DNA of 64,000 nucleotides from Deltaproteobacteria bacterium HGW-Deltaproteobacteria-8 (GTDB lineage Bacteria; Desulfobacterota; Desulfovibrionia; Desulfovibrionales; Desulfovibrionaceae): positions 62,001-126,000 of the forward strand of contig PHAR01000008.1 of NCBI GenBank assembly GCA_002840405.1. Reading direction: 5' to 3'. A program made the translations under genes and the position numbers. A model generated the notes under the pieces. The model saw only the letters and a program-made list of their open reading frames with translations. It was not told where the DNA came from and did not search any database. Positions 1 to 64,000 of this stretch are shown piece by piece. Each line of letters opens with the position of its first letter. Position 1 is the stretch's first letter.

Positions 1-177
1 ATCAGCAGCGCGGGCCTGCGCAGCATCCTCTCCGCAGCCAAGAAGCTCAAGGCTGCGGGCGGCGACCTGGCCTTCTGCGGCTTGACCGGCATCGTGGCCG
101 AGGTCTTCACCGTATCCGGTTTCGCCAAGCTCCTGCCGGTGTTCGCCACGCGTGACGAGGCCCTGGCCCGGAGCTAG
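1..177 (+). CDS. STAS-domain anti-sigma factor antagonist (C-terminal part, 5' end outside window)
   Basis: The window opens inside this reading frame, which runs 58 codons to a TAG at 175-177. The first residues, ISSAGLRSIL, match the phospho-serine box of STAS-domain antagonists (RsbV/SpoIIAA type, usually D-S-S-G-L), followed by the predicted helix and the VFxxSGF-type segment typical of the C-terminal half. Such proteins bind an HATPase anti-sigma kinase when unphosphorylated. The next gene starts 13 bp downstream and encodes such a kinase-like protein, so the two probably form a partner-switching module. The phosphatase or other upstream members lie outside the window. Family call fairly sure; target sigma factor or other output unknown. 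Confidence 0.8.
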   Translation: MSSAGLRSILSAAKKLKAAGGDLAFCGLTGIVAEVFTVSGFAKLLPVFATRDEALARS

Positions 178-190
178 AGAGATCCGCCCC

Positions 191-691
191 ATGGACAGCC
201 ACGCCACTGGCCCACCCGCTGACACCGCCTGCGGCGTGTCCCCGGACGCCCTGGCCGATGCCCTGCGCCTGCCCGCGCACCAGGAGAGCCTGCCGCCCCT
301 GCGCGATCTGGCCCTGGCCTGGGCCGCGCGCGCCGGGCTGGCGGACGAGTCCGTGCAGCGCCTGGACCTGGTGCTGGAGGAGATGCTCATGAACGTCTTC
401 CACCACGCCTACCCCGGCGAGCTGGGCGACGTGGAGCTGGCCCTGCTTTCCTCAAGGCAGGGCGATCCGCCGGGGCAGCTCAGCCTGAGCATCACGGACT
501 GGGGCGTGGCCTTTGACCCGCTGGCCCCGGCAGACCACGACCTCGAGGCCGACCTTGAGGCCAACCTCGAAGCCGGGCTGGACGAACGCGCACCCGGCGG
601 CATGGGCCTGTTCCTCCTGCGCACCCTGGCCAAGGCCTCCTACGCCCGCCAGGGCCAGGCCAATGTCCTGAGCCTCACCTTCGGCCCCTGA
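191..691 (+). CDS. HATPase_c anti-sigma regulatory factor (RsbW-like)
   Basis: A 166-residue GHKL ATPase of the RsbW/SpoIIAB type. The N box is LEEMLMNVFHHAY at about residues 62-74, the G1 box is DWGVAFDP at 103-110 and the G2 box is GGMGLFLLR at 136-144. In this family the protein phosphorylates or sequesters its STAS partner, here the gene just upstream. I chose the ATG at 191 over an in-frame ATG at 152 because 152 lies inside the upstream gene and residue 191 leads directly into the domain. An acidic insertion (DLEADLEANLEAGLDE, about 117-132) sits in the ATP-lid region between G1 and G2. The function in partner switching is inferred from family and context. Confidence 0.85.
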   Translation: MDSHATGPPADTACGVSPDALADALRLPAHQESLPPLRDLALAWAARAGLADESVQRLDLVLEEMLMNVFHHAYPGELGDVELALLSSRQGDPPGQLSLSITDWGVAFDPLAPADHDLEADLEANLEAGLDERAPGGMGLFLLRTLAKASYARQGQANVLSLTFGP

Positions 692-795
692 CCTTCACTC
701 CCAGACCTTTGGCCCTGACCTGCCGAGAGGCATTCCGGCGCAGGCGCGCGGCCAGGCCCTCCCGCTGTTCCGGCCTGCCATTATTGTCATCGCCC

Positions 796-826
796 TTGAC
801 TTGTGATGAAATTCACAATATATATT
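796..826 (+). promoter_or_regulatory. Sigma-70-like promoter with a CRP/FNR-type palindrome in its spacer
   Basis: TTGACT at 796-801 and TATATA at 819-824 are 17 bp apart. The spacer and flank form the palindrome TTGTGA-N6-TCACAA at 801-818, the consensus form of CRP-like sites and close to sites proposed for HcpR-type regulators in Desulfovibrio. Bound protein would lie between -35 and -10, so repression is the likely mode. A transcript starting near 831 would carry a leader of about 150 nt before the stress-protein ATG at 980. The rest of 692-979 shows no gene that I can support. Confidence 0.55.
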
Positions 827-979
827 CTATGGGACAGAATTGCTCCCCCCCCCGTGCAGGAGATCCGTCCGACGACATCCCACCTGCCCCTGTCCCGCGT
901 GTGCGCCCACCCTCCTGGCTGTCTGGCGACATCCAGGGGTATACGCATAGGTCACAACGTCATCACAAGGGGGTTTAGC

Positions 980-1387
980 ATGAAGATTCTCGTACCTGTC
1001 GACCCGTCCGACACCGCCAACCTCGCCGTGACCAGGGCCGCTGAAATGGCCAAGAAGGAGCGCGCCCAGCTGACCCTGCTGGCTGTGGCCGAGACCTTCC
1101 AGGACATGGAGAACCTGTTCGGGAACGAGGCCGCCGACGTCATGAGGGACCGCGCCGCCAGCGCCCTGGAGGCCGCCAAGGTCCTGGCCGCCGGAACCAA
1201 GCCCAAGGCCGTGCTCAAGTTTGGCGACTCGCCCGAGGACATCATCGTGGACGTGGCCGAGAAGGGCGGCTTCGACCTCATCGTCATGGGCACGCGCAGC
1301 AAGAAGGGCAAGACCGGCCTGCGCCTGGGCAGCGTGTCCAGCCGTGTTGTGGCCCAGGCCCACTGCTCCGTGCTGGTTGTGCGCTGA
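980..1387 (+). CDS. Universal stress protein, single domain
   Basis: A 135-residue UspA-fold protein. It begins MKILVPVDPSD, the usual first strand with an acidic residue for nucleotide binding, and ends GSVSSRVVAQAHCSVLVVR, the classic last strand. The ATP motif is partly degenerate: G104-T-R-S replaces G-x2-G, while the later G117-S118 pair is present, so ATP binding is likely but not certain. An AAGGGGG ribosome site at 967-973 precedes the ATG, which rules out longer in-frame starts. It probably has its own promoter with the CRP/FNR-type site at 801-818, suggesting control by redox or nitrosative signals. Its neighbours are functionally unrelated. Confidence 0.88.
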   Translation: MKILVPVDPSDTANLAVTRAAEMAKKERAQLTLLAVAETFQDMENLFGNEAADVMRDRAASALEAAKVLAAGTKPKAVLKFGDSPEDIIVDVAEKGGFDLIVMGTRSKKGKTGLRLGSVSSRVVAQAHCSVLVVR

Positions 1388-1415
1388 CACACCGCGGCCG
1401 CGGATTCTGAACCTC

Positions 1416-1442
1416 CCGGCCCCTGCCCCCGGCAGGGGCCGG
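1416..1442 (+). terminator. Perfect GC-rich hairpin after the stress-protein gene
   Basis: A 12-bp perfect inverted repeat (CCGGCCCCTGCC with loop CCC) lies 29 bp after the stop codon of the universal stress protein. No T-run follows, so it may be a transcript-end stabiliser or a weak terminator rather than a classical Rho-independent one. Confidence 0.5.
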
Positions 1443-1512
1443 ACGACACCCCGCAATTCCTCCCAAACAGGAATGCTTGCCCTTGGTGCGCGCCTGACGT
1501 AAGAGCGCGCCC

Positions 1513-2715
1513 ATGCATGACGACGCAAACGACACCACCATGAACGCCCCTGCCCCGAAGTACCACGCCCTGGCCCTGCTCTCCGGCGGGCTGGACAGCC
1601 TGCTGGCCATCAAGGTCTTGCAGGAGCAAGGCCTGCGGGTGCTGGGCCTGCACTACGTCAGCCCTTTTTTCGGCAAGCCGCACCTCATCAGCCACTGGCG
1701 CGAGGTCTACGGCATCGAGGCCGTGAACGTGGACATCCGCCGCCCCTACCTGGACATGCTGGTGCGCCCTGCCCACGGCTACGGCAAGCACATGAACCCC
1801 TGCGTGGACTGCAAGATCCTCATGCTGACCCACGCCAAGACGCTCTTGCCCAAGTACGGCGCGAGCTTCCTGGTCTCCGGCGAGGTGCTGGGCCAGCGGC
1901 CCATGAGCCAGCGCGCCGACACGCTGAACCTCATCCGCAAGGACGCGGGCGTGAAGGAGCTGCTGCTGCGCCCGCTCTCGGCCCAAAAGCTCGGCCCCAC
2001 GCCCATGGAGGAGTCCGGGCTGGTGGACCGCTCACGCCTGCCGGGCTTCTGGGGCCGCGGCCGCAAGGACCAGCTGGCCCTGGCCGAGCATTTCGGCTTC
2101 ACCATCATCCCCACGCCCGCCGGGGGCTGCAACCTGGCCGAGGCCGAGGCCTCCGCACGCTACCTGCCCATCCTGAAGCACCTGGCCGAGCCCGCCTCCC
2201 GCGACTTCAGCCTCTCGCACCTGGGGCGGCAGTATTGGGCCGGGCCCTACTGGCTGTCCATCGGCCGCAACCAGCACGACAACACGGCCCTGGAGAACGC
2301 CCGGCGCGAGTCGGACATCCTGCTGCGCCTGCGCGACCTGCCCGGCCCCATGGCCCTGGGGCGGCAGTTTGAGCCCGCGGCCGGAACCCACTCGGGCCAG
2401 AGCCCGCAGGCCTGGCCCGGCGAAAGCCCTCAACTCTGGTCAGACGACGTGCTGGCCGACGCCGCAGCCTTTGCCGCGTCATACTCGCCCAAGGGGCGCG
2501 CCGAGGCCGAGGCGGGCAGGCCGGTGGTGGTGATGGTGCGCCGGGGCAAGCCCAAGGCCGAGGTGGTGACGGAAGTGCTGGTGACCCCGGCCCGGGTGAC
2601 CCCCCTGGCCTGGACCGAGCCCAAGACCGCCGCCCTGGCGGCCTGGAAGAAGCGCTTCCGCGCGGACGCGCCGGAGCGATGCCCAGCCAAGGACTCGCCG
2701 GAAGAGTTGGGCTGA
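1513..2715 (+). CDS. PP-loop ATPase, tRNA thiolase-like, with C-terminal DUF814/NFACT-R-like region
   Basis: A 400-residue protein with a pyrophosphatase-loop motif SGGLDS at residues 24-29, as in ThiI, MnmA and TtcA, which adenylate a tRNA base before sulfur insertion. C97-x2-C100 and a distant C206 (PAGGC) give the three-cysteine pattern of [4Fe-4S]-dependent tRNA thiolases, and GEVLGQRPMSQ at 123-133 is typical of this thiouridylase-like branch. Residues from about 215 (FSLSHLGRQYWAGPYWLSIG) resemble the DUF814/NFACT-R RNA-binding fold. The ATG at 1513 follows TAAGAG; an ATG at 1540 is possible. The exact modified base cannot be told from sequence. No operon partner is obvious: the next gene starts 284 bp away. 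Confidence 0.75.
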   Translation: MHDDANDTTMNAPAPKYHALALLSGGLDSLLAIKVLQEQGLRVLGLHYVSPFFGKPHLISHWREVYGIEAVNVDIRRPYLDMLVRPAHGYGKHMNPCVDCKILMLTHAKTLLPKYGASFLVSGEVLGQRPMSQRADTLNLIRKDAGVKELLLRPLSAQKLGPTPMEESGLVDRSRLPGFWGRGRKDQLALAEHFGFTIIPTPAGGCNLAEAEASARYLPILKHLAEPASRDFSLSHLGRQYWAGPYWLSIGRNQHDNTALENARRESDILLRLRDLPGPMALGRQFEPAAGTHSGQSPQAWPGESPQLWSDDVLADAAAFAASYSPKGRAEAEAGRPVVVMVRRGKPKAEVVTEVLVTPARVTPLAWTEPKTAALAAWKKRFRADAPERCPAKDSPEELG

Positions 2716-2905
2716 GCTGGCCCGAGCTAAACAGCCTGGGCGGGTGCACCAGAATGGGCCTGCGTGAGCGGATTCGCCGCAATGGGCGGGACCGGACAGG
2801 CTGATTCCCTTCGGCCGCTCCCAACAGGCCGGCACCAGCAGGCGAGCCCGGCAGGTTGGCCAGGTCCGCCCCGAGCCGTCCGGAAAGGACCGCTCCCCGC
2901 CCCCT

Positions 2906-2922
2906 TGCCAAAGCCTTTGGCA
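2906..2922. repeat. Small perfect palindrome upstream of the Bax-inhibitor-like gene
   Basis: TGCCAAAG-C-CTTTGGCA forms an 8-bp perfect inverted repeat about 78 bp upstream of the next start codon. With a 1-nt centre it looks more like an operator than an RNA hairpin. No regulator can be assigned. Confidence 0.4.
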
Positions 2923-2999
2923 GGGCTTATCTTACGAAAGTTCTGGCGGACTCTTCCGCCCCCAAACCACGACCGCATTCCTTTCAGGAGGAACCATCC

Positions 3000-3713
3000 A
3001 TGGCAGGTTATCCTACCTACCCCGGCGCCCAGGCAAGCGTCTCCAAAGCCGACACCATCAACGCCTTCATGCGCGGCATCTACGGCTGGATGAGCACGGG
3101 CATGCTGCTCACGGCCAGCGCCGCCTGGCTTACGGCCAACAGCGCCTTCGGCTTGGGCCTGCTGAAGAGCCCCGGCCTGGTCATCGGCCTGGTGCTGGTG
3201 CAGTTCGGCCTGGTCATCGGCCTGTCCGCAGCCATCAACAAGCTCTCCGGCACTGCCGCCACGCTCATGTTCCTGGCCTACAGCACGCTTACCGGCATCA
3301 CCCTTTCGTCCATATTCTTCGTCTACAGCATGGCCAGCATCTTCCAGGCCTTCGTGGTCACTGCGGGCATGTTCGGAGCCATGAGCGTTTACGGCATGGT
3401 CACCAAACGCGACCTGACGAGCATGGGCAGCTTCATGTTCATGGGCCTCATCGGCATCGTCCTGGCCTCGGTGGTGAACATGTTCGTCAAGAGCTCGGCC
3501 ATGAGCTACGCCATCTCCGTCATCGGCGTGTTCGTGTTCGTGGGCCTCACCGCCTACGACACCCAGAAGCTCAAGTACATGGGCGAGGCCATGCCCCTGA
3601 ACGACGGCACCGCCGTCCGCCGGGGCACCATCCTGGGCGCGCTGACCCTGTACCTGGACTTCCTCAACCTGTTCCTGATGCTGCTGCGCCTCTTCGGCTC
3701 CAGCCGCGACTAG
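3000..3713 (+). CDS. Bax inhibitor-1/YccA family membrane protein
   Basis: A 237-residue integral membrane protein with about seven hydrophobic segments and the family layout: a short polar N terminus, tightly packed helices, the loop AYDTQKLKYMGEAM near residue 183 and a final Leu-rich helix ending SSRD. Family members are calcium-leak or protease-modulating proteins of the inner membrane; the bacterial role is poorly defined. The ATG at 3000 is chosen because AGGAGG at 2986-2991 sits at optimal spacing. It is a stand-alone gene with its own 280-bp upstream region; lpxK follows 58 bp later and may be co-transcribed. Confidence 0.88.
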   Translation: MAGYPTYPGAQASVSKADTINAFMRGIYGWMSTGMLLTASAAWLTANSAFGLGLLKSPGLVIGLVLVQFGLVIGLSAAINKLSGTAATLMFLAYSTLTGITLSSIFFVYSMASIFQAFVVTAGMFGAMSVYGMVTKRDLTSMGSFMFMGLIGIVLASVVNMFVKSSAMSYAISVIGVFVFVGLTAYDTQKLKYMGEAMPLNDGTAVRRGTILGALTLYLDFLNLFLMLLRLFGSSRD

Positions 3714-3771
3714 CCAAATCCTGCGCGGGCCGCTCTCCTCCACCGGTGGGGGGCGGCCCCCGCAATCCTCC

Positions 3772-4875
3772 ATGCCGAACATCCCTGAAATGCAACGCGC
3801 CTTAAGGCCCCTCCTGCTCCCGGTGGGCGCCCTCTATGCCCTGATCCTGCGCCTGCGCCGCTGGCTCTATGAGCGCGGCACCCTTGACGCCTGGAGGCCG
3901 CCGTGCCCCAGCGTCAGCGTGGGCAACATCGGCTGGGGCGGCAGCGGCAAGACCCCGCTGTGCGGGCACATCCTGCGCTGGGCTGGCAAGCACGAGGAGC
4001 ACGGCGTGGTGCTCACGCGCGGCTACCGGGCCAAGCCCAGGCGCCTGCCCTTTCTGGTCACCCCCGACGCAGACCCGGCCCAGGCCGGCGACGAGCCCCT
4101 GCTCCTGGCCAAGGCCCACCGCCTGGCGCGCGTCGTGGTCGATCCCAAGCGCAAACGCGGCGGGGCCTGGGCCTGCGAGCGCTTCGACCCGGACTTCGTG
4201 CTCCTGGATGACGGCTTCCAGCACCTTTCCGTGGCCCGGGACATCGACCTGGTGCTCCTGACCCCGCATGACCTCACCGAGGGCTGGGGCCGCGTCTGCC
4301 CGCTCGGAACCTGGCGCGAGGGCGAGAACGCCCTGACCCGCGCCTCGGCTTTCCTGATCAAGGTGGTGCCGGGCAAGCAGCCCGGTTTGTCCGAGGCCAT
4401 CGAGACGCGCCTGCGCCCGCTCGGCAAGCCCATCTTCACCTTCGCCCTCAAGCCCAAGGGCCTGGCCCGGCTGGATGGCTCGGCCCGCGCGGCCGACCTG
4501 GGCGGCGGGGACTATGTGCTGGCCACCGGCATCGCCGACCCGGCCCAGGCGGCGGCCACGGCGGCCAAGCTCCTGGGCCGCGAGCCCTTGCAGGTCCTGG
4601 CCTTTGCCGACCACCACGCCTTCAGCCCGGCGGACGTGGCCCAGATCCGCGAGACCGCCGGAGATGCGCAGGTGGTGGTCACGGCCAAGGACGCGGTGAA
4701 GCTCAAGCGGCTCGACGGCGCTGGCGGGTTCTGGAGCCTGCGCACCGAGCTGCGCTTCGGCCCCAAGTTCGACTCCGACGCGGACTTCGACGACTGGTTC
4801 GCCGCGCGCTTCGACGAGGTGGCCGCGCACTACAGCCAGGCCTATCGCGAGGCCATGCGAAAATCGCTGGCCTGA
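3772..4875 (+). CDS. lpxK: Tetraacyldisaccharide 4'-kinase
   Basis: LpxK phosphorylates the 4' position of tetraacyldisaccharide-1-phosphate, making lipid IVA in the Raetz lipid A pathway on the inner face of the cytoplasmic membrane. The 367 residues match the family length. A hydrophobic N-terminal helix (about 11-28) precedes the Walker A motif GWGGSGKT at 54-61. The Walker B-like LLDDGFQHL near 144 is the family signature, and the DHHAFSPADV segment near 280 is also typical. Presence of lpxK indicates an outer membrane with LPS. No other lipid A gene lies beside it in the window. Confidence 0.93.
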   Translation: MPNIPEMQRALRPLLLPVGALYALILRLRRWLYERGTLDAWRPPCPSVSVGNIGWGGSGKTPLCGHILRWAGKHEEHGVVLTRGYRAKPRRLPFLVTPDADPAQAGDEPLLLAKAHRLARVVVDPKRKRGGAWACERFDPDFVLLDDGFQHLSVARDIDLVLLTPHDLTEGWGRVCPLGTWREGENALTRASAFLIKVVPGKQPGLSEAIETRLRPLGKPIFTFALKPKGLARLDGSARAADLGGGDYVLATGIADPAQAAATAAKLLGREPLQVLAFADHHAFSPADVAQIRETAGDAQVVVTAKDAVKLKRLDGAGGFWSLRTELRFGPKFDSDADFDDWFAARFDEVAAHYSQAYREAMRKSLA

Positions 4876-4994
4876 CAGCCAGCCCACAACCGGAGGCTGC
4901 CCCGGCGCTCGCGCCAGCCAGCCTCCCCCTCCCGGCCGCCCTTCCCCTGACATCCCCCGGCGGCCACCCCTGAAATTTCCTTCAACAATGCGAG

Positions 4995-7514
4995 ATGAAA
5001 ATGAGAAAGAAGAACAAGAACCCCAGCAGGCCGCCCCTGCCCACCGACCACAAGACCCTGCTCAAGATCCTGCGCGAGGCCAAGCGCCCGCAGACCTCCG
5101 ACGACCTCGCGGCCGAGCTCGGCCTGCACCGCCGCAAGCGCGGCGAGATCGACGGCATGCTCAAAGACCTCGTGGCCGAGGGCAAGCTCATCCAGCTGGG
5201 CCGGGCCTACGGCGTGCTCGAACACATGAACCTCATCACCGGCAAGGTGCAGACCCAGCGCTCCGGCGTGTCCTTCCTGATCCCCGACGACCCCCGGCGC
5301 AAGGACGTGTTCCTGGGCCAGGACACCGGCGGGGCCTGGAACGGCGACCGCGTGGCCGTGGCCATCACCCGCGAGCACTCCACCCGCAACCACGAAGGCC
5401 GCGTGGTGCGCATCGTGGAGCGCGGCCGCACCATCCTGCCCGTGCGCATCATGCGCTCGGCCGGCCCAGGCAGCATGCTCTGCCGGCCCACGGACCCGCG
5501 CCTGGACTTCGCCATCCTGGCCGAGGGCGTGGACCCGGCCCTGGGGCTCAACAAGGGCGACATCGCCCTGGCCGCGCCCGGCGAACAGGTGGACGCCGCC
5601 CTGTGGGCGGGCACCATCCTCTCGCGCCTGGGGCCGGAGTCCCTGGCCCAGGTCCAGGAGGCGCTAGTCAAGGCCAACCACAGCGTGCCCACAACCTTCC
5701 CGGACGATGCGCTTGCCGAGGCCGCAGCGCTGCCGCAGGTTCCAAGCCAGGCGGACTACACCGGGGCCGGGGCCAAGCGCGAGGACCTGCGCAAACTGCC
5801 TTTCGTCACCATCGACGGCAAGACCGCGCGGGACTTCGACGACGCCATTTTTGTCGAGCGCAAGGGGAAAGGCTACGTGCTCTGGGTGGCCATCGCCGAC
5901 GTGGCCCACTACGTGCCGCAGGGCTCGACGCTGGACCGCGAGGCCTACGAGCGCGGAAACTCCTACTACTTCCCGTCCTCGGTGGAGCCCATGTTCCCCA
6001 AGGCCCTGTCAAACGGCCTGTGCAGCCTGAACCCCAACGTGCCCCGGCTGACCATGGCCGTGCGCATGGAGGTGGACGCCCAGGGCCTGCGCGGCGAGGC
6101 GCGCGTCATGAACGCGGTCATCAACAGCCACGCCCGGCTGACTTACTCCCGCGCGCGGGACGTCTGCGTGGACAAGACGGCCGAGGCCCGCGCCGGGCTG
6201 CTGGACGAGGTCAAGGCCCGGCTCGGCGACAAGGCCGGGCAGGATGTCCTGGCCATGCTCGACACCGGCGAGGAACTGGCCCGGAAAATGCGCCAGCGCC
6301 GCATCGAACGCGGCAGCCTGGACTTCGACCTGCCCGAGGGCGAGGTCCAGTTCGACGCCGACGGCCAGCCCGTGTCCGTGATCCCCAAGGTGCACCACTT
6401 CGCGCACCAGTTGATCGAGGAGTTCATGATCGCCGCCAACGAGGCCGTGAGCGAATTCCTGCAGGCCCACGCCCTGCCCTGCATGTACCGCGTGCATGCC
6501 GCGCCCGACCGCGAGAAGCTGGAGACCCTGTACTCCCTGCTCGCCCGCCTGGACGGCGAGGCCGCGCCCAAACGCGCCAAGCCCGGCCGCTTCAGCGACG
6601 AGGACTTCACGCCCGAGGCCCTGGGCCGCATGCTGGCCTCGGTGGCGGGCACAGAGCGTGAGTTCCTGGTGCACCGCCTGGTCCTGCGCAGCATGAAGCA
6701 GGCAAAATATCAGCCGGAAAACGAGGGCCACTATGGCCTGGCCAGCGAGAGCTACGCGCACTTCACCTCGCCCATCCGGCGCTACGCCGACCTCATCGTG
6801 CACCGGCTGCTCAAGCGCGCCCTGGGCGACCAGGGCATGCCGGTGCCGGGCTTCAAGAAGCTGGCCGAAATGGGCCAGCACCTCTCGGCGCGCGAGCGCG
6901 TGAGCCAGGAGGCCGAGCGCGAGTGCTACAAGCGCTACGTCTGCCTCGTGCTCCACGGCCAGGAGGGCCGCGAGTTCGCGGGCGTGGTCACCGGCCTCAT
7001 GGACTACGGATTCTGGGTGGAGATGACCGAGGTTCTGTCCGAGGGCTTCATTCGTCTTTCAACCATGCTCGACGACTACTACAGCTACTTCAAGGAGCGC
7101 GAGATGCTTGTGGGAAGCCGCACCGGCCGCGTCATCAGGGCCGGACAGGCCGTGCGCGTGAAGCTCCTCGGCGCGCACCTGGACCGCCTGGAGATCAACC
7201 TGGAGCTGGTCATGGACCAGAAGAAGGGCGCGCCGCGCGCAGAAGGCGACACCACCACGCCCTCCACACGCCCGCCCCGCCCCACCAAGCTCGAGCAGCA
7301 GGCCATGGATGACCGCCGCCGCACCGAGCAGGCCCGGCAGAAGCGCCAGGGCAAGGGCTCCGGGGCCAAGAGTGCGGACGGGAAAAACGCTGGCGGGAAA
7401 AACGCTGGGGGCAGGAACGCCATCGGCCAAAAAATCGGCGGCAAGAAGTCCGGCGGCCCCAAAGCAGGCGGCAGCCCGGCCGGAAGCTCCGGCGGCAAAC
7501 GGCGCGGACGCTAG
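4995..7514 (+). CDS. rnr: Ribonuclease R (RNB-family 3'-5' exoribonuclease)
   Basis: An 839-residue processive 3'-5' exoribonuclease. It starts with a winged-helix-like segment (about 20-80), then OB/cold-shock regions, the RNB catalytic domain with DGKTARDFDDAIF near 273-285 (metal-binding aspartates) and an S1 domain at about 658-737. The tail (about 745-839) is Lys/Gly-rich with degenerate GGKNA/GGKK-type repeats and probably binds RNA. The chosen start is the ATG at 4995, an out-of-frame ATG lying at 4988. The stop is followed directly by the dispersed repeat that probably terminates transcription. RNase R acts in RNA decay and rRNA quality control. Confidence 0.93.
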   Translation: MKMRKKNKNPSRPPLPTDHKTLLKILREAKRPQTSDDLAAELGLHRRKRGEIDGMLKDLVAEGKLIQLGRAYGVLEHMNLITGKVQTQRSGVSFLIPDDPRRKDVFLGQDTGGAWNGDRVAVAITREHSTRNHEGRVVRIVERGRTILPVRIMRSAGPGSMLCRPTDPRLDFAILAEGVDPALGLNKGDIALAAPGEQVDAALWAGTILSRLGPESLAQVQEALVKANHSVPTTFPDDALAEAAALPQVPSQADYTGAGAKREDLRKLPFVTIDGKTARDFDDAIFVERKGKGYVLWVAIADVAHYVPQGSTLDREAYERGNSYYFPSSVEPMFPKALSNGLCSLNPNVPRLTMAVRMEVDAQGLRGEARVMNAVINSHARLTYSRARDVCVDKTAEARAGLLDEVKARLGDKAGQDVLAMLDTGEELARKMRQRRIERGSLDFDLPEGEVQFDADGQPVSVIPKVHHFAHQLIEEFMIAANEAVSEFLQAHALPCMYRVHAAPDREKLETLYSLLARLDGEAAPKRAKPGRFSDEDFTPEALGRMLASVAGTEREFLVHRLVLRSMKQAKYQPENEGHYGLASESYAHFTSPIRRYADLIVHRLLKRALGDQGMPVPGFKKLAEMGQHLSARERVSQEAERECYKRYVCLVLHGQEGREFAGVVTGLMDYGFWVEMTEVLSEGFIRLSTMLDDYYSYFKEREMLVGSRTGRVIRAGQAVRVKLLGAHLDRLEINLELVMDQKKGAPRAEGDTTTPSTRPPRPTKLEQQAMDDRRRTEQARQKRQGKGSGAKSADGKNAGGKNAGGRNAIGQKIGGKKSGGPKAGGSPAGSSGGKRRGR

Positions 7515-7810
7515 GCCAGGGGCGCTGCCCCTTAGACCCCGCCAAAGGGCCTTAAGGCCCTTTGGAATCCCCATTGGCCTGGGCTGGGGGCGGCCTAGGC
7601 AGAAGCCTCGGCTTGGCTGGCCTTGGCAATGCGTTGGCCCCTTTTAAAAAAGTAAAGAGACGAAGAGAAAAACACTCTCTCGTGGTTTCCCCAAAGAAAG
7701 CCAAAAGGGCTGTTTCAGGTTCCTCCTGAAACAGCCCTTTTGGCGTAATGGGGGGTCCGGGGGCCTCAGGCCCCCGGCAGGGGTGCCGGGGGCGGAGCCC
7801 CTGGCTCCTC
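7515..7810. repeat. Dispersed intergenic repeat, copy A (between convergent genes)
   Basis: This 300-bp gap holds no gene. It contains a 45-bp perfect hairpin at 7700-7744 (arm GCC-AAAAGGGCTGTTTCAGG, loop TTCCT), an inner palindrome around AAAGGGCC-TTAA-GGCCCTTT, a segment with AGCCTCGGCTTGGCTGGCCTTGGCAATGCG-like sequence, and GC-rich ends. The same modules recur at 23409-23750 and 54935-55285 in the opposite orientation, and in part at 30864-31015. The hairpin with A-rich and T-rich flanks would terminate both rnr and the convergent gene at 7815. Confidence 0.8.
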
Positions 7811-7814
7811 AGCC

Positions 7815-8147
7815 CTATTTCATCTCCCGCTCCAGCACCTCGTAGTGGCGCACGTGCTTGTCGGGCACGATCTCGAAGCGTTCGTCGCCGGGATACAGCA
7901 CGGCGTGTTCCGGGTCGTCTCCGGCAAAGGCCTGCACAGCCTGCCAGGACTCCCAGTAGGTGACGAGCCCGAGCTCGACGCTGCCGGGATATCCGGTGGG
8001 GCAGGTTTCACACAGGCGCTCCAGGATCTGGTGGCCCAGGAAGCCCGGCGTGGCCTTGGCCTCACGCACCCCGGTCAACTCCAGGTGCTGGAGGAAGCCT
8101 TCGCGGTGCCGCTTGGGACACAGGCATTTCCATTCGCGCGCGATCAT
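7815..8147 (-). CDS. Antibiotic-biosynthesis-monooxygenase-like (ABM) small protein
   Basis: A 110-residue protein of the dimeric alpha-beta-barrel type. The N-terminal strand with CLCPKRHREGFLQHLE, the central TPGFLGHQIL strand and LGLVTYWESWQAVQAF are the usual ABM pattern, in which a Trp-containing strand-helix element follows the second half. Cysteines at CLC and CETC are extra and may be redox-active or metal-binding. Members include quinol monooxygenases and haem-degrading enzymes, so the substrate cannot be assigned. It lies 11 bp downstream of the cytochrome operon and is probably co-transcribed with it. Confidence 0.6.
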   Translation of the reverse strand: MIAREWKCLCPKRHREGFLQHLELTGVREAKATPGFLGHQILERLCETCPTGYPGSVELGLVTYWESWQAVQAFAGDDPEHAVLYPGDERFEIVPDKHVRHYEVLEREMK

Positions 8148-8158
8148 GAACGCCTCCG

Positions 8159-10729
8159 TTACGGCTTGCGGATCATGTTCGGGTGGTGCAGGGAGTCGGT
8201 CTTGGCCACCTTGTGGCAGACCGCGCAGTTGCCCCGCGCGCCCATGGGCCGGGCCAGCTTCTGGTATTGCAGGGGCTGGATGTTGTCGCGATCAGCCCCG
8301 TAGGGATTGACCGCCGGGTAAAGCGCGTGCTGCGCGCCGTGGCAGGCCGGGCAGGACAGCGCGCCCATCTCGTCCAGGCGGCTCTTGAAGCGGTCCGGCG
8401 CGGCCTTGGTCCAGTTGCCGAAGGCGCGGCTGGGGTCTGGCGCTCCGAATTCCTGGTGGCAGGCCAGGCAGTCCGGGGTTTGGGCCCAGGCCGTGCGCGG
8501 CGGAATCTTGTCCTGCGGGCCGGACTGCGGGGTGATCTGGGAAAGCAGGCGCTTGGCCCCGCGCTTGTTTGTCTCCAGTTCGCGCTTGAGCAGACCCACG
8601 GCGTGGTCTTCCAGGGCGCCGTGGCAGGTGGTGCAGTCGAGGACCTGGCCATGCAGGCCGCGCAGGAAGCGGGTGGCGCCATCGGGCCGGCTGGGGTGGC
8701 AGCGAGCGCAGGACTCGGGCCCCTGGCCCTTGAGCGTGCTGGCATGGAAGCCGTGCAGCGCGGCCGAGATGCCCAGCAGTCCGTCCTTGCCCTCGGCGCC
8801 CGTGAGCGGGTCGGCGTGGCAGGAGGTGCAGGCCACGGTCTTGCCCGCCCTGACCTGGGACGCAAGGCTGGTGCGGTTCATGCGGTCGTGGATGCGCAGG
8901 ATGTTCTGGCCGGTCTCCGGGCTGATGCCCGCCCCGGTCACGCTGCCCGCCTTTGCGCCGCCGTGGCAGGAGGCGCAACCCACCTCGTCGGACACGGGCA
9001 GCACGGCCCTGGTGCGCGCCAGCACGGTCTTGGTGGCCGCGTCGCGGGCCTCCACCGTCACCAGCGGATAGGGGTTGAAGACCCCGGACGCGCCGCGCGG
9101 GCTGATGCGGATGGCCGGGGCCTGGAACCAGTCGCGGCCTTCGAGGATCTTCATGTCCACAGGCTGGCCGCCGCCCTCCTTGGCCCCTTCCACGGCGCAG
9201 GTCAGCTCCACGCCTTCGGTGACCTTGCTCGGCGAGTCGCCGCGCTTGATGAGCTGGGCCGAGAGTTCGGCCAGGGCCGGGCGCAGGGTGAACACCCCCT
9301 GGGACTCCACGATCATGTGCATGCCCAGGCCCGACCAGGCCAGGAGCACGTACTCGTCCTTCTGCGGGTCAAAGGCCGGGGCGGGCGTGGGCAGTTCGGC
9401 CAGGACCACCGGGGACTCGGCCACGGGCGGGATGCCCAGCAGCCCCTCGGTGAGGTACGCGGCCAGGGCCTCGCGCTCGGCCTTGTTGCCCACAAAGGGC
9501 GGCATGGCCGGGTTGGCCAGGTTCAGGGCTTCGAGCAGCCCGGCCAGGCCGTCGGCGGTGAGGGTGGCGGCCCAGGGCTTGATGTCGTTCATGGGGCCGC
9601 CGATAGAATGGCAGCTGGCGCACTGGTGCTGGAAGAGCTCCGCGCCAGCGGCCAGGCGGTTTTCCGGGGTGACGGACTTGATGCGCGCCCATTTGGCCTG
9701 GGCCAGGTAGCCCGCCTCGCCCACGGCCTTGTCCGCGCCGACCTGGATGCCGTTGGAGTAGGTGTGGCCATAGATGAGATAGGGCTTGCGCGCGGCCTCG
9801 CGCACGAACTCGAAGCTGCCGATGAGCCCCCAGCCCGTGAGCAGCACGCACAGTGCCAAGGGGAAGCGGACGGCCCTGGGCAGGCGCACGGCCAGGAGGA
9901 GCGCGCCAATGGCGGCGGCCGCGCCGAAGTACTGAAAGTCGCGCACAAAGCCCGTGATGCGGGCCGAGCGCAACAGCACCATCTGCTGCTGGGCGTCGGG
10001 CAGGGCCTTGATGTACCACCAGCCCGCAGCGAAGCAGACGAACAGCGGCAAGAGCGTCCAGGCCGCGGCCAGGCGCACCATGCGCTCGCGGGCGTCGCCC
10101 TGGTCGCCGTCCTCATCGGGGATGCGCGTGGCCGTGACAAAGCCGAACAGCCCGGCCAGGGTGAGGGAGATGGCCGTACGCAGCACGGCCTGGGGCCAGA
10201 AGGTGGGGTTGAAGAAGCCGTCCCAGAAATTGTGCGTGACCAGCCACTTGCCCGGGGTGAGCATAAAGCCCACGATGCCGTTGATGGTGAACAGCGAGAG
10301 CAGGGCGAAGAGGAAGTAGAGCCAGCCCATGCGGATGTGGTCGCGCGGGCTCAGGCGCTCGAAGCCGTAGTAGTACACCAGCAGGGCCACGATCTCGCAG
10401 AGGAAGAAGACCCATTCCGTGGCGAAGCCGTAGACGAAGGTCTTGATCAGCGTGCTCGTGGCCTGGGGCGACAAAAGCCCGATGATGAACCAGATGCCCA
10501 CGCCGGTGACGCCGCCCGCCACCATGGTGATGAGCAGGAAGAAGCGGGTGTGTTTCTTGACGTGCGCCAAGAGCGCCGGGCTGTTCTGCCTGCGCGCGTA
10601 GATCTCGGAGAGCGTCAGGTACAGGCCGCCGCCCACGGCGAAGTGGGCCAGGAACACATGGAAGGTGCCGATGAGCGCGATCCAGAAGCCGCCGCCCAGG
10701 GTGGTCAGGTGCCAGATGGGATATTCCAT
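8159..10729 (-). CDS. CydA-like membrane domain fused to an eight-haem cytochrome c region
   Basis: An 856-residue fusion. The first ~340 residues hold about eight to nine membrane helices with FHVFLAHFAVGGG near the N terminus, resembling the haem-ligating start of cytochrome bd subunit I. A CASCH site near residue 370 lies in a single-haem domain; from about 575 to the end there are seven more CxxCH sites (CASCH, CTSCH, CARCH, CTTCH, CLACH, CPACH, CAVCH), eight in all. The middle region (470-570) is beta-rich without haem sites. The c haems should face the periplasm. It starts 6 bp after a second CydA-like gene, so the two probably make one complex. Likely role: electron exchange between a membrane or periplasmic donor and c haems; oxygen as substrate is unproven. 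It resembles the atypical bd-family members that carry c haems. Confidence 0.7.
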   Translation of the reverse strand: MEYPIWHLTTLGGGFWIALIGTFHVFLAHFAVGGGLYLTLSEIYARRQNSPALLAHVKKHTRFFLLITMVAGGVTGVGIWFIIGLLSPQATSTLIKTFVYGFATEWVFFLCEIVALLVYYYGFERLSPRDHIRMGWLYFLFALLSLFTINGIVGFMLTPGKWLVTHNFWDGFFNPTFWPQAVLRTAISLTLAGLFGFVTATRIPDEDGDQGDARERMVRLAAAWTLLPLFVCFAAGWWYIKALPDAQQQMVLLRSARITGFVRDFQYFGAAAAIGALLLAVRLPRAVRFPLALCVLLTGWGLIGSFEFVREAARKPYLIYGHTYSNGIQVGADKAVGEAGYLAQAKWARIKSVTPENRLAAGAELFQHQCASCHSIGGPMNDIKPWAATLTADGLAGLLEALNLANPAMPPFVGNKAEREALAAYLTEGLLGIPPVAESPVVLAELPTPAPAFDPQKDEYVLLAWSGLGMHMIVESQGVFTLRPALAELSAQLIKRGDSPSKVTEGVELTCAVEGAKEGGGQPVDMKILEGRDWFQAPAIRISPRGASGVFNPYPLVTVEARDAATKTVLARTRAVLPVSDEVGCASCHGGAKAGSVTGAGISPETGQNILRIHDRMNRTSLASQVRAGKTVACTSCHADPLTGAEGKDGLLGISAALHGFHASTLKGQGPESCARCHPSRPDGATRFLRGLHGQVLDCTTCHGALEDHAVGLLKRELETNKRGAKRLLSQITPQSGPQDKIPPRTAWAQTPDCLACHQEFGAPDPSRAFGNWTKAAPDRFKSRLDEMGALSCPACHGAQHALYPAVNPYGADRDNIQPLQYQKLARPMGARGNCAVCHKVAKTDSLHHPNMIRKP

Positions 10730-10735
10730 GGCGTG

Positions 10736-11779
10736 CTACCCCCTCCCTGCGGATTTCGTGTACACCCGGAGCATGTAGGCGATGGCCGCCAGGCCGAAGG
10801 CCAGGGCCAGGACGAACGCGAGCAGCGGCGTGTTGTCAGGCGTCACCGGGAGCGTTGCCGGCGTGAAGTGCGGGGCCAGGGTCAGCAGGCGCACCTGGGC
10901 GCGGGTGGCGGCCATGAGCGCCACGGAGAACACCAAAAGCCAGGCCGCCGCGCCGGGCTGCTTCTTCAGGCCCATCAGCAGCGCGGCCAGACCGGCCAGC
11001 ACCCCGGCGGCCAAAAGCGACGAGGCCAGGCGATCACGGCCCATGAAGGCCAGCATCACCGGGCGCGGCAGGGCCATGAGCAGCCACGCGCCCACCAGGA
11101 ACTGGGCCATGGTCAGGCGCGTGAACCACTTGAGGCCATGCTCCACCCAGTCCAGGCGGCGCTTCTTGACGCCGATGAGCGCCGCGTACAGCCCGGCCAC
11201 GGCCGGGGCGGCCAGGAGCATGTGCGCGTAGCGCGCCCACAGCGTCGGGTCGGACACGTTCAGGAAGCTGCCGGTGGGGTTCTGGGCGTAGGCGCCCCAG
11301 GCCTCGAGCCGGAGCATCAGCGTCATGTTGTTGGACAGGAGAAATCCGGTGTACAGGAGCATGCCAAGGGAGAGCCCCAGGGCCAGGCGCGAGAGCCCGG
11401 GCGCGGACTCGAACTTGGCGTCGCTCACGTACAGGCAGTAGTAGCCGAGGATGACGGCCGCAATGGCCGAGAGCCACCACCCGGCCATGAGCACCGAACT
11501 GGTGTACAAGAACTGGCCGTAGAGCACCTGCACGAACAAAAGCGGGGCCACGCCGAAGTTGATCTGCAGGGCCAGGGTGGTGGGCAACCGGTGGCCCAGC
11601 TCCCGCGCAAGGTCGCGCTGGCGGCCCGTGATGCGCCCGTAAAGCGCAATGGCGGCGGAGCCCACCGTGAGGTTCATGAACAGCACGTGCAGAATGAACG
11701 TGAGCAATAAGAGGGCTTCAAGCCAACCCCAGGGGGAGGGGATGGCCTCGGCCGCCGGGATGAGCCGGGCGAGGTCCAT
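10736..11779 (-). CDS. CydA-like integral membrane protein, partner of the cytochrome fusion
   Basis: A 347-residue polytopic membrane protein with about nine hydrophobic helices and no CxxCH site. The stretch HVLFMNLTVGSAAIAL resembles the first CydA helix with its His. The start at 11779 is preferred because AGGAGA (minus strand, 11791-11786) is 6 nt upstream; the ATG at 11785 would abut that site, and longer frames overlap the promoter region. With the downstream fusion protein it gives two bd-I-like subunits, an arrangement known in divergent bd-type complexes. It is transcribed away from coaX. Function in quinone or cytochrome c electron transfer is inferred. Confidence 0.65.
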   Translation of the reverse strand: MDLARLIPAAEAIPSPWGWLEALLLLTFILHVLFMNLTVGSAAIALYGRITGRQRDLARELGHRLPTTLALQINFGVAPLLFVQVLYGQFLYTSSVLMAGWWLSAIAAVILGYYCLYVSDAKFESAPGLSRLALGLSLGMLLYTGFLLSNNMTLMLRLEAWGAYAQNPTGSFLNVSDPTLWARYAHMLLAAPAVAGLYAALIGVKKRRLDWVEHGLKWFTRLTMAQFLVGAWLLMALPRPVMLAFMGRDRLASSLLAAGVLAGLAALLMGLKKQPGAAAWLLVFSVALMAATRAQVRLLTLAPHFTPATLPVTPDNTPLLAFVLALAFGLAAIAYMLRVYTKSAGRG

Positions 11780-11900
11780 GCGCATTCTCCTTGACGGATT
11801 TCTATTCCACGGCAATACACGCGGAGGCGGATGCTGGCAATGAATACGTACATTCCCTGGCTCTGACACCGCTTCTCCCAACCCCAGACAAGGACAGCTC

Positions 11901-12725
11901 ATGGACACCGTGCTCCTGCTCGACGTGGGCAACACCAACGTGAAGATCGGCCTGGCCCAGCCCGGACACGGGCTCGTCAGCACCTATGCGCTGCCCAGCG
12001 CGCCCACCGGGAACGTCGGCACCGCCGACGAATGGGGCCTCAAGCTGCTGGAGATCTGCCGCGCCGAGGGCGTGGATCCCGGCGAGGTCATCGACATCGT
12101 GGCCTCCTCCGTGGTGCCGCCCATGAACCCCGTGCTCACCCGCGCGGCCGCGCGTTTCTTTGGCCAGCCCGGCCAGAACATCCGCTTCGTGCCGGACGAC
12201 ATCAAGCTCGGCATCGAGAACCGCTACGCCCGGCCCCAGGAGGTCGGCGCGGACCGGCTGGTGACGGCCTTTGCCGCACGCGCCGCCTGCCCGGCCCACA
12301 CCCTCATCGTGGTCGACTTCGGCACGGCCACCACCTTTGACTGCGTGCAGGGGGGCGCATACCTGGGCGGGCTCATCTGCCCCGGCGTGCTGTCCTCGGC
12401 CCGTGCGCTGGCCACCGGCACGGCCAAGCTGCCGCACATCACCCTGGAAATAGAGCAGCCGGAGGGCCAGGCCGAGGCCTGCCTGCACATCGGCCGCAGC
12501 ACGGCCCAGAGCCTGAACCAGGGGCTGCTCTTCGGCTTCGCGGCCATGGTCGAGGGCCTGGCCGCCCGCCTGGCGGCCACCCTCGGAGTGGGCCCGGGCG
12601 ATGCCCACGTCATCGCCACCGGCGGCTTCGCCAAGGCCATCGCCAGGCTCTGCCCGGCCATCGACGAGGTGCGCGAGGACCTGCTGCTCGACGGCCTGTT
12701 CCTGGCCTGGAAGACGACACGCTGA
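11901..12725 (+). CDS. coaX: Type III pantothenate kinase
   Basis: CoaX phosphorylates pantothenate, the first step of coenzyme A synthesis, in the cytoplasm. The 274-residue sequence shows the ASKHA-fold phosphate motif DVGNTN at 8-13, GADRL near 116 and VVDFGTATTFD near 137-147 with the catalytic Asp of PHOSPHATE-2; TGGFAK near 240 is the adenosine motif. Type III kinases are insensitive to CoA feedback and need a monovalent cation. It is divergent from the cytochrome operon across a 121-bp gap. eno follows 177 bp downstream. panB, from the same pathway, lies far away at 62.4 kb. Confidence 0.93.
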   Translation: MDTVLLLDVGNTNVKIGLAQPGHGLVSTYALPSAPTGNVGTADEWGLKLLEICRAEGVDPGEVIDIVASSVVPPMNPVLTRAAARFFGQPGQNIRFVPDDIKLGIENRYARPQEVGADRLVTAFAARAACPAHTLIVVDFGTATTFDCVQGGAYLGGLICPGVLSSARALATGTAKLPHITLEIEQPEGQAEACLHIGRSTAQSLNQGLLFGFAAMVEGLAARLAATLGVGPGDAHVIATGGFAKAIARLCPAIDEVREDLLLDGLFLAWKTTR

Positions 12726-12763
12726 AACGGGGCGCTGAAGCGGGAAATGTTGCAGGAATGCAT

Positions 12764-14486
<1,723 letters not shown>

Positions 14487-14593
14487 CTTTCTCTAAATAA
14501 TATCAGCGCAATATCGCGACGATCATCCGTGGCGAAGGACATGGCGTATGCCCCAACCCTCACCGCGCCCATGAGGGCACAAGGGCACACCCA

Positions 14594-14857
14594 TCAACTG
14601 AGCGAATTTGTTCGCCATAATGTACAGCCGCCCAGGACTATCCTGAATAGGGAGGAGAAGACGGATACCGATTCCGGGGGCGGAAAGTATTCCACAACCT
14701 TTTCCCCATCCCATCTGCATTTTCCTTTGTTCCCAATCAATTGATGCCATTGCTCAACTGAGACAGGGACGGCCTCCTTTGGAATGCTCTGGTGGATAAC
14801 CGGTGTGTAGAACCCTTTTGGCAGCCCGTTGGCGTCGAACACCGCAAACACCTGCAT
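14594..14857 (-). pseudogene. Prophage tail-fibre-assembly-like gene remnant
   Basis: An 87-residue frame starting at the ATG at 14857. The first ~60 residues (MQVFAVFDANGLPKGFYTP, then IPKEAVPVSVEQW and RWDGEKVVEYFPPP) match the N-terminal repeat seen in small tail-fibre-assembly or tail-chaperone proteins of Desulfovibrio-type prophages. After PPP the sequence changes to an unrelated hydrophobic tail, so the gene looks truncated. No other phage gene is nearby. Local base composition is more AT-rich than in flanking genes, consistent with a transferred islet. The remaining non-coding sequence from 14487 to 15152 shows nothing else I can support. Confidence 0.5.
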
Positions 14858-15152
14858 CGGCACCCCCCATACATCTCTTATAAATACCAATACTAAGATA
14901 CTGGATTTGCAGGTGTTTGTAAATACGCACCGTGGAAAAACACTTCCGCCATCCCTGCACAGATGACGACAACTTTGCCCGCTTTCGAGGCAGCGGAAAA
15001 CACGCTTTTCAACATCACCAAGCATCAAGCCTTCCTTCCTCCAGGAGGGGCAGCCCGTGCCAGTTCACAAAGCTCAGCACCGTCCAGCAAGCAGGAAAGC
15101 GTTGGACCGTCTGGAGGCCCCTGCCGAAAGGCGGAGAAATCATTGCGCCGTA

Positions 15153-15181
15153 TTGACAAGCACTCCACTTAACAATATTTT
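15153..15181 (+). promoter_or_regulatory. Strong promoter placed for a leaderless transcript
   Basis: TTGACA at 15153-15158, a 17-bp spacer and TATTTT at 15176-15181. The ATG of the beta-lactamase gene is at 15187, so the expected start point coincides with the A of the ATG. There is no Shine-Dalgarno sequence in the T-rich stretch before the ATG. Confidence 0.6.
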
Positions 15182-15186
15182 TTGCC

Positions 15187-16005
15187 ATGAACCACCGCCC
15201 CCTGCTCCTCGCCCTGGCCCTGTGCCTGCTCCCGGCCCTGTCCTTCGCCGCCGACACCACCCGCCCGGACCTCGCGCCGCTCTTCGCCGAGCGCGGGCTG
15301 AACGGCTGCTTCGTGGTGCAGAAGGGCGCGGACACCATCCGCGTGAACACGCAGCGCGCGGCCACAGCCTTCCGGCCCGCCTCCACCTTCAAGATCGTCA
15401 ACGCCCTGGTGGCGCTTGAAAGCGGCGTGGCTCCGGACACGGACTTCCTGCTGCCCTGGGACGGCGTGACGCGCGAGGTGGCGGCCTGGAACCACAACCT
15501 GACCCTGGAGCAGGCCTTCCGCGCCTCCGCCGTCTGGTATTTCATGGAGATCGGCAGACACAACGGCCGTGAGCGCCTGGGCGCGGCCATGCGCGCGCTG
15601 GCCTACGGCAACGCCGACGCTTCCGGCTCGGACAAATTCTGGCTCGACGGGCCGCTCCGCATCAGCGCGGACGAACAGGTGCGCTTTCTGGACCGCGCGG
15701 CGCGCGGCGAGGTGCCCTTTTCCACGCGCAACCTGGGCCTGCTGCGGCGGATGATGCTTCTGGACAAGGGGCCGGACTGGGCGCTCTATGCCAAGACCGG
15801 CCTGGCGACCAGGGGCGGCGGGGTTGACGATGCCCCGGTGGGCTGGCTGGTGGGCTTTGTGGAGCGCGGGGGCGCGACCTGTCCTTTCGCCCTGAACATC
15901 AGCCCCCAGGGCGGCGCCGCGCCCGGTGCGGACTTCGGCCCGGCGCGCCTGGAGCTGGCCCGCGCGCTGCTGGCGAAGCTCGGCGTCCTTCCCCCTAAAG
16001 AATAG
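15187..16005 (+). CDS. Class D (OXA-type) beta-lactamase
   Basis: A 272-residue secreted serine beta-lactamase. A signal peptide (about 1-21, cut after LSFA) is followed by all class D motifs: S66-T-F-K69 (nucleophile Ser, lysine that is carbamylated in the family), S114-A-V116, Y140-G-N142, FWLDGPLRIS at 151-160 and K203-T-G205. These residues predict a catalytically competent periplasmic enzyme that opens beta-lactam rings. It differs from mobile OXA enzymes and carries no adjacent mobile element, so it is probably a chromosomal family member. It sits in a compositionally odd islet next to a phage remnant. Expression is probably from the promoter at 15153-15181 as a leaderless mRNA. Confidence 0.9.
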   Translation: MNHRPLLLALALCLLPALSFAADTTRPDLAPLFAERGLNGCFVVQKGADTIRVNTQRAATAFRPASTFKIVNALVALESGVAPDTDFLLPWDGVTREVAAWNHNLTLEQAFRASAVWYFMEIGRHNGRERLGAAMRALAYGNADASGSDKFWLDGPLRISADEQVRFLDRAARGEVPFSTRNLGLLRRMMLLDKGPDWALYAKTGLATRGGGVDDAPVGWLVGFVERGGATCPFALNISPQGGAAPGADFGPARLELARALLAKLGVLPPKE

Positions 16006-16225
16006 CGTACGAACCACCTGAAAGGCCCGCGCCTCTGTTGCACACCAGGCTGGGGTGCTATTTTTGCGCCCCAAGCCCACCTTGTCGTTCACTCCCCCGC
16101 TTGCAGATCAATACAACGCCGCAGTGCAGCGGGAGCAGATATCAGCTCCCTTTACATTCTGCCGAAGAAGGCGGAGTATTCCAGAATGGGCAAAAGCCCG
16201 CATCCTGCAACGAGGAGCAGAACAT

Positions 16226-16606
16226 ATGGGTTACGAGACATCCTTCACCAAGATAGAGAACGAGCTGACGCCGGACTTTCGCGACCGCATGAAGGGCGCT
16301 GAAGGCGTGGCGGACGTGCAGAAGATCTACGCCGAATTCGTGCGCGAGATGCTCAGCCGCCTCACCGGCGCCGAGGTCGTGCTCGACGAGGGCGATGTGC
16401 GGGTCGACCCGGAGGTCGAGGGCGGCATTGTTCTCGGCCCAGGCATCACCCAGAACCCGGACTTCCATAAATTCTTCGAGCGCTCGGACCTTCCGGACAT
16501 CCTGCGCCGCCAGGGCCAGCACGCTGCCAACAAAATCACGCATCTGGACGGCCACTCCGAACGCGATCAGGCCAAGATTTTCCCCAGGCCCAACCGCAGG
16601 GGCTAG
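16226..16606 (+). CDS. Hypothetical protein, 126 residues
   Basis: I do not recognise this family. The protein is acidic and soluble, with a helical N-terminal half (ADVQKIYAEFVREMLSRL) and a conserved-looking VVLDEGDVRVDPEVEGGIVLGPG segment that could form strands, and ends in a basic NRRG. No signal peptide or membrane helix is seen. The ATG at 16226 is preferred over upstream in-frame starts because GAGGAG at 16212-16217 is well spaced. A clear terminator follows at 16664-16706. The 220-bp gap before it (16006-16225) contains only a small GGGGTGC/GCGCCCC hairpin at about 16053-16073 that may end the beta-lactamase transcript. Confidence 0.6.
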   Translation: MGYETSFTKIENELTPDFRDRMKGAEGVADVQKIYAEFVREMLSRLTGAEVVLDEGDVRVDPEVEGGIVLGPGITQNPDFHKFFERSDLPDILRRQGQHAANKITHLDGHSERDQAKIFPRPNRRG

Positions 16607-16663
16607 CCAAGCGCGCGAAGCTCGGCATTTTGCCGCCGAACTCGCCGGTTCTCCGAGCAGCCG

Positions 16664-16706
16664 AAAAGGCCCAGCCCGGTCGCACGACCAGGCTGGGCCT
16701 TTTTCT
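16664..16706. terminator. Rho-independent terminator, probably bidirectional
   Basis: AAAAGGCCCAGCC pairs with GGCTGGGCCTTTTT around a short GC-containing loop. It lies between the hypothetical gene (plus strand) and the convergent amidase gene (minus strand) and has A- and T-runs on both sides. Confidence 0.85.
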
Positions 16707-16730
16707 TCCCTTGGGCCGGACCTGTCCGCC

Positions 16731-17357
16731 CTACTTGATGTTGCCCACCTCCACCAGGTCAGGACAGCGCTCCAGGTCGCCGGGTGTGACGAAATCCGCC
16801 ACATAGCCGCGCAGACCCTCTAAAAGCCCGCTGCTGTCGCTGGTGTCGAGGAACAGCGACAGGACCTCGGCGTGCCGGTCCGGCGCAGTCACGCGCAGCA
16901 GCTGGGCGGCGAGGCGCTCCACCGAGTGCTGCAGCTCGACTGAGGCCGTGAAGGGCTCTTCCATGAGCGCAAGGCTCTTGACGGACGGTTGCGCCGCCTC
17001 GTCCAGGTATTGCTGGATGAGCACCGCCACCTGCCCCTCGTCCACCGGTCCGGGTGCGGGCTCCTGCATGGCGCTCCGGGCCTCATCCCGGCTCAGCCCC
17101 AGGCCCACGAACGCGGGCATGGGCCCCTGTGCCAGCAGCTGGTCCAGCAGGCTGCCCGCTTCCACGCCCGGCACGACGCGGGGCCTGTCCAGCAGGCCGA
17201 GATTGGGCTCCTGGTAGCAGCGGAACACGAACTCCGAGCAGATCATGGGCTGCTTGCCGCCGTGGAGCGGGTCCACAAGGAGGCTGGCCATGCTGTCGAA
17301 GATCTTGCGCAGCAGGGCGTCCAGCACGTGATTCACGTGGATTTTGCGCACCAGCAC
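16731..17357 (-). pseudogene. C-terminal part of a frameshifted permuted papain-like (YiiX/NlpC-P60-type) protein
   Basis: This 208-codon frame starts formally at a GTG (17357) and carries MICSEFVFRCYQEP, with C40 as the expected catalytic cysteine of permuted NlpC/P60-like (YiiX/YaeF) amidases. The matching catalytic His lies in the separate frame at 17333-17710. The two frames overlap by 25 bp in different phases. Restoring one base (a G in the minus-strand CCTG-TGCTGG near 17357) would join them into one protein of about 335 residues. The C-terminal ~120 residues are acidic and not recognised. Either a 1-bp deletion or a sequencing error is likely. Confidence 0.65.
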
Positions 17358-17710
17358 AGGATCACCAGCATGAAGATGTTCTCGATGGCATAGCGGTTGT
17401 GCTCGTCCAGATACTTATTGGCCACGGCCAGGACCTTGACCCGAGCCGGGTCGGGCAGGCCCGCCTTCAGTCTGCGCGCCTGGACCTCGGAGCTGTCCGC
17501 GATGCTGACGTCGAGCCCGCGCGCGATGATGCCCTCCTTGACCAGGGCCTCGCCCACGGCGGGCTGCCCCTGGATCAGCCGGCCCAGGTTCAGCCCGGCG
17601 TGGCTGTAGTGCGACCTGTCCCAGAAGATGATGAGCTTGCCGAAGATGCTGGTGCCCCTGTAGAGCAGCACGTCTGCGGGTTGAAGCCCGCTTGCTGGAA
17701 GCGTGGACAT
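17333..17710 (-). pseudogene. N-terminal part of the same frameshifted papain-like protein
   Basis: A 125-codon frame starting at the ATG at 17710, preceded by GGGAGA at good spacing. It holds PADVLLYRG and DRSHYSHAGLNLG, with H37 as the expected catalytic His of permuted papain-fold amidases, then IENIFMLVIL, a hydrophobic helix cut off by the frameshift. Without the downstream Cys frame it cannot be active. Family members hydrolyse amide or lipid bonds; the substrate here is unknown. No signal peptide is seen at the chosen start. Confidence 0.65.
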
Positions 17711-18112
17711 GGCGGTTCTCCCTGGCTGGCGCCGGCTTGAGTCATGCCGAAACACACGTATCAGCCACACGATATGTCACAGACAACGGGACCAGGCAAG
17801 CCTCCGCCGTTCCAGGGCGGGGGCTATTTCTTTGTGCATGTTGGCCCGGTTATAATGCCACCCCTTTTGGTCCCAAGATTTTTTCTGGACATTCCCACCC
17901 GGTAGTGCTGTATATTGTCCCAAATTTTATTCGCCAGCGTCCAACCGGAGGCCGGCTGGCGCGATCAGCTACCGTCAACACATGCCGGGAAGGGCACTGT
18001 TGCGCCAAAAATTGGCTGGCAGTGCGCGCGGCATGTCCGGAAAGGAGGTTTGCCTGGGGTTAGATATCGGCTGGCGGCAATGCTGTGATCCCAATCAAGG
18101 AGGCAAAGGCAC
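17711..18112. promoter_or_regulatory. Intergenic region with candidate promoter for the YeiH-family gene
   Basis: This 400-bp divergent region holds a possible plus-strand promoter, TGGACA at 17886-17891 with TGTATATT at 17909-17916 (17-19 bp). The implied leader is nearly 200 nt and contains short complementary stretches (for example GGCTGGC repeats at about 17951, 18011 and 18069), but I could not match it to a known riboswitch class. AAGGAGG at 18098-18104 is the ribosome site of the next gene. Confidence 0.4.
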
Positions 18113-19570
18113 ATGGAAGACATCAAGAAAAAGGTATTGAGCGAGGACTGGATAGCATTCTGGCTCGGACTGTTCATCTTCTGCCTGGGTCTGATCGCCT
18201 TTACCGGGAATGAGGTTCTCGGCTGGGCCATCAAGACCAACGTCTGGACCGACATCGGCAAGGCTCTCGCTCCGGCCTCGGCCACGTTCAAGGGCCTGCC
18301 CGCATTCGCTTCCCTGTTCTTGACCTATGTATTCCTCCTCGTGTGCATGCTCATCACATCCCGCGCCCTGGACGCGGACCTGAAGAAATTCGCCGTAGGC
18401 TTCACCCTGGTCTTCTGGATCAGCTATTTCTGCTGGATTCTCGGGCACTACGCCCACATCGCGGCCACGCACAACCAGTTCGACAAGTTCGGCATCAGCT
18501 GGTCGCTGAACCTCACCGGCGAGGCCGGGTTCATCGTGGCGCTCTTGGCGGGCCTGGTGGTGGGCAACTTCTTCCCCGGCATGGTGGACGCCATGAGCGA
18601 GGCCACCAGGCCAGAGCTCTACGTCAAGACCGCCATCGTCATTCTGGGCGCGGCCCTGGGAGCCAAGGCCGCCGAGCACCTGGGCATGGGCCAGGCCATC
18701 CTGTTCCGAGGCCTGTGCGCCTCCATCGAGGTCTACCTCATCGACTGGGCCGTGGTGTATCTGGTGGCCCGCACGCTGTTCAAGTTCAACCGCGAATGGG
18801 CAGTGCCGCTGGCCTCGGGCATCTCCATCTGCGGCGTGTCCGCGGCCATCGCCACCGGCGCGGCCATCCGCGCGCGGCCCGTGGTGTCCATCATGGTCTC
18901 GTCCCTGGTGGTCATCTTTGCGGTGGTTGAGCTCATCATCCTGCCGTTCATGTCACGCGAGCTCTTGTGGATGCATCCCATGGTGGCCGGCGACTGGATG
19001 GGCCTGGCGGTGAAGACCGACGGCGCGGCCATCGCCTCCGGCACCATCGTGGACTCCCTGGTGCGGGCCAAGGCTGCCGCAGCAGGCACCATCTACGAGC
19101 CGGGCTGGATCGCCATGCCCGCCGTGACCAGCAAGATCTTCATCGACATGTTCATCGGCATCTGGGCTTTTGTGCTGGCCATCGTGTGGTGCTCCAAGAT
19201 CGAGTGCCGGGGCGAGGTCAAGGCCTCCATGATCTGGGAGCGCTTCCCCAAGTTCGTCATCGGCTACTTCTTGACCTTCATCCTGATGCTGCTGGCCAGC
19301 ATCTCGTCAAAGGAGGTGTTGAAGCTGGCCAAGACAGCCACCGGACAGATGGACAACTTCCGGGGCATGTTCTTCATCATGACCTTCTTCACCATCGGGG
19401 TCATCTCGAACTTCCGCAAACTCTGGGCGGAGGGCTTCGGCAAGCTCGCCGCAGTGTACTTCCTCTGCCTGTTCGGGTTCATCATCTGGGTCGGACTAGG
19501 CATCTCGTGGATCTTCTTCAGTGGCATGGAGCCGCCCATCATCTCCGGCCCGTCGCTGATGGGCCTCTAA
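18113..19570 (+). CDS. YeiH/UPF0324-family membrane transporter (putative sulfate exporter family), long form
   Basis: A 485-residue protein with about twelve membrane segments. The core from about 130 (GEAGFIVALLAGLVVGNFFPG through TAIVILGAALGAKAAEHLG and SGISICGVSAAIATGAAI) is the UPF0324/YeiH signature, and the region ASGTIVDSLVRAKAAAAG is also typical. Ordinary YeiH proteins are about 340-350 residues; the extra ~120 N-terminal residues form three further hydrophobic segments. The family is loosely named sulfate exporter without firm proof. A small single-helix protein gene follows 22 bp downstream, so a two-component transporter is plausible. AAGGAGG supports the start. Confidence 0.8.
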   Translation: MEDIKKKVLSEDWIAFWLGLFIFCLGLIAFTGNEVLGWAIKTNVWTDIGKALAPASATFKGLPAFASLFLTYVFLLVCMLITSRALDADLKKFAVGFTLVFWISYFCWILGHYAHIAATHNQFDKFGISWSLNLTGEAGFIVALLAGLVVGNFFPGMVDAMSEATRPELYVKTAIVILGAALGAKAAEHLGMGQAILFRGLCASIEVYLIDWAVVYLVARTLFKFNREWAVPLASGISICGVSAAIATGAAIRARPVVSIMVSSLVVIFAVVELIILPFMSRELLWMHPMVAGDWMGLAVKTDGAAIASGTIVDSLVRAKAAAAGTIYEPGWIAMPAVTSKIFIDMFIGIWAFVLAIVWCSKIECRGEVKASMIWERFPKFVIGYFLTFILMLLASISSKEVLKLAKTATGQMDNFRGMFFIMTFFTIGVISNFRKLWAEGFGKLAAVYFLCLFGFIIWVGLGISWIFFSGMEPPIISGPSLMGL

Positions 19571-19592
19571 CCGGAACCCACGGAGGTGGTTT

Positions 19593-19877
19593 ATGCCTGA
19601 CAAGCACAAGCTGACCGATGAAGAACAAACCGCAATGGTCGATGAGCTGAAGCGCATGGAGTATGAGCCGCTTCTGCCCATCGAAAAGAAGCTGATAACC
19701 TACAGCATCGGGCTTGGGATCGTGCTCTTGTTCGTGTTCATCTGGATGAGCCGGACCTTCTTCCCGCACACCACAAAGCTCGAATCCCCGACGGCAGAGG
19801 TCAAGACCGCGACGGCCACCCCGGCCCCGGCCGCTCCTGCGGGCGCGGTTCCGGCAACCCCGGCCAAGAAGGAGTAG
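19593..19877 (+). CDS. Small single-helix membrane protein, partner of the YeiH-family transporter
   Basis: A 94-residue protein with a charged N-terminal helix (LTDEEQTAMVDELKRMEYEP), one membrane helix at about 37-53 (YSIGLGIVLLFVFIWM) and an Ala/Pro/Thr-rich C-terminal tail ending TPAKKE. The topology suggests a cytoplasmic N terminus and a periplasmic low-complexity tail. It is not a family I can name. GGAGG precedes the ATG, and the short gap to the transporter gene and shared terminator (19953-19994) imply one operon; an accessory or stabilising subunit is inferred. Confidence 0.65.
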   Translation: MPDKHKLTDEEQTAMVDELKRMEYEPLLPIEKKLITYSIGLGIVLLFVFIWMSRTFFPHTTKLESPTAEVKTATATPAPAAPAGAVPATPAKKE

Positions 19878-19952
19878 CGCAGAGAAACGCCGCGCACGAC
19901 GCGGCACGCGGCATGAACCGGCGGGGGCGATAACGCTCCCGCCCTGGCGGAG

Positions 19953-19994
19953 CGGCCCTGCCCCTCCACCCAAGCGGGGGGGGCGGGGCCTTTT
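19953..19994 (+). terminator. Rho-independent terminator of the transporter operon
   Basis: GGCCCTGCCCC and GGGGCGGGGCC form a GC-rich stem over a short loop, followed by TTTT. Confidence 0.75.
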
Positions 19995-20068
19995 CCGCTC
20001 AGCGGTGCCGCTATTTGCCCTCTTGACCTCCGCCGCCCTGCGCCCTATGGGAATCGCGAGGTGAAAAC

Positions 20069-20275
20069 ATGAAAAACAGCTACCGCAAAAAGCTTGAAAA
20101 GGCGTCGAACTTCCTGCGCGAGGTCTTTGACGACCTGGAGACCGAGGGCAGCGACGACTTCGACAACTTCGGCACGCGCCTGGAGGACATGGCTGGCGAG
20201 ATCGACGACCTTCTGGCCGAGGACGAGGCCAACGTGAAGGACTCCGACGACGACGACGGCTACGAAGTCGAGTAA
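20069..20275 (+). CDS. Small acidic protein, 68 residues
   Basis: Not a recognised family. It starts basic (MKNSYRKKLEKASNFLREVF) and becomes very acidic, ending in DSDDDDGYEVE; most of it is predicted helical. Codon use is like the neighbours and it is followed at once by a clear terminator, so it is probably a real monocistronic gene. Its ribosome site is GAGGTG (20059-20064), 4 nt before the ATG. A DNA-mimic or chaperone-like role is possible, but nothing in the sequence shows it. Confidence 0.65.
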   Translation: MKNSYRKKLEKASNFLREVFDDLETEGSDDFDNFGTRLEDMAGEIDDLLAEDEANVKDSDDDDGYEVE

Positions 20276-20314
20276 GCACCGCCCGCGCCGACCGCCCAAG
20301 GGTTTGCCGACGAA

Positions 20315-20350
20315 AGAAAGGCCCCGCCGCAAGGTGGGGCCTTTTCTTTC
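20315..20350. terminator. Rho-independent terminator
   Basis: GAAAGAAAGGCCCCGCC, loop, GGTGGGGCCTTTTCTTTC. The stem extends into A- and T-runs on both sides, so it should work in both directions. Confidence 0.85.
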
Positions 20351-20365
20351 AACAAATCTCCCCCC

Positions 20366-20406
20366 ATTGACACAAGTCAAAGATTCGGTGCAAGACTTGT
20401 CCTAAT
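20366..20406 (+). promoter_or_regulatory. FNR/HcpR-type palindrome upstream of hcp
   Basis: TTGAC-ACAA-GTCAA at 20367-20380 is a perfect palindrome of the FNR/HcpR type. A possible -10 (CCTAAT, 20401-20406) places the site centre about 40 bp upstream of the expected start point, the class II activator position. HcpR-type control of hcp in sulfate reducers is established knowledge; assignment here rests on the motif alone, and no regulator gene is in the window. Confidence 0.6.
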
Positions 20407-20486
20407 CAGGAGTTGCGTGAGCGGGAAACCGCCCCCCCCCCGCTTATGGGGACAAAGACACCAACTTCCAACAGGAGGACAACCCA

Positions 20487-22109
20487 ATGTTTTGCAACCA
20501 GTGTGAACAGACCGCCAAAGGTACCGGCTGCACAGCCATCGGCGTGTGCGGCAAGCAGCCCGACGTCGCCGCCCTGCAAGACCTGCTCATCCACGCCTGC
20601 CAGGGGCTTTCCGTCGTTGCCCACGAGTGCGCCCAAAAAGGCGTGCAGGACAAGGACACCGACATCTTCCTGTTCAAGGCCGTGTTCAGCACGCTCACCA
20701 ACGTCAACTTCGACCCCGAGCGCTTCGTGCCGCTGATCCGCAAAGCCGTTGAGCTGCGCGAGTGCATGAAGGCGCGGCTGGCGCCCCTTGGCCTGACCGT
20801 GCCCGCGCTTGACGCCGTGACCTTCGCTCCCGCCGCCGACCTCGCCGGGCTGGTGGCCCAGGGCGAGCTCCACGCCATCAACGCCGTGGACAAAAACCCC
20901 GACATCCAGTCTCTCAAGCAGACCGTCATCTACGGCATCAAGGGCGTTGCCGCCTATGCCGATCACGCCGCCCTGCTCGGCCAGTACGACGCCACTATCG
21001 CCGCCTACATCTACAAGGGCCTGGCCAGCGCCCTGCGCACCGACCTCGACCTCGGCGCCTGGGTGGCCCTGGCCATGGAATGCGGGAAGGCCAACCTGAC
21101 GGCCATGCAGATCCTGGACGCGGGCAATACCGGGGCCTACGGCCACCCGGTCCCCACCAGCGTCCCCCTGGGCCATCGCAAGGGCAAGTGCATCCTGGTC
21201 TCCGGCCACGACCTGCGCGACCTCGAAACCCTGCTCAAGCAGACCGACGGCAAGGGCATCGACATCTACACCCACGGCGAGATGCTGCCCACCCACGGCT
21301 ACCCCAAGCTCAAGGCCTACAAGCACTTCTTCGGCCACTACGGCACGGCCTGGCAGAACCAGATCAAGGAGTTCGCGGCCTTCCCCGGCGCCATCCTGAT
21401 GACCACCAACTGCATCCAGAAGCCGACCATGGCCTACCTGCCGAACATCTTCACCACCGGCCTGGTGGGCTGGCCCGGCGCGGTGCACGTGGGCAACGAG
21501 GACTTCAGCGCCGTCATCAAGCGGGCGCTCGAGCTGCCCGGCTTCACCGACGATGTGGAAGGCGTCTCCGTCAACGTGGGCTTTGGCCACAACACGGTCA
21601 TGAGCGTGGCCCCGGCGGTCATCGAGGCCGTGAAGGCCGGCAAGATCCGCCACTTCTTCCTGGTGGGCGGCTGCGACGGCGCCAAGCCAGGGCGCAACTA
21701 CTACACCGAGTTCGTGGAAAAGACCCCCAAGGACACCGTCATCCTGACGTTGGCCTGCGGCAAATTCCGCTTCTTCGACCAGCAGCTGGGCGACATCGGC
21801 GGCATCCCGCGCCTGCTCGACATCGGCCAGTGCAACGACGCCTATTCGGCCATCCAGATCGCCGTGGCCCTGGCCGGGGCCTTCAATTGCGGCGTCAACG
21901 AGCTGCCGCTGTCCATGATCCTGTCCTGGTACGAGCAGAAGGCCGTGGCCATCCTTTTGACCCTGCTCTCGCTCGGCATCAAGAACATCCGCCTGGGACC
22001 CAGCCTGCCCGCGTTCATCACCCCGAACGTGCTCGCCTTCCTGGTGGAGAACTTTGGCATCAAGGCCATCACCACCCCGGACGAGGACCTGAAGGCAATT
22101 CTTGGCTAG
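20487..22109 (+). CDS. hcp: Hybrid cluster protein (hydroxylamine/NO reductase)
   Basis: A 540-residue class I Hcp. The N-terminal cysteines C3, C6, C15 and C21 (MFCNQCEQTAKGTGC) bind a cubane cluster, and the later VGGCDGAKPGRNYY, LACGKFRF and NCGVNELPLS segments carry ligands of the hybrid Fe-S-O cluster. Hcp is a cytoplasmic protein induced by nitrosative stress and linked to NO reduction and protein S-nitrosation. It heads an operon with a ferredoxin and a cupin, and the upstream palindrome suggests HcpR control. AACAGGAGG precedes the ATG. Length and all recognisable ligands are normal. Confidence 0.96.
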   Translation: MFCNQCEQTAKGTGCTAIGVCGKQPDVAALQDLLIHACQGLSVVAHECAQKGVQDKDTDIFLFKAVFSTLTNVNFDPERFVPLIRKAVELRECMKARLAPLGLTVPALDAVTFAPAADLAGLVAQGELHAINAVDKNPDIQSLKQTVIYGIKGVAAYADHAALLGQYDATIAAYIYKGLASALRTDLDLGAWVALAMECGKANLTAMQILDAGNTGAYGHPVPTSVPLGHRKGKCILVSGHDLRDLETLLKQTDGKGIDIYTHGEMLPTHGYPKLKAYKHFFGHYGTAWQNQIKEFAAFPGAILMTTNCIQKPTMAYLPNIFTTGLVGWPGAVHVGNEDFSAVIKRALELPGFTDDVEGVSVNVGFGHNTVMSVAPAVIEAVKAGKIRHFFLVGGCDGAKPGRNYYTEFVEKTPKDTVILTLACGKFRFFDQQLGDIGGIPRLLDIGQCNDAYSAIQIAVALAGAFNCGVNELPLSMILSWYEQKAVAILLTLLSLGIKNIRLGPSLPAFITPNVLAFLVENFGIKAITTPDEDLKAILG

Positions 22110-22169
22110 CCCTTGCGCTGCTGAAAATCAGTCCTAACTTCTAACAACTTCCTATACTCCAAACGCCTC

Positions 22170-22202
22170 GGGCGCGGGGGCAAGACGACCCCCCCCGCGC
22201 CC
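22170..22202 (+). repeat. GC-rich inverted repeat between hcp and the ferredoxin gene
   Basis: GGGCGCGGGGG pairs with CCCCCGCGCCC over a short CAAGACGA-containing loop. There is no T-run. It may tune hcp over downstream expression by stabilising the hcp 3' end or by partial termination. Confidence 0.5.
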
Positions 22203-22228
22203 ACCTTCAAAACGACAACGAGGACACC

Positions 22229-23071
22229 ATGCGCGCCACACGAAAGCTCATCACCGTCAACGAAGAACTCTGCAACGGCTGCGGCAACTGCGTCACCGGC
22301 TGCGCCGAAGGCGCGCTCGCCATCATCGACGGCAAGGCCAAGCTGGTGAACGAGGTCTTCTGCGACGGCCTGGGCGCCTGCCTGGGCGAATGCCCCACCG
22401 GCGCGCTCAAGGTGGTCGAGGTGGAGGTCGAAGACTTCGACCCCGCCGCCGTGGCGAAGCACCTCACCAGCCAGGGACGAAGCGTGCCCGACCACATGCC
22501 CGACCCTGCCAGCCTGCGCCTGAACGGAACAGACACGCCCTACGGCCAGCGCCCGGTCACCATCCACGGCGGCGGCTGCCCCTCGCGCCAGGTCATGAGC
22601 CTGGGAAACGCCACGCCCACGCCCTCCTGCAAGATGGCCAACACACCCGTGGCCCAGACTGTCGGCGGCGCGTCCAACCTCTCGCACTGGCCCATCCAGC
22701 TGCGCCTGGTGCCGCCCAGCGCGCCCTTCCTCAGAAACGCGCGCCTGCTGCTCACCGCCGACTGCGTGCCGCCGTCCTTTCCGAACTTCAACGCGCACCT
22801 GCTGCCCGGGCGCGTCATGCTCCTCGGCTGCCCCAAGTTCGACGACGCGCAAAGCTACATCGACAAGCTGGCCGACATCCTGCGCGAAAACGCCATAAAG
22901 GACATCACCGTGGTCCAGATGGAGGTGCCCTGCTGCGCAGGCATGACGACAATCGCCCTGCGCGCGGCCCAGGCCGCAAACGTCGCCGTACCCATCGAAA
23001 CCATCATCATCACCCGCGACGGCCAGACCCAGCCCGCCGGACCCGGCGGCCTGCCGCGCTTCGCCGGATAA
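22229..23071 (+). CDS. frdX: Hcp-associated ferredoxin-domain protein
   Basis: A 280-residue cytoplasmic iron-sulfur protein that follows hcp, as in other Desulfovibrio. The first cluster motif is complete: C15, C18, C21, C25 (CNGCGNCVTGC). The second, CDGLGACLGEC, has Leu at the second position, leaving C45, C51 and C55, which is usual for this subfamily. Later cysteines (GGCPSR, CKM, CCAGM) may hold a further centre or be redox-active. It is expected to feed electrons to Hcp. The start follows AACGAGGAC. FrdX is the name used for the D. vulgaris neighbour of hcp. Confidence 0.85.
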   Translation: MRATRKLITVNEELCNGCGNCVTGCAEGALAIIDGKAKLVNEVFCDGLGACLGECPTGALKVVEVEVEDFDPAAVAKHLTSQGRSVPDHMPDPASLRLNGTDTPYGQRPVTIHGGGCPSRQVMSLGNATPTPSCKMANTPVAQTVGGASNLSHWPIQLRLVPPSAPFLRNARLLLTADCVPPSFPNFNAHLLPGRVMLLGCPKFDDAQSYIDKLADILRENAIKDITVVQMEVPCCAGMTTIALRAAQAANVAVPIETIIITRDGQTQPAGPGGLPRFAG

Positions 23072-23093
23072 CTCCAACACAAGGAGACGCGCC

Positions 23094-23408
23094 ATGAAGA
23101 TCACCGACCTGCACGCCCAGAACGACTTCAAGCCCTTTGGCCCGAGCAAGCTGCTCGTGCACGAGAGCGAATTCATGAAGGTCATCAACTTCAACTTCAA
23201 GCCCGGACAGGGACTGCCCATCCACTCCCACGACCTCGAAGGAGAACTCGTCATCTGCGTCCTCGAAGGCGAAGGCTTTTTCCTCTCCTCCGACGGCCAG
23301 GTACCCTGCAAGACCGGCGATACCCTGGTCTGCCCCATCGCCACCCCGCACGGCGTCACCGCCACCTCCGACATGCGCGTGCTCGTCACCATCGCCCCGC
23401 CCATTTAG
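23094..23408 (+). CDS. Small cupin-domain protein
   Basis: A 104-residue single cupin_2 barrel. IHSHDLEGELVICVLEGEGFF supplies the HxH-x4-E metal motif and PIATPHGVTAT supplies the later His, so a bound metal is likely. AAGGAGA precedes the ATG 22 bp after the ferredoxin gene, making it the third gene of the hcp operon. A role in nitrosative stress is inferred from position only. Convergent azlD lies beyond repeat copy B. Confidence 0.8.
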   Translation: MKITDLHAQNDFKPFGPSKLLVHESEFMKVINFNFKPGQGLPIHSHDLEGELVICVLEGEGFFLSSDGQVPCKTGDTLVCPIATPHGVTATSDMRVLVTIAPPI

Positions 23409-23750
23409 CAGGATGCCAGGGGCTCCGCCCCCGGCACCCCCGCCAAAGGGCCTGAGGCCCTTTGGAATCCCCCTTGCGCCGAAAGGGCTGTTTCAGGAGG
23501 AACCTGAAACAGCCCTTTCGGCTTTCTTTGGGGAAACCACGAGAGAGTGTCTTTCTCTTGGTCTCTTCACCAACCCAACTTCAAAAAGGGGCCAACCGCG
23601 TTGGGATTTCGAGGGTCTCCCCTCGAAATCCCAACGCATTGCCAAGGCCAGCCAAGCCGAGGCTTCTGCCCAGGCCGCCCCCGGCCCAGGCCAATGGGAG
23701 TTCCAAGGGGCCTCAGGCCCCTTGGCCGCCGGAGGCTATCCTCTTTTGCC
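23409..23750. repeat. Dispersed intergenic repeat, copy B (between convergent genes)
   Basis: No gene is supported in this 342-bp gap. It has the 45-bp perfect hairpin at 23478-23522 (arm GCCGAAAGGGCTGTTTCAGG, loop AGGAA), a second inverted repeat TCGAGGG/CCCTCGA region at about 23600-23635, the GCCAAGGCCAGCCAAGCCGAGGCTTCTGCC module and a GGGCCTCAGGCCC palindrome at its end. It is in the opposite orientation to copy A and the same as copy D. It separates the hcp operon from azlD. Confidence 0.8.
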
Positions 23751-24080
23751 TCAGCCCAGGGCGAAGCGCATGGCCAGGACCACGGCCACGCCAGCGGCCA
23801 TGGCCAGGGGCAGGTTGCTGGAGCGCCAGGCAACGAGGGCTGTGGCCAGGGTGGCGAGGGCTTCGGCTGGCCCGGCGGCCAGGGCCGAAGGCGCGACGAT
23901 GGAGGCCAGGATGGCGCCGGGTATGGCTTTCATGAAGCGCTCCAGCCGTCCGCTGACGGTGATCCGGCTCATGACGGCGAGCCCGGCGGCACGGGTGAGG
24001 TAGGTGACGAGCGCCATGCCCCCGATGGTCAGGATGGACGGCAGGCTGGCGGCCAGGAAGGAGGCGTCAGGGGTGCTCAT
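23751..24080 (-). CDS. azlD: AzlD-family branched-chain amino acid exporter, small subunit
   Basis: A 109-residue membrane protein with four hydrophobic segments. The order GGMALVTYLTRAAGL, FMKAIPGAILASIVAPSAL, ALATLATALVAWR, LAMAAGVAVVLAMRF is typical of AzlD. AzlD works with AzlC to export branched-chain amino acids or analogues. The ATG at 24080 overlaps the azlC stop by 4 bp (ATGA), so translation is coupled. Downstream is repeat copy B. Confidence 0.88.
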   Translation of the reverse strand: MSTPDASFLAASLPSILTIGGMALVTYLTRAAGLAVMSRITVSGRLERFMKAIPGAILASIVAPSALAAGPAEALATLATALVAWRSSNLPLAMAAGVAVVLAMRFALG

Positions 24081-24850
24081 GGCTGCCTCGTGGTGCTGCC
24101 GGGTGCGGGCGCCGGAGGAGAGGTGGGGGGCGAGGTGGGGACCGGGCCGAGGGCGGCGGCCAGGCCTCCGGCCACGGCTCCGGCCAGGATGTACCATTTG
24201 CCGGGCAGCAGGCGCGCGCAGACAAGGGCCGTGGCGGTGGCGGCAAGGAGCGGCAGGATGTCCTGGCGGCGGGGCTTGAGCCCGACGAGCAGCGCGGTGA
24301 AGACAGCGGTGAAGGCGAAATCCAGGCCGTACTTGGCCGGGTCGTCGAGTCCACGCACGAGGACGTGGCCAAGCGTGGTGGACAGGTTCCAAAAGACATA
24401 GACGCACAGGCCGGAACCGAGGAGAAACGCGCCGTCGGGCTCCCGCGCCAGGCGTTTGTCCTCGACCATGCGGCCCAGGGTCAGCGCCCAGGACTCGTCG
24501 GTCATGAAGAACAGCGAGCCGAAGGCCTGGTTTGATTTCAGCCGCGTGAGCCAGGGCGAGAGGGCCGCGCCCATGAGCACATGGCGCAGGTTGACGATGA
24601 GGGTGGTGAGGATGAGCGAGAGCACGGGCAAGTCCCGGCTCCAGAGGTCCAGCGCGATGAGCTGGGAGGCCCCGGCAAAGACGAACAGGCTCATGGACTG
24701 GGTTTCAACGAGGGAGAGGCCCTTCTGCCGGGCCAGCAGGCCGAAGAGCACGCCGTACACGGCCACGCCCAGGGCCACGGGCAGGCAGTTGCGGAAGCCT
24801 GCCAGCAGGCCGGGCAGGCTGAAGCGGATCAGGTCGGAGTGTGTGCGCAT
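24077..24850 (-). CDS. azlC: AzlC-family branched-chain amino acid exporter, large subunit
   Basis: A 257-residue membrane protein of the AzlC/YgaZ family. Diagnostic segments are LPVALGVAVYGVLFGLLARQ, LFVFAGASQLIAL, TTLIVNLRHVLMGAALSPWL and FFMTDESWAL. The start at 24850 is preceded by GAGGGAGAC; an upstream in-frame start would add a Pro-rich stretch lacking family similarity. The pair azlC-azlD follows sppA by 75 bp, possibly as the end of the rpsA transcript. A GCCCC-AAT-GGGGC hairpin at about 24912-24925 lies in between. Confidence 0.9.
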   Translation of the reverse strand: MRTHSDLIRFSLPGLLAGFRNCLPVALGVAVYGVLFGLLARQKGLSLVETQSMSLFVFAGASQLIALDLWSRDLPVLSLILTTLIVNLRHVLMGAALSPWLTRLKSNQAFGSLFFMTDESWALTLGRMVEDKRLAREPDGAFLLGSGLCVYVFWNLSTTLGHVLVRGLDDPAKYGLDFAFTAVFTALLVGLKPRRQDILPLLAATATALVCARLLPGKWYILAGAVAGGLAAALGPVPTSPPTSPPAPAPGSTTRQP

Positions 24851-24925
24851 GTCTCCCTCGCGTGGGCCTTCAGGTCCGGGGCCGGCCCCGGAGCGTGAAG
24901 GTGGAGGGGCTGGCCCCATTGGGGC

Positions 24926-25864
24926 TTATTGACGGAATTCGATAATCATGTTCGCGCCCGCGCCCGAACCGGCGGCGTGCTGCGGGGCATCGGCCAAAAC
25001 CGAGGCCAGGGCCGAGAGCGAGGCGCCGAGCAGGCGCGGCAGGAGCGGCAGCTTCTTCTCCGGTCCTTCGATGACGTCGGCCTTGGGCGAGAGCTTGACC
25101 ATTTCGCGCAGGGTCTCGCTGGCCGTCTCCAGGCCGCCGAGCTTGTCCACCAGGCCGAATTCCTGGGCCTGGCGTCCGGTGAAGGCGCGGCCATCGGCGA
25201 GCTTTTCCACGGCTTCGAGCGGCATCTTGCGGCCCTCGGCCACGTCGGCCACGAACTGCTGGTGCAGGTCCGTGATGAGCGCCATGAGGTAGGCGCGCTG
25301 CTCCGGGGTGAGCGGCACGGTGGGCGAGCCAGCGGCCTTGAACTTGCCGGTGGCCATGAGGTCGGTCTTGAGCCCCAGCTTGTCCATGAGCCCCTGCAGG
25401 TTCACGTATTCGGCGCGCACGCCGATGGAGCCGGTGATGGAGCCGGAGTTGGCCACGATGAGGGTGGCCGGGGCTGCGGCATAGTAGCCGCCGCTTGCTG
25501 CGGCGGTGCCCATGCTGACGACCACGGGCTTGACCTTGGCCAATGCCTTTACTGCCTGGTACAGCTCCTGGGACGGGGCCACGGCTCCGCCAGGGCTGTC
25601 GATCCTGAGAACCACGCCCTTGACCGAGTCGTCGTTCTTGAGCTCACGCAGGAAGTCCACTACCTCGCGCGCGTCGGTGATGACGCCCTCGATCCTGCAC
25701 AGGCCCATCTTGTCGCCGGAGAGCGAGCGCGTGCCGTGCCCGCCGAGCGAACGAAAATAGGCCATGGCCCCCGTAAAGAGGGCCACGGCCACTATTATCA
25801 ATGCAATACCAAACAGCAGCGGGTGCTGTTCGGAGAAGCCGGGTTTAGTTTCCGGATTCCTCAA
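24926..25864 (-). CDS. sppA: Signal peptide peptidase SppA, short (single-domain) form
   Basis: An S49 serine protease of about 312 residues, anchored by an N-terminal helix (LLFGIALIIVAVALFTGAM). The catalytic Ser is in AAASGGYYAA and the Lys in ATGKFKAAG; LRIDSPGGAVAPSQELY is the family strand. It cuts leftover signal peptides in the membrane. There is no ATG at the N terminus: TTG codons at 25864 and 25879 are the candidates. I prefer 25864, which has GAGG upstream. The start lies inside the end of rpsA, so translation is probably coupled to ribosomal protein S1. Confidence 0.85.
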   Translation of the reverse strand: MRNPETKPGFSEQHPLLFGIALIIVAVALFTGAMAYFRSLGGHGTRSLSGDKMGLCRIEGVITDAREVVDFLRELKNDDSVKGVVLRIDSPGGAVAPSQELYQAVKALAKVKPVVVSMGTAAASGGYYAAAPATLIVANSGSITGSIGVRAEYVNLQGLMDKLGLKTDLMATGKFKAAGSPTVPLTPEQRAYLMALITDLHQQFVADVAEGRKMPLEAVEKLADGRAFTGRQAQEFGLVDKLGGLETASETLREMVKLSPKADVIEGPEKKLPLLPRLLGASLSALASVLADAPQHAAGSGAGANMIIEFRQ

Positions 25865-27638
25865 CGGGGGCTTCCTCAACGGGAGCTTCTTCGGCCTTCT
25901 CAGCGGGGGCTTCTTCGGCCTTCTCGCTGGAGGCGTCTTCGATCTTGGCGCGGAGCAGGTCGCCCAGGTTGCTGCCGGTCTCAGGACCGGAGGTGCGGAA
26001 CTCCTTGGGCTTCTTGCGCTCCTCTTCTTCCTTGATCTGCTTGATGGACAAGCCCAGGCGGCGCTCGTCGGCGCTCACGTGGATGACCTTGGCCTCGATG
26101 TTGACGCCTTCCTTGAAGAGCTCAGAGGGGCTCTTGATCTTCTTGCGGCTGATCTCGGACACGTGGACCAGGCCCTCAATGCCCTCCTCAACCTCGACGA
26201 ACAGGCCGAAGTCGGTGATGTTGGTCACCAGGCCGGTGATGAGGGTGCCCACGGGGTACTTGCCCGGCACCTTCAGCCACGGATCTTCGGAGAGCTGCTT
26301 GATGCCCAAGGTGAACTTCTCGTTCTCCTTGTCCACGGTCAGCACCTTGGCCTGCACGACGTCGCCGATCTTGAAGACTTCGCTCGGGTGGCGGATCTTC
26401 TTGGTCCAGCTGATGTCGGACACGTGGATCAGGCCGTCGATGCCCTCCTCGATGCCGATGAACACGCCGAACTCGGTGATGTTCTTGATGGCGCCCTCAA
26501 GGATGGTTCCTTCGGGGTACTTCTCAGCCACCACGTCCCAGGGATTCGGCTTGATCTGCTTCATGCCCAGGCTGATGCGCTTCTTGTCGGGATCGACGCC
26601 GAGGACAATGACCTCGACCTCGTCTCCGGCACGCACCATCTGCGAGGGGTGACGCAGCTTGCGGGTCCAGCTCATCTCGGAGATGTGGACCAAGCCTTCG
26701 ACGCCGGCCTCAAGCTCCACAAAGGCGCCGTAGTCGGCGAGATTGGTGACCTTGCCCGTGAAACGGGAGCCCTGCGGGTACTTGCCCGCGATGTTTTCCC
26801 AGGGATCGCTCACGAGCTGCTTCAGGCCGAGGGAAACCTTCTGGCCCTCGCGGTCGAAGTGCAGGACCTTGAGGTCCAGCTCATCGCCCAGGGCAACCAT
26901 CTCCTTGGGGTGACGGATGCGCTTCCAGCTCATGTCGGTGATATGCAGCAGGCCGTCCAAGCCACCCAGGTCGATGAACACGCCGTACTCGGTGATGTTC
27001 TTGACCTTGCCCTTGACCACCTGGCCTTCGCCCAGGGTCTCGAGCAGGGCGCCGCGCTGCTCGCTGCGCTGCTCTTCGAGGAGCACGCGGCGGGAAACGA
27101 TGACGTTGCTGCGGCGACGGTTGATCTTCAGAATCTTGAAGTCGAAGTCCTGTCCGACCAGGGCGTCCATGTCCGGCACGGGCCGCAGATCAACGTGGGA
27201 GCCGGGCAGGAAGGCCTCGACTCCGCCGAGATCGACGGTGTAGCCACCCTTGATGCGGCGGACGATGCGTCCGGTAACGGTGCCGTTCTTCTCCTGGGAA
27301 TCCTCCAGGCGGTCGAACAGCTGCATGCGCTTGGCCTTGTCGCGCGAGAGGTGGATGGTGCCTTCGTTCTCGTCCTTGTTGGACACGAAGACGTCCACCG
27401 TGTCGCCCACGGCCACGGTCATATTGCCCTCGGCGTCGAGGAACTCCGAGACGGCGATCTGCCCTTCGGACTTGAAGTTCACGTCGATAAGCACGTGATC
27501 CTTGCCGATCTTGACAACGGTTCCCGGCACGATTGTGCCTTCGTCGAGGTCTCCAAAGTCGGACTTGAGGTAATCCTCAAGGGCATCCTCGAAATTGAGG
27601 TCCATTTCCTGATCTAAGCCTTTCTTGGTTTTTTCCAT
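25845..27638 (-). CDS. rpsA: 30S ribosomal protein S1
   Basis: A 597-residue protein with six S1 (OB-fold) RNA-binding repeats, each with a GxVxxITxxGxFVxLxxxxGLxHxS pattern, and an acidic Glu/Ala/Pro tail (repeats of EEAPxEKA and EEAPVE). S1 binds mRNA at the 30S platform and helps initiation. The ATG at 27638 follows GGAGG at 5-nt spacing, while an in-frame start at 27668 lacks one. The 349-bp gap upstream (27639-27987) shows only short palindromic pieces; I see no certain promoter there. sppA overlaps the 3' end by 20 bp. Confidence 0.96.
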   Translation of the reverse strand: MEKTKKGLDQEMDLNFEDALEDYLKSDFGDLDEGTIVPGTVVKIGKDHVLIDVNFKSEGQIAVSEFLDAEGNMTVAVGDTVDVFVSNKDENEGTIHLSRDKAKRMQLFDRLEDSQEKNGTVTGRIVRRIKGGYTVDLGGVEAFLPGSHVDLRPVPDMDALVGQDFDFKILKINRRRSNVIVSRRVLLEEQRSEQRGALLETLGEGQVVKGKVKNITEYGVFIDLGGLDGLLHITDMSWKRIRHPKEMVALGDELDLKVLHFDREGQKVSLGLKQLVSDPWENIAGKYPQGSRFTGKVTNLADYGAFVELEAGVEGLVHISEMSWTRKLRHPSQMVRAGDEVEVIVLGVDPDKKRISLGMKQIKPNPWDVVAEKYPEGTILEGAIKNITEFGVFIGIEEGIDGLIHVSDISWTKKIRHPSEVFKIGDVVQAKVLTVDKENEKFTLGIKQLSEDPWLKVPGKYPVGTLITGLVTNITDFGLFVEVEEGIEGLVHVSEISRKKIKSPSELFKEGVNIEAKVIHVSADERRLGLSIKQIKEEEERKKPKEFRTSGPETGSNLGDLLRAKIEDASSEKAEEAPAEKAEEAPVEEAPVEESGN

Positions 27639-27987
27639 GATTGCCTCCAACGACACTCCCTCGGACAAATGTATTTGCGCTGTATTTTAGACATCCAGCC
27701 ACACGCGGCCCCGGCCCGTTTCCGAGGCGAGCGGGTCCGTGTCCACGGCGGTCGGCCTGTTTAGACCGGTTCCAGACGCCATGACGCCAAAGTAGATTGC
27801 GGGGTCATCCTCAATAGATGGCCCCTGAAAGACGGTATGGGTATACCAATTGGCCACGGCTGTAAACTAAATTCCGCCCCCGGCCCTCTGCCGATTGCCC
27901 GCCGATTGCCCGCGAACATGCCCTATGGTATACTGAAATCCGTTGCGCGAAGCAACACGCCAGGCCATCCCAACCAGCGGAGCCCCC

Positions 27988-28581
27988 ATGCCCGATCTCA
28001 ATGCCCCTGCCCTGCGCCCGCGCTGCCCCTGGTGCGGCCAGGACCCTATTTACGTGCGCTACCACGACCAGGAATGGGGTTCTCCCCTGCACGACGACCG
28101 CGCCCTGTTCGAGCTGCTCGTGCTCGAAGGCGCGCAGGCGGGCCTCAACTGGCTTTTGGTGCTCAAGAAGCGCGAGGGCTACCGCCGGGCCTTTGCTGGC
28201 CTGGAGCCGGAAACCGTGGCGCGGCTCACCGAGGCCGACGCCGAGCGCCTGCGGCTGGATGCGGGCATCGTGCGCAACCGCCAGAAGATCGCCTCGGCCA
28301 TCAACAACGCCCGCGCCTTCCTGGCCGTGGCCGAGGCCTTCGGCTCCTTTGACGCCTACCTCTGGCGCTTCGTGGACGGCGCGCCCCTTCAGAACGCCTG
28401 GACCGAACTCAGGCAGGTGCCCGCGCGCACGGCCATCAGCGACGCCCTGTCCAAGGACCTGCAGGCGCGCGGCTTCAAGTTCGTGGGCTCCACCATCATG
28501 TACGCCTTCATGCAGTCCGCCGGGCTGGTCAACGACCACCTGACGGGCTGCTTCCGCCACCGCGAGCTGGGCGGGGGCTGA
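27988..28581 (+). CDS. tag: DNA-3-methyladenine glycosylase I
   Basis: A 197-residue Tag protein that excises 3-methyladenine from alkylated DNA. It shows the zinc site typical of the family: Cys in RCPWCGQDP and His in YHDQEWG at the N terminus, and H...C in NDHLTGCFRH at the C terminus. LFELLVLEGAQAGLNWLLVLKKR holds the HhH-like catalytic region with the base-binding Glu. The ATG at 27988 is favoured by AGCGGAG upstream and by the position of the zinc Cys. The BON-domain gene converges 2 bp after its stop. Confidence 0.94.
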   Translation: MPDLNAPALRPRCPWCGQDPIYVRYHDQEWGSPLHDDRALFELLVLEGAQAGLNWLLVLKKREGYRRAFAGLEPETVARLTEADAERLRLDAGIVRNRQKIASAINNARAFLAVAEAFGSFDAYLWRFVDGAPLQNAWTELRQVPARTAISDALSKDLQARGFKFVGSTIMYAFMQSAGLVNDHLTGCFRHRELGGG

Positions 28582-28583
28582 GG

Positions 28584-29165
28584 CTACTTCTTCCGGGGCG
28601 GAAGCAGCAGCGAGACCACGTCGGTAACGCCCTTGACCGCCTTGGCGTGGGCCACGGAGCGGTCGATGTCCTTCTGGCTGCGCACCATGCCGATCAAGTA
28701 GACCTTGCCGCCAAAGACTTCGGCCTCCACCTGGGTGGCGCTGATGTTCTTGTCGCCCACCAGGGCCGCGCGCAGCTTGGCCGCGATCTCCACGTCCGCC
28801 GCCGTGGTGTCGGATGCGCCCGGAGCCTCCCAGTGGGTCGACACGGAGCGGACGCCCTTGGTCTTCTTGGCCGTGGCCACGGCGAAGTCCTTGAACTTCT
28901 CGTCCGCCAGCTGGCCCAGCAGCGTGACCCTGCCCACGTAGCAGTAGACCTTCACGGCCAGGCCGAGCTTGCCGTCGCGATTCACCAGGTCGCTTTTGAT
29001 GGAGGTGCTGATCTTCTTGTCCGCCGTGATGGTGCCCACGCTGCGCTCGTCGCGCGCGGCGTCGTAGATGGCGCCCCAGGGCGTGAAGGCGCTGGCCGGC
29101 TTGGCCGGAAGGGCAAGGGCCACGGCCAGGGCAAGTGCCGCGAGGACGAATATCTTGCGCTGCAT
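28584..29165 (-). CDS. Secreted two-BON-domain protein
   Basis: A 193-residue protein with a signal peptide (MQRKIFVLAALALAVALAL, probably cut after PASA) and two BON domains (about 50-115 and 120-190). Each shows the alternating strand-helix pattern with a conserved Gly (YVGRVTLLGQL and FGGKVYLIGMV). BON proteins bind phospholipid or link envelope layers, usually in the periplasm or outer membrane. No lipobox is seen. The ATG at 29165 follows GGAG; an upstream TTG is less likely. It converges with tag. Confidence 0.88.
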   Translation of the reverse strand: MQRKIFVLAALALAVALALPAKPASAFTPWGAIYDAARDERSVGTITADKKISTSIKSDLVNRDGKLGLAVKVYCYVGRVTLLGQLADEKFKDFAVATAKKTKGVRSVSTHWEAPGASDTTAADVEIAAKLRAALVGDKNISATQVEAEVFGGKVYLIGMVRSQKDIDRSVAHAKAVKGVTDVVSLLLPPRKK

Positions 29166-29325
29166 GGGCTGCTCCAAGGCTTGAGGTTGCGGAATCTCAC
29201 ATCCTTATGCCCAAGGGGGCGCCCCCCGTCAACGAGCGAGACGGCACCGGCTAGGGCGTGTTGACCGGGGAGCGCGAAGTCCGTACTGTGCGCGCCCAAG
29301 CCAAACAATACATTCGAGGTGACAT

Positions 29326-29808
29326 ATGTCCGATTGCCCCTGCGGCTCCGCCAAGCCTTTCGACGCCTGCTGCGGCCCCATCATCGACGGAACCATCCCC
29401 GCGCCCACGGCCGAGGCGCTCATGCGCTCACGCTACAGCGCCTACGTCAATGTCGACGTGCCCTACCTGGAGAAGAGCCTGGCCCCGGAAGAGCGCCACG
29501 ACTTCGACCCGGCCCAGGCCAAGCAGTGGGCCGAGACCTCCACCTGGCTCGGGCTCACCATCCACTCGGTGAAGGACGGCGGCGAGGCCGACCAGACCGG
29601 GCAGGTGGACTTCACCGCGTCCTACGAATACCAGGGCGCGCGCCAGGACCACCGCGAGGTGGCCCAGTTCAAGCGCCTGGACGGGGTGTGGCACTACACC
29701 GACGGCAAGATGCGCTCCCATGACCCCATCGTGCGCGGACCCAAGACCGGCCGCAACGACCCCTGCCCCTGCGGCTCGGGCAAGAAGTTCAAGAAGTGCT
29801 GCGGCTAG
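29326..29808 (+). CDS. YchJ/UPF0225-like protein with SEC-C zinc motifs at both ends
   Basis: A 160-residue protein. [13 protein letters not shown] at the start and [13 protein letters not shown] at the end are SEC-C zinc-binding motifs like the one at the SecA C terminus. The middle ([23 protein letters not shown] and the strand-rich [11 protein letters not shown]) is the NTF2-like YchJ core. The function of YchJ proteins is not established. The ATG follows GAGGTGACAT. A terminator at 29886-29924 ends the transcript. Confidence 0.9.
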
Positions 29809-29885
29809 AAGGCTGAGAGACAGGGGCGCCGCCCCTGCACCCCGCCGAGGGGAATGATTTCCCCCGGACCCCCTCTGCCAAAACG

Positions 29886-29924
29886 AAAGGCTCCTTCCAG
29901 CGCACAGCCGGAGGGAGCCTTTTG
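29886..29924. terminator. Rho-independent terminator
   Basis: AAAGGCTCCTTCC pairs with GGAGGGAGCCTTTT, with an A-rich 5' side. It lies between the YchJ-like gene and the convergent small membrane protein gene. Confidence 0.8.
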
Positions 29925-29954
29925 CTTTGGGAGGGAATGCGCCTGGTGTCGGGG

Positions 29955-30242
29955 TCAGGCGTGGGCCGTGGGCTCTGCCGGTGGGTCGGTGAAGCGCGTT
30001 GGCAGCTCCTTGATGCGCCAGAGCATGATGGCTCCGGCATTGAACATAATGTATGCCGACAGCATTCTGCTTGCAAGACGGCTCCCCCTGTACGTGCGCC
30101 ACGCGAGCAGCAGTATAACAACAGTTGCAACTGTCGTTATTGTCAGTGTTGTATATTGTCCGCTGCTCTTACGCGCTGCGACAAAAACTCCCCACAACGA
30201 CAGGCCGCAGTAGATCTCGACAACATGCCATGCTCCTTTCAC
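29955..30242 (-). CDS. Small membrane protein, candidate immunity protein to the Rhs tip
   Basis: A 95-residue protein with three likely membrane helices (about 9-24, 33-48 and 58-78) and a polar C terminus. It is not a family I recognise. It starts at a GTG (30242) preceded by TAGGAGA, 36 bp downstream of the Rhs toxin-tip frame on the same strand. That place is usual for immunity genes of polymorphic toxins. Local sequence is more AT-rich than the surroundings. Immunity function is inferred from position and membrane nature only. Confidence 0.5.
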   Translation of the reverse strand: MKGAWHVVEIYCGLSLWGVFVAARKSSGQYTTLTITTVATVVILLLAWRTYRGSRLASRMLSAYIMFNAGAIMLWRIKELPTRFTDPPAEPTAHA

Positions 30243-30278
30243 GTGTTGTTCTCCTATAATACTTGTGCGAAACGGTTG

Positions 30279-30833
30279 CTATTTTCTATTTTTCCAATCG
30301 CCATAGATGCGGAATGGTGTGGTGATGTCAAAACTAAGTGGAATACGGGTCTCTGCCGATCTTGGATCATCTCCGAATGGTACTGTGATAGCCTTCGGAA
30401 TCGGAACGGAGAAGTCGGTTATAATCGGCTCTGCACCCTTATGGATGCCAATTGGCATGTAGTCCCCCTGTAGGGTACCATTCTCGTCACACTTTGCCCA
30501 ATTGCAGAAGTAAGGCTTGTTGCCATCGCTTTCCAGCCCCCACATGTCCACCCGATTGACCGGATCATCGACGCAATACCCATACCAGTCCTTGTCGCCA
30601 CCTTTTTCCCGCAAGGGGTCGAGTGCCGTGAAGCGCCCGGTGTCGGCGTCGTAGTCGCGCCAGACAAAACGCGTCAGCCCGGTGTCCGGGTCGTGCAGCC
30701 CGCCCGCGAAGCCCAGCGGCAGGCGCACCACATTGCCCTGTTGCGACAGCAGGTTGCCGAAGCTGTCGTATTGCATTGCCTGTACAACATCGCCGTCAAC
30801 CGTGGCAAGGGCCCGTGGCGTTGGGGTCCGCAA
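30279..30833 (-). pseudogene. Orphan Rhs C-terminal fragment with variable toxin tip
   Basis: A 184-codon frame. Residues 16-100 carry the Rhs core end: YDSFGNLLSQQGN, FAGGLHDPDTGLTRFVWRDYD, TGRFTALDPL, WYGYCVDDPVNRVDMWGL. The final DPVNRVDMWGL marks the junction to the variable tip, here about 75 residues (ESDGNKPYFCNWAKCDENG to the end) of unrecognised type. The protein's start is missing: the frame opens at TTG (30833), a stop lies at 30858-30860, and the dispersed repeat sits just upstream. Full Rhs proteins exceed 1000 residues, so this is a truncated or displaced tip module. Confidence 0.75.
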
Positions 30834-30863
30834 TACGCTCAGGCAGCACCATGGCCCTCACAA

Positions 30864-30908
30864 GCCGAAAGGGCTGTCTCAGGTTCCTCCTGAGACAGCC
30901 CTTTCGGC
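30864..30908. repeat. Dispersed repeat, copy C: core hairpin
   Basis: The 45-bp perfect hairpin (arm GCCGAAAGGGCTGTCTCAGG, loop TTCCT) has the same design as copies A, B and D, but the T-A pair at arm position 15 is changed to C-G on both sides. This copy lacks the longer flanking modules and sits between two minus-strand genes, right at the broken 5' end of the Rhs fragment. Confidence 0.8.
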
Positions 30909-30940
30909 GCGAGTGCGGGGTCCGGGGGCCTCAGGCCCCT

Positions 30941-31015
30941 GGCGGGGTTCAGGGGCGGAGCCCCTGGCGGGGTCAAGGGGCGGAGCCCCTGGCGGGGTCA
31001 AGGGGCGGAGCCCCT
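30941..31015. repeat. Three tandem 25-bp GC-rich repeats
   Basis: Units at 30941-30965, 30966-30990 and 30991-31015 all begin GGCGGGGT and end GGGGCGGAGCCCCT; the last two are identical. They follow copy C of the dispersed hairpin and end 18 bp before the stop of the downstream stress-protein gene. Each unit holds a small AGGGGCGGAGCCCCT palindrome. Confidence 0.85.
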
Positions 31016-31032
31016 GGCCCGCCCTGCCCTGC

Positions 31033-31905
31033 CTAGCGGCTGACCCAGAGGGCCGCGCCGGTGAGCTTGCGGAACAGGGCCATGGTCACAGAGCCCGCGA
31101 AGAGCTGCGCGAGGGTGCCCTTGTGCCGTTCCGAGCGCCCCACGGCCACGGCCGCGTAGCGGCCCCGGTCGGCCTCGCGCATGATGGCCTGGGCCACGTT
31201 GTCGGACTGCATGAGCCGGGTCTTGATGAGCCTGGACGGGAAGCCGTTCTCCTCCAGGGCATCGATGGCCGCGCCGAACAGCCCTTCGGTGCTCTGGGAG
31301 GCGTCGGACTTGCGCAGCACGCGCAGGATGGTCACGGTGTGGTCGGTCTCGCCCTGGAGGATATAGCCCACGTGGTCGGCCATGCGGCGGCTCGGCTCGG
31401 AGTCGTCCACGCACAAAAGCACGCCCTTGCGGTCGTACTCCACGTCGCGGCAGAGCCACAGCGGGAAGGCGAACTTCTCGTGCAGCATCTCCTCGCTGGC
31501 GCTCTTGTCCAGGAAGTTTTCCAGGCGCAGCATGCCGCGTCGGCCAAAGACCACGGCGTCGTACATCCCGCTTTCGCCCTCTTTGACGATGTCCTGGATG
31601 CGCGAGAAGTTGCGCGACACGATCTTGTCGTCCACCTGCGCGGGGTTGAACCCGCCCTGAACAAAGATGCCCCGGGCGGCCTCCATGGCCCGCTTGCCGG
31701 ACTGGATGATGAGCTCGGCGGCCTCCTCGCTCTTGCGCAAGGTCTCGTAGTTGGCCTCCTCGGCCCAGACCGCCGGGGGCTGCGGCGCGGTGTTGAACAG
31801 GGTCAGGCGCACGTCATCCTTGTGCTTGAAGAAGGCGCAGACAAAGCGCAGGCCGAAGTGGGCCGTGGGGTCCTCGCTGATGGTCACGAGCAGGTGCTTA
31901 TTCAT
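31033..31905 (-). CDS. Tandem universal stress protein
   Basis: A 290-residue protein with two UspA-like halves. The N-terminal half starts HLLVTISEDPTAHFGLRFVCAFF and the C-terminal half starts GVLLCVDDSEPSRRMADHVG. The second half ends GRSERHKGTLAQLFAGSVTMALF, a G-x-S...GS motif consistent with nucleotide binding; the first half has GRRGMLRLENFL, which is less canonical. Such tandem Usp proteins are cytoplasmic and stress-linked. The gene precedes the repeat block on the minus strand and seems monocistronic. Confidence 0.82.
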   Translation of the reverse strand: MNKHLLVTISEDPTAHFGLRFVCAFFKHKDDVRLTLFNTAPQPPAVWAEEANYETLRKSEEAAELIIQSGKRAMEAARGIFVQGGFNPAQVDDKIVSRNFSRIQDIVKEGESGMYDAVVFGRRGMLRLENFLDKSASEEMLHEKFAFPLWLCRDVEYDRKGVLLCVDDSEPSRRMADHVGYILQGETDHTVTILRVLRKSDASQSTEGLFGAAIDALEENGFPSRLIKTRLMQSDNVAQAIMREADRGRYAAVAVGRSERHKGTLAQLFAGSVTMALFRKLTGAALWVSR

Positions 31906-31997
31906 TGGGCCTCGCTTATTCTGAGCGTCGAACTTCCGCTGCGCCCCGGAAGCCGCAGGGTGTGGACTCCTGCGGTCCGTACGTGTCTGTTCTGGCG

Positions 31998-32240
31998 CTA
32001 AACCGCCGAGACGACGATATAGTCCCCAAAGTCCGAAGTGAGGAGAAAGTCCTTGCCGCCGGAGCTGACGATGAACTCGTTGCCGGGAAAAAGTTCGCAG
32101 GTGGCATTGAAGTCATCGTTGAGCATGATGTCCTTGGCCTCGCCGTTGGTATCGAAGCGAATGGTGGTGCCGTCGTCCAGGCGCAGCAGGTCCTCGGAAT
32201 GCATGGTCACGGGCAGGTCCTTCTGGGAATAGTCGGCCAT
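31998..32240 (-). CDS. Hypothetical 80-residue acidic protein
   Basis: Not a named family. It is short, strand-rich and acidic: MADYSQKDLPVTMHSEDLLRL, then TIRFDTNGEAKDIM, CELFPGNEFIVSSGGKDFLL and YIVVSAV. The pattern of paired strands suggests a small beta barrel. The ATG at 32240 is preceded by GGAG at 9 nt. It lies between the stress protein and the pilus ATPases, with gaps of 92 and 138 bp, and is probably its own unit. Confidence 0.6.
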   Translation of the reverse strand: MADYSQKDLPVTMHSEDLLRLDDGTTIRFDTNGEAKDIMLNDDFNATCELFPGNEFIVSSGGKDFLLTSDFGDYIVVSAV

Positions 32241-32378
32241 GGCTTTCGTCTCCTTGCGCGTTGGTCCGGACGGCCAACAGGGCCCTCCGGGTCGATTTCG
32301 GGTCTGTTTGGCTTTTCCATACCCCAAAACGCACGCAATGGGAACAGGTTACCCATTGAAAGGCGGACCCGAAACCTG

Positions 32379-33551
32379 TTATTTTCCCGCCGGAGCCTCG
32401 TCCACCAAGCCCTCGATGACCAGACTCGTGACCTTCTCGCCCTTGACGGTTTTGGCGCGGTCGATCATCTGCCCCAGGCGCGAGCGATCGCTGGCCGAGA
32501 GCAGGGCCGTTTCCTCGGTGATGGTCCCGGCCTCGAACAGGGTCAGGAAATGCTGGTCAAAGGTCTGCATGCCCACCGTGCTTCCGTTTTCCAGCACGTT
32601 ATAGAAGGTCTTGTCGCCGCTCTCGCCCTGGAGGATGAGCTCCTTCACGCGCAGGGTGTTCTTCAAGACCTCGAAGGCGGCCACGCGCCCGCCGCCCTCG
32701 CGCGGGAGCAGGCGCTGGGACACGATGAAGCGCAGGCTCTCGGCCAGGCGCATGCGGATGAGCCGCTCCTCGCCCGGGCCGAACAGGCCCAGGATGCGGC
32801 CGATGGTGCTGCCGGCGTCGGTGGTGTGCAGGGTGGAGAGCACCAGGTGCCCGGTGCCAGCTGCCTGGAGCGCGATCTCCATGGTCTCGGGGTCGCGGAT
32901 CTCGCCCACCAGGATGACCTTGGGCCCCTGGCGGAAGGCGGCGCGCAGGCCCGAGGCGAAGGTGTCGAAGTCGATGCCCAGCTCGCGCTGGTTCACGGTG
33001 CCCATCTTGTGCGGATGGGTGAACTCCACCGGGTCCTCCAGGGTCACGATGTGCCCGGCGTAGTTGGAGTTGATGCGGTCGATGAGGGCGGCCAGCGAGT
33101 TGGACTTGCCCGAGCCCGTGCCGCCGGTGACCAGGATCAGCCCGTGCTTCTCGGTGACCATCTCCTGGAAGGCCGCTGGCAGGCCCAGCTCCTCCATGGT
33201 CGGGATCTTCGAGGGCAGGCGGCGCAGGACCATGGCCAGGCTGCCGCGCTGGCTGAAGATATTGGCGCGGAAGCGGCCCCGGCCGGGGATGGCGTAGGAC
33301 AGGTCGCAGGAGCCCTTGGCGGCCAGGGTCTTCTGCAGGCGCAGGTTCTCGCCCATGAGCGCCACGGCCATGGCCTTGGTGACTAGGGCCGAGAGCTTGC
33401 CCAGGTCGGGCGTGGTCACGGCGTCCTTGAGGTGGCCGTCAACCTCAGCCTGGATGGGCTTGCCGGTGGTGGCGATGATGTCGGCCACGTTGGGGAAGAG
33501 GTCGAGCACCTGGGCCATGAGCCCATCGAGCTGGGCGCGGGTCATGTTCAC
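32379..33551 (-). CDS. PilT/PilU-type retraction ATPase, second copy
   Basis: A 390-residue hexameric secretion ATPase. Walker A is GGTGSGKSNSLAAL (an Asn replaces the usual second Thr after Ser), the Asp box is VTLEDPVEF, and Walker B is VILVGEIRDPETM; the His box is STLHTTDAGSTI. It starts at a GTG (33551) with AAGGAGG upstream, just after the stop of the first PilT. An ~85-residue divergent N-terminal domain precedes the core. PilU-like accessory retraction ATPases often lie behind pilT, so that role is likely. Confidence 0.85.
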   Translation of the reverse strand: MNMTRAQLDGLMAQVLDLFPNVADIIATTGKPIQAEVDGHLKDAVTTPDLGKLSALVTKAMAVALMGENLRLQKTLAAKGSCDLSYAIPGRGRFRANIFSQRGSLAMVLRRLPSKIPTMEELGLPAAFQEMVTEKHGLILVTGGTGSGKSNSLAALIDRINSNYAGHIVTLEDPVEFTHPHKMGTVNQRELGIDFDTFASGLRAAFRQGPKVILVGEIRDPETMEIALQAAGTGHLVLSTLHTTDAGSTIGRILGLFGPGEERLIRMRLAESLRFIVSQRLLPREGGGRVAAFEVLKNTLRVKELILQGESGDKTFYNVLENGSTVGMQTFDQHFLTLFEAGTITEETALLSASDRSRLGQMIDRAKTVKGEKVTSLVIEGLVDEAPAGK

Positions 33552-34616
33552 TTAGGCGTCCTCCTTCTTCTGGCCGCCGATCTTTTCCTTATTCTGGGCC
33601 TGGGCCAGGCCGTCCTCGGGGCTGATGATCCCCTCCTTGATGAGCCGCATGATCTCGTCGTCCAGCGTCTGCATGCCCTGGTCGCGCCCGGTCTGGAGCA
33701 CGCTCGCCAGCTGGTGGGTCTTGCCCTCGCGGATCAGGTTGCGCACGCTGGGGATGGCCATGAGGATCTCCTGCGCGGCCACGCGCCCCGGCTTGTCGAT
33801 GCGCTTGAAAAGCGTCTGGGAGACCACGGCGCGCAGGGACTCGGCCAGGCTGGTGCGGATCTGGGCCTGGGCGTCCTCGGGGAAGACCTCGATGATGCGG
33901 TCGATGGTCTTGGCCGCGCTCTGGGTGTGCAGGGTGGAGAAGACCAGGTGCCCGGTCTCCGCGGCCTCCAGGGCCAGGGTGATGGTCTCCAGGTCGCGCA
34001 TCTCGCCCACCAGGATGATGTCCGGGTCCTCGCGCAGGGCGCCGCGCAGGGCGGCCTTGAAGCTGTTGGTGTGGCGGCCCACCTCGCGCTGGTTCACCAG
34101 GCAGCCCTGGGACTGGTGCACGAACTCGATGGGGTCCTCCACGGTCAGGATGTGGTCGCGCCGGTTCTTGTTGGCGTGGTCGATGATGGCCGCCAGCGTG
34201 GTGGACTTGCCACTGCCCGTGGGTCCGGTGACGAGAACCAGGCCCTTGTTCAGCATGGCCAGGTCGCTCAGGCGCTTGGGCAGGCCCAGCTGCTCCACGG
34301 TCAGGATCTCCTGGGGAATCTCGCGGAACACGGCGGCGATGCCCCGGTGCTGCATGAAGAAGTTGACGCGATAGCGCGCCAGGCCCGGCACCTCGTGGGC
34401 GAAGTCCACGTCTCCGGTCTCCTCAAACTGCTTGACCTTGGCCTCGGGCGTGATCTCGTAGAGCAGGGCCTTCAGCTCGTCGTGCTCGAAGACCTTGAAC
34501 TTCACCTTCTGCAGCTGGCCGCGCAGGCGCAAGAGCGGCTGCGAGCCGCTGGTCAGGTGCAGGTCGCTTCCGCCATACTGGTGCAGCATCTCAAAAAATG
34601 CGTTGATCTGGGCCAT
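33552..34616 (-). CDS. pilT: Type IV pilus retraction ATPase PilT
   Basis: A 354-residue protein of normal PilT length. Motifs: Walker A GPTGSGKSTTLAAI, Asp box VEDPIEF, Walker B IILVGEMRDLETI and His box STLHTQSAAKTIDRI. The C-terminal AIRNLIREGK-like helix (here SVRNLIREGKTHQL) is typical of PilT and needed for retraction. It depolymerises pilin into the membrane, driving twitching. GGAGG lies 9 nt before the ATG. It follows the three prepilin genes and overlaps closely with the pilU-like gene. Confidence 0.93.
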   Translation of the reverse strand: MAQINAFFEMLHQYGGSDLHLTSGSQPLLRLRGQLQKVKFKVFEHDELKALLYEITPEAKVKQFEETGDVDFAHEVPGLARYRVNFFMQHRGIAAVFREIPQEILTVEQLGLPKRLSDLAMLNKGLVLVTGPTGSGKSTTLAAIIDHANKNRRDHILTVEDPIEFVHQSQGCLVNQREVGRHTNSFKAALRGALREDPDIILVGEMRDLETITLALEAAETGHLVFSTLHTQSAAKTIDRIIEVFPEDAQAQIRTSLAESLRAVVSQTLFKRIDKPGRVAAQEILMAIPSVRNLIREGKTHQLASVLQTGRDQGMQTLDDEIMRLIKEGIISPEDGLAQAQNKEKIGGQKKEDA

Positions 34617-34694
34617 GGCCTGGGGCCTCCTGATGGGTGCTATTGGATACGCGAGGCGATCCCTTTAGCTCCATCTATACCTGGGGCCTACTGG

Positions 34695-34716
34695 AAATCA
34701 AAGGGGAAATGCGGGG
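34695..34716. repeat. 22-bp direct repeat, copy 1 (after the third prepilin gene)
   Basis: A perfect 22-bp sequence (AAATCAAAGGGGAAAT then GCGGGG) is repeated at 35240-35261. On the minus strand each copy lies 15-35 nt after a prepilin stop codon, so it probably marks duplication of a gene with its 3' flank. Confidence 0.75.
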
Positions 34717-34731
34717 GGAGGGGACGGCAGC

Positions 34732-35178
34732 TCAGGGCCAAGGCACGGTGCGCGTGGCCACGGGCGAGCCTGCGGGCGTCTCGCCTTTGTAAATTTCCAC
34801 TGTGACCTCGCCGAGTCCCTGGACATACACTGCGGTGTAGTCGCCCAGGTTCTGGGTGGCGTTCATGTAGTCCGGACTCAGGTCCACGAGCTTTTTCGGC
34901 CGCTCACCGTCGTTGTCCAGCATGAAACGAAGCGTGGCCAGATTGAGGTGGATATAGCCGTTGGCCAGGGCGCTCCTGGCGGCGTGCAGCCTGGCCTGGC
35001 CGCTGAAGTCTGGCGCGTAGTAGCGCGGGGCGATGACTGCGGCCAGGAAGCCCAGGATGACGAGGACGATGAGAAGGTCGAAAAATACGAACCCCGCGCA
35101 GGGCTGTCGGCCACACCGCCTCTCCGCGCCGCTTCTGGGGGGAGATGCCCCCGCATGACGATTTGCGCCTCTGCTCAT
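34732..35178 (-). CDS. Type IV prepilin-like protein 3 (Asp at pilin position 5)
   Basis: A 148-residue class III-like prepilin. A 29-residue basic leader ends in G before FVFFDLLIVLVILGFLAAVIAPRY. Cleavage after that Gly would expose Phe; position 5 is Asp instead of the nearly invariant Glu. The globular part ends RTVPWP, matching the WP(N) ends of the two neighbouring prepilins. The ATG at 35178 has GGAGG at 5 nt. The protein may be a minor pilin; the E5D change may weaken assembly or methylation. Confidence 0.75.
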   Translation of the reverse strand: MSRGANRHAGASPPRSGAERRCGRQPCAGFVFFDLLIVLVILGFLAAVIAPRYYAPDFSGQARLHAARSALANGYIHLNLATLRFMLDNDGERPKKLVDLSPDYMNATQNLGDYTAVYVQGLGEVTVEIYKGETPAGSPVATRTVPWP

Positions 35179-35239
35179 TTACGCCTCCAGGCGTGCGCGG
35201 GGGGGGACCCGTATTCTCAATATATCCAGCGGAGCTGAA

Positions 35240-35261
35240 AAATCAAAGGGGAAATGCGGGG
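35240..35261. repeat. 22-bp direct repeat, copy 2 (after the second prepilin gene)
   Basis: Identical to 34695-34716. It lies between prepilins 2 and 3. Confidence 0.75.
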
Positions 35262-35296
35262 TGGGATGGGGCGGCGCGCAAGGCCAGGGACCAAAG

Positions 35297-35725
35297 CTAG
35301 TTGGGCCACTCGACGGTCAGGGTGTAGAGGACCGATGTGCCGGTGGCGTCAAGGGCCTGGATCTCCATCTTGGGCGGGGTGCCGCTGACCTCCATGAACT
35401 TGACCACGAAGCTGCCGATGTTCACGGTGTTCTCTGCGGTCAAGTCCAGGTACGTGGCGTTGGAGATATCGGCCAAGGCCTGGGGCGGGTGGCTGGTGTC
35501 CACTGCATAGAGCTGGCTCGCGCCATTGAGCCGCGTGGCTCCCTCGCTGGCGGCTGTCTTGGCCGAGGCCAGCAGGGCATTGTCCACAAATCCCGTATAG
35601 CGCGGGACGATGACGACGGCCAGAATGCCCAGCAGCACAATGACCACGATGAGCTCAACGAGGGTGAAGCCACGCTCAAGGGCGGATCGCGCAGGTGCGT
35701 GCTTTGGGCTGGAAGGGAGACTCAT
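35297..35725 (-). CDS. Type IV prepilin-like protein 2
   Basis: A 142-residue prepilin with leader ending ERG before FTLVELIVVIVLLGILAVVIVPRY, so the cleavage site, N-terminal Phe and Glu5 are canonical. The globular region is small (about 100 residues) with no cysteine pair and ends TVEWPN. The ATG at 35725 has no good ribosome site; the leader length supports it. A terminator (35764-35793) separates it from prepilin 1, so it is probably expressed less or from its own weak promoter. Confidence 0.8.
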   Translation of the reverse strand: MSLPSSPKHAPARSALERGFTLVELIVVIVLLGILAVVIVPRYTGFVDNALLASAKTAASEGATRLNGASQLYAVDTSHPPQALADISNATYLDLTAENTVNIGSFVVKFMEVSGTPPKMEIQALDATGTSVLYTLTVEWPN

Positions 35726-35763
35726 GTATTTCGCGTAGCATGCGCGCAGGCGTGGAGGCAACG

Positions 35764-35793
35764 AAAAAGGGGAGGATCGCTCCTCCCCCTTGG
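35764..35793 (-). terminator. Rho-independent terminator after the first prepilin gene
   Basis: On the minus strand, GGGGAGGA-GCGA-TCCTCCCC is followed by TTTTT. It lies about 23 bp after the stop of prepilin 1 and should give a short, abundant pilin mRNA. Confidence 0.9.
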
Positions 35794-35815
35794 ACGTGAT
35801 GCGTCTTGAACGGGC

Positions 35816-36262
35816 CTAGTTAGGCCAAGGGACACTCTTGGTTTTGAGAACCGGAGTCGTCGTGCCCTTTGCCGTCAGGGACAAAAGGACCAGCTGGTCG
35901 GGAGCTGTTCCGGTGGGGTCTCCGTACGTGATATCAAAGTCGCCAATGTTGGTTTTGCCAGCGGTCAGATTCAGCAAGGTTGAGTTGCCCAAGCCAACCC
36001 CATTTCCCCCGGTAACGTCTGTAGGCTTCTTCCCCATTTCCATGATAAACGTTGCATAAGCCATGTTGAGCCGTGCAGTCCCCTCAGACAGTGCGCCCTG
36101 ATAGGTGGCGTCCTGAGCCTTGCTGGTCATGTCGAAGTACTTGGGCGTGATGACCGCGGCCAGAATGCCCAGGATGATGATGACCGAGATGAGTTCGATG
36201 AGGGTGAAGCCGCCCTGGCGGCGCCTGTCCTGAGCTCTTTTGACCATGTTCGTCGTCTCCAT
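35816..36262 (-). CDS. Type IV prepilin-like protein 1, probable major pilin
   Basis: A 148-residue prepilin. The leader ends RRRQGG before FTLIELISVIIILGILAAVITPKY, the canonical PilD site with Phe1 and Glu5. The small globular domain ends KSVPWPN. The ATG at 36262 is chosen from GGAGG 5 nt upstream; an ATG at 36247 also has a possible site. It alone has a sigma-54-type promoter and its own terminator, the pattern expected for a major pilin. It is similar to the next two prepilins in layout. Confidence 0.88.
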   Translation of the reverse strand: METTNMVKRAQDRRRQGGFTLIELISVIIILGILAAVITPKYFDMTSKAQDATYQGALSEGTARLNMAYATFIMEMGKKPTDVTGGNGVGLGNSTLLNLTAGKTNIGDFDITYGDPTGTAPDQLVLLSLTAKGTTTPVLKTKSVPWPN

Positions 36263-36439
36263 TCCTGCCTCCATGAGTTTCCCGGCCTGTGGCCAGATGT
36301 TGTGTTTGAGAATGTTCCTGGCTGAACCATGACCGGCCTTGTCTTCCCTGCTCCCGCGCCATTTCCGGGCGGATGCGTGGCAGGGAGTCATCCCCCCGCC
36401 AGCGCTGAAAATTTCTATTCCCAGCCTGAGATTATCGAT

Positions 36440-36455
36440 AGCAACATCCGTGCCG
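36440..36455 (-). promoter_or_regulatory. Sigma-54 promoter of the probable major pilin gene
   Basis: Minus strand CGGCACG-GATG-TTGCTA matches the -24/-12 consensus TGGCACG-N4-TTGC at all but the first base (GG at 36454-36453, GC at 36442-36441). The start point would be near 36430, about 168 nt before the ATG. Pilin genes are often under RpoN and an enhancer-binding protein such as PilR. Confidence 0.7.
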
Positions 36456-36494
36456 AGACGGCAAAGTTGCGCAGGACGGTCATTTGTTAGGCTG

Positions 36495-36522
36495 ATGCTA
36501 TCATCTGCGCCTGTGTTGTCAA
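36495..36522 (-). promoter_or_regulatory. Possible sigma-70 promoter upstream of the pilin gene
   Basis: Minus strand TTGACA (36522-36517), 16 bp, TAGCAT (36500-36495). It could give a second, constitutive start upstream of the sigma-54 promoter. Confidence 0.35.
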
Positions 36523-36532
36523 CATGCCGTCA

Positions 36533-36546
36533 CAACTACGTAGTTG
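36533..36546. promoter_or_regulatory. Perfect 14-bp palindrome at enhancer distance from the pilin promoter
   Basis: CAACTACGTAGTTG is centred about 110 bp upstream of the predicted sigma-54 start point, the usual distance for an enhancer-binding-protein site. The regulator is unknown. It also lies 27 bp after the pilC stop codon, so a role in mRNA end formation is possible. Confidence 0.4.
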
Positions 36547-36572
36547 CCGAAGCGGCTGCCTGCTGCGGCGTC

Positions 36573-37814
36573 TCACAGGCCTTTCATGGCGTTCTGCATG
36601 ATGCCCACGAGCGGCAGGAAAATGGCCAGGGCGAAAAAACCGACCACGCCGGTGAGGCCCGCAATGAGGATCGGCCCGAGCAGTTCGCTCATCTTGCTCA
36701 CCGCGTATTCCACCTCGTAGTCGTAATGCTTGGCGGCCTCTTTCAGCATCTCCTCCATGTTTCCGGTCTCCTCGCCGATGGTTACCATGGAGACCATCAT
36801 GGGCGTGAACGACGGGCAGGAGGCGAGCGGGCCGGAGAGCCCGCGGCCCTGCTCCAGCTTCTCGCGCAGGTTGCGGAAGTCCCGAGAGATATAGTGGTTT
36901 CCGATGGTGCCCGAGAGGATGTCGATGGACTCGAGCACGGTGATGCCGCTGGCCTGGAGGATGGCGAAGATGCTGGCGAAGCGGGCCATGGCCGCCTTCT
37001 TGAACACCGGCCCGATGATGGGTACGCGCAGGTACAGCCCGTCCCGGAAGATCTTCCCGGAATCGGTGCGGAAGTAGGCGGAGACCGCGAAGATGATGCC
37101 GCCCAGCATGATCAGGCCCACGTGCCAGTAATGGGTGAGCCCGGCGTAGATGGCAAGGCAGATGCGGGTGGGCAGGGGCAGCTCCACGCCGCTCTTGGCG
37201 AACATGTTCACGAACTGCGGCAGCACGAAGATGATGAGCACGAAAAACGCGATGACCAGGGCCGTGACCACCACCGCCGGGTAGGTCAGCGCGCTCTTGA
37301 TGTCCTTCTTGACCTTGAACTCGTGGTCCACGATGAAGATGAGCCGCTCCAGCACCTCGGTCAGGGTGCCGCTGATCTCGCCCGCGCGGATCATGTTGCA
37401 GTAAAGCTCGGAGAAGATGTTCTGGTGCGCGGCAAAAGCCCTGGACAGGGTCGCGCCGCTCTTGATGTCCGCCGCGATGCTGATGATGGCGCCCTTGAGC
37501 TTGAGGTTCTCGGTCTGGGCCTCCAGCACGTCGAGGGACTGCAGCACCGGGATGCCCGCATGCAGCATGGTCTTGAACTGCTTGGTGAACAGGATGATGT
37601 CCTGAGGCTTGACCTTCATCATGCGCAGGTTGAGCGCGCTGAAGAACCCCTCGCCGCCACCCGCGCCGCCCGGGGCGCTGGTTTCGGAAACGCTGGTGGG
37701 CATGAGCCCACGCGCGGCCAGGGTGTCCTGGGCGGATTCCAGGCTCATGGCCTCGACAACGCCAGTGGTGTTGCCGCCGGTATCGGTGATGGCTGCGTAT
37801 TTATAGTAGGGCAC
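36573..37814 (-). CDS. pilC: Type IV pilus inner-membrane platform protein (PilC/GspF)
   Basis: A 413-residue T2SSF protein with two cytoplasmic helical-bundle repeats (MLHAGIPVLQSLDVLE...LSRAFAAHQNIFSELYCNMIRAGEISGTL and ASGITVLESIDIL...FTPMMVSMVTIGEETGNMEEML) and three membrane helices. It anchors the assembly and retraction ATPases. It starts at a GTG (37814) with AGGAGAA upstream, 10 bp after the pilB stop. The promoters of the pilin gene lie just beyond its stop. Confidence 0.93.
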   Translation of the reverse strand: MPYYKYAAITDTGGNTTGVVEAMSLESAQDTLAARGLMPTSVSETSAPGGAGGGEGFFSALNLRMMKVKPQDIILFTKQFKTMLHAGIPVLQSLDVLEAQTENLKLKGAIISIAADIKSGATLSRAFAAHQNIFSELYCNMIRAGEISGTLTEVLERLIFIVDHEFKVKKDIKSALTYPAVVVTALVIAFFVLIIFVLPQFVNMFAKSGVELPLPTRICLAIYAGLTHYWHVGLIMLGGIIFAVSAYFRTDSGKIFRDGLYLRVPIIGPVFKKAAMARFASIFAILQASGITVLESIDILSGTIGNHYISRDFRNLREKLEQGRGLSGPLASCPSFTPMMVSMVTIGEETGNMEEMLKEAAKHYDYEVEYAVSKMSELLGPILIAGLTGVVGFFALAIFLPLVGIMQNAMKGL

Positions 37815-37824
37815 GACGTTTCTC

Positions 37825-39540
37825 CTAGACCATCACGGCCCCTGCGGCCTCTTCCAACGTGGTCAGCCCCTGGGCCACCTTGTTCAGGGCGTCGGTCTTG
37901 AGGGTGCGCAGGGTCCGGGCCTGCACGCAGGCCTTGGCGATGTCCTTGGCCGTGGCGTTTCGCATTATCATGTCCTGCACCATCTCGTCGACCTGCAGCA
38001 CCTCGTAGATGGCCATGCGCCCGGAGTAGCCGCTCTGGTGGCAGGTGCGGCAGCCCGCACCCCGGCGGAAGGAGAACTTCTCCATCATCCGCTCGCCGAT
38101 GCCGAAGGCCATGAGCAGGTCCTTGCGCGGCGTGTAGGGCTCGGTGCAGTGGGGGCAGTTCTTGCGCACCAGGCGCTGGCTGATGGAGGCCTGGAGCACC
38201 GAGGACACGAGGTAGGGCTGGATGCCCATCTCGATGAGCCGGGTGATGGCCTGGGCTGCGTCGTTGGTGTGCAGGGTGGTCAGCACGCGGTGGCCGGTGA
38301 GCGCCGCCTGCACGGCGATCTCCGCAGTCTCGGCGTCGCGCACCTCGCCCACGAGGATGACGTCCGGGTCCTGGCGCAGGATGCTGCGCAGGCCCGAGGC
38401 GAAGGTCATGCCCGCCTTGCGGTTGAGCTGCACCTGGCGCACCGTGGGCATGCGGTATTCCACCGGGTCTTCCAGGGTGATGATGTTGATGTCCGGCGTG
38501 TTGATATGCTTCAAGACCGCGTAGAGGGTGGTGCTCTTGCCCGAGCCCGTTGGGCCGGCGGCCACAATGAGCCCGAAGGGCTTGCTCACTGCGGACTCGA
38601 CCTTGGCGCGGTCGGGCGTGACGAGCCCCAGCTCGGGCAGGGTCAGGCCGCTGGCCGAGCGCTCCAGCAGGCGCAGCACGAGGTTCTCGCCATGCACCGT
38701 GGGCAGGCTCGACACGCGCACATTGAACTCCCTGCGCTGGGTGACGAAGGTGAAGCGGCCGTCCTGGGGGATCTTGGACACGGCAATGTCCATGTTGCCC
38801 ATGATCTTGAGCCTGGACACCAGGGGCAGAAAGCTGGCCCTGGGCGGGGCCGGGATCATGCGCAGCTTGCCGTCCACGCGAAAGCGCAGCTGGATGCTGT
38901 CCTTTTCCGGGCTTAAGTGCACGTCGCTCGCGTGCTCGCGCACGGCCTGGCCCAGGATGGAGTTGACCATGCGGATGACCGGGGCCTGGGAGGCCTGGTC
39001 CTGCAGGGCGTCGATGGCGATGTCTTCCTTGTCCTCACCGCCCACCTGGGTGGTGATGTCGGAATCCTCCTCGGCGATGCCCTCAAAAAGCCCCTTGCCC
39101 GCGTCGCCACGGCCGTAGATGGCGCCGAAGAGCATCTCGAAGTCCTTCTCCGAGCACATCACCGGCTCCACCTCAAGGTTGGTGGCGATCTCCACGGCGT
39201 CCAGGGCATTGATGTCCATGGGGTCGACCATGGCGATGAGCAGGAGGTGCCCGCGCTTGCTGATGGGCACCAGCCGGTGCTGCTGGGACATGGCCTCGGG
39301 CAGGAGCTGGTCGATGCGCTCGTCGTAGGGGTGCTTGTCCGGCGTGTAGCGTTCGATGCGCAGCTGGTGGCTCACCGAATCGATGATGATGGATTCCTTG
39401 AGGGTGCCAGACTGCACGAGGTACTGGCCGAGCATGACCCCGGACTTCTTCTGTCCGGCCAGGGCCGTCTGCAGCTGGGCCTCGGTGAGGACCCCGGCTT
39501 CGATGAGCAGCTCGCCAAGTCGTTTGCGTTCGCGCTTCAC
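37825..39540 (-). CDS. pilB: Type IV pilus assembly ATPase (PilB/GspE/MshE type)
   Basis: A 571-residue ATPase. An N-terminal MshEN-like domain (LGELLIEAGVLTEAQLQTALAGQ) precedes the core with Walker A GPTGSGKSTTLYAVL, Asp box LEDPVEYRMPTVRQVQ, Walker B VILVGEVRDAETAEIA and His box TLHTNDAAQAI. The tetra-Cys zinc finger is CPHC...CRTC. The GTG at 39540 is preferred: AGGA lies upstream, and longer frames add low-complexity sequence. MshEN domains bind c-di-GMP in characterised members, so second-messenger control is possible. Confidence 0.92.
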   Translation of the reverse strand: MKRERKRLGELLIEAGVLTEAQLQTALAGQKKSGVMLGQYLVQSGTLKESIIIDSVSHQLRIERYTPDKHPYDERIDQLLPEAMSQQHRLVPISKRGHLLLIAMVDPMDINALDAVEIATNLEVEPVMCSEKDFEMLFGAIYGRGDAGKGLFEGIAEEDSDITTQVGGEDKEDIAIDALQDQASQAPVIRMVNSILGQAVREHASDVHLSPEKDSIQLRFRVDGKLRMIPAPPRASFLPLVSRLKIMGNMDIAVSKIPQDGRFTFVTQRREFNVRVSSLPTVHGENLVLRLLERSASGLTLPELGLVTPDRAKVESAVSKPFGLIVAAGPTGSGKSTTLYAVLKHINTPDINIITLEDPVEYRMPTVRQVQLNRKAGMTFASGLRSILRQDPDVILVGEVRDAETAEIAVQAALTGHRVLTTLHTNDAAQAITRLIEMGIQPYLVSSVLQASISQRLVRKNCPHCTEPYTPRKDLLMAFGIGERMMEKFSFRRGAGCRTCHQSGYSGRMAIYEVLQVDEMVQDMIMRNATAKDIAKACVQARTLRTLKTDALNKVAQGLTTLEEAAGAVMV

Positions 39541-39580
39541 GTCGTGTGTCCTGCCCTGGGCTTCCGGTTCAGGCCTGCCA

Positions 39581-40945
39581 CTACTGGCCGACCATGCTGA
39601 AGGCCACTGTGCGGTACATGCCCGCCTCGCCGGGCCGGGTCGCGTCGGCCAGGGGAACACCCTGCCTGGACAAGCCCACGTTCAGGCGCTCCGGGCTCTC
39701 CTGCGCGGCGGGGCTGCGGCCGATGGGCCGGCGCAGGTTGGGGCCAGAGTCGCGCTGGGGCAAAAGTGTCAGCCCTGACGGAGCGCTCTGCGTGTCCTGG
39801 CTTTCGGGCAGAAGGGTGAGACCCTCGGCGGCCAGGGCGGCATGCCGGACGGCGGGCCGAGTCTCAGCCTGGGCCTCTACTCCGTCCGCCGGAGGCGTCT
39901 GCCGGGCCGTAGCGGGTTGGGCTGCGGGCAGGGCCGTGGTCGGCAAGGTCGACAGGGCGGGCGGTCCATCCGGCGTCCCATCCGCCCTCTGGCCGGCGCT
40001 GCCAGGCGCAGGCCCAAGCACCGGGCCGGACGGGCCCATGGACAGCCACAGGGAGCCCAGCCCCAGGCACAGCACTGCCGCAACGGCCAGGGCCAGGGCG
40101 CGGCGGTTGCGCGGGCGGGTGGCGGCGTCCGGGCGGATGGCGGCGCGGGCCTCCCAGAGCCCCACGCAGGTCTTCCCGCGTACGAGCATCTCCAGCATAG
40201 CCATGTGGCACAGGCGCACGATCTTGCGCGGCGAGCCTCCGCTTGCCAGGTGCAAGGCGCAGATGGCAGCCTCGCTGAAGCGCACCTGGCCCTCGGCATC
40301 GGCGCTGGCAGCCACCCGCAGGCGGTGGCGGATCATCTGCCGGGTCTCGGACAGGCAAAGCGGCCTCAGCCTGCGGCGCACGTTGATGCGGTCCACCAGG
40401 TTCGGCATGGTCGCAAGCACGGGCTCCAGCTCGCGCTGGGCGAAGATCACTATCTGCAAAAGTTTTGAGGAGTTGGTCTCGTAGTTGAGCATCTCGCGCA
40501 GCAATTCCAGGTTCTCCGGCGAGATCTTCTGGCCCTCGTCGATGATGAGGACCACCAGCCGGCGCTCCACCATGCCCAGGCGGAAGAGCTGCTGCTTGAG
40601 GGCCTCCTTGAGTTCCCACAGGCCCATGTCCGGGTCCGGGGCGAGCCGGGAGATGCTGCTCAGCACCACGCGCAGGAACTCCTCCGGGGAGTCGAAATGC
40701 GGGTCCAGCAGCAGGTGCATGTCGACCTCGCCGTCCCCGTCAAAGGTCCGCAGCAGGCTGCGGCAGAGCGTGGTCTTGCCTGTGCCGATGTCGCCGGTGA
40801 TGACCGAGAGGCCCCGGCGCAGGCGCAGGGAGATCTCCAGCTCCTGCAGGCAGGAGGCGTGCTGCCTGGTCTCGTGCAGGAAGTTCGGGTCCGGCGAGTT
40901 GGAGAAAGGTTCGCGCACCAGGTCAAGGTTGGCGTAGAGGTTCAT
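39581..40945 (-). CDS. ExeA/MshM-like AAA ATPase with membrane anchor
   Basis: A 454-residue protein. The N-terminal half is an AAA_22 ATPase: PFSNSPDPNFL, Walker A GDIGTGKTTL, Walker B LVVLIIDEGQ, sensor LLQIVIFAQRELEP. A membrane helix (ALALAVAAVLCLGLGSLWLSM) lies near residue 290, and the rest is a Pro/Ala/Gln-rich, probably periplasmic, region with no PG-binding motif I can name. ExeA and MshM help assemble secretins. The ATG overlaps the secretin stop by 4 bp. Confidence 0.85.
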   Translation of the reverse strand: MNLYANLDLVREPFSNSPDPNFLHETRQHASCLQELEISLRLRRGLSVITGDIGTGKTTLCRSLLRTFDGDGEVDMHLLLDPHFDSPEEFLRVVLSSISRLAPDPDMGLWELKEALKQQLFRLGMVERRLVVLIIDEGQKISPENLELLREMLNYETNSSKLLQIVIFAQRELEPVLATMPNLVDRINVRRRLRPLCLSETRQMIRHRLRVAASADAEGQVRFSEAAICALHLASGGSPRKIVRLCHMAMLEMLVRGKTCVGLWEARAAIRPDAATRPRNRRALALAVAAVLCLGLGSLWLSMGPSGPVLGPAPGSAGQRADGTPDGPPALSTLPTTALPAAQPATARQTPPADGVEAQAETRPAVRHAALAAEGLTLLPESQDTQSAPSGLTLLPQRDSGPNLRRPIGRSPAAQESPERLNVGLSRQGVPLADATRPGEAGMYRTVAFSMVGQ

Positions 40946-42699
40946 TGGCCTCCTCCTGGTCCGGGTGATCCGGGCCCGGCAGCGGGCTCGGTGCTCATGT
41001 CCTTCATGTACAGCGGGGAGCCGCCGTCCTGGGCCTTTGCCACCGGTGCGGCGCCCTCGCCAGAGGCCCTGCGCTCGGCCTCGCGGCGGGCGGCCTTGCC
41101 CTCCTGGTCCATCTCGTCATAACTCTTCTGGCGCTCACCGTGCTGCCAGTCAGCCAGCACGGTGGGGGTGATGAAGATCATGAACTCGTCCTTGAGGTCG
41201 GCCTTGCTCTCGCTCTTGGCCAGCCAGCCCAGGCCGGGCACGTCCTTGGCGCCGGGAACCCCGGCCTCGCGCAGGGAGTTGCGCAACTTGGACAGCCCGG
41301 AGATGACAACAGTCTCGCCGTTGCGCGCGATAAGCGTGGTCTCGGTCTTCTTCTTCACGATGTACGGGTTGCCGGCCACGGCGCGGGTGCTGTCCACCTC
41401 GTCCTTCTGGATGAGCACCTGGAGCTTGATGAACTGGTCGTCGATGATGTGCGGAGTGATCTCCAGGCGAAGCACCGCGTCCTGGAAGGCAACGGAGTAG
41501 GTGGCGCTGGTGCCGGTGCCGGAGACGGTCTGGTAGGGCACCCGCTCGCCGGACTCGGTGTAGGCCTTCTGGTTGTCCATGGTGGCGATGGAGGGGCTTG
41601 ATATGATGTTCAGCTTGTTGTCCGTGGCCAGGGCCTGCAGCTGTGCCTCCAGGTAGCTGCCGCCGATCTTGCCGAAAACAAGATCCAGGGCCGCTCCAGT
41701 GTTTGAGCTGGTCACCCCGGAGGCAGGCAGGCGGATTCCCAGGGCGCTTTGGGTGCCCGTACCCAGAGTGGCGGTACCCGTGGTGGTGTCGCCAAGGGTC
41801 GTTATGGAATAGGCTCCGCCTGCGCCCAACTGGTAGCCACTGCCGAGCTTCGCGTTGTAGCCGCCGCCCCAAAGCATGCCGAGGTCGCGGGCGACCTCCT
41901 TGGTGGTCTCCACGATGTGGGCCTTGAGCTTGATCTGGGCGCGCGGGGCGTCGAGCTTGGCCAGGAGCTTGCCGATCTTGGCCAGGTCCTGCTCCACGCC
42001 CTGGATGATGAGCGAGTTGGTGAGCTCGTCCACCTGGACCGAGCCAATGGCCTTGCCGTCCCTGGTCTTGGACAGGGTGTTCTCCACAGTCTTCTGCAGC
42101 AGCTTCGCGTCGGCGAAGCGCACCTTGGCCACGCTGGTCACCTGCGGCTCCTCGGCCAGGGCGTCGCGGCGCTCGCTCTGCGCCTTGCGCTTGGTGGCCT
42201 CAACATCCAGGTTGCCCTGGAGATCGGCCTGGGCCATGACGCGGATGGTCTCGCCGTCGAAGCTGTAGGTCAGCTTGTTGGAGGACAGGATGGCCCGGAA
42301 GACCTCCTCCCAGGGGCGCTGCACGAAATTCACGTTGATGACCCCGGTGACGCCCGGGCTGACCACGATGCTCTTGTCCACGGCCCGCGACAGGGCCTGG
42401 ATCACGGCCACGATGTCGGCATTGTGCATGCGCAGGGACATGCGCGTGTCGGGCAGCTTCTTCTGGGCATCGCGCCTGTCCATGTCGAGCTGCACCGGCC
42501 GGTCGATGACGCTTGGAGGCTCGACCAGCTGGAACTGCCCGCGCGGCGAATGGCCCTGGGACTGCTTCTCCATGGCCTTCCAGGTGTCTACGGACTCCTG
42601 GGCCGAGGGGATGGCGGGCTTGGTCTGGGCGCAGGAGCAGAGCAGCACGCAGAGGGCCAGGGCCAGGAGCGCCGGGGAGGTGATGGGCTGTTGCTTCAT
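40942..42699 (-). CDS. Secretin, outer-membrane pilus channel (PilQ/MshL/GspD family)
   Basis: A 585-residue secretin lipoprotein. The lipobox is LLCSC with Cys23 as lipidation site. An STN-like N domain (MRMHNADIVAVIQALSRAVDKS, about 90-160), a NolW-like domain (YVPLKYA equivalent KVRFADAKLLQKTVENTLS) and the secretin barrel (VETTKEVARDLGMLWGGG to IFITPTVL) follow. The end is Gly/Pro-rich. It forms the outer-membrane pore for the pilus. Overlaps of 4 bp with both neighbours show translational coupling. Confidence 0.9.
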   Translation of the reverse strand: MKQQPITSPALLALALCVLLCSCAQTKPAIPSAQESVDTWKAMEKQSQGHSPRGQFQLVEPPSVIDRPVQLDMDRRDAQKKLPDTRMSLRMHNADIVAVIQALSRAVDKSIVVSPGVTGVINVNFVQRPWEEVFRAILSSNKLTYSFDGETIRVMAQADLQGNLDVEATKRKAQSERRDALAEEPQVTSVAKVRFADAKLLQKTVENTLSKTRDGKAIGSVQVDELTNSLIIQGVEQDLAKIGKLLAKLDAPRAQIKLKAHIVETTKEVARDLGMLWGGGYNAKLGSGYQLGAGGAYSITTLGDTTTGTATLGTGTQSALGIRLPASGVTSSNTGAALDLVFGKIGGSYLEAQLQALATDNKLNIISSPSIATMDNQKAYTESGERVPYQTVSGTGTSATYSVAFQDAVLRLEITPHIIDDQFIKLQVLIQKDEVDSTRAVAGNPYIVKKKTETTLIARNGETVVISGLSKLRNSLREAGVPGAKDVPGLGWLAKSESKADLKDEFMIFITPTVLADWQHGERQKSYDEMDQEGKAARREAERRASGEGAAPVAKAQDGGSPLYMKDMSTEPAAGPGSPGPGGGQ

Positions 42700-43223
42700 C
42701 TTTTTTTAACCACCCGTATGCGGATCTTGTCCATGTCGTCCTCGACGAGGGGGACGCGCCTGGTGAGCTTGCGTCCCGTGGAGCCATCCGTTCGCTCCAA
42801 CACCACAAAATTCTTGTCGATGGCCTGCAGGCGGAAACCGCCCTCAGCCAGTTCGTCGCCCACGGCGTACTCCACGCCGTTGACCACAGCGAAGAGCTTG
42901 TAGCCGAGCTTCATGTAGCCGGAGTAGACGAGCTCCGGTCCGTCCCCGTCCTGGCTGCTGTCCTCGCCCAGGGAAGCAGCGCCCTGCCCGCCGTAGAAGG
43001 GGTTGCTGGTGGCGTTGTCCGCCAGCAGGCCGAGGCGATAGGCCTGCAGGCTCGTGAGCTTCGCCTGGTCGATGTTCTTGACCACTTCATCCACCATGCC
43101 CTTGCTCACGCCCGTGGCGGCGGCGCCGGGCGCGGGTTTCCCGGGCGCGGAAACGTACATGTAGGCCCCCACCATGAGGACCACGGCCATGACGCCCAGG
43201 AGTTTTTTTTCACGTTTCTGCAT
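42696..43223 (-). CDS. PilP-like pilus alignment protein
   Basis: A 175-residue protein with a short cytoplasmic start (MQKREKKLLG), one membrane helix (about 8-25) and a periplasmic C-terminal beta domain (LVYSGYMKLGYKLFAVVNGVEYAVGDEL, then FRLQAIDKNFVVLER) typical of PilP/GspC HR domains. It links the inner-membrane PilNO ring to the secretin. It lacks the lipobox of classical PilP. The 5' end holds a run of eight A residues (43199-43210 region), a possible slippage site. Its stop overlaps the secretin ATG. Confidence 0.75.
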   Translation of the reverse strand: MQKREKKLLGVMAVVLMVGAYMYVSAPGKPAPGAAATGVSKGMVDEVVKNIDQAKLTSLQAYRLGLLADNATSNPFYGGQGAASLGEDSSQDGDGPELVYSGYMKLGYKLFAVVNGVEYAVGDELAEGGFRLQAIDKNFVVLERTDGSTGRKLTRRVPLVEDDMDKIRIRVVKKR

Positions 43224-43241
43224 CCGCCTCGCCCCGCTCCG

Positions 43242-43799
43242 CTAGTTCGCCAACGCGAAGCGCAGTTTAAGAAACAGCTCCAGCCGCCCGTCCACCGCGC
43301 GCAGCTCCACGCGCTCCAGGCGCGCCAGGGACGGCATCCGCGCAACGTCCATGAGCAGCGCGCGGACCCCTTCAAGGGACCCGGAGAACATGCCCTGGGC
43401 CTGGATGGAGGAAGGATCCTGGCCCATGGAGGCCGGGTTGAGCGTCACTTCCAGGGGCTCCACGCCCACGGCCCGGGCCATGTGCTCCAGCTGCTCGGGC
43501 ATCAGGTAGACCCTGGTGCGCGGCACGGGCTCCGGCGCAGGCAGGCTGACGGCCTCCAGACTGGCGTTGTGGCTCAGGGACGCGATGGTGGCCCAGGCCG
43601 GAATGAGCAGCTGCTGGCGGCGGGTTCCCTCGCGCACGTCAATGATCTCGCCGGTCAGCCGCGCATCCTCGCGCAGGCTCATGTACACCATGACGTAGGC
43701 CGCCACGGCCAGCAGCAGCAGGCCCAGGCCCACCCGCAGGCCCAGGGTGCGCAGCTCCGGCGTCAGCTCCAGCTTCTTGTTGAGCAAAGAGAGATCCAT
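43242..43799 (-). CDS. PilO-like pilus alignment protein
   Basis: A 185-residue protein with one N-terminal membrane helix (LRVGLGLLLLAVAAYVMVYM, about 22-41), a short coiled region and a ferredoxin-like periplasmic domain (LMPEQLEHMARAVGVEPLEVTL, ending LELFLKLRFAL). It would pair with the PilN part of the upstream fusion. The ATG at 43799 shares one base with the upstream stop (TGATG), so it is favoured over the GTG at 43802. Confidence 0.75.
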   Translation of the reverse strand: MDLSLLNKKLELTPELRTLGLRVGLGLLLLAVAAYVMVYMSLREDARLTGEIIDVREGTRRQQLLIPAWATIASLSHNASLEAVSLPAPEPVPRTRVYLMPEQLEHMARAVGVEPLEVTLNPASMGQDPSSIQAQGMFSGSLEGVRALLMDVARMPSLARLERVELRAVDGRLELFLKLRFALAN

Positions 43800-45844
43800 C
43801 ACTGCACCCCCATGTGCAGGACGAAGTGGAGCACCTGCCCCTCAGCGCCCAGATCCTTCAGGCCGGTCTGGTGCACCACGGGCATGCTGAACAGCGGGGA
43901 GGCCTCAAGCTCAATGACGAAACGCGAGAGCGTGGGCTCAAGCTCGGCCTTGTCGCCCAGAACGATGCCTTCAAGCGTCACCAGGTCGCTGGGCTGGACC
44001 GCGGCCTTGGGCTGGCCAGGAGACGGCGGCGCAACCGGACCGGCGGGTGGCACGCCAAGGTCGATGGTCACGTTCAGGAGCTTGAGACCCGCCGGAACGC
44101 GGCGGCTGAGCTCGGCCAGCACCACCGGGGCCGTGAGCCGCGCCGAGGCCTCGCGCAGGGACTTTTGGCGGGCCGAGAACTGGCCCACGGCCCGGGTCAG
44201 GGTGGCCTCGTCGATGACTGGCCCCAGGGACGACAGCTGCCGTTGGGCAATGGCGAGTTCCTTGCGGTGCGCGCCGACCTTCTGCTCGATGACGTACCCG
44301 GCCACAGCGATGACCACCAGGCCCAGCGCCAGGCCCAGGAGCAAGGCGCGGGTGATCAGCTGCCGCGCCTGCACGGCCGCGCGCTGCTTGTAGTTGCGCA
44401 GCAGGTTGATGCCCTTGTCCGGCGCAGAGAGGCTGGCCGCCAGGGCCGGGGCCAGGGCCATCCTGTCGATCTTGGACACGGCGTCGGGCTTGGACGGGAG
44501 CATGGTGGTGGCGTCGAAGGCCAGGTGCGGGTAGCCGAGCTGCCCGGCCAGGGTCTCAAACACGCCGGAGGAGCGGAAGATGCGGCCGCTGCAGTGCACG
44601 ACATCGCAACGCAGCTGATGGGAGGTGGCGTAGAACTCAAGGGTGCGCTCCACCTGCTTGGCCAGGCGGTCGATGGCCGGGGCGATGGCCTCAAGCATCT
44701 GGGCCTCGCCCAGAATATGGCCGGGGCTCACGCCCTTTGGCACCGGTCCGCCCAGGAGCGCGTGGCGCATCAGGCTCTTGGCCTGCATGGCGTCCAGGGG
44801 CGGCAGCACGCCCGGGTCTGCGCCCTCCCCGCTCTCCACGGCCGAGCCGTCCGTCAGGGCCTCCTGGGGCGCGCCCGGCGGGGGCAGCTCCAGCTCCCCA
44901 GACTGCTGGGCAGGTCTGGACTTTGGCTTGGATTGATCCTGGAAGTGCACCAGCACGGCCTCGGCCATGCTGTCCGTGCCCGAGCGGATGAAACGGCTGA
45001 AGCGCAGGTTGCCGTCCGCGTAAAGGCCGATGGTCGAGGCGTCCTCCTCCACGTGGATGTTGGCGGCCAGGGCGAAACCCTTGGGGCCGCTCGGCAGACG
45101 GTACAGGGCCTGCATGGCGCTGGGCAGGGTGGTGATGCCCTCAAGCGGCCAGCCGGCCTCGCGGAATGCGTCGCCCAGGGTGTCCACATCCACGCGCCGT
45201 GCCAGGCACGTGAGCACGTCCAGACGCGACTCCTTGGAATCCTTTGCCGGCCCCAGGACAACGTAGTCCATGGCGTACTCGGACTCGGCGAACTTCTTCT
45301 CCTTCTGCTGGGTCCAATAGACGGCGGCGTCGAGCTTTGCGCCGGAGAGCTTGGGCACGGTGAGCACGTTCAGATCCAGATCCTGGGACCGCAGAACGGC
45401 CCAGACCCTGGGTTGAGGCGCTTTATCCCGAACGCTCTCAAGGCAGGTGCGCAGGAAGGCGGGGAAGCCCTTCTGCCCGAACGCCTGGTCGGGCCCGAAG
45501 GGAAAGCGGGTGGAGAAAACGATGGTTCCGCCGGAGAGAAGGGCCAGGCTCAAGCGCCCGGCGGTCATGCTCACGCCGAGCACGGCGGAATTCTTGGCCG
45601 GACCGAAGGAAAGCGCGCGGTTCCAGAAAGGCTTTTTCGCCGGGGAGACGTGAAGGGCGGGCGTTGGCTGGGAATCGAGCAGGGCGGCGGGCATGTTGCC
45701 CGGCGTGGGCGTGGGAATGGGCTGCGCTTCGGGCGCGGCTTTGACCTTCTTGTCTTTGGGCTTTCTCAACGACGCAAAGGCCTCTCCACTCCGGATGGAG
45801 CGCAGCAGATTCTCGGTTGAGGAGAGCCTTTCCTTAAGATTCAC
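43799..45844 (-). CDS. PilM-PilN fusion protein of the pilus alignment complex
   Basis: A 681-residue protein. A Pro-rich N terminus leads to an actin-like PilM domain (about 85-470: AVLGVSMTAGRLSLALL, VPKLSGAKLDAAVYW, IDRLAKQVERTLEFY). A membrane helix (ALLLGLALGLVVIAVAGYVI, about 500-520) and a coiled, ferredoxin-like PilN region (to 681) follow. In most species PilM and PilN are separate and dock through a short PilN tail; here they are one chain. It starts at a GTG (45844). It heads the pilus operon, divergent from cheV. Confidence 0.8.
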   Translation of the reverse strand: MNLKERLSSTENLLRSIRSGEAFASLRKPKDKKVKAAPEAQPIPTPTPGNMPAALLDSQPTPALHVSPAKKPFWNRALSFGPAKNSAVLGVSMTAGRLSLALLSGGTIVFSTRFPFGPDQAFGQKGFPAFLRTCLESVRDKAPQPRVWAVLRSQDLDLNVLTVPKLSGAKLDAAVYWTQQKEKKFAESEYAMDYVVLGPAKDSKESRLDVLTCLARRVDVDTLGDAFREAGWPLEGITTLPSAMQALYRLPSGPKGFALAANIHVEEDASTIGLYADGNLRFSRFIRSGTDSMAEAVLVHFQDQSKPKSRPAQQSGELELPPPGAPQEALTDGSAVESGEGADPGVLPPLDAMQAKSLMRHALLGGPVPKGVSPGHILGEAQMLEAIAPAIDRLAKQVERTLEFYATSHQLRCDVVHCSGRIFRSSGVFETLAGQLGYPHLAFDATTMLPSKPDAVSKIDRMALAPALAASLSAPDKGINLLRNYKQRAAVQARQLITRALLLGLALGLVVIAVAGYVIEQKVGAHRKELAIAQRQLSSLGPVIDEATLTRAVGQFSARQKSLREASARLTAPVVLAELSRRVPAGLKLLNVTIDLGVPPAGPVAPPSPGQPKAAVQPSDLVTLEGIVLGDKAELEPTLSRFVIELEASPLFSMPVVHQTGLKDLGAEGQVLHFVLHMGVQ

Positions 45845-46179
45845 GCCTGCCCCTGGCTTCCGTCAGGTTCCGCAAAATCCGCGCCAGACAAGAGCTGACA
45901 ACCATCTGCGTCAGCCCTGGGAACTCCCAGCGACCAACCAAATAGTTTTTTTGGACGGATGCCCGACTTTTTCTATAGTATTTGTAATTTTCAAATTGGA
46001 ATTTGGGTTATCTTTGGTAACGTGTCAACACAAATCCGCCGGAAAAGCCCATTGCGAAAGATTTTCCCACCCGCTTCGCGCTTTCTGCTGGTTACAACCA
46101 ATTGTTTACAGTACATGTAAAGTCGGATAGAAAAATATTGACACAGGTGGGTCAGGATTGATCGCCGCAGGGGGAACAC
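45845..46179. promoter_or_regulatory. Divergent promoter region between the pilus operon and cheV
   Basis: The gap is AT-rich compared with the genes. For cheV, TTTACA (46105-46110), 17 bp and TAGAAA (46128-46133) form a good promoter, with the palindrome TACATGTA in the spacer. For the pilus operon, TATAGA on the minus strand (45977-45972) is a possible -10 with a weak -35. I see no sigma-54 site for the operon. Confidence 0.5.
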
Positions 46180-47166
46180 ATGAGCCAGTCAAATATTCTG
46201 CTTGAATCCGGCACCAACGAACTGGAGCTCGTGGAATTCTACATCGACGAGAAGCCCGATGCCTCGGGAAATGCATACAGGGGCTACTACGGCGTCAACG
46301 TGGCAAAAGTCCTGGAGATCATCCGCATGCCCGCAGTGACGCAGATGCCGAACATACCGCATCCGTCGGTCCTGGGCGCCTTCAACCTGCGCTCACGCAT
46401 CATCCCCCTGGTGGACCTCTCGCTGTGGCTGGGCAAGGGCGCGTCCCTGATGCACGAAAATACCAAGGTCATCGTCAGCGAGTTCAACCGCATGATCTCG
46501 GCCTTCATGGTCTCCGGCGTCACGCGCATCCACCGCCTGAGCTGGACCCAGGTGGAGGCCCCGGGCAGGCACCTGAACGAATACTCGGGCAACAGCGTCA
46601 CCGGCGTTGTGCGCTTCGATGACCGCATCCTGCTCGTGCTGGACATGGAAAAGATCGTGGCCGAACTGAATCCGGGCCTGGCCATGAAGATCGAGGACGC
46701 CGCCATGGCCTCCATCGAGGAGGCCAAGAGCCCCTCGCATAAGGAGCACTTCCGCGCGCTTATCGCCGACGACTCCACATCCATCCGCCGCATGATCGGC
46801 ACCATGCTGGAGAAGGCCGGGTTCGAGGTCACCCAGACCGTCAACGGCCAGGAGGCCTGGGACACGCTGACAGCCCTGAAGGCGCGCGCCGCCGAAGAGG
46901 GCAAGCCGCTCACCGACTTCCTGGACATCATCGTCTCGGACATCGAGATGCCGCTGATGGACGGCCACAACCTGACCAAGCGCATCAAGGACGACCCGGC
47001 GCTCAAGGTGTTGCCGGTGATCCTGTTCTCCTCGCTCATCACCGACCGGCTGCGCCACAAGGGCGACTCTGTGGGCGCGGACGAGCAGATCAGCAAGCCC
47101 AACATTACGGACCTCACCCGCCGCGCCTTCGAACTCATCGCCGAGCGCCAGCACGTCGAGGTGTAG
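46180..47166 (+). CDS. cheV: Chemotaxis protein CheV (CheW-receiver fusion)
   Basis: A 328-residue fusion. Residues about 15-170 are a CheW domain (GVNVAKVLEIIRMPAVTQMPN, FNLRSRIIPLVDLSLWLG) that couples receptors to CheA; 185-325 are a receiver with RALIADDSTSIRRMIG (acidic pair), DIIVSDIEMPLMDG (phospho-Asp) and LFSSLI...DEQISKPN (Thr/Ser and Lys). Such proteins tune receptor-kinase coupling. Divergence from the pilus operon suggests a link with pilus-driven movement. GGGGGAACAC precedes the ATG. A strong terminator follows. Confidence 0.93.
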   Translation: MSQSNILLESGTNELELVEFYIDEKPDASGNAYRGYYGVNVAKVLEIIRMPAVTQMPNIPHPSVLGAFNLRSRIIPLVDLSLWLGKGASLMHENTKVIVSEFNRMISAFMVSGVTRIHRLSWTQVEAPGRHLNEYSGNSVTGVVRFDDRILLVLDMEKIVAELNPGLAMKIEDAAMASIEEAKSPSHKEHFRALIADDSTSIRRMIGTMLEKAGFEVTQTVNGQEAWDTLTALKARAAEEGKPLTDFLDIIVSDIEMPLMDGHNLTKRIKDDPALKVLPVILFSSLITDRLRHKGDSVGADEQISKPNITDLTRRAFELIAERQHVEV

Positions 47167-47190
47167 CGCAAGAGCCCCGCCGCCCGCGCC

Positions 47191-47240
47191 AACAAAGAAA
47201 GGCCCGCCCCCGGAAAACAGGGGGCGGGCCTTTCTTTGTT
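47191..47240. terminator. Bidirectional Rho-independent terminator with a 21-bp perfect stem
   Basis: AACAAAGAAAGGCCCGCCCCC, loop GGAAAACA, and the exact complement ending CTTTGTT. It lies between convergent cheV and topA. Confidence 0.92.
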
Positions 47241-47255
47241 CAGGACGGATGCGTC

Positions 47256-49706
47256 CTACTCTTCCGGCTCCTTCACGTAGCCGCAGTCCTTGTTCGGGCA
47301 GGCGATGTGCAGGCCCTTGGCCTTGGTGTTCTTTTCCACCAGCACGGCCGAGCCGCACTGCGGGCAGGGGCCGGGCACCGGGTGGTCCCAGAAGGCCTGG
47401 GTGCACTCCGGGTAGCGGCTGCACGAGTAGAAGACCTTGCCCCCGCGCGAGCTCTTCTCCACCAGCTCGCCGGTGCAGCCCTCCTTGGGGCAGGGCACGC
47501 CCGTGGGCAGCGGCTCGGTGTGCTTGCACTTGGGGTAGCCCGTGCAGGCGATGAACCGGCTGCCCTTGCGCGCGGTCTTGACCACCATGGGCTTGCCGCA
47601 TTCCGGGCAGGTCCCGGCGGCGATGACCTGCGGAGCGGCCAGGACCTCGATGACGCCCTCTTCCGTGCGCTTGAAGTTCTTGATGTTCTTGCACTTGGGG
47701 TAGCCGGTGCAGCCCAGGAACTGCTCCCGCGCGCGGCCCTTGCGCGGGGTCTTGACCGCAAAGGGGCTGCCGCACAAATCGCAGAGGATGTCCGTGATCT
47801 CGTCGCGCGCCTTGTCGCTGGGCAGGATAGCTCCCTGCTCGTCGCGGGTGAACTCCTTGATGTTCTTGCAGTCCGGGTAGCCGGAGCAGCCCAGGAACTC
47901 GCCCATCTTGCCGAACTTCACGTGCATGGGCTTGCCGCACAGGTCGCAGACCACGCCGGAGTCGATGGTGGCGCGCTCCATCTCGGCCCCGGCCAGCTTC
48001 AGCGCCGGGATGAAGTCAACCATGAACTCCTCGATGACCTCGGCCCAGGCGCGCCCGCCTGCGGCGATCTCGTCGAGCTTGCGCTCCATGCCAGCGGTGA
48101 AGCCGATGTCCATGAGCGTGGCAAAATGCGCCACCAGCTTGTCGCTGACCGTGGCGCCGAGCTCGGACGGCGCGAAGCGCTTCTCCTCCATGGTCACGTA
48201 CTCGCGGTCCTGGAGCGTGCTGATGATGGCCGCGTACGTGCTGGGTCGGCCGATGCCCTGTTCTTCCAGGGCCTTGACCAGGGTGGCTTCCGTGTAGCGC
48301 GGGGGCGGCTGGGTGAACTTCTGTTCGCTGGTGAGCTCCAGCAGCTTCAGCACCTCGGCGATGGTCAGCTTGGGCAGCTGGTTCGCGTCGTCGCCGTCCT
48401 CGACCACGGCGTCCGGGTCCGGCGCCTCCAGGCCCTGCACCTTGAGGAAGCCGGGGAAGAGCAGGCGCTCGCCCTTGGCCCGCCACAGGGTCTTGCCATT
48501 GGCAACGGTGACGGTGGTGTCGTGGAAGCGCGCGTCGGACATCTGCGAGGCCACGAGGCGCCGCCAGATGAGCTGGTACAGCTTGAACTGGTCGGCCGGA
48601 AGAAACGACTTCACGGACTCCGGGGTCAGGGTCACGTCAACGGGGCGGCAGGCCTCGTGGCCGTCCTGCGAGCCGCTCTTGGACTTGTGGGCCTTGACCT
48701 TGGCGGGCGCGTACTTGTCGCCGTAGCGCTCGAGGATGAACTCGCGCGCGGCCAGGGACGCCTCGTCGGCGATGCGCACGGAGTCGGTACGCATGTAGGT
48801 GATGAGGGCAACCGTGCCCTTCTCGCCCAGCTCCACGCCCTCGTAAAGCTTCTGGGCCGCGCCCATGGTCTTCTTGGCCGGGAAGCCCAGCGCCCGGTTG
48901 GCCACCTGCTGCAGGGAGGAGGTGGTGAACGGCGGCGGCGGGCTCTTGGCGCGCTCCTTCTCGTCCACGGCCTCGACCGTGAACTTCCCGGCGCGGACAT
49001 TCTTCTCCAGCGCCTCGGCCGCGTCCTGGCTGCCGATCTCCTTGAGGCCCGGGGCCACGGTCTTGGTCCCGATCTTCCAGAGGTCGGTGCGGAACGGCGG
49101 CGGGTTCTCGCCTTCGAGCTTGGCCTTGAGCGCCCAGTGCTCCACGGGCTCAAAGGCCCGGCGCTCGCGCTCGCGGTCCACGATGAGCCTGAGCGCCACG
49201 GACTGCACGCGCCCGGCGCTGATGCCGCGCTTGACGTGCTTCCAGAGGATGGGGGAAATCTTGTAGCCGACCAGCCGGTCGAGCACTCTTCTCGCCTGCT
49301 GCGCGCCCACGAGGTCGTCGTTGATGGGGCGCGGGTGCTCCAGCGCCTCCTTCACCGCGCGGGCGGTGATCTCGTTGAACTGGATGCGGCTGACGTTCTT
49401 GTTCTGGCCCTTGATGAGCTCGGCCACGTGCCAGCCGATGGCCTCCCCTTCGCGGTCAGGGTCGGGCGCGAGGTAGACGCGGCCAGCGGCCTTGGCGGCC
49501 TTGCGCAGGCGGCCAACGACGTCTTCCTTGCCCTTGATGATCTCGTAGCGCGGCAGGTAGCCGTTTTGCTCGTCCAGGCCCATGTCGCCCTTGGGAAGAT
49601 CGCGCACGTGGCCCACGGAGGCCTCCACGACATAGTCTTTGCCGAGGAATTTGCCGATTGTCTTCACCTTTGCGGGTGACTCAACGATGATGAGGTCTTT
49701 TGTCAT
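47256..49706 (-). CDS. topA: DNA topoisomerase I with five zinc ribbons
   Basis: An 816-residue type IA topoisomerase that relaxes negative supercoils. The TOPRIM domain starts IIVESPAKVKTIGKFLG and has the metal-binding PDPDREGEAIGWH; the active-site Tyr is in ALITYMRTDSVRI. The C terminus has five four-Cys ribbons (CDLCGKP, CDLCGSP, CPECGKP, CPKEGC, CPQCGSA), against three in E. coli. The ATG at 49706 has no Shine-Dalgarno; a promoter (TTGCCA-17-TATAGC) ends 10 bp upstream, so the mRNA may be almost leaderless. Confidence 0.93.
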   Translation of the reverse strand: MTKDLIIVESPAKVKTIGKFLGKDYVVEASVGHVRDLPKGDMGLDEQNGYLPRYEIIKGKEDVVGRLRKAAKAAGRVYLAPDPDREGEAIGWHVAELIKGQNKNVSRIQFNEITARAVKEALEHPRPINDDLVGAQQARRVLDRLVGYKISPILWKHVKRGISAGRVQSVALRLIVDRERERRAFEPVEHWALKAKLEGENPPPFRTDLWKIGTKTVAPGLKEIGSQDAAEALEKNVRAGKFTVEAVDEKERAKSPPPPFTTSSLQQVANRALGFPAKKTMGAAQKLYEGVELGEKGTVALITYMRTDSVRIADEASLAAREFILERYGDKYAPAKVKAHKSKSGSQDGHEACRPVDVTLTPESVKSFLPADQFKLYQLIWRRLVASQMSDARFHDTTVTVANGKTLWRAKGERLLFPGFLKVQGLEAPDPDAVVEDGDDANQLPKLTIAEVLKLLELTSEQKFTQPPPRYTEATLVKALEEQGIGRPSTYAAIISTLQDREYVTMEEKRFAPSELGATVSDKLVAHFATLMDIGFTAGMERKLDEIAAGGRAWAEVIEEFMVDFIPALKLAGAEMERATIDSGVVCDLCGKPMHVKFGKMGEFLGCSGYPDCKNIKEFTRDEQGAILPSDKARDEITDILCDLCGSPFAVKTPRKGRAREQFLGCTGYPKCKNIKNFKRTEEGVIEVLAAPQVIAAGTCPECGKPMVVKTARKGSRFIACTGYPKCKHTEPLPTGVPCPKEGCTGELVEKSSRGGKVFYSCSRYPECTQAFWDHPVPGPCPQCGSAVLVEKNTKAKGLHIACPNKDCGYVKEPEE

Positions 49707-49716
49707 GATGGGGGAG

Positions 49717-49745
49717 GCTATAGCCACCCATTGACGGGTTGGCAA
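49717..49745 (-). promoter_or_regulatory. Candidate topA promoter giving a very short leader
   Basis: Minus strand TTGCCA (49745-49740), 17 bp, TATAGC (49722-49717). The start point would fall near 49710, about 4 nt before the topA ATG. The rest of 49746-49910 shows nothing else I can support. Confidence 0.5.
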
Positions 49746-49910
49746 GGGGCGGGGTGGCGGGCTGCTCGCAGGGAAGCAGCTTCCCTCCTGCCCAAAGCGC
49801 CTTCTTGAAAATGGAGTACGGACAGGGGAACAGGCGGCCTTTGAGCCCCAGGAAACCAAGGCGGGACACTACGTAATTGTCTGGTCAGGCTGAAGTCTTG
49901 AGGCCCAACC

Positions 49911-49942
49911 AAAAAGCCCCCAGCTCCCGCCAGGGGCTTTCT
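49911..49942 (-). terminator. Terminator after the tandem small membrane protein genes
   Basis: Minus strand AAAGCCCC, loop, GGGGGCTTTTT. It follows the stop at 49965 by 22 bp. Confidence 0.8.
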
Positions 49943-49964
49943 CATGCGCCGTCCACGCTCCGGC

Positions 49965-50048
49965 TCAGAGCAGCCAGTAGTAGATGATCAGAAAGATAAC
50001 GATGCAAAACGGGACGGCGATGTACAGAATCAGTTCGCGCTTGTTCAT
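49965..50048 (-). CDS. 27-residue single-helix membrane protein B
   Basis: The frame encodes MNKRELILYIAVPFCIVIFL and seven more residues (IIYYWLL). A basic cap (NKRE) is followed by one membrane helix. GGGAGG lies 5 nt before the ATG, a near-ideal ribosome site. A paralogue of exactly the same length lies 70 bp upstream, and a terminator follows, so this is probably a real gene and not chance. Function unknown; size and topology resemble small regulatory or complex-stabilising membrane peptides. It is too short for usual gene callers. Confidence 0.7.
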   Translation of the reverse strand: MNKRELILYIAVPFCIVIFLIIYYWLL

Positions 50049-50118
50049 GTCAGCCTCCCATGTCCTGCCCTGAGAATTCTGCGGGGCTGGTCGGCCCTGG
50101 CGCTATGCGCACAGCAGC

Positions 50119-50202
50119 CTAGAACCACCATGCGTAAACAACGAGAAACAACAAGGCGTTGACCGGAACGGCGACGTACAGCAACAATTCACGCTTGGTC
50201 AT
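50119..50202 (-). CDS. 27-residue single-helix membrane protein A (paralogue of the next)
   Basis: The frame encodes MTKRELLLYVAVPVNALLFL plus VVYAWWF. It shares the pattern M-x-K-R-E-L-x-L-Y-[IV]-A-V-P and the aromatic end with the downstream paralogue, including the same length of 27. The ribosome site is a G-run (GGGGGG) 6 nt upstream. A promoter at 50224-50251 and a preceding terminator make the pair an independent unit. No function can be assigned. Confidence 0.7.
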   Translation of the reverse strand: MTKRELLLYVAVPVNALLFLVVYAWWF

Positions 50203-50223
50203 GGCGGCCCCCCGTTTACGGAC

Positions 50224-50251
50224 GTTATACAGCTTTGCTGATGTGTTGCAA
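50224..50251 (-). promoter_or_regulatory. Promoter of the tandem small membrane protein genes
   Basis: Minus strand TTGCAA (50251-50246), 16 bp, TATAAC (50229-50224), placed 22 bp before the first small ATG. Confidence 0.55.
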
Positions 50252-50276
50252 GAGGGGGTGGCAAGAGCCTGGTGAC

Positions 50277-50312
50277 AAAAAAGCCCCCGCTCCTTGCCGG
50301 AACGGGGGCTTG
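50277..50312 (-). terminator. Rho-independent terminator of the ald operon
   Basis: Minus strand AAGCCCCCGTTCC, loop, GGAGCGGGGGCTTTTTT. It follows the ald stop by about 27 bp. Confidence 0.88.
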
Positions 50313-50338
50313 AGGCTTTCGCCGTGGCGCAGAGGGGG

Positions 50339-51445
50339 CTACGCCAGGGCCTGGGCCGGGGTGATGGCGGGGATGCCGAGGGCTTCGCCCACGGCCGGGC
50401 AGGTCAGCTTGCCCTTGTAGGTGTTCAGGCCCATCAGCAGCGCCGGGTCCTGGCGCAGGGCGTCGATGCCCTTGGCGGCCAGCTTGAGGGCATAGGGCAG
50501 GGTCTGGTTGACCAGGGCAAACGTGCTGGTGCGGGGCACGGCGCCGGGCATGTTGGCCACGCCGTAGTGCACCACGCCGTCCACCACATAGGTCGGCTTG
50601 TCGTGGGTCGTGGCCTTGGTGGTCTCGATGCAGCCGCCCTGGTCCACAGCCACGTCGACGATGACCGAGCCTTCGCGCATGGTGCCGATCATCTCGCGGG
50701 TGACGAGCTTGGGGGCCTTGGCGCCCACCACGAGCACGGCGCCGATGACGAGGTCGGCCTCCTTCACTGCGGCGCGGATATTGGGCTCGGTGCTGCTCAT
50801 GGTGATGATGCGGCTGCCGAAGATGTCGTCCAGGTACTGCAGGCGGCTGTGGGAGAGGTCCAGCACGGTGACGCGCGCGCCCATGCCCACGGCGATCTTG
50901 ACGGCATTGGTGCCGACCACGCCGCCGCCCAGGACCACGACATTGGCCGGGGCCACGCCGGGAACGCCGCCCAGCAGCATGCCACATCCGCCCTGGTTCT
51001 TCTCCAGGTAATGCGCGCCCACCTGGGTGGCCATGCGCCCGGCCACTTCGCTCATGGGCAAAAGCAGCGGCAGGGAGCGGTCAGCCAGCTGCACGGTCTC
51101 ATAGGCCACGCCCGTGGTTCCGGCGGCCAGCAGGGCCTTGGTCTGGGCCTCGTCCGCCGCCAGGTGCAGGTAGGTGAACAGCAGCAGGTCCGGGCGCAGG
51201 TACTTGTACTCTGCGGCCATGGGCTCCTTGACCTTGATGACCATCTCGGCGGCCCAGGCCTCGGCAGCGGTGCACATCTTGGCTCCGGCCGCGGCGTACT
51301 CGGCGTCAGGCAGGCCCGAGCCCACGCCCGCGCCGTTCTCCACCAGAACCGTGTGGCCGCGGCGGACAAGGGTCTCCACGGCGCCGGGGGTCATGGACAC
51401 CCGGTCCTCCAGCGTCTTGATCTCCTTGGGGATACCGATGATCAT
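50339..51445 (-). CDS. ald: Alanine dehydrogenase
   Basis: A 368-residue NAD-dependent enzyme that interconverts alanine and pyruvate plus ammonia. It starts [21 protein letters not shown] with the pyruvate-binding Arg, has the catalytic Lys/His in [26 protein letters not shown], and the Rossmann motif [22 protein letters not shown] near 170. The C terminus [16 protein letters not shown] is typical. GAGGAATAGTC precedes the ATG. An Lrp/AsnC-type regulator gene ends 2 bp upstream, so the two are one operon and the regulator is probably alanine-responsive. Confidence 0.95.
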
Positions 51446-51447
51446 GA

Positions 51448-51954
51448 CTATTCCTCGCTTTTGGTTGAGTTGTTTTCAGCATACCAGGTGCGTGCGCCCC
51501 TGGGCAGGGGAATCCACTTGCGCCGTGCCTTCATGACCACAAAGGACTCGCTGGAGGCGACGCCGCCCACGCCGGACAAATCGCGGTCCAGAAAATCGTA
51601 GAGCCCGGAGATGTCCTCCGTGATGACGATCTCCACCAGAATATCGTAACGCCCGGTGACCACGGCCGCCCAGTTCACGTTGGGCAGTTCGGCGATCTCC
51701 GAGAGCTTCTTGTCCAGCTGCATGTGGCTCTTGAGCTTGATGCCCACCAGGGCCACGGTGAGGCCATTGACCTGGAACGGGTCCACCAGCCCGGCCACGC
51801 GCAGGAGGCCCTGGGCGATGAGGCTCTTCATGCGCGTGCGCACGGTGGGCGCGGTGACGCCCAGGCGCTCGGCCAGCTCACCGGCGCCGGCCTGTCCGTC
51901 CTCGGCCAGGGCGGCCACGATGCGACGGTCCGCAACATCGAGAGTTTTCTTCAT
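51448..51954 (-). CDS. Lrp/AsnC-family regulator of alanine dehydrogenase
   Basis: A 168-residue regulator. An N-terminal winged helix-turn-helix ([41 protein letters not shown]) precedes the RAM ligand-binding domain ([19 protein letters not shown] to [10 protein letters not shown]). The ATG at 51954 follows AAGGGG at 8 nt; the ATG at 51984 lacks a site. It shares a transcript with ald, and such regulators often activate ald in response to alanine. The promoter region upstream is AT-rich, as Lrp sites are. Confidence 0.9.
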
Positions 51955-52003
51955 ACGCGCATCCCCTTGCCTGATTTTTTCCATATCGAAAATGCTCAAG
52001 CTA

Positions 52004-52033
52004 AAAATATTGTATTTGCATAATCCTTGTCAA
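52004..52033 (-). promoter_or_regulatory. Promoter of the Lrp-ald operon
   Basis: Minus strand TTGACA (52033-52028), 18 bp, TATTTT (52009-52004). The spacer and downstream DNA are very AT-rich, suited to an Lrp-type autoregulator. Confidence 0.5.
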
Positions 52034-52075
52034 GAGTGCAGCACAAAATTCCGCCTGCCGCCAGAAGGGCACGCC

Positions 52076-52104
52076 TTGTGGGAAACCCGCACTTGTTGTA
52101 GAAT
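52076..52104 (+). promoter_or_regulatory. Promoter of the MerR-like gene
   Basis: TTGTGG (52076-52081), 17 bp, TAGAAT (52099-52104), about 50 bp before the GTG start. It is divergent from the Lrp-ald promoter. Confidence 0.5.
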
Positions 52105-52155
52105 ACCCCAGACCCCTGTTCCAAAACGCCCCGTCCCAAAGTCAGGAGGCTTCCC

Positions 52156-52845
52156 GTGGCGCCTGAAGTACGTCTGCTTTCCGTGGCCGAGATCGCCCGC
52201 AGGCTGGGTGTGCCCGAGTCCACCGTGCACTACTGGAAGAACCGCTTCGCCCAGCACCTGCCCAGCCAAGGCTCGGGCCGGCAGAAGCGCTTCCGGGCCG
52301 AGGCCGTGGACGTGTTCCGCGTCATCGCCGAGATGTTCAGCCTGGGCCACAGCAGCCAGGACGTCATGGAGGCCCTGGGCAAGCGCTTCCCGCTCACCGC
52401 GTCCCTTGAGGGCGACCCCAACGCCGCCGGGACCGACGCGCCTTTCCTGCATCGCGAGTGCGCGCAAAACAACGGCCAGGACCAGCACAACCCTGCGGCC
52501 CTGGCCGACACAGCCCTGCGCATGGCCGCAGTCATCGGGCAGGAAATCGCCCGCAGCATCGGCGAAGGCCTGCGCCGCATCGGCGGGCAGCCCCAACTGG
52601 AGGGGCAAGACCTTGTGGCCCTGCCCGCCCTGGACACCGAGCAGCTCGACGCCATCAAGAGCGCCGTGGACCAGAGCTGCACGCGCCTGGACGCGCAAAG
52701 CGGCGAGGTGGCGCGCATGGCCGAGGAGAACGCCGAGCTCAAGACCAAGCTCACGGTGCTCGAAACCGAGCTGGTGCGCCTGCGCAAGGACCGCAGAGAG
52801 ATGGAGAAGTACCTCCTTGACAAGATCAAAACCATGTCTACTTAA
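52156..52845 (+). CDS. MerR-like HTH protein with C-terminal coiled coil
   Basis: A 229-residue protein. Residues about 8-75 form a MerR-type winged helix (LSVAEIARRLGVPESTVHYWKNRF, then RFRAEAVDVFRVIAEMF). A variable middle (85-150) and a long coiled coil (about 165-225: EQLDAIKSAVDQSCTRL through ENAELKTKLTVLETELVRLRKDRREMEKYLL) follow. No ligand-binding cysteines or effector domain are visible. It starts at a GTG (52156) with CAGGAGG upstream. The target is unknown; DNA binding and dimerisation are inferred. Confidence 0.75.
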   Translation: MAPEVRLLSVAEIARRLGVPESTVHYWKNRFAQHLPSQGSGRQKRFRAEAVDVFRVIAEMFSLGHSSQDVMEALGKRFPLTASLEGDPNAAGTDAPFLHRECAQNNGQDQHNPAALADTALRMAAVIGQEIARSIGEGLRRIGGQPQLEGQDLVALPALDTEQLDAIKSAVDQSCTRLDAQSGEVARMAEENAELKTKLTVLETELVRLRKDRREMEKYLLDKIKTMST

Positions 52846-52904
52846 CAAGGTACCGGGGGACGCCACACCCCCCGCTTAGGTCCTTCTCCTCCATCTGCCC
52901 TGCC

Positions 52905-52929
52905 AAGGCCCCGCACCAAGCGGGGCCTT
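52905..52929. terminator. Hairpin after the MerR-like gene
   Basis: AAGGCCCCGC, loop ACCAA, GCGGGGCCTT. The stem is perfect but only TTGTG follows, so termination strength is uncertain. Confidence 0.6.
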
Positions 52930-53002
52930 GTGCGGTTGAGGGAGTGGTTGAGGAGGCAGGCGACCGGATTCAGACACACGCCCACCAGCAAGGAGACCGC
53001 AG

Positions 53003-54934
53003 ATGACTGCTCAAGCCACCTATGAATTCAAGGCCGAGATCAAACAGCTCCTCGACATCCTCGTGCACTCCCTCTACACCGAGCGCGAAATCTTCCTGCG
53101 CGAGCTGGTCTCAAACGCCTCCGACGCCCTGGACAAGCTGCGCATCACCAACGCCACCTCCGAGGCGGCCGAAGCCGGGAACGCCGGCGAAGACGAGGCC
53201 CCGCTCGAGATCCGCATCGAGGCCGACAAGGACAAGAAGACCCTGACCATCTCCGACAACGGCATCGGCATGACCGAGGCCGAACTCGTGGAGAACATCG
53301 GCACCATCGCCCACTCCGGCTCGGCCAACTTCCTCAAGGCCCTCAAGGAGTCTGGCGGAGCCACTGGACAGACGGCGGACGGCATCATCGGCCGCTTTGG
53401 CGTGGGCTTCTACTCCGTGTACATGGTGGCCCAGAGCGTCAAGATCACCACCAGAAGCTACCGCGCCGACGCCACGCCCGTGGAATGGATCAGCGACGGC
53501 CAGGGCGCGTACACCATCCGCGAACTCACGGGCGACGAGGCCAATACCGCCGCGCGCGGCACCAGGATCGAGATCAGCCTGAAGGACGAGTACACCGCAG
53601 AGTTCACCGAGCCCGACGACCTGCGCCAGATCATCCGCAAGCACTCGAACTTCATCGGCTTCCCCATCCTGGTGAACGGCGAGCGCGCCAACACCGTGCC
53701 CGCCCTGTGGCGCGAGCCCAAGTTCCAGATCACCAAGGAACAGTACAAGGAGTTCTACTCCTTTTTGACCTACGACCACGACGAGCCGCTCGACACCCTG
53801 CACACCAGCGTGGACGCGCCCGTGCAGTTCAACGCGCTTTGCTTCATCCCCAAGAAAAGCAAGGACTTCATGGGCTTCGACCGCGAGGATTGGGGCCTGG
53901 ACCTCTACGTCCGGCGCGTGCTCATCCAGCACCAGAACAAGGACCTGATCCCGCAGCACCTCATGTTCGTGCGCGGCGTCGTGGATACGGAAGACCTGCC
54001 GCTCAACATCAGCCGCGAGACGCTCCAGGACAACCTGCTCATCCGCAAGATCAACACCACGCTGGCCAAGCAGGTGCTTGGCCACCTGGCCACCATGGCC
54101 GAGGACAAGGACCGCTACGCCGAGTTCTGGCGCGAACACTCCCGCGTGTTCAAGGCCGGGTACATGGACTTCGCCAACCGCGAGGCCTTCTCCGGCCTTC
54201 TGCGCTTCAACTCCAGCTCCTGCGAAAGCGCCGACGAGCTGGTGAGCTTCGACGAATACATCTCCCGCGCCAAGCCCGACCAGAAGAAGATCTACTTCGC
54301 GTACGGCCCCAGCCGCGAGGCGCTCAGGCTCAACCCGCACCTGGAGATCTTCCGCAAGAAAGGCGTCGAGGTGCTCTACCTCTTCGAGCCCATCGACGAG
54401 TTCGTCATGGACGCCCTGCGCACGCACAAGGACTTTGACCTCACCCCGGCCGAGGTGGCCAAGCCCGAAGACCTCGCCGCCCTGCCCGACGTCGACACCC
54501 CCGCCGACACCGCCGAGACCCCGACCGAGCCCGCCAAGGACGCCCTGGAGGCGCTCTTCGCGCGCATCAAGGACGTGCTCGGAGACGGCGTCACCGAGGT
54601 GCGCGCCTCGGCCCGGCTCACCGGCAGCCCCTGCTGCCTCGTGAACCCCGACGGCCACACCACCTCCAGCATGGACAAGATCATGCGCTCCATGAGCCAC
54701 GACAACTCCGTGCCCAAAAAGGTGCTCGAACTGAACCCCAAGCACGAACTCATCCGCAACCTCGCCAGCCTCAACCAGGCCGACGCAAGCGACCCCTTTG
54801 TCGAACAGGCCGCGAAACAGCTTTTCGAGTCAGCACTGCTGCTCGAAGGCTACCTCACCGACCCGCACGCGCTCGTCGGCCGCATCCAGGACCTGCTCGC
54901 CAAATCCAGCGGCTGGTACACCAAGGCCAAGTAG
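53003..54934 (+). CDS. htpG: Chaperone protein HtpG (bacterial Hsp90)
   Basis: A 643-residue Hsp90. The N-terminal GHKL ATPase shows [29 protein letters not shown] and [14 protein letters not shown]; the middle domain has the catalytic-loop Arg in [11 protein letters not shown]; the C-terminal dimerisation domain ends at residue 643. An Asp/Thr/Pro/Glu-rich linker near 490-515 ([18 protein letters not shown]) is typical of variable length. It is a cytoplasmic ATP-dependent chaperone. CAAGGAGA precedes the ATG. Dispersed repeat copy D follows the stop. Confidence 0.95.
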
Positions 54935-55285
54935 AAAGAAGAGGGATTTCCTGGGGGGCCTGAGGCCCCCCAGGCCCCCCCATTACGCCGAAAGGGCTGT
55001 TTCAGGAGGAACCTGAAACAGCCCTTTCGGCTTGTGTGGGTCAGGGAAGTCACGGGAGAGCGTTTTCTCTTTGCACTTTCACCAACCCTCTTAAAAAGGG
55101 CCAACCGCGCGCGGGGCTTTTCGGAGTCTTCGACGAAAAATCCCACGCGCATTGTTTGCAGGCAGCCCAGCCACCCGGTCCGCCCAGGCCACTCCGGCCC
55201 AGGCCCTACGGGGATTCCAAAGGGCCTCAGGCCCTTTGGCCGCCGGAGGCTCTTCTCCCTCTCCTCTCCTTCCTTCTCACCCGGC
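54935..55285. repeat. Dispersed intergenic repeat, copy D (between convergent genes)
   Basis: No gene is supported in this 351-bp gap. It has a GGGGCCTGAGGCCCC-type palindrome, the 45-bp core hairpin at 54987-55031 (arms identical to copy B), the CACGGGAGAG/TTTTCTC and CACCAACCC/AAAAAGGGCCAAC segments, the CCAGCC-rich module and a final AAAGGGCCTCAGGCCCTTT palindrome. It separates htpG from the convergent Tat reductase gene. Confidence 0.8.
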
Positions 55286-56515
55286 CTAGGCCAGGGTCTC
55301 CACGGCCTCGCGCATGAGCTTGGCTATCTCCAGCTTGTGCGGGCAGGCGGCCTCGGCCTGGCTGTAGTTGGTGGTGGCGAGCCGGTGGCGCACGTCGGCG
55401 GGCAGCTCGGCGAAGAGGTTCTGGCCCAGGCCGGGCTCGGAGTAGCCGCGCTGATACATGAGTCCGCGCATGACGTCGCGCACGGGCAGGCCGCCTGTGG
55501 CGTTCTGGCAAATGCTGGCGCAACCGGCGCAGTAGCCACCTGTTTCGGCGCAGGCCAGTGCGTAGAGCGTGCCGGTTTCAGCTTCGGTGAGGGCGATCTT
55601 GTCGCGCGCGGCGGCCACGTTGGCCGCGAGGATGTGGATGCTCGGCATCTGGGAGCAGATGCTGGCGATCTGGTTGTTTTCCCACACGGCCTTGAGCTTG
55701 GCCTGCTTTTCGGTGAAGCCGCGCTTGAGGAACTGCTGGGCGACCTTGAGCTCGGCCTCGCTGGGGCCGCTGGCCGGTCCCATGCCCTGGGTCTTCATGG
55801 CCACCAGGCCGATGCCTGTCTTGGCGCAGGCGTCGAGTGCGGCCTGCATGGCGGGCTTATGCATGACGTGGATGTTGTAGGTGAACATGATGAGGTCGAG
55901 GTTCGCGGCAGGTCCGCCCTCCTTGGCGGCACTCATGAGCAGGTCCTCCATGTTGGAGTGGGTGCTGAAGCCGAAGAAGCGCATCTTCCCGGCCTTTTTC
56001 ATGTCTGCGGCCCAGGCGCGGATCTTCGGCGTCAGCGGGCTCATGGTATCGATGCCGTGCACGAAGAAGGCATCCACGTAGCTGGTGTTCAGGCGCTTCA
56101 GGGACTTCTCGAAGCGTTCGGGGAAGGTGTCCAGGCCCTCGCGCGGGGTCAGCTTGGTGACGAGGAAGACTTCCTTGCGGCGTTCCGGGTTCTTGGCGAA
56201 GAAGCGCCCGAAGCCCTCCTCGGACTGGCCCCGGCCGTAGTATTCGGCGGTGTCCCAGTAGGTCACGCCCCAGTTGAGGGCCTGGCGCAGCAGGAGCTGG
56301 TTGTTGATGGTGTCGAACATGCCGCCCAGCGCCAGGGTCGGCACCTGCACGCCGGTCTTGCCCAGGGTGCGCATGGGCATGGGGCCAGGGGCGGTTGGCG
56401 CGGCCAGGGCATCCTGCATGGCCAAGGCCGGTGCGGCGGCTGCTGCGGCGGCGCCCAGGCCCAGGGTCTTGAGGAAGTTCCTGCGGGACAGGCCTTGTGG
56501 ATTCTTCTCGGACAT
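55286..56515 (-). CDS. Tat-exported aldo/keto reductase with C-terminal iron-sulfur motif
   Basis: A 409-residue protein. The Tat signal is SRRNFLKTLGLGAA (residues 10-23) followed by a hydrophobic stretch and AMQDALA. The AKR barrel shows WDTAEYYGRG (Asp and Tyr of the tetrad), LVTKLTP (Lys) and FFVHGID (His). Near the C terminus CAETGGYCAGCASICQ and a later CPHKLEI give a 4Fe-4S ferredoxin-like motif known in this AKR branch. It is last in a five-gene redox operon. AAAGGAGG precedes the ATG. The substrate is unknown; a periplasmic location for an NAD(P)H-type fold is unusual. Confidence 0.82.
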   Translation of the reverse strand: MSEKNPQGLSRRNFLKTLGLGAAAAAAAPALAMQDALAAPTAPGPMPMRTLGKTGVQVPTLALGGMFDTINNQLLLRQALNWGVTYWDTAEYYGRGQSEEGFGRFFAKNPERRKEVFLVTKLTPREGLDTFPERFEKSLKRLNTSYVDAFFVHGIDTMSPLTPKIRAWAADMKKAGKMRFFGFSTHSNMEDLLMSAAKEGGPAANLDLIMFTYNIHVMHKPAMQAALDACAKTGIGLVAMKTQGMGPASGPSEAELKVAQQFLKRGFTEKQAKLKAVWENNQIASICSQMPSIHILAANVAAARDKIALTEAETGTLYALACAETGGYCAGCASICQNATGGLPVRDVMRGLMYQRGYSEPGLGQNLFAELPADVRHRLATTNYSQAEAACPHKLEIAKLMREAVETLA

Positions 56516-56553
56516 GGCTCGCCTCCTTTGGCGTTGTCGGTTGTCGTTGTCGG

Positions 56554-58374
56554 TCAGACCAGCATGCGCCCCGGACCGGAGCGCGACTCGTTCTCGAAGC
56601 TGACGCGGATGCCGCGCAGCCCCGCGATGGGGCATTCGTGTTCGCAGACCCCGCAGCCGATGCAGCGCGCGGCGTCAACGTAAGGCTTCTGCAGGCGCAC
56701 CAGGACCTCGACCACGCTGCCGGGCGCGAGCCTCCAGCCCTGTTTGGGGTCGGGCTCGGCGTCGAGGGTGAAGGTCTGGCCGGACTCGAGCCAGGCGAAG
56801 GCGTTGATGCGCCTGAGGCCCGCCTCCGGGCTGTTCATGGCCAAAAGGCCGGACGGACGCAGGGAGTAGTCGCCGCTGCCCAGGTTCACGGTGGGCTTGG
56901 GCAGGCCCGAAAGGGAGAGCCTGCGGCCTTCCGCGCCGACCACCTCTGCCTGGCCGAAGCGGATGGGCTCAAACGTGGTGCGGGTGTGGATGGACTTGGG
57001 GCTCACCGGGCACAGCTCCTGGCAGACCAGGCAGGGCCGCTCCATGGCCCAGGGCAGGCAGCGCGTGCGGTCCACAAAGGCCGTGCCCAGGCGCACCGGG
57101 CCCTTGGCCGCGAACTTCCCCTGGCCCAGCTTCTCGTCCAGGGTCAGGGGCCGGATGGCTGCGGTGGGGCAAACGTTGCCGCAGGCCACGCACTGCACCT
57201 GACAGCCGCTTGAGCCCAGGCGGAAGTTCAGCACCGGGGTCCACAGGCCTTCCAGCCCTGCCTCGGTGAGCGCGGGCTGGATGACGTTGGTGGGGCAGAC
57301 GCGCATGCACTGGCCGCAGCGCAGGCAGCGCGACAGGAAGCGGGCCTCGTCCAGCGCGCCGGGCGGGCGGATGAGCAGCGGATTCTTTCCTGTGTCAGCC
57401 AAGCCGCCAATGGTCCACAAGGGCGCGGACAGCGCGCCAGCGGCGGCGGCGAACAAAAAGCCCCGGCGCGAGGGCTCGGGCAGGTGCTCCTCCCCGCCAG
57501 CGGAAGCGCGTCCGGCAAAGGTCATGCGCGCTTGCGGGCAGGCGTCCAGGCAGTTCATGCACATCAGGCACTCGCTGGCCACGAGCACGCCGGAGGGCCG
57601 GCACGCGCCCTCGCAGTAGGTGTCGCAGAGGGTGCAGTTGCCGCACTCGCCGTGGGCGGAGTCGTCGATCTTCCCCATGCGCCAGGGCGTGAAGCGGTTC
57701 AGGAACCCGAACAGCGCGCCCAGCGGGCAAAGGTAGCGGCAGAAGAAGCGCGGCCGCAGCATGTTCAGGCCAATGACCGTGGCGAAAACGGTGAAGAGGA
57801 GCCAGGCCGAGGCATAGTGCCTGGGCTTGAGGAACAGGGCCTGGAACCCGGCGTCGATGACCGGGGCGATGGTCATGTTCAGCGAGCGGAACAAGAGCGG
57901 CAGCGGATCGAAGAGGCCGGTCTGCAGGCTGCCGAAGCAGGCCGCAGCCAGCAGGAACACGAGCAGGTAGTACTTGGCCGCCTGCCAGGGGCTGTGGCGG
58001 TTGTCGGCCAGGCGCGCCCGCAAGGCCGCCCCGCGCGCACCAGGAAAATTCGTCGTGACGCGCCGGGCCAGCCAGCCAAAGGCCTGGTTGAGCGCCCCGA
58101 GCGGGCAGACGAAACCGCAGAACACCCGGCCCAGGAAGGCCGTGAGGATGACCACCGGCACGGCCCAGAGGAGCGGCGCATACCAGGTCTGCGTGGCGAG
58201 CAGCGTGCCCAGGGCGGTGAGCGGGCTGAGCTGGAGGATGAAGTTCACCGGCCAGCCGGACAGCCGCCAGAAGGACGCGCCCAGGGTGGTCACGGCGCAG
58301 AGCCAAAGGGTCAGCAGCACGAAGAAGACCTGGCTGATGCGGCGGGCCGTGACGATGTTGAGGACGAAACGCAT
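56554..58374 (-). CDS. Membrane polyferredoxin (NapH/NosR/RnfB-like composite)
   Basis: A 606-residue protein. The first ~230 residues have five or six membrane helices with the twin NapH-type motifs CGFVCPLGAL and CRYLCPLGAL. Four or more [4Fe-4S] motifs follow: CGNCTLCDTYCEGAC, CLMCMNCLDAC, CLRCGQCMRVCP, CVACGNVCP, CLVCQELCP, and CIGCGVCEHEC near the end. A second hydrophobic segment with SRRGFLFAAAAGALSAP (about 305-322) resembles a Tat motif inside the chain and may be an internal anchor. It probably moves electrons across or along the membrane to its exported neighbours. It lies 3 bp after the DUF362 gene. Confidence 0.82.
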   Translation of the reverse strand: MRFVLNIVTARRISQVFFVLLTLWLCAVTTLGASFWRLSGWPVNFILQLSPLTALGTLLATQTWYAPLLWAVPVVILTAFLGRVFCGFVCPLGALNQAFGWLARRVTTNFPGARGAALRARLADNRHSPWQAAKYYLLVFLLAAACFGSLQTGLFDPLPLLFRSLNMTIAPVIDAGFQALFLKPRHYASAWLLFTVFATVIGLNMLRPRFFCRYLCPLGALFGFLNRFTPWRMGKIDDSAHGECGNCTLCDTYCEGACRPSGVLVASECLMCMNCLDACPQARMTFAGRASAGGEEHLPEPSRRGFLFAAAAGALSAPLWTIGGLADTGKNPLLIRPPGALDEARFLSRCLRCGQCMRVCPTNVIQPALTEAGLEGLWTPVLNFRLGSSGCQVQCVACGNVCPTAAIRPLTLDEKLGQGKFAAKGPVRLGTAFVDRTRCLPWAMERPCLVCQELCPVSPKSIHTRTTFEPIRFGQAEVVGAEGRRLSLSGLPKPTVNLGSGDYSLRPSGLLAMNSPEAGLRRINAFAWLESGQTFTLDAEPDPKQGWRLAPGSVVEVLVRLQKPYVDAARCIGCGVCEHECPIAGLRGIRVSFENESRSGPGRMLV

Positions 58375-58377
58375 GGC

Positions 58378-59475
58378 TCAGGCCCCCAGGTCCAGGAAGT
58401 GCGGGGAGAGCGACTTGTAGTCCGCGTTGCCTGCCCCGGCGGTCTCGGCCAGCTTGATGTACGGGGCCTCGGTGACGGCGCGGCCGAGCAGCTCCATGCC
58501 GAAGGCGTCGGCGGCCACAGGGTCCGTGGTCACGGCCAGCACGTGCATGGCCTTGAGGTCGGACAGCGATCCGCCCGTGGGGCCGTTGGTCAGCATCACG
58601 GTCACGCCGTCGAGCACGCAGAGCGTGGGCCGGACGAGCAGCGCCAGCTCGGCGATGATCCCGTTGATGTCCTGGTGGAACACGTTGCGCCGCCCGCCCA
58701 GGAAGCCGTAGAAATTCTTCAGGGTCATGGAGGCCCCGGCGCGGTGGTGGTCTTTTACGGGGGAGAGCGCAATAAGCTTGGTGACGCCCTTGAAGGCCCC
58801 GGCCAGGGCGGGCCAGTCGCGGATGAGGCGCCCGCCGATATTGCCGGAGGGGGGCACGCTCACCGGCGCGAACAGGTTCTCGTTGGGCAAAATGACCCTG
58901 GCCCCGGATTTGGCGGCGGCCTCGGCTATGCCTGTCAGCGCAAAGCAGCTCTCCGGGCTGTGGATGGGGTTGTCGGTGAGGGCCACGGACGCGGCCCCGG
59001 CCTTGAGGCAGAGCTCGGCCACGGCGGCCACGAGGTCCGGGTGGGTGGTAGCCCCCAGCGCGGACGAGGTGGCAAAGGCCGCGTTGACCTTCAAGAGCAC
59101 GCGGTCGCCAGGCTTGATGAACGCGCCCAGGCCCCCGAGCGCCGTGAGCGCGCGCTCCAGCATGGCCCTGCGGTCGGGCTGGGCGATTTTGGGGTCGCTC
59201 CGTACTATCGCCATGCGTCCGGGCTTGCCGCGCAGCTCGGCCAGGGAGTAGTCGCCCAGGCCCTTGGCCGAGGTCCCGGCGTCCGAGGCCGGAGGCCCGC
59301 TCTTGTCCAGCAGGGCCGCGGCCAGGCCCACGCCGGTGAGCGCGATGGCCGAAGCCCCGGCCGCGCGCTTGAGGAAGTCCCGGCGGGTAAGCTCCTGCGC
59401 GTCTCCGGGTGTCGTCCCGGATGTCATTTCAGGCGGCGTCCCGCCCTCTTTTCCCTCTGTCTCCGGACCACTCAT
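58378..59475 (-). CDS. DUF362 protein with Tat signal
   Basis: A 365-residue exported protein. The Tat motif TRRDFLKRAAGASA (about 30-43) precedes a helix; the DUF362 core shows LLKVNAAFATS, TTHPDLVAAVAELCLKAGA, DHHRAGASMTLKNFYGFLGG and LCVLDGVTVMLTNGPTGG, with VAADAFGMELLG near the end. It has no Fe-S motif of its own, unlike many DUF362 proteins, and may rely on the polyferredoxin encoded next. Its ATG overlaps the stop of the upstream gene by 4 bp. Function unknown. Confidence 0.85.
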   Translation of the reverse strand: MSGPETEGKEGGTPPEMTSGTTPGDAQELTRRDFLKRAAGASAIALTGVGLAAALLDKSGPPASDAGTSAKGLGDYSLAELRGKPGRMAIVRSDPKIAQPDRRAMLERALTALGGLGAFIKPGDRVLLKVNAAFATSSALGATTHPDLVAAVAELCLKAGAASVALTDNPIHSPESCFALTGIAEAAAKSGARVILPNENLFAPVSVPPSGNIGGRLIRDWPALAGAFKGVTKLIALSPVKDHHRAGASMTLKNFYGFLGGRRNVFHQDINGIIAELALLVRPTLCVLDGVTVMLTNGPTGGSLSDLKAMHVLAVTTDPVAADAFGMELLGRAVTEAPYIKLAETAGAGNADYKSLSPHFLDLGA

Positions 59476-60635
59476 GGAATGAGCCCCTTGGCTTTCAGCG
59501 TTGCGTCAAGTTCAGCGGCCAGCTTCAGCGCCGCGTCCAGGGTCGGGGCCTCGTGCACTCCGGCCAGGAACTGCCCGCGCGTGAACAGAACCTCCACGCC
59601 GATGCCCTCAAGCACCAGCACCACGGCTCCGCTGGGGGCTCCGGCCGGGGATTGCGCGGCAAAGCCGTTGTCCGTGAGGAAGCGCTGGTACAGCGCCATC
59701 TGCGCCCTGGCCTCGGCGGCGTTCGTGCGGCGCGAGAGCAGGGCGGCCGCTCCGCCGAAGCTCTTGTCGTACTCCGCCGTGTACACGCTGGTCAGGCCCT
59801 GGCAGCCGAAGGCGTCGGCCACGGCCAGGCGGATGCTGTCGGCCTTGAGCCCGGCCTTGGGGAACAGGTCAACGGGCTGGAGATCGGCGGCGGCCTTGGC
59901 CCCGGATTTGGCGTCGGGCTTGGCGTCGGGATTCCCGCCGGACAGCGGGCCTGCGGCAGCCCCACGGGCAGGCTCCAGGCCCGCCAGCACGGCCTTGGCC
60001 AGGGCCTCCAGCACCGGGCGCGCGCCCGCGCGGTCGCCGATGACCTCCAGGTAGTTGCGGCCGCTGGTCAAAAACAAGGCGTTCTCTGTGAGGTAGCCGT
60101 TCTTCGCCAGGGGGCTCTGGGCCGCGCCCTGCCTGCGCTGGCCGCTGAACACGGCAAAGGCCGCGTCCGGCGACTTCATGCGGTAGAGGTAGACCTCCAC
60201 CCTGCCCGGCCCGGCCTGGTAGCTGCGGCTGGCCATGGCCACGAATCCGGCGGCCAGGTACATCTCGGCCTTGCCGTCGATCTTGTCCGAGAGGGTGGTG
60301 GGATTGAACATTTCGGCTGCGGCCAGGGCTTTGACGCCAGGGACTGCATCGGGCAACAGCGAGGCCAGGGTGGCGGCCTTGAGTCCGGACGCGGGCGTTG
60401 CCGCAGCCCCGGGCGCAGAGGCCTCGGCCCCTGACCCAGCTGTCGGCCCGGCTGTCGGCCCGGCTGGGGTCACAACGCCGGCCTTGGGCGCGGGCGCGCG
60501 CAGGCTCACCACCACCGCCGGGTTCAGGCGCGGCTGCTGGACCAGCAGATACGCTGCGAGGGCGAAGAGCACAGCCAGCACGGTCCTGGAGGCCAGGCGC
60601 TGCCCGGCGCCGATGTCTTTCTTGCGTCCGGCCAT
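59472..60635 (-). CDS. DUF6599-like membrane-anchored protein
   Basis: A 387-residue protein with one N-terminal helix (TVLAVLFALAAYLLVQQ, about 17-33), an Ala/Pro/Gly-rich linker (45-95) and a periplasmic region of two similar halves: KALAAAEMFNPTTLSDKIDGKAEMYLAAGF with YRMKSPDAAFAVFSGQ, and VYTAEYDKSFGGAAALLSRR with LVLEGIGVEVLF. This matches the family I know as DUF6599, often found with DUF362 and polyferredoxins. The linker repeats TAGPTAG and later PDAKPDAKSGAK. ATGA overlap with the DUF362 gene. Function unknown. Confidence 0.7.
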   Translation of the reverse strand: MAGRKKDIGAGQRLASRTVLAVLFALAAYLLVQQPRLNPAVVVSLRAPAPKAGVVTPAGPTAGPTAGSGAEASAPGAAATPASGLKAATLASLLPDAVPGVKALAAAEMFNPTTLSDKIDGKAEMYLAAGFVAMASRSYQAGPGRVEVYLYRMKSPDAAFAVFSGQRRQGAAQSPLAKNGYLTENALFLTSGRNYLEVIGDRAGARPVLEALAKAVLAGLEPARGAAAGPLSGGNPDAKPDAKSGAKAAADLQPVDLFPKAGLKADSIRLAVADAFGCQGLTSVYTAEYDKSFGGAAALLSRRTNAAEARAQMALYQRFLTDNGFAAQSPAGAPSGAVVLVLEGIGVEVLFTRGQFLAGVHEAPTLDAALKLAAELDATLKAKGLIP

Positions 60636-60660
60636 GGTTTCTGTCCTTTGCTGCGCCGGG

Positions 60661-61296
60661 CTACCTGCCTGTGCGCTCGCCCTTGACGAGGTCGAACACG
60701 GGCGCGAGCCTGCCCTCGGCGCGCAGCCTGTCCTCAAGATTCTGCATCACCAGCTCGCCGTTCACGGACACGAAGCGAAGCTCCGCTGTGGGGGCCAGCC
60801 CGGCGGCCTCGGCCTTCTTCAGACCCTCCAGGGCCGCGCCGTAGTGACCCGCGGCCTTGCGGCCATGGAACTGGCTGCGCCACTTGAGCCAGGCCTCGGG
60901 CGTGCTGCCGGGCGAGGTCACGAACACCGAGTGCGTCACCGTGCCTGGGCAGTCCTCTTCCAGGGTCAGGCTGAACTCATAGGGCGGGGCGTCCTTCAGC
61001 GCGGCCAGACGCTGGATGCGCGCCAGCTCGCCCTTCTCGATGAGCCAGGACGCCGGGCAGGCGCGGGTCTTCATGTAGGCCGAGACAGGGCCGTAGATGC
61101 CTTTGGGCGCGTCCTCGTCGGCGGTGAACAGGGCCGAGAGCACGGCCTGGGGCGGAACAAAGGGCACGAGGTCGCCCGCTGCGCGCAGGTCTTTTGCGTG
61201 TGTGCTTGGGGCGTGTTTGCTTTCGGCCCAGGCGGGCATGGCCAGGGCGCACAAAACGATGAGACTCAGCAGGATCGTGGCGGCGCGGCGGGTCAT
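60661..61296 (-). CDS. Secreted protein, first gene of the redox operon
   Basis: A 211-residue protein with signal peptide (MTRRAATILLSLIVLCALAM, cut after AWA). I do not recognise a family. It has two cysteines (ACPAS and DCPGT), perhaps a disulfide, and the segments FVPPQAVLSALFTADEDAPKG and HSVFVTSPGSTPEAWLKW. CGGAGGG precedes the ATG. A promoter lies at 61344-61372, and the DUF6599-like gene starts 25 bp after its stop, so it leads the operon. Confidence 0.65.
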   Translation of the reverse strand: MTRRAATILLSLIVLCALAMPAWAESKHAPSTHAKDLRAAGDLVPFVPPQAVLSALFTADEDAPKGIYGPVSAYMKTRACPASWLIEKGELARIQRLAALKDAPPYEFSLTLEEDCPGTVTHSVFVTSPGSTPEAWLKWRSQFHGRKAAGHYGAALEGLKKAEAAGLAPTAELRFVSVNGELVMQNLEDRLRAEGRLAPVFDLVKGERTGR

Positions 61297-61343
61297 GGTC
61301 CCTCCGAAAGTTGGCGGTGGGGGACAGGTGTCAAGCTTCCGGG

Positions 61344-61372
61344 AGGTTAAAGAATCAGACTTGGAAGGTCAA
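61344..61372 (-). promoter_or_regulatory. Promoter of the five-gene redox operon
   Basis: Minus strand TTGACC (61372-61367), 17 bp, TAACCT (61349-61344), about 48 bp before the first ATG. Confidence 0.5.
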
Positions 61373-61425
61373 GGACGGACAGGGATGGGAGTGCCCAGCC
61401 GGAGAAAGGCCGGAGGCTCTTCTTT

Positions 61426-62406
61426 CTAGCCCCAGAGGGCGTAGCCCAGCGTCACCAGCAGGATGCTGGCCACGCGCAGGCACTGGTTGCTGACGATGAG
61501 GTTCAAGGCCAGGCCGGGCTTGAAGATGCCCGCGTAGTACGGGAACTGGTGGCGGATGGCCCGCACCGGCGAGGACAAAATGTTGCCCACCAGGAGCGCC
61601 AGCACCAGCTGCTTGAGCGTGAGCCCGCCGGTGGCCACCAGCGCGCCCGCCGCGGCGTACCCGGCCGTGGTCTCCGCAGCCATGTGGAAGCCGATGATGC
61701 CCATGGCCTGGGGCGGCAGCCAGGACAGAAACGCGATGTGCTCGGCCATCCAGGTCTCCATGACCTCGAACGCGCCCCAGCGCTTGAGGAAGAACATGGC
61801 AACGTAGATGGGGATGGTGTAGTAGACCATGCGCGGCAAACGGCGCGTGAAGCGCTTCCAGGTCTTTTTGAGCGCCGCGCGCCAGTCCCACTTGGGGTCC
61901 TCGCCCAGCAGGCAGGCCACGCAGCCCTCGGGCAAGGGCGGCAGGGTCAGCCGCCCTAGGATCACGATGCCGATGGTGCGCAGGAGCGCCGCCGCCACGG
62001 TCAGGCTGACGTACAGCACCGCCGCCTCGCCGATGAAGGGCGCGGCGATGAAGAACAGCGTGGGCAGGTGCAGGAAATACGTGGGCAGGCTGTTGAAGAG
62101 GTTCGAGAGGATGACCTCGCGCCGGGTCATGTCGCCGCGCTCGTGGGCCTCGGCCAGCATGGCGTTGGCCGCCGCGCCGGAGAAGAACGCCAGCGAGAAG
62201 CTGGCCCCGGCCACGTCGCTGAGACGACCCAAACGCACAAGCGGCTGGGCGACCTTGGCCACGGCGCGGGTCCAGTGCAGGGCCTCGATGAGCGTGCCCA
62301 GAAACAGGCCGATGCTGACGGACACGAGCAGGCGTGAAAGCGGCAGGGCCAGCCCGTGCCAAAGCGCGGCCAGGGTCAGGGTCTCGGAAGCGGCGTGCAT
62401 GGGCAT
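61426..62406 (-). CDS. Nucleoside-recognition (GATE) domain membrane protein
   Basis: A 326-residue protein with eight or nine membrane helices and two Gate-like repeats, each with a conserved Gly/Asn loop: FFSGAAANAMLAE and ETTAGYAAAGALVATGG followed by VGNILSSPVRAIRHQFPYY. Gate proteins include spore-maturation and nucleoside-linked transporters; the ligand is unknown. A loop with CVACLLGEDPKWDW has two cysteines. The start at 62406 or 62400 is uncertain because the nearest GGAG lies inside the panB end. It probably shares a transcript with panB, 6 bp upstream. Confidence 0.75.
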   Translation of the reverse strand: MPMHAASETLTLAALWHGLALPLSRLLVSVSIGLFLGTLIEALHWTRAVAKVAQPLVRLGRLSDVAGASFSLAFFSGAAANAMLAEAHERGDMTRREVILSNLFNSLPTYFLHLPTLFFIAAPFIGEAAVLYVSLTVAAALLRTIGIVILGRLTLPPLPEGCVACLLGEDPKWDWRAALKKTWKRFTRRLPRMVYYTIPIYVAMFFLKRWGAFEVMETWMAEHIAFLSWLPPQAMGIIGFHMAAETTAGYAAAGALVATGGLTLKQLVLALLVGNILSSPVRAIRHQFPYYAGIFKPGLALNLIVSNQCLRVASILLVTLGYALWG

Positions 62407-62412
62407 GGTCGG

Positions 62413-63270
62413 CTAGGCGTCTCCGTATTCCGGAGAGGCCAAAAACTCGGCCAGCTCGTCCGGGGCCATGCGCCGGGTCTGGGCCTCGGCCGGGAACGCG
62501 CCCCCGCGCACCTCGGCGCAGTAGGCGGCAAGCGCCTCGCGGGCCGGGGTCCAGAGGTCGGCGTACTGCTTGACGAAGCTCGGCCGCAGGCCCGGGCACA
62601 GGCCCAGCACGTCGTGGAACACCAGCACCTGGCCGTCGCAGTGCGGCCCGGCCCCGATGCCGATGGTCGGGATCTCGACCTCGGCCGTGATGCGCGCGGC
62701 GACCTCGGCGGGCACGGCCTCCAGCACCAGGCTGAAGCACCCGGCCTCGGCCAGGGCGTGGGCGTCTTCCACAAGTTTTTTCGCCGCGCGGGCGGTCTTG
62801 CCCTGGGCCTTGAACCCGCCGAGCACCGCCAGCTGTTGCGGGGTCAGGCCAAGGTGGCCCATGACCGGGATGCCAGCCGCAAGCATGGCCCTGACCTGCG
62901 GGACGAACGCGGCCCCGCCCTCCAGCTTCACGGCGCGCGCGCCAGCCTCCTGCAAGAAGCGCCCGGCATTGGCCACAGCCTCGGAAACAGAGGTCTGGTA
63001 GGACAGAAAGGGCATGTCCGCCACGAGCAGCGCGCTTTTCACGGCGCGGGCAGTGGCCCTGGTGTGGTGCAGCATGTCGGCCATGGTCACGCCGAGGGTG
63101 TCTGGCAGGCCCAGGCAAACGTTGCCCACCGAGTCGCCCACCAGGATGATGTCGGCCCCGGCCTCGTCGGCCAAGAGGCCGGTGGGGTAGTCGTAGGCCG
63201 TAAGCACGGCGAGCTTGCGCTGGCCCTTGGCGGCCAGGATGTCCGGCGCGGTGAGTTGCTTCTTCGGCAT
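62413..63270 (-). CDS. panB: 3-methyl-2-oxobutanoate hydroxymethyltransferase
   Basis: PanB adds a hydroxymethyl group from 5,10-methylene-THF to 2-oxoisovalerate, the first step to pantothenate. The 285-residue barrel has the metal-binding LVGDSVGNV, MPFLSYQ, VKLEGG and GHLGLTPQ motifs and IGIGAGPHCDGQVLV with the catalytic region; all look normal. CGAGGAACGCC precedes the ATG at 63270. panC and panD are not in the window; coaX (11.9 kb) uses the product. Confidence 0.95.
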   Translation of the reverse strand: MPKKQLTAPDILAAKGQRKLAVLTAYDYPTGLLADEAGADIILVGDSVGNVCLGLPDTLGVTMADMLHHTRATARAVKSALLVADMPFLSYQTSVSEAVANAGRFLQEAGARAVKLEGGAAFVPQVRAMLAAGIPVMGHLGLTPQQLAVLGGFKAQGKTARAAKKLVEDAHALAEAGCFSLVLEAVPAEVAARITAEVEIPTIGIGAGPHCDGQVLVFHDVLGLCPGLRPSFVKQYADLWTPAREALAAYCAEVRGGAFPAEAQTRRMAPDELAEFLASPEYGDA

Positions 63271-63398
63271 GGCGTTCCTCGTGTTGGTCCTGAGGGATTG
63301 GTCTTGGCGAACCCGCTCGTGCGGGCAGGGGTGGAAGGTAGGACTGCCTGGACGCGCAGTCAAGCCGAGTGCCCTTCAGGGCGTTCCCGGGTTGCGGG

Positions 63399-64000
63399 CT
63401 ACAGCGGCCAGACCGGGCAGAGGGCGCCCTTGTACAGCCCCTCGGCGTTGGCAGGCACGGCTATGAGCCCGTCGGCCTCCAGCAGGGTCTTCAAGAGGCC
63501 GGACTTGCCGAGCACCGGATGCGCCAGCGGGATTGCGCCGTCCCTGGCCTCCAGCCGCACGCGCACGAAGTCCTCGCGTCCGGGCTTGCTGGCGATGTTG
63601 CGCGAGAGCTCGGCCACAAAAAGCGGCGGCGCAACGGACAAGGCGCTGGCGTCGCCTGCCAGGTGCCGCAGGAAGGGCTTCACCAGCACGGCCATGATCA
63701 CCTGGGCCGAGGTCACCTGGCCGGGCAGGCCTATCACGGCCTTGGCCCCTATCCTGGCGAGGATCGTGGGCTTGCCGGGGCTCATGGCGATGCCGTGGGC
63801 CAGAATCGCAGCACCCGCCTGGGCCAGGATGGCGGCGTTGGTGTGGTCGCGCGCGCCGAGCGAGCTGCCGCCGGACAAGAGCACCACGTCGTTCACGGCC
63901 AGGGCGTCGGCCAGGGCCTTGGTGAGGCGCGGCAGGTCGTCGGGGATGATGCCCAGGGCAAAAGCTTCAGCGCCCGCCTCGACGGCCAGGCAGCAGAGCG
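63399..64000 (-). CDS. moeA: Molybdopterin molybdenumtransferase MoeA, C-terminal part
   Basis: The frame enters from the window edge (minus strand) and ends at a TAG (63401-63399). Visible parts: AGAEAFALGIIPDDLPRLTKAL, VVLLSGGSSLGARDHT (molybdopterin-binding signature), GKPTILARIGAKAVIGLPGQ and the small C-terminal beta domain ending CPVWPL. MoeA inserts molybdate into adenylated molybdopterin. The usual SGGVSVGDYD reads SGGSSLGARD here, seen in MoeA-like paralogues, so it may be a variant such as a LysR/biopterin-linked MoeA. The 5' end is outside the window. Confidence 0.82.
   Translation of the reverse strand, partial: LCCLAVEAGAEAFALGIIPDDLPRLTKALADALAVNDVVLLSGGSSLGARDHTNAAILAQAGAAILAHGIAMSPGKPTILARIGAKAVIGLPGQVTSAQVIMAVLVKPFLRHLAGDASALSVAPPLFVAELSRNIASKPGREDFVRVRLEARDGAIPLAHPVLGKSGLLKTLLEADGLIAVPANAEGLYKGALCPVWPL

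Follow-up and report, generated by a model that had tools for sequence, protein, structure and literature searches.

On the minus strand of the 64,000-nucleotide stretch of DNA analyzed here (the window), between ald and a gene that we take to be topA, lie two open reading frames of 27 codons plus a stop: p1 (50119-50202), whose product MTKRELLLYVAVPVNALLFLVVYAWWF has a single predicted membrane span, and its paralogue p2 (49965-50048), which encodes MNKRELILYIAVPFCIVIFLIIYYWLL. The two products are identical at 14 of 27 residues. The window has 915 frames that run from start to stop over 20-40 aa, and among the 20,134 non-overlapping pairs of the same length scored from them p1/p2 had the highest BLOSUM62 score, 83 against 46 for the runner-up, so their likeness is not due to chance. 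They also rank as the top two in hydrophobicity among 229 window ORFs of 20-45 aa. Fifth among these 229 is another short hydrophobic frame, MSRNPYVLLLVAGCGLLPILEYSAFFGRM, at 16152-16241 on the minus strand.

The pair is preceded by a sigma70-like promoter, TTGCAA-N16-TATAAC (50224-50251, minus strand), identified both by pattern and by consensus score, whose -10 box ends 21 nt upstream of the p1 ATG. The p2 frame has the ribosome-binding site GGGAGG (50054-50059, minus strand) 5 nt before its ATG, a site that is kept before p2 of the related genome G008; the corresponding purine-rich stretch before p1, GGGGGG (50208-50213, minus strand, read from the sequence), is poorer. An intrinsic terminator follows p2 (49911-49942, minus strand), consisting of a 14-pair stem and a U-run, with a fold of -25.5 kcal/mol (z -4.24 against 200 shuffles). 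Upstream, the unit is bounded by the terminator of ald (50281-50311, minus strand), found by a stock terminator scan, and ald itself (50339-51445, minus strand) encodes alanine dehydrogenase (NCBIfam TIGR00518, 531 bits against a cut-off of 392). The stock scan listed neither the p1-p2 promoter, its rule being that a -10 box must end in T, nor the p2 terminator. An earlier note on this DNA had described two minus-strand frames of exactly 27 codons as paralogues, one of them with a near-ideal GGGAGG site, bounded by the ald terminator and their own terminator and served by a promoter; our analysis of the locus bore out this description throughout.

We searched each peptide against 59 genomes and a nine-row profile against 15 genomes of the genus, Humidesulfovibrio. 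This gave nine copies in six of the 15 genus genomes (the carriers): the window's own genome (G000), G002, G004, G008, G011, and G013. All nine copies are 27 codons long with no indel, and the frame-breaking indels that the earlier note had named, for close strains, as a possible refutation were absent from all six genomes. Residues M1, R4, L8, Y9, P13, Y23, and W25 are invariant; the pair K3 and R4 is present in eight of the nine copies and N15 in seven, and the C terminus carries no charge. Four copies are of the p1 type (G000 p1, G002, G008 p1, and G004 p2), and G008 p2 matches the window's p2 at 22 of 27 residues. No copy was found in the remaining nine genomes of the genus (G001, G003, G005, G006, G007, G009, G010, G012, and G014), four of which are at least 99% complete and the others 81-86%. 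In eleven stretches from these nine genomes, blastn (E 0.1) found no remnant and tblastn gave one 10-residue match at E 0.55; G001 offers only 701 nt after ald before its contig ends, and for G014 the ald stop was not located by script and the region after ald was not inspected by eye.

Outside the genus, profile searches (A1 and A2) gave nothing at E < 0.012 in samples of 247 family, 297 order, and 297 phylum genomes, which overlap and the first two of which include the genus itself. Eleven of the weaker loci (E 0.012-0.6) were read and rejected as partial matches within longer frames or as frames without the signature. The sole non-genus match of the contig scan, L067 from Kiritimatiellae (57% over 21 residues), falls within what appears by eye to be a hydrolase-like protein and was taken as chance. 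Among viral contigs, 25 stretches fit the pattern and none was confirmed. Plasmids gave no match to p1 and two Rhizobium matches to p2 at E 6, and phages, searched with p1 only, gave two matches at E 10 within lysin genes; these, too, were taken as chance. The nine copies matched nothing in NCBIfam or PADLOC, their best E values were 0.052 in Pfam (under the cut-off) and 0.092 in PHROGs, and a profile search of the PDB gave one 10-residue match with a whole-sequence E of 0.23, which is not meaningful. Literature searches on the genus and on small 27-amino-acid transmembrane proteins of Desulfovibrio turned up nothing on the ald-p1-p2 locus. The p1/p2 family is new, while single-span small membrane proteins as a general kind are already known.

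Conservation of this family, as sampled here, is shallow and confined to one clade of the genus. The conservation in relatives that the earlier note proposed to check held for the nine copies in six genomes, and nine of the 15 genus genomes lack the genes. Such a range is typical, because most microprotein clusters described in Enterobacteriaceae are likewise genus-specific (∼88% of the Entero67K clusters at 50% identity, as reported in PMC11188072). The two sets share an intergenic location, hydrophobic products, purifying selection, and genus-level depth; p1/p2 differ in belonging to another bacterial group, in forming paralogous pairs, and in their own conserved promoter and invariant length.

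Substitutions among the four p1-type copies depended on frame. Pooled pN/pS was 0.22 in the sense frame and 0.96, 2.54, 0.98, 4.02, and 0.64 in the five remaining frames, with 34, 9, and 63 changes at the three codon positions in order and pS of 0.37-0.73. The earlier note had proposed a Ka/Ks-type check, and sense pN/pS was below 1 in all eight close pairs: 0.03-0.31 in seven (Fisher P 0.0059 to 9e-7) and 0.38 in the eighth (Fisher P 0.073). G008 p1 and G004 p2 encode proteins identical at 27 of 27 residues from DNA that is 83% identical. For the p2 frame, the test consists of one pair with 13 changes, G000 p2 versus G008 p2, in which sense pN/pS was 0.26 (Fisher P 0.0058) and one antisense frame gave 0.17. 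Over all 36 pairs, values ran as high as 1.56 (G002 versus G013), so the test speaks for close pairs only; the divergent G004 copy gave 0.43-1.07 against the other eight, and hence constraint is not demonstrated for that copy. As judged by these ratios, close orthologues are under purifying selection. We also considered as a coding alternative an antisense ORF of 72 aa (49944-50162, plus strand). The codon-aligned antisense frame is without stops in all nine copies, and it was rejected on pN/pS values of 0.98 (p1) and 0.92 (p2) against 0.22 and 0.26 in the sense frame. The exact length conservation and the frame-specific pN/pS of p1 support the view of the earlier note that these are real proteins, and we conclude that p1 and p2 are very probably genuine protein-coding genes.

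The promoter is conserved together with the frames. Each of the seven promoter-proximal copies is preceded by TTGC[AC][AT]-N16-TAT (N18 in G011), and 18-21 nt separate the end of the -10 box from the ATG. Scoring against the consensus (at least 8 of 12) recovers six of these seven promoters, 46-49 nt ahead of the ATG, and misses that of the upstream G004 copy, whose -10 box is degenerate. Upstream of the second copies in G000 and G008, neither the pattern (within 75 nt) nor the score (within 110 nt) gave such a promoter, as would be expected if p1-p2 were a two-gene unit. A regulon sharing the p1-p2 promoter was considered and discarded: with up to three mismatches, the consensus occurs once in its own genome, at its own site. 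Five of the six carriers have a hairpin after their last copy, with a U-run that reads as good in G000, G004, and G013 and poor in G002 and G011; none was found after G008 p2.

Downstream of ald, where the genes lie in all six carriers, the arrangement varies. In G002, ∼900 nt and a SnoaL-like gene separate ald from the copy. In G000 and G008, p1 and p2 share a single unit. In G004 each of the two genes has its own promoter and the divergent copy comes first; G002, G011, and G013 have one copy each, with ald and the copy on the same contig. The tandem pair seen by the earlier note is present in the same order in two carriers, the window's own genome included, but is not fixed, three carriers having one copy. 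The next gene is topA, in the same direction, in G000 and G008, and topA follows after ∼700 nt in G011; downstream genes assigned by Pfam are convergent in G002 (Fic/Doc and MazE-like), G004 (PAS-GGDEF), and G013 (acyltransferase). Because both the pairing and the downstream neighbor are variable, neither defines the function. On the predicted signals, p1 and p2 would be transcribed together as a unit of two genes, independently of ald and topA. The ald-topA stretch is a variable insertion site in the genus, with differing genes in G002, G004, G013, and G012; the G012 interval (L098) holds a low-GC3 gene and, by eye, Fic-like and PAS-GGDEF-like frames. Upstream of ald, the window has genes for an Lrp/AsnC-type regulator (51448-51999, minus strand) and, beyond it, a MerR-type regulator (52156-52845, plus strand), both assigned by Pfam. 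An Lrp-like frame was seen by eye before ald in four of the five other carrier loci (the gap in G011 is too short).

We used topA to place these copies in the history of the genus. In a tree of 14 genomes (in G014 no topA match reached the cut-off, and G011 contributed 426 of 815 residues), the six carriers and the non-carrier G012 split from the other seven with support of 0.964. The simplest reading of the sequences would be one origin in the carrier clade, an early duplication, and losses that include G012, whose ald-topA interval is occupied by other genes. The family may have been born from non-coding sequence or gained from an unsampled source. The window's ald is nearest to that of the non-carriers G001 and G009 (92.7-94.0%) and stands apart from the ald of the other carriers (support 0.958), and it is carriers that have the topA nearest to the window's (G004, 95%). 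It is likely that recombination took place between ald and the small genes. Similar sequence directly after ald was seen by eye in G012 and G007 (L077 and L079), possibly reflecting transfer between distant members of the genus; in G012 this stretch lies in a low-GC3 opposite-strand frame that resembles, by eye, a restriction-enzyme subunit.

All nine copies combine a length of 27 residues, well within the bound of about 50 for single-span small membrane proteins, with one predicted 19-residue hydrophobic core (Kyte-Doolittle 2.15-2.95 over 19 residues), an octanol sum of -11.5 to -18.6, and a helical moment of 0.04-0.16. The low moment favors a spanning helix over an amphipathic surface peptide, and the core, together with the invariant Y23 and W25, is in keeping with the one membrane helix and aromatic end described in the earlier note. 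Net charge is +1 in eight copies and 0 in the ninth. By the positive-inside rule, the positively charged end of a membrane protein stays cytoplasmic, and K3/R4, the uncharged C terminus, and the aromatic end accordingly suggest that the products are N-in/C-out single-span helices. The M-x-K-R-E end would then be cytoplasmic, and the Tyr/Trp end would lie at the inner membrane's outer face.

We favor, with moderate confidence and ahead of a toxin-like function, the interpretation that p1 and p2 act by binding a larger membrane protein. The helix would make lateral contact with a transporter, a respiratory complex, or a sensor, probably through a face comprising the invariant P13, the frequent N15, and the aromatic end, and this contact would steady the larger protein or set its activity, as AcrZ or MgtS do. 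p1 and p2 would be diverged versions that are partly interchangeable, since some relatives keep only one. Varying copy number (one or two) and the nine of 15 genus genomes without the genes suggest that the function is dispensable. Counting against a membrane partner is the fact that the sole constant neighbor is ald, which has its own terminator and whose product is, as far as known, a soluble enzyme. KdpF and CydX are precedents for short membrane proteins that tune a larger partner in the membrane. AcrZ (PMC7267776) and MgtS and MgtU (PMC12719787) are described as acting in the same way. Like all of these, p1 and p2 are short, have one membrane helix, and have no known catalytic activity; no match to a family model or PDB chain links p1 and p2 to them, and the known proteins are backed by experiment.

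A peptide that disturbs the membrane would share much of these sequence features. One rival reading is that p1 and p2 act on the membrane as stress peptides or as type I toxin-like peptides, in the manner of TisB, DinQ, or YohP, and lower its potential when they are made, whether or not an antisense RNA is involved. Small size, one span, tandem paralogues, and patchy occurrence all fit. The type I toxin DinQ is also a 27-aa protein with one span (PMC3567139), as is Escherichia coli YohP, which is non-lethal (PMC12719787), and Ldr toxins occur in tandem (PMC4147584); p1 and p2 thus share with DinQ and other type I toxins a length class, hydrophobicity, and a single span. The likeness to YohP is one of description and not of alignment: YohP dimerises via a glycine motif and is described as mainly N-out/C-in, possibly dual (PMC12719787), whereas p1 and p2 have no glycine and a K-R N terminus, with charges that suggest the opposite orientation. 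Evidence on an antisense RNA points both ways. An antisense promoter-like site lies at nearly the same place in G000 p1 (9 of 12) and G011 (8 of 12), where the ends of the -10 boxes are 14 and 15 nt inside the gene, but the other seven of nine copies lack a site there (8 of 12, 110 nt on each side), although a promoter scan cannot by itself exclude an antisense RNA. The pS of the p1-type copies is high, so that no overlapping RNA seems constrained, and Rfam had no match in the window. Hok, LdrD, and divergent toxins have long leaders that are targeted by antisense RNA (PMC4147584), and the leader here, as deduced from the promoter with start sites unmapped, is only ∼10-15 nt, which weakens the claim to a type I system. 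We give a toxin-like or YohP-like action a low but real probability.

Three further explanations fare worse. Equal-length paralogues side by side could be a leaderless two-peptide bacteriocin-like pair that the cell secretes and that acts on its neighbors. Leaderless two-peptide bacteriocins are cationic and amphipathic and have exporter or immunity genes nearby; here the net charge is +1 or 0, the helical moment is very low, and no exporter or immunity gene was recognized beside the unit among frames of at least 110 aa read in five carriers (six of these carriers' proteins were also scanned by Pfam). With three of the six carriers holding a single copy as well, we regard this as very unlikely. 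Still less probable is a role as a leader peptide, in which translation would govern the terminator ahead of topA. The order p1-p2 and then topA in the same direction, in the window and in G008, with a terminator between them in the window, would suit such a role, but the next gene in G002, G004, and G013 is convergent and is not topA, and selection extends over the whole protein and not a few codons. We give equally little credence to the idea that the frames are non-coding, being either a conserved small RNA or chance ORFs: expression of p1 and p2 is a prediction from sequence, yet the distribution of changes over codon positions in the four p1-type copies, the frame-specific pN/pS of p1, and the exact conservation of length all speak against it.

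The biology of p1 and p2 is not yet surprising, as many genus-specific single-span microproteins have been described (PMC11188072). What the comparative evidence adds is that, in a GC-rich sulfate reducer, 27-codon ORFs under the usual annotation limit are very probably true genes served by a promoter of their own. The signature M-x-[KM]-R-[ED]-x-x-L-Y-x-x-x-P...Y-x-W, the fixed length, and the near-fixed promoter spacing could be used in annotation. A bolder and rather doubtful proposal is that the family was born in one subclade, in the variable space after ald, and then duplicated and split into the p1 and p2 helices, which in the window and in G008 would either form a minimal two-helix membrane complex with each other or join a partner that they share. 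If the family did arise in the clade, it would be a young family of membrane proteins whose origin could be traced step by step, and a tractable case of recent bacterial gene birth and duplication.
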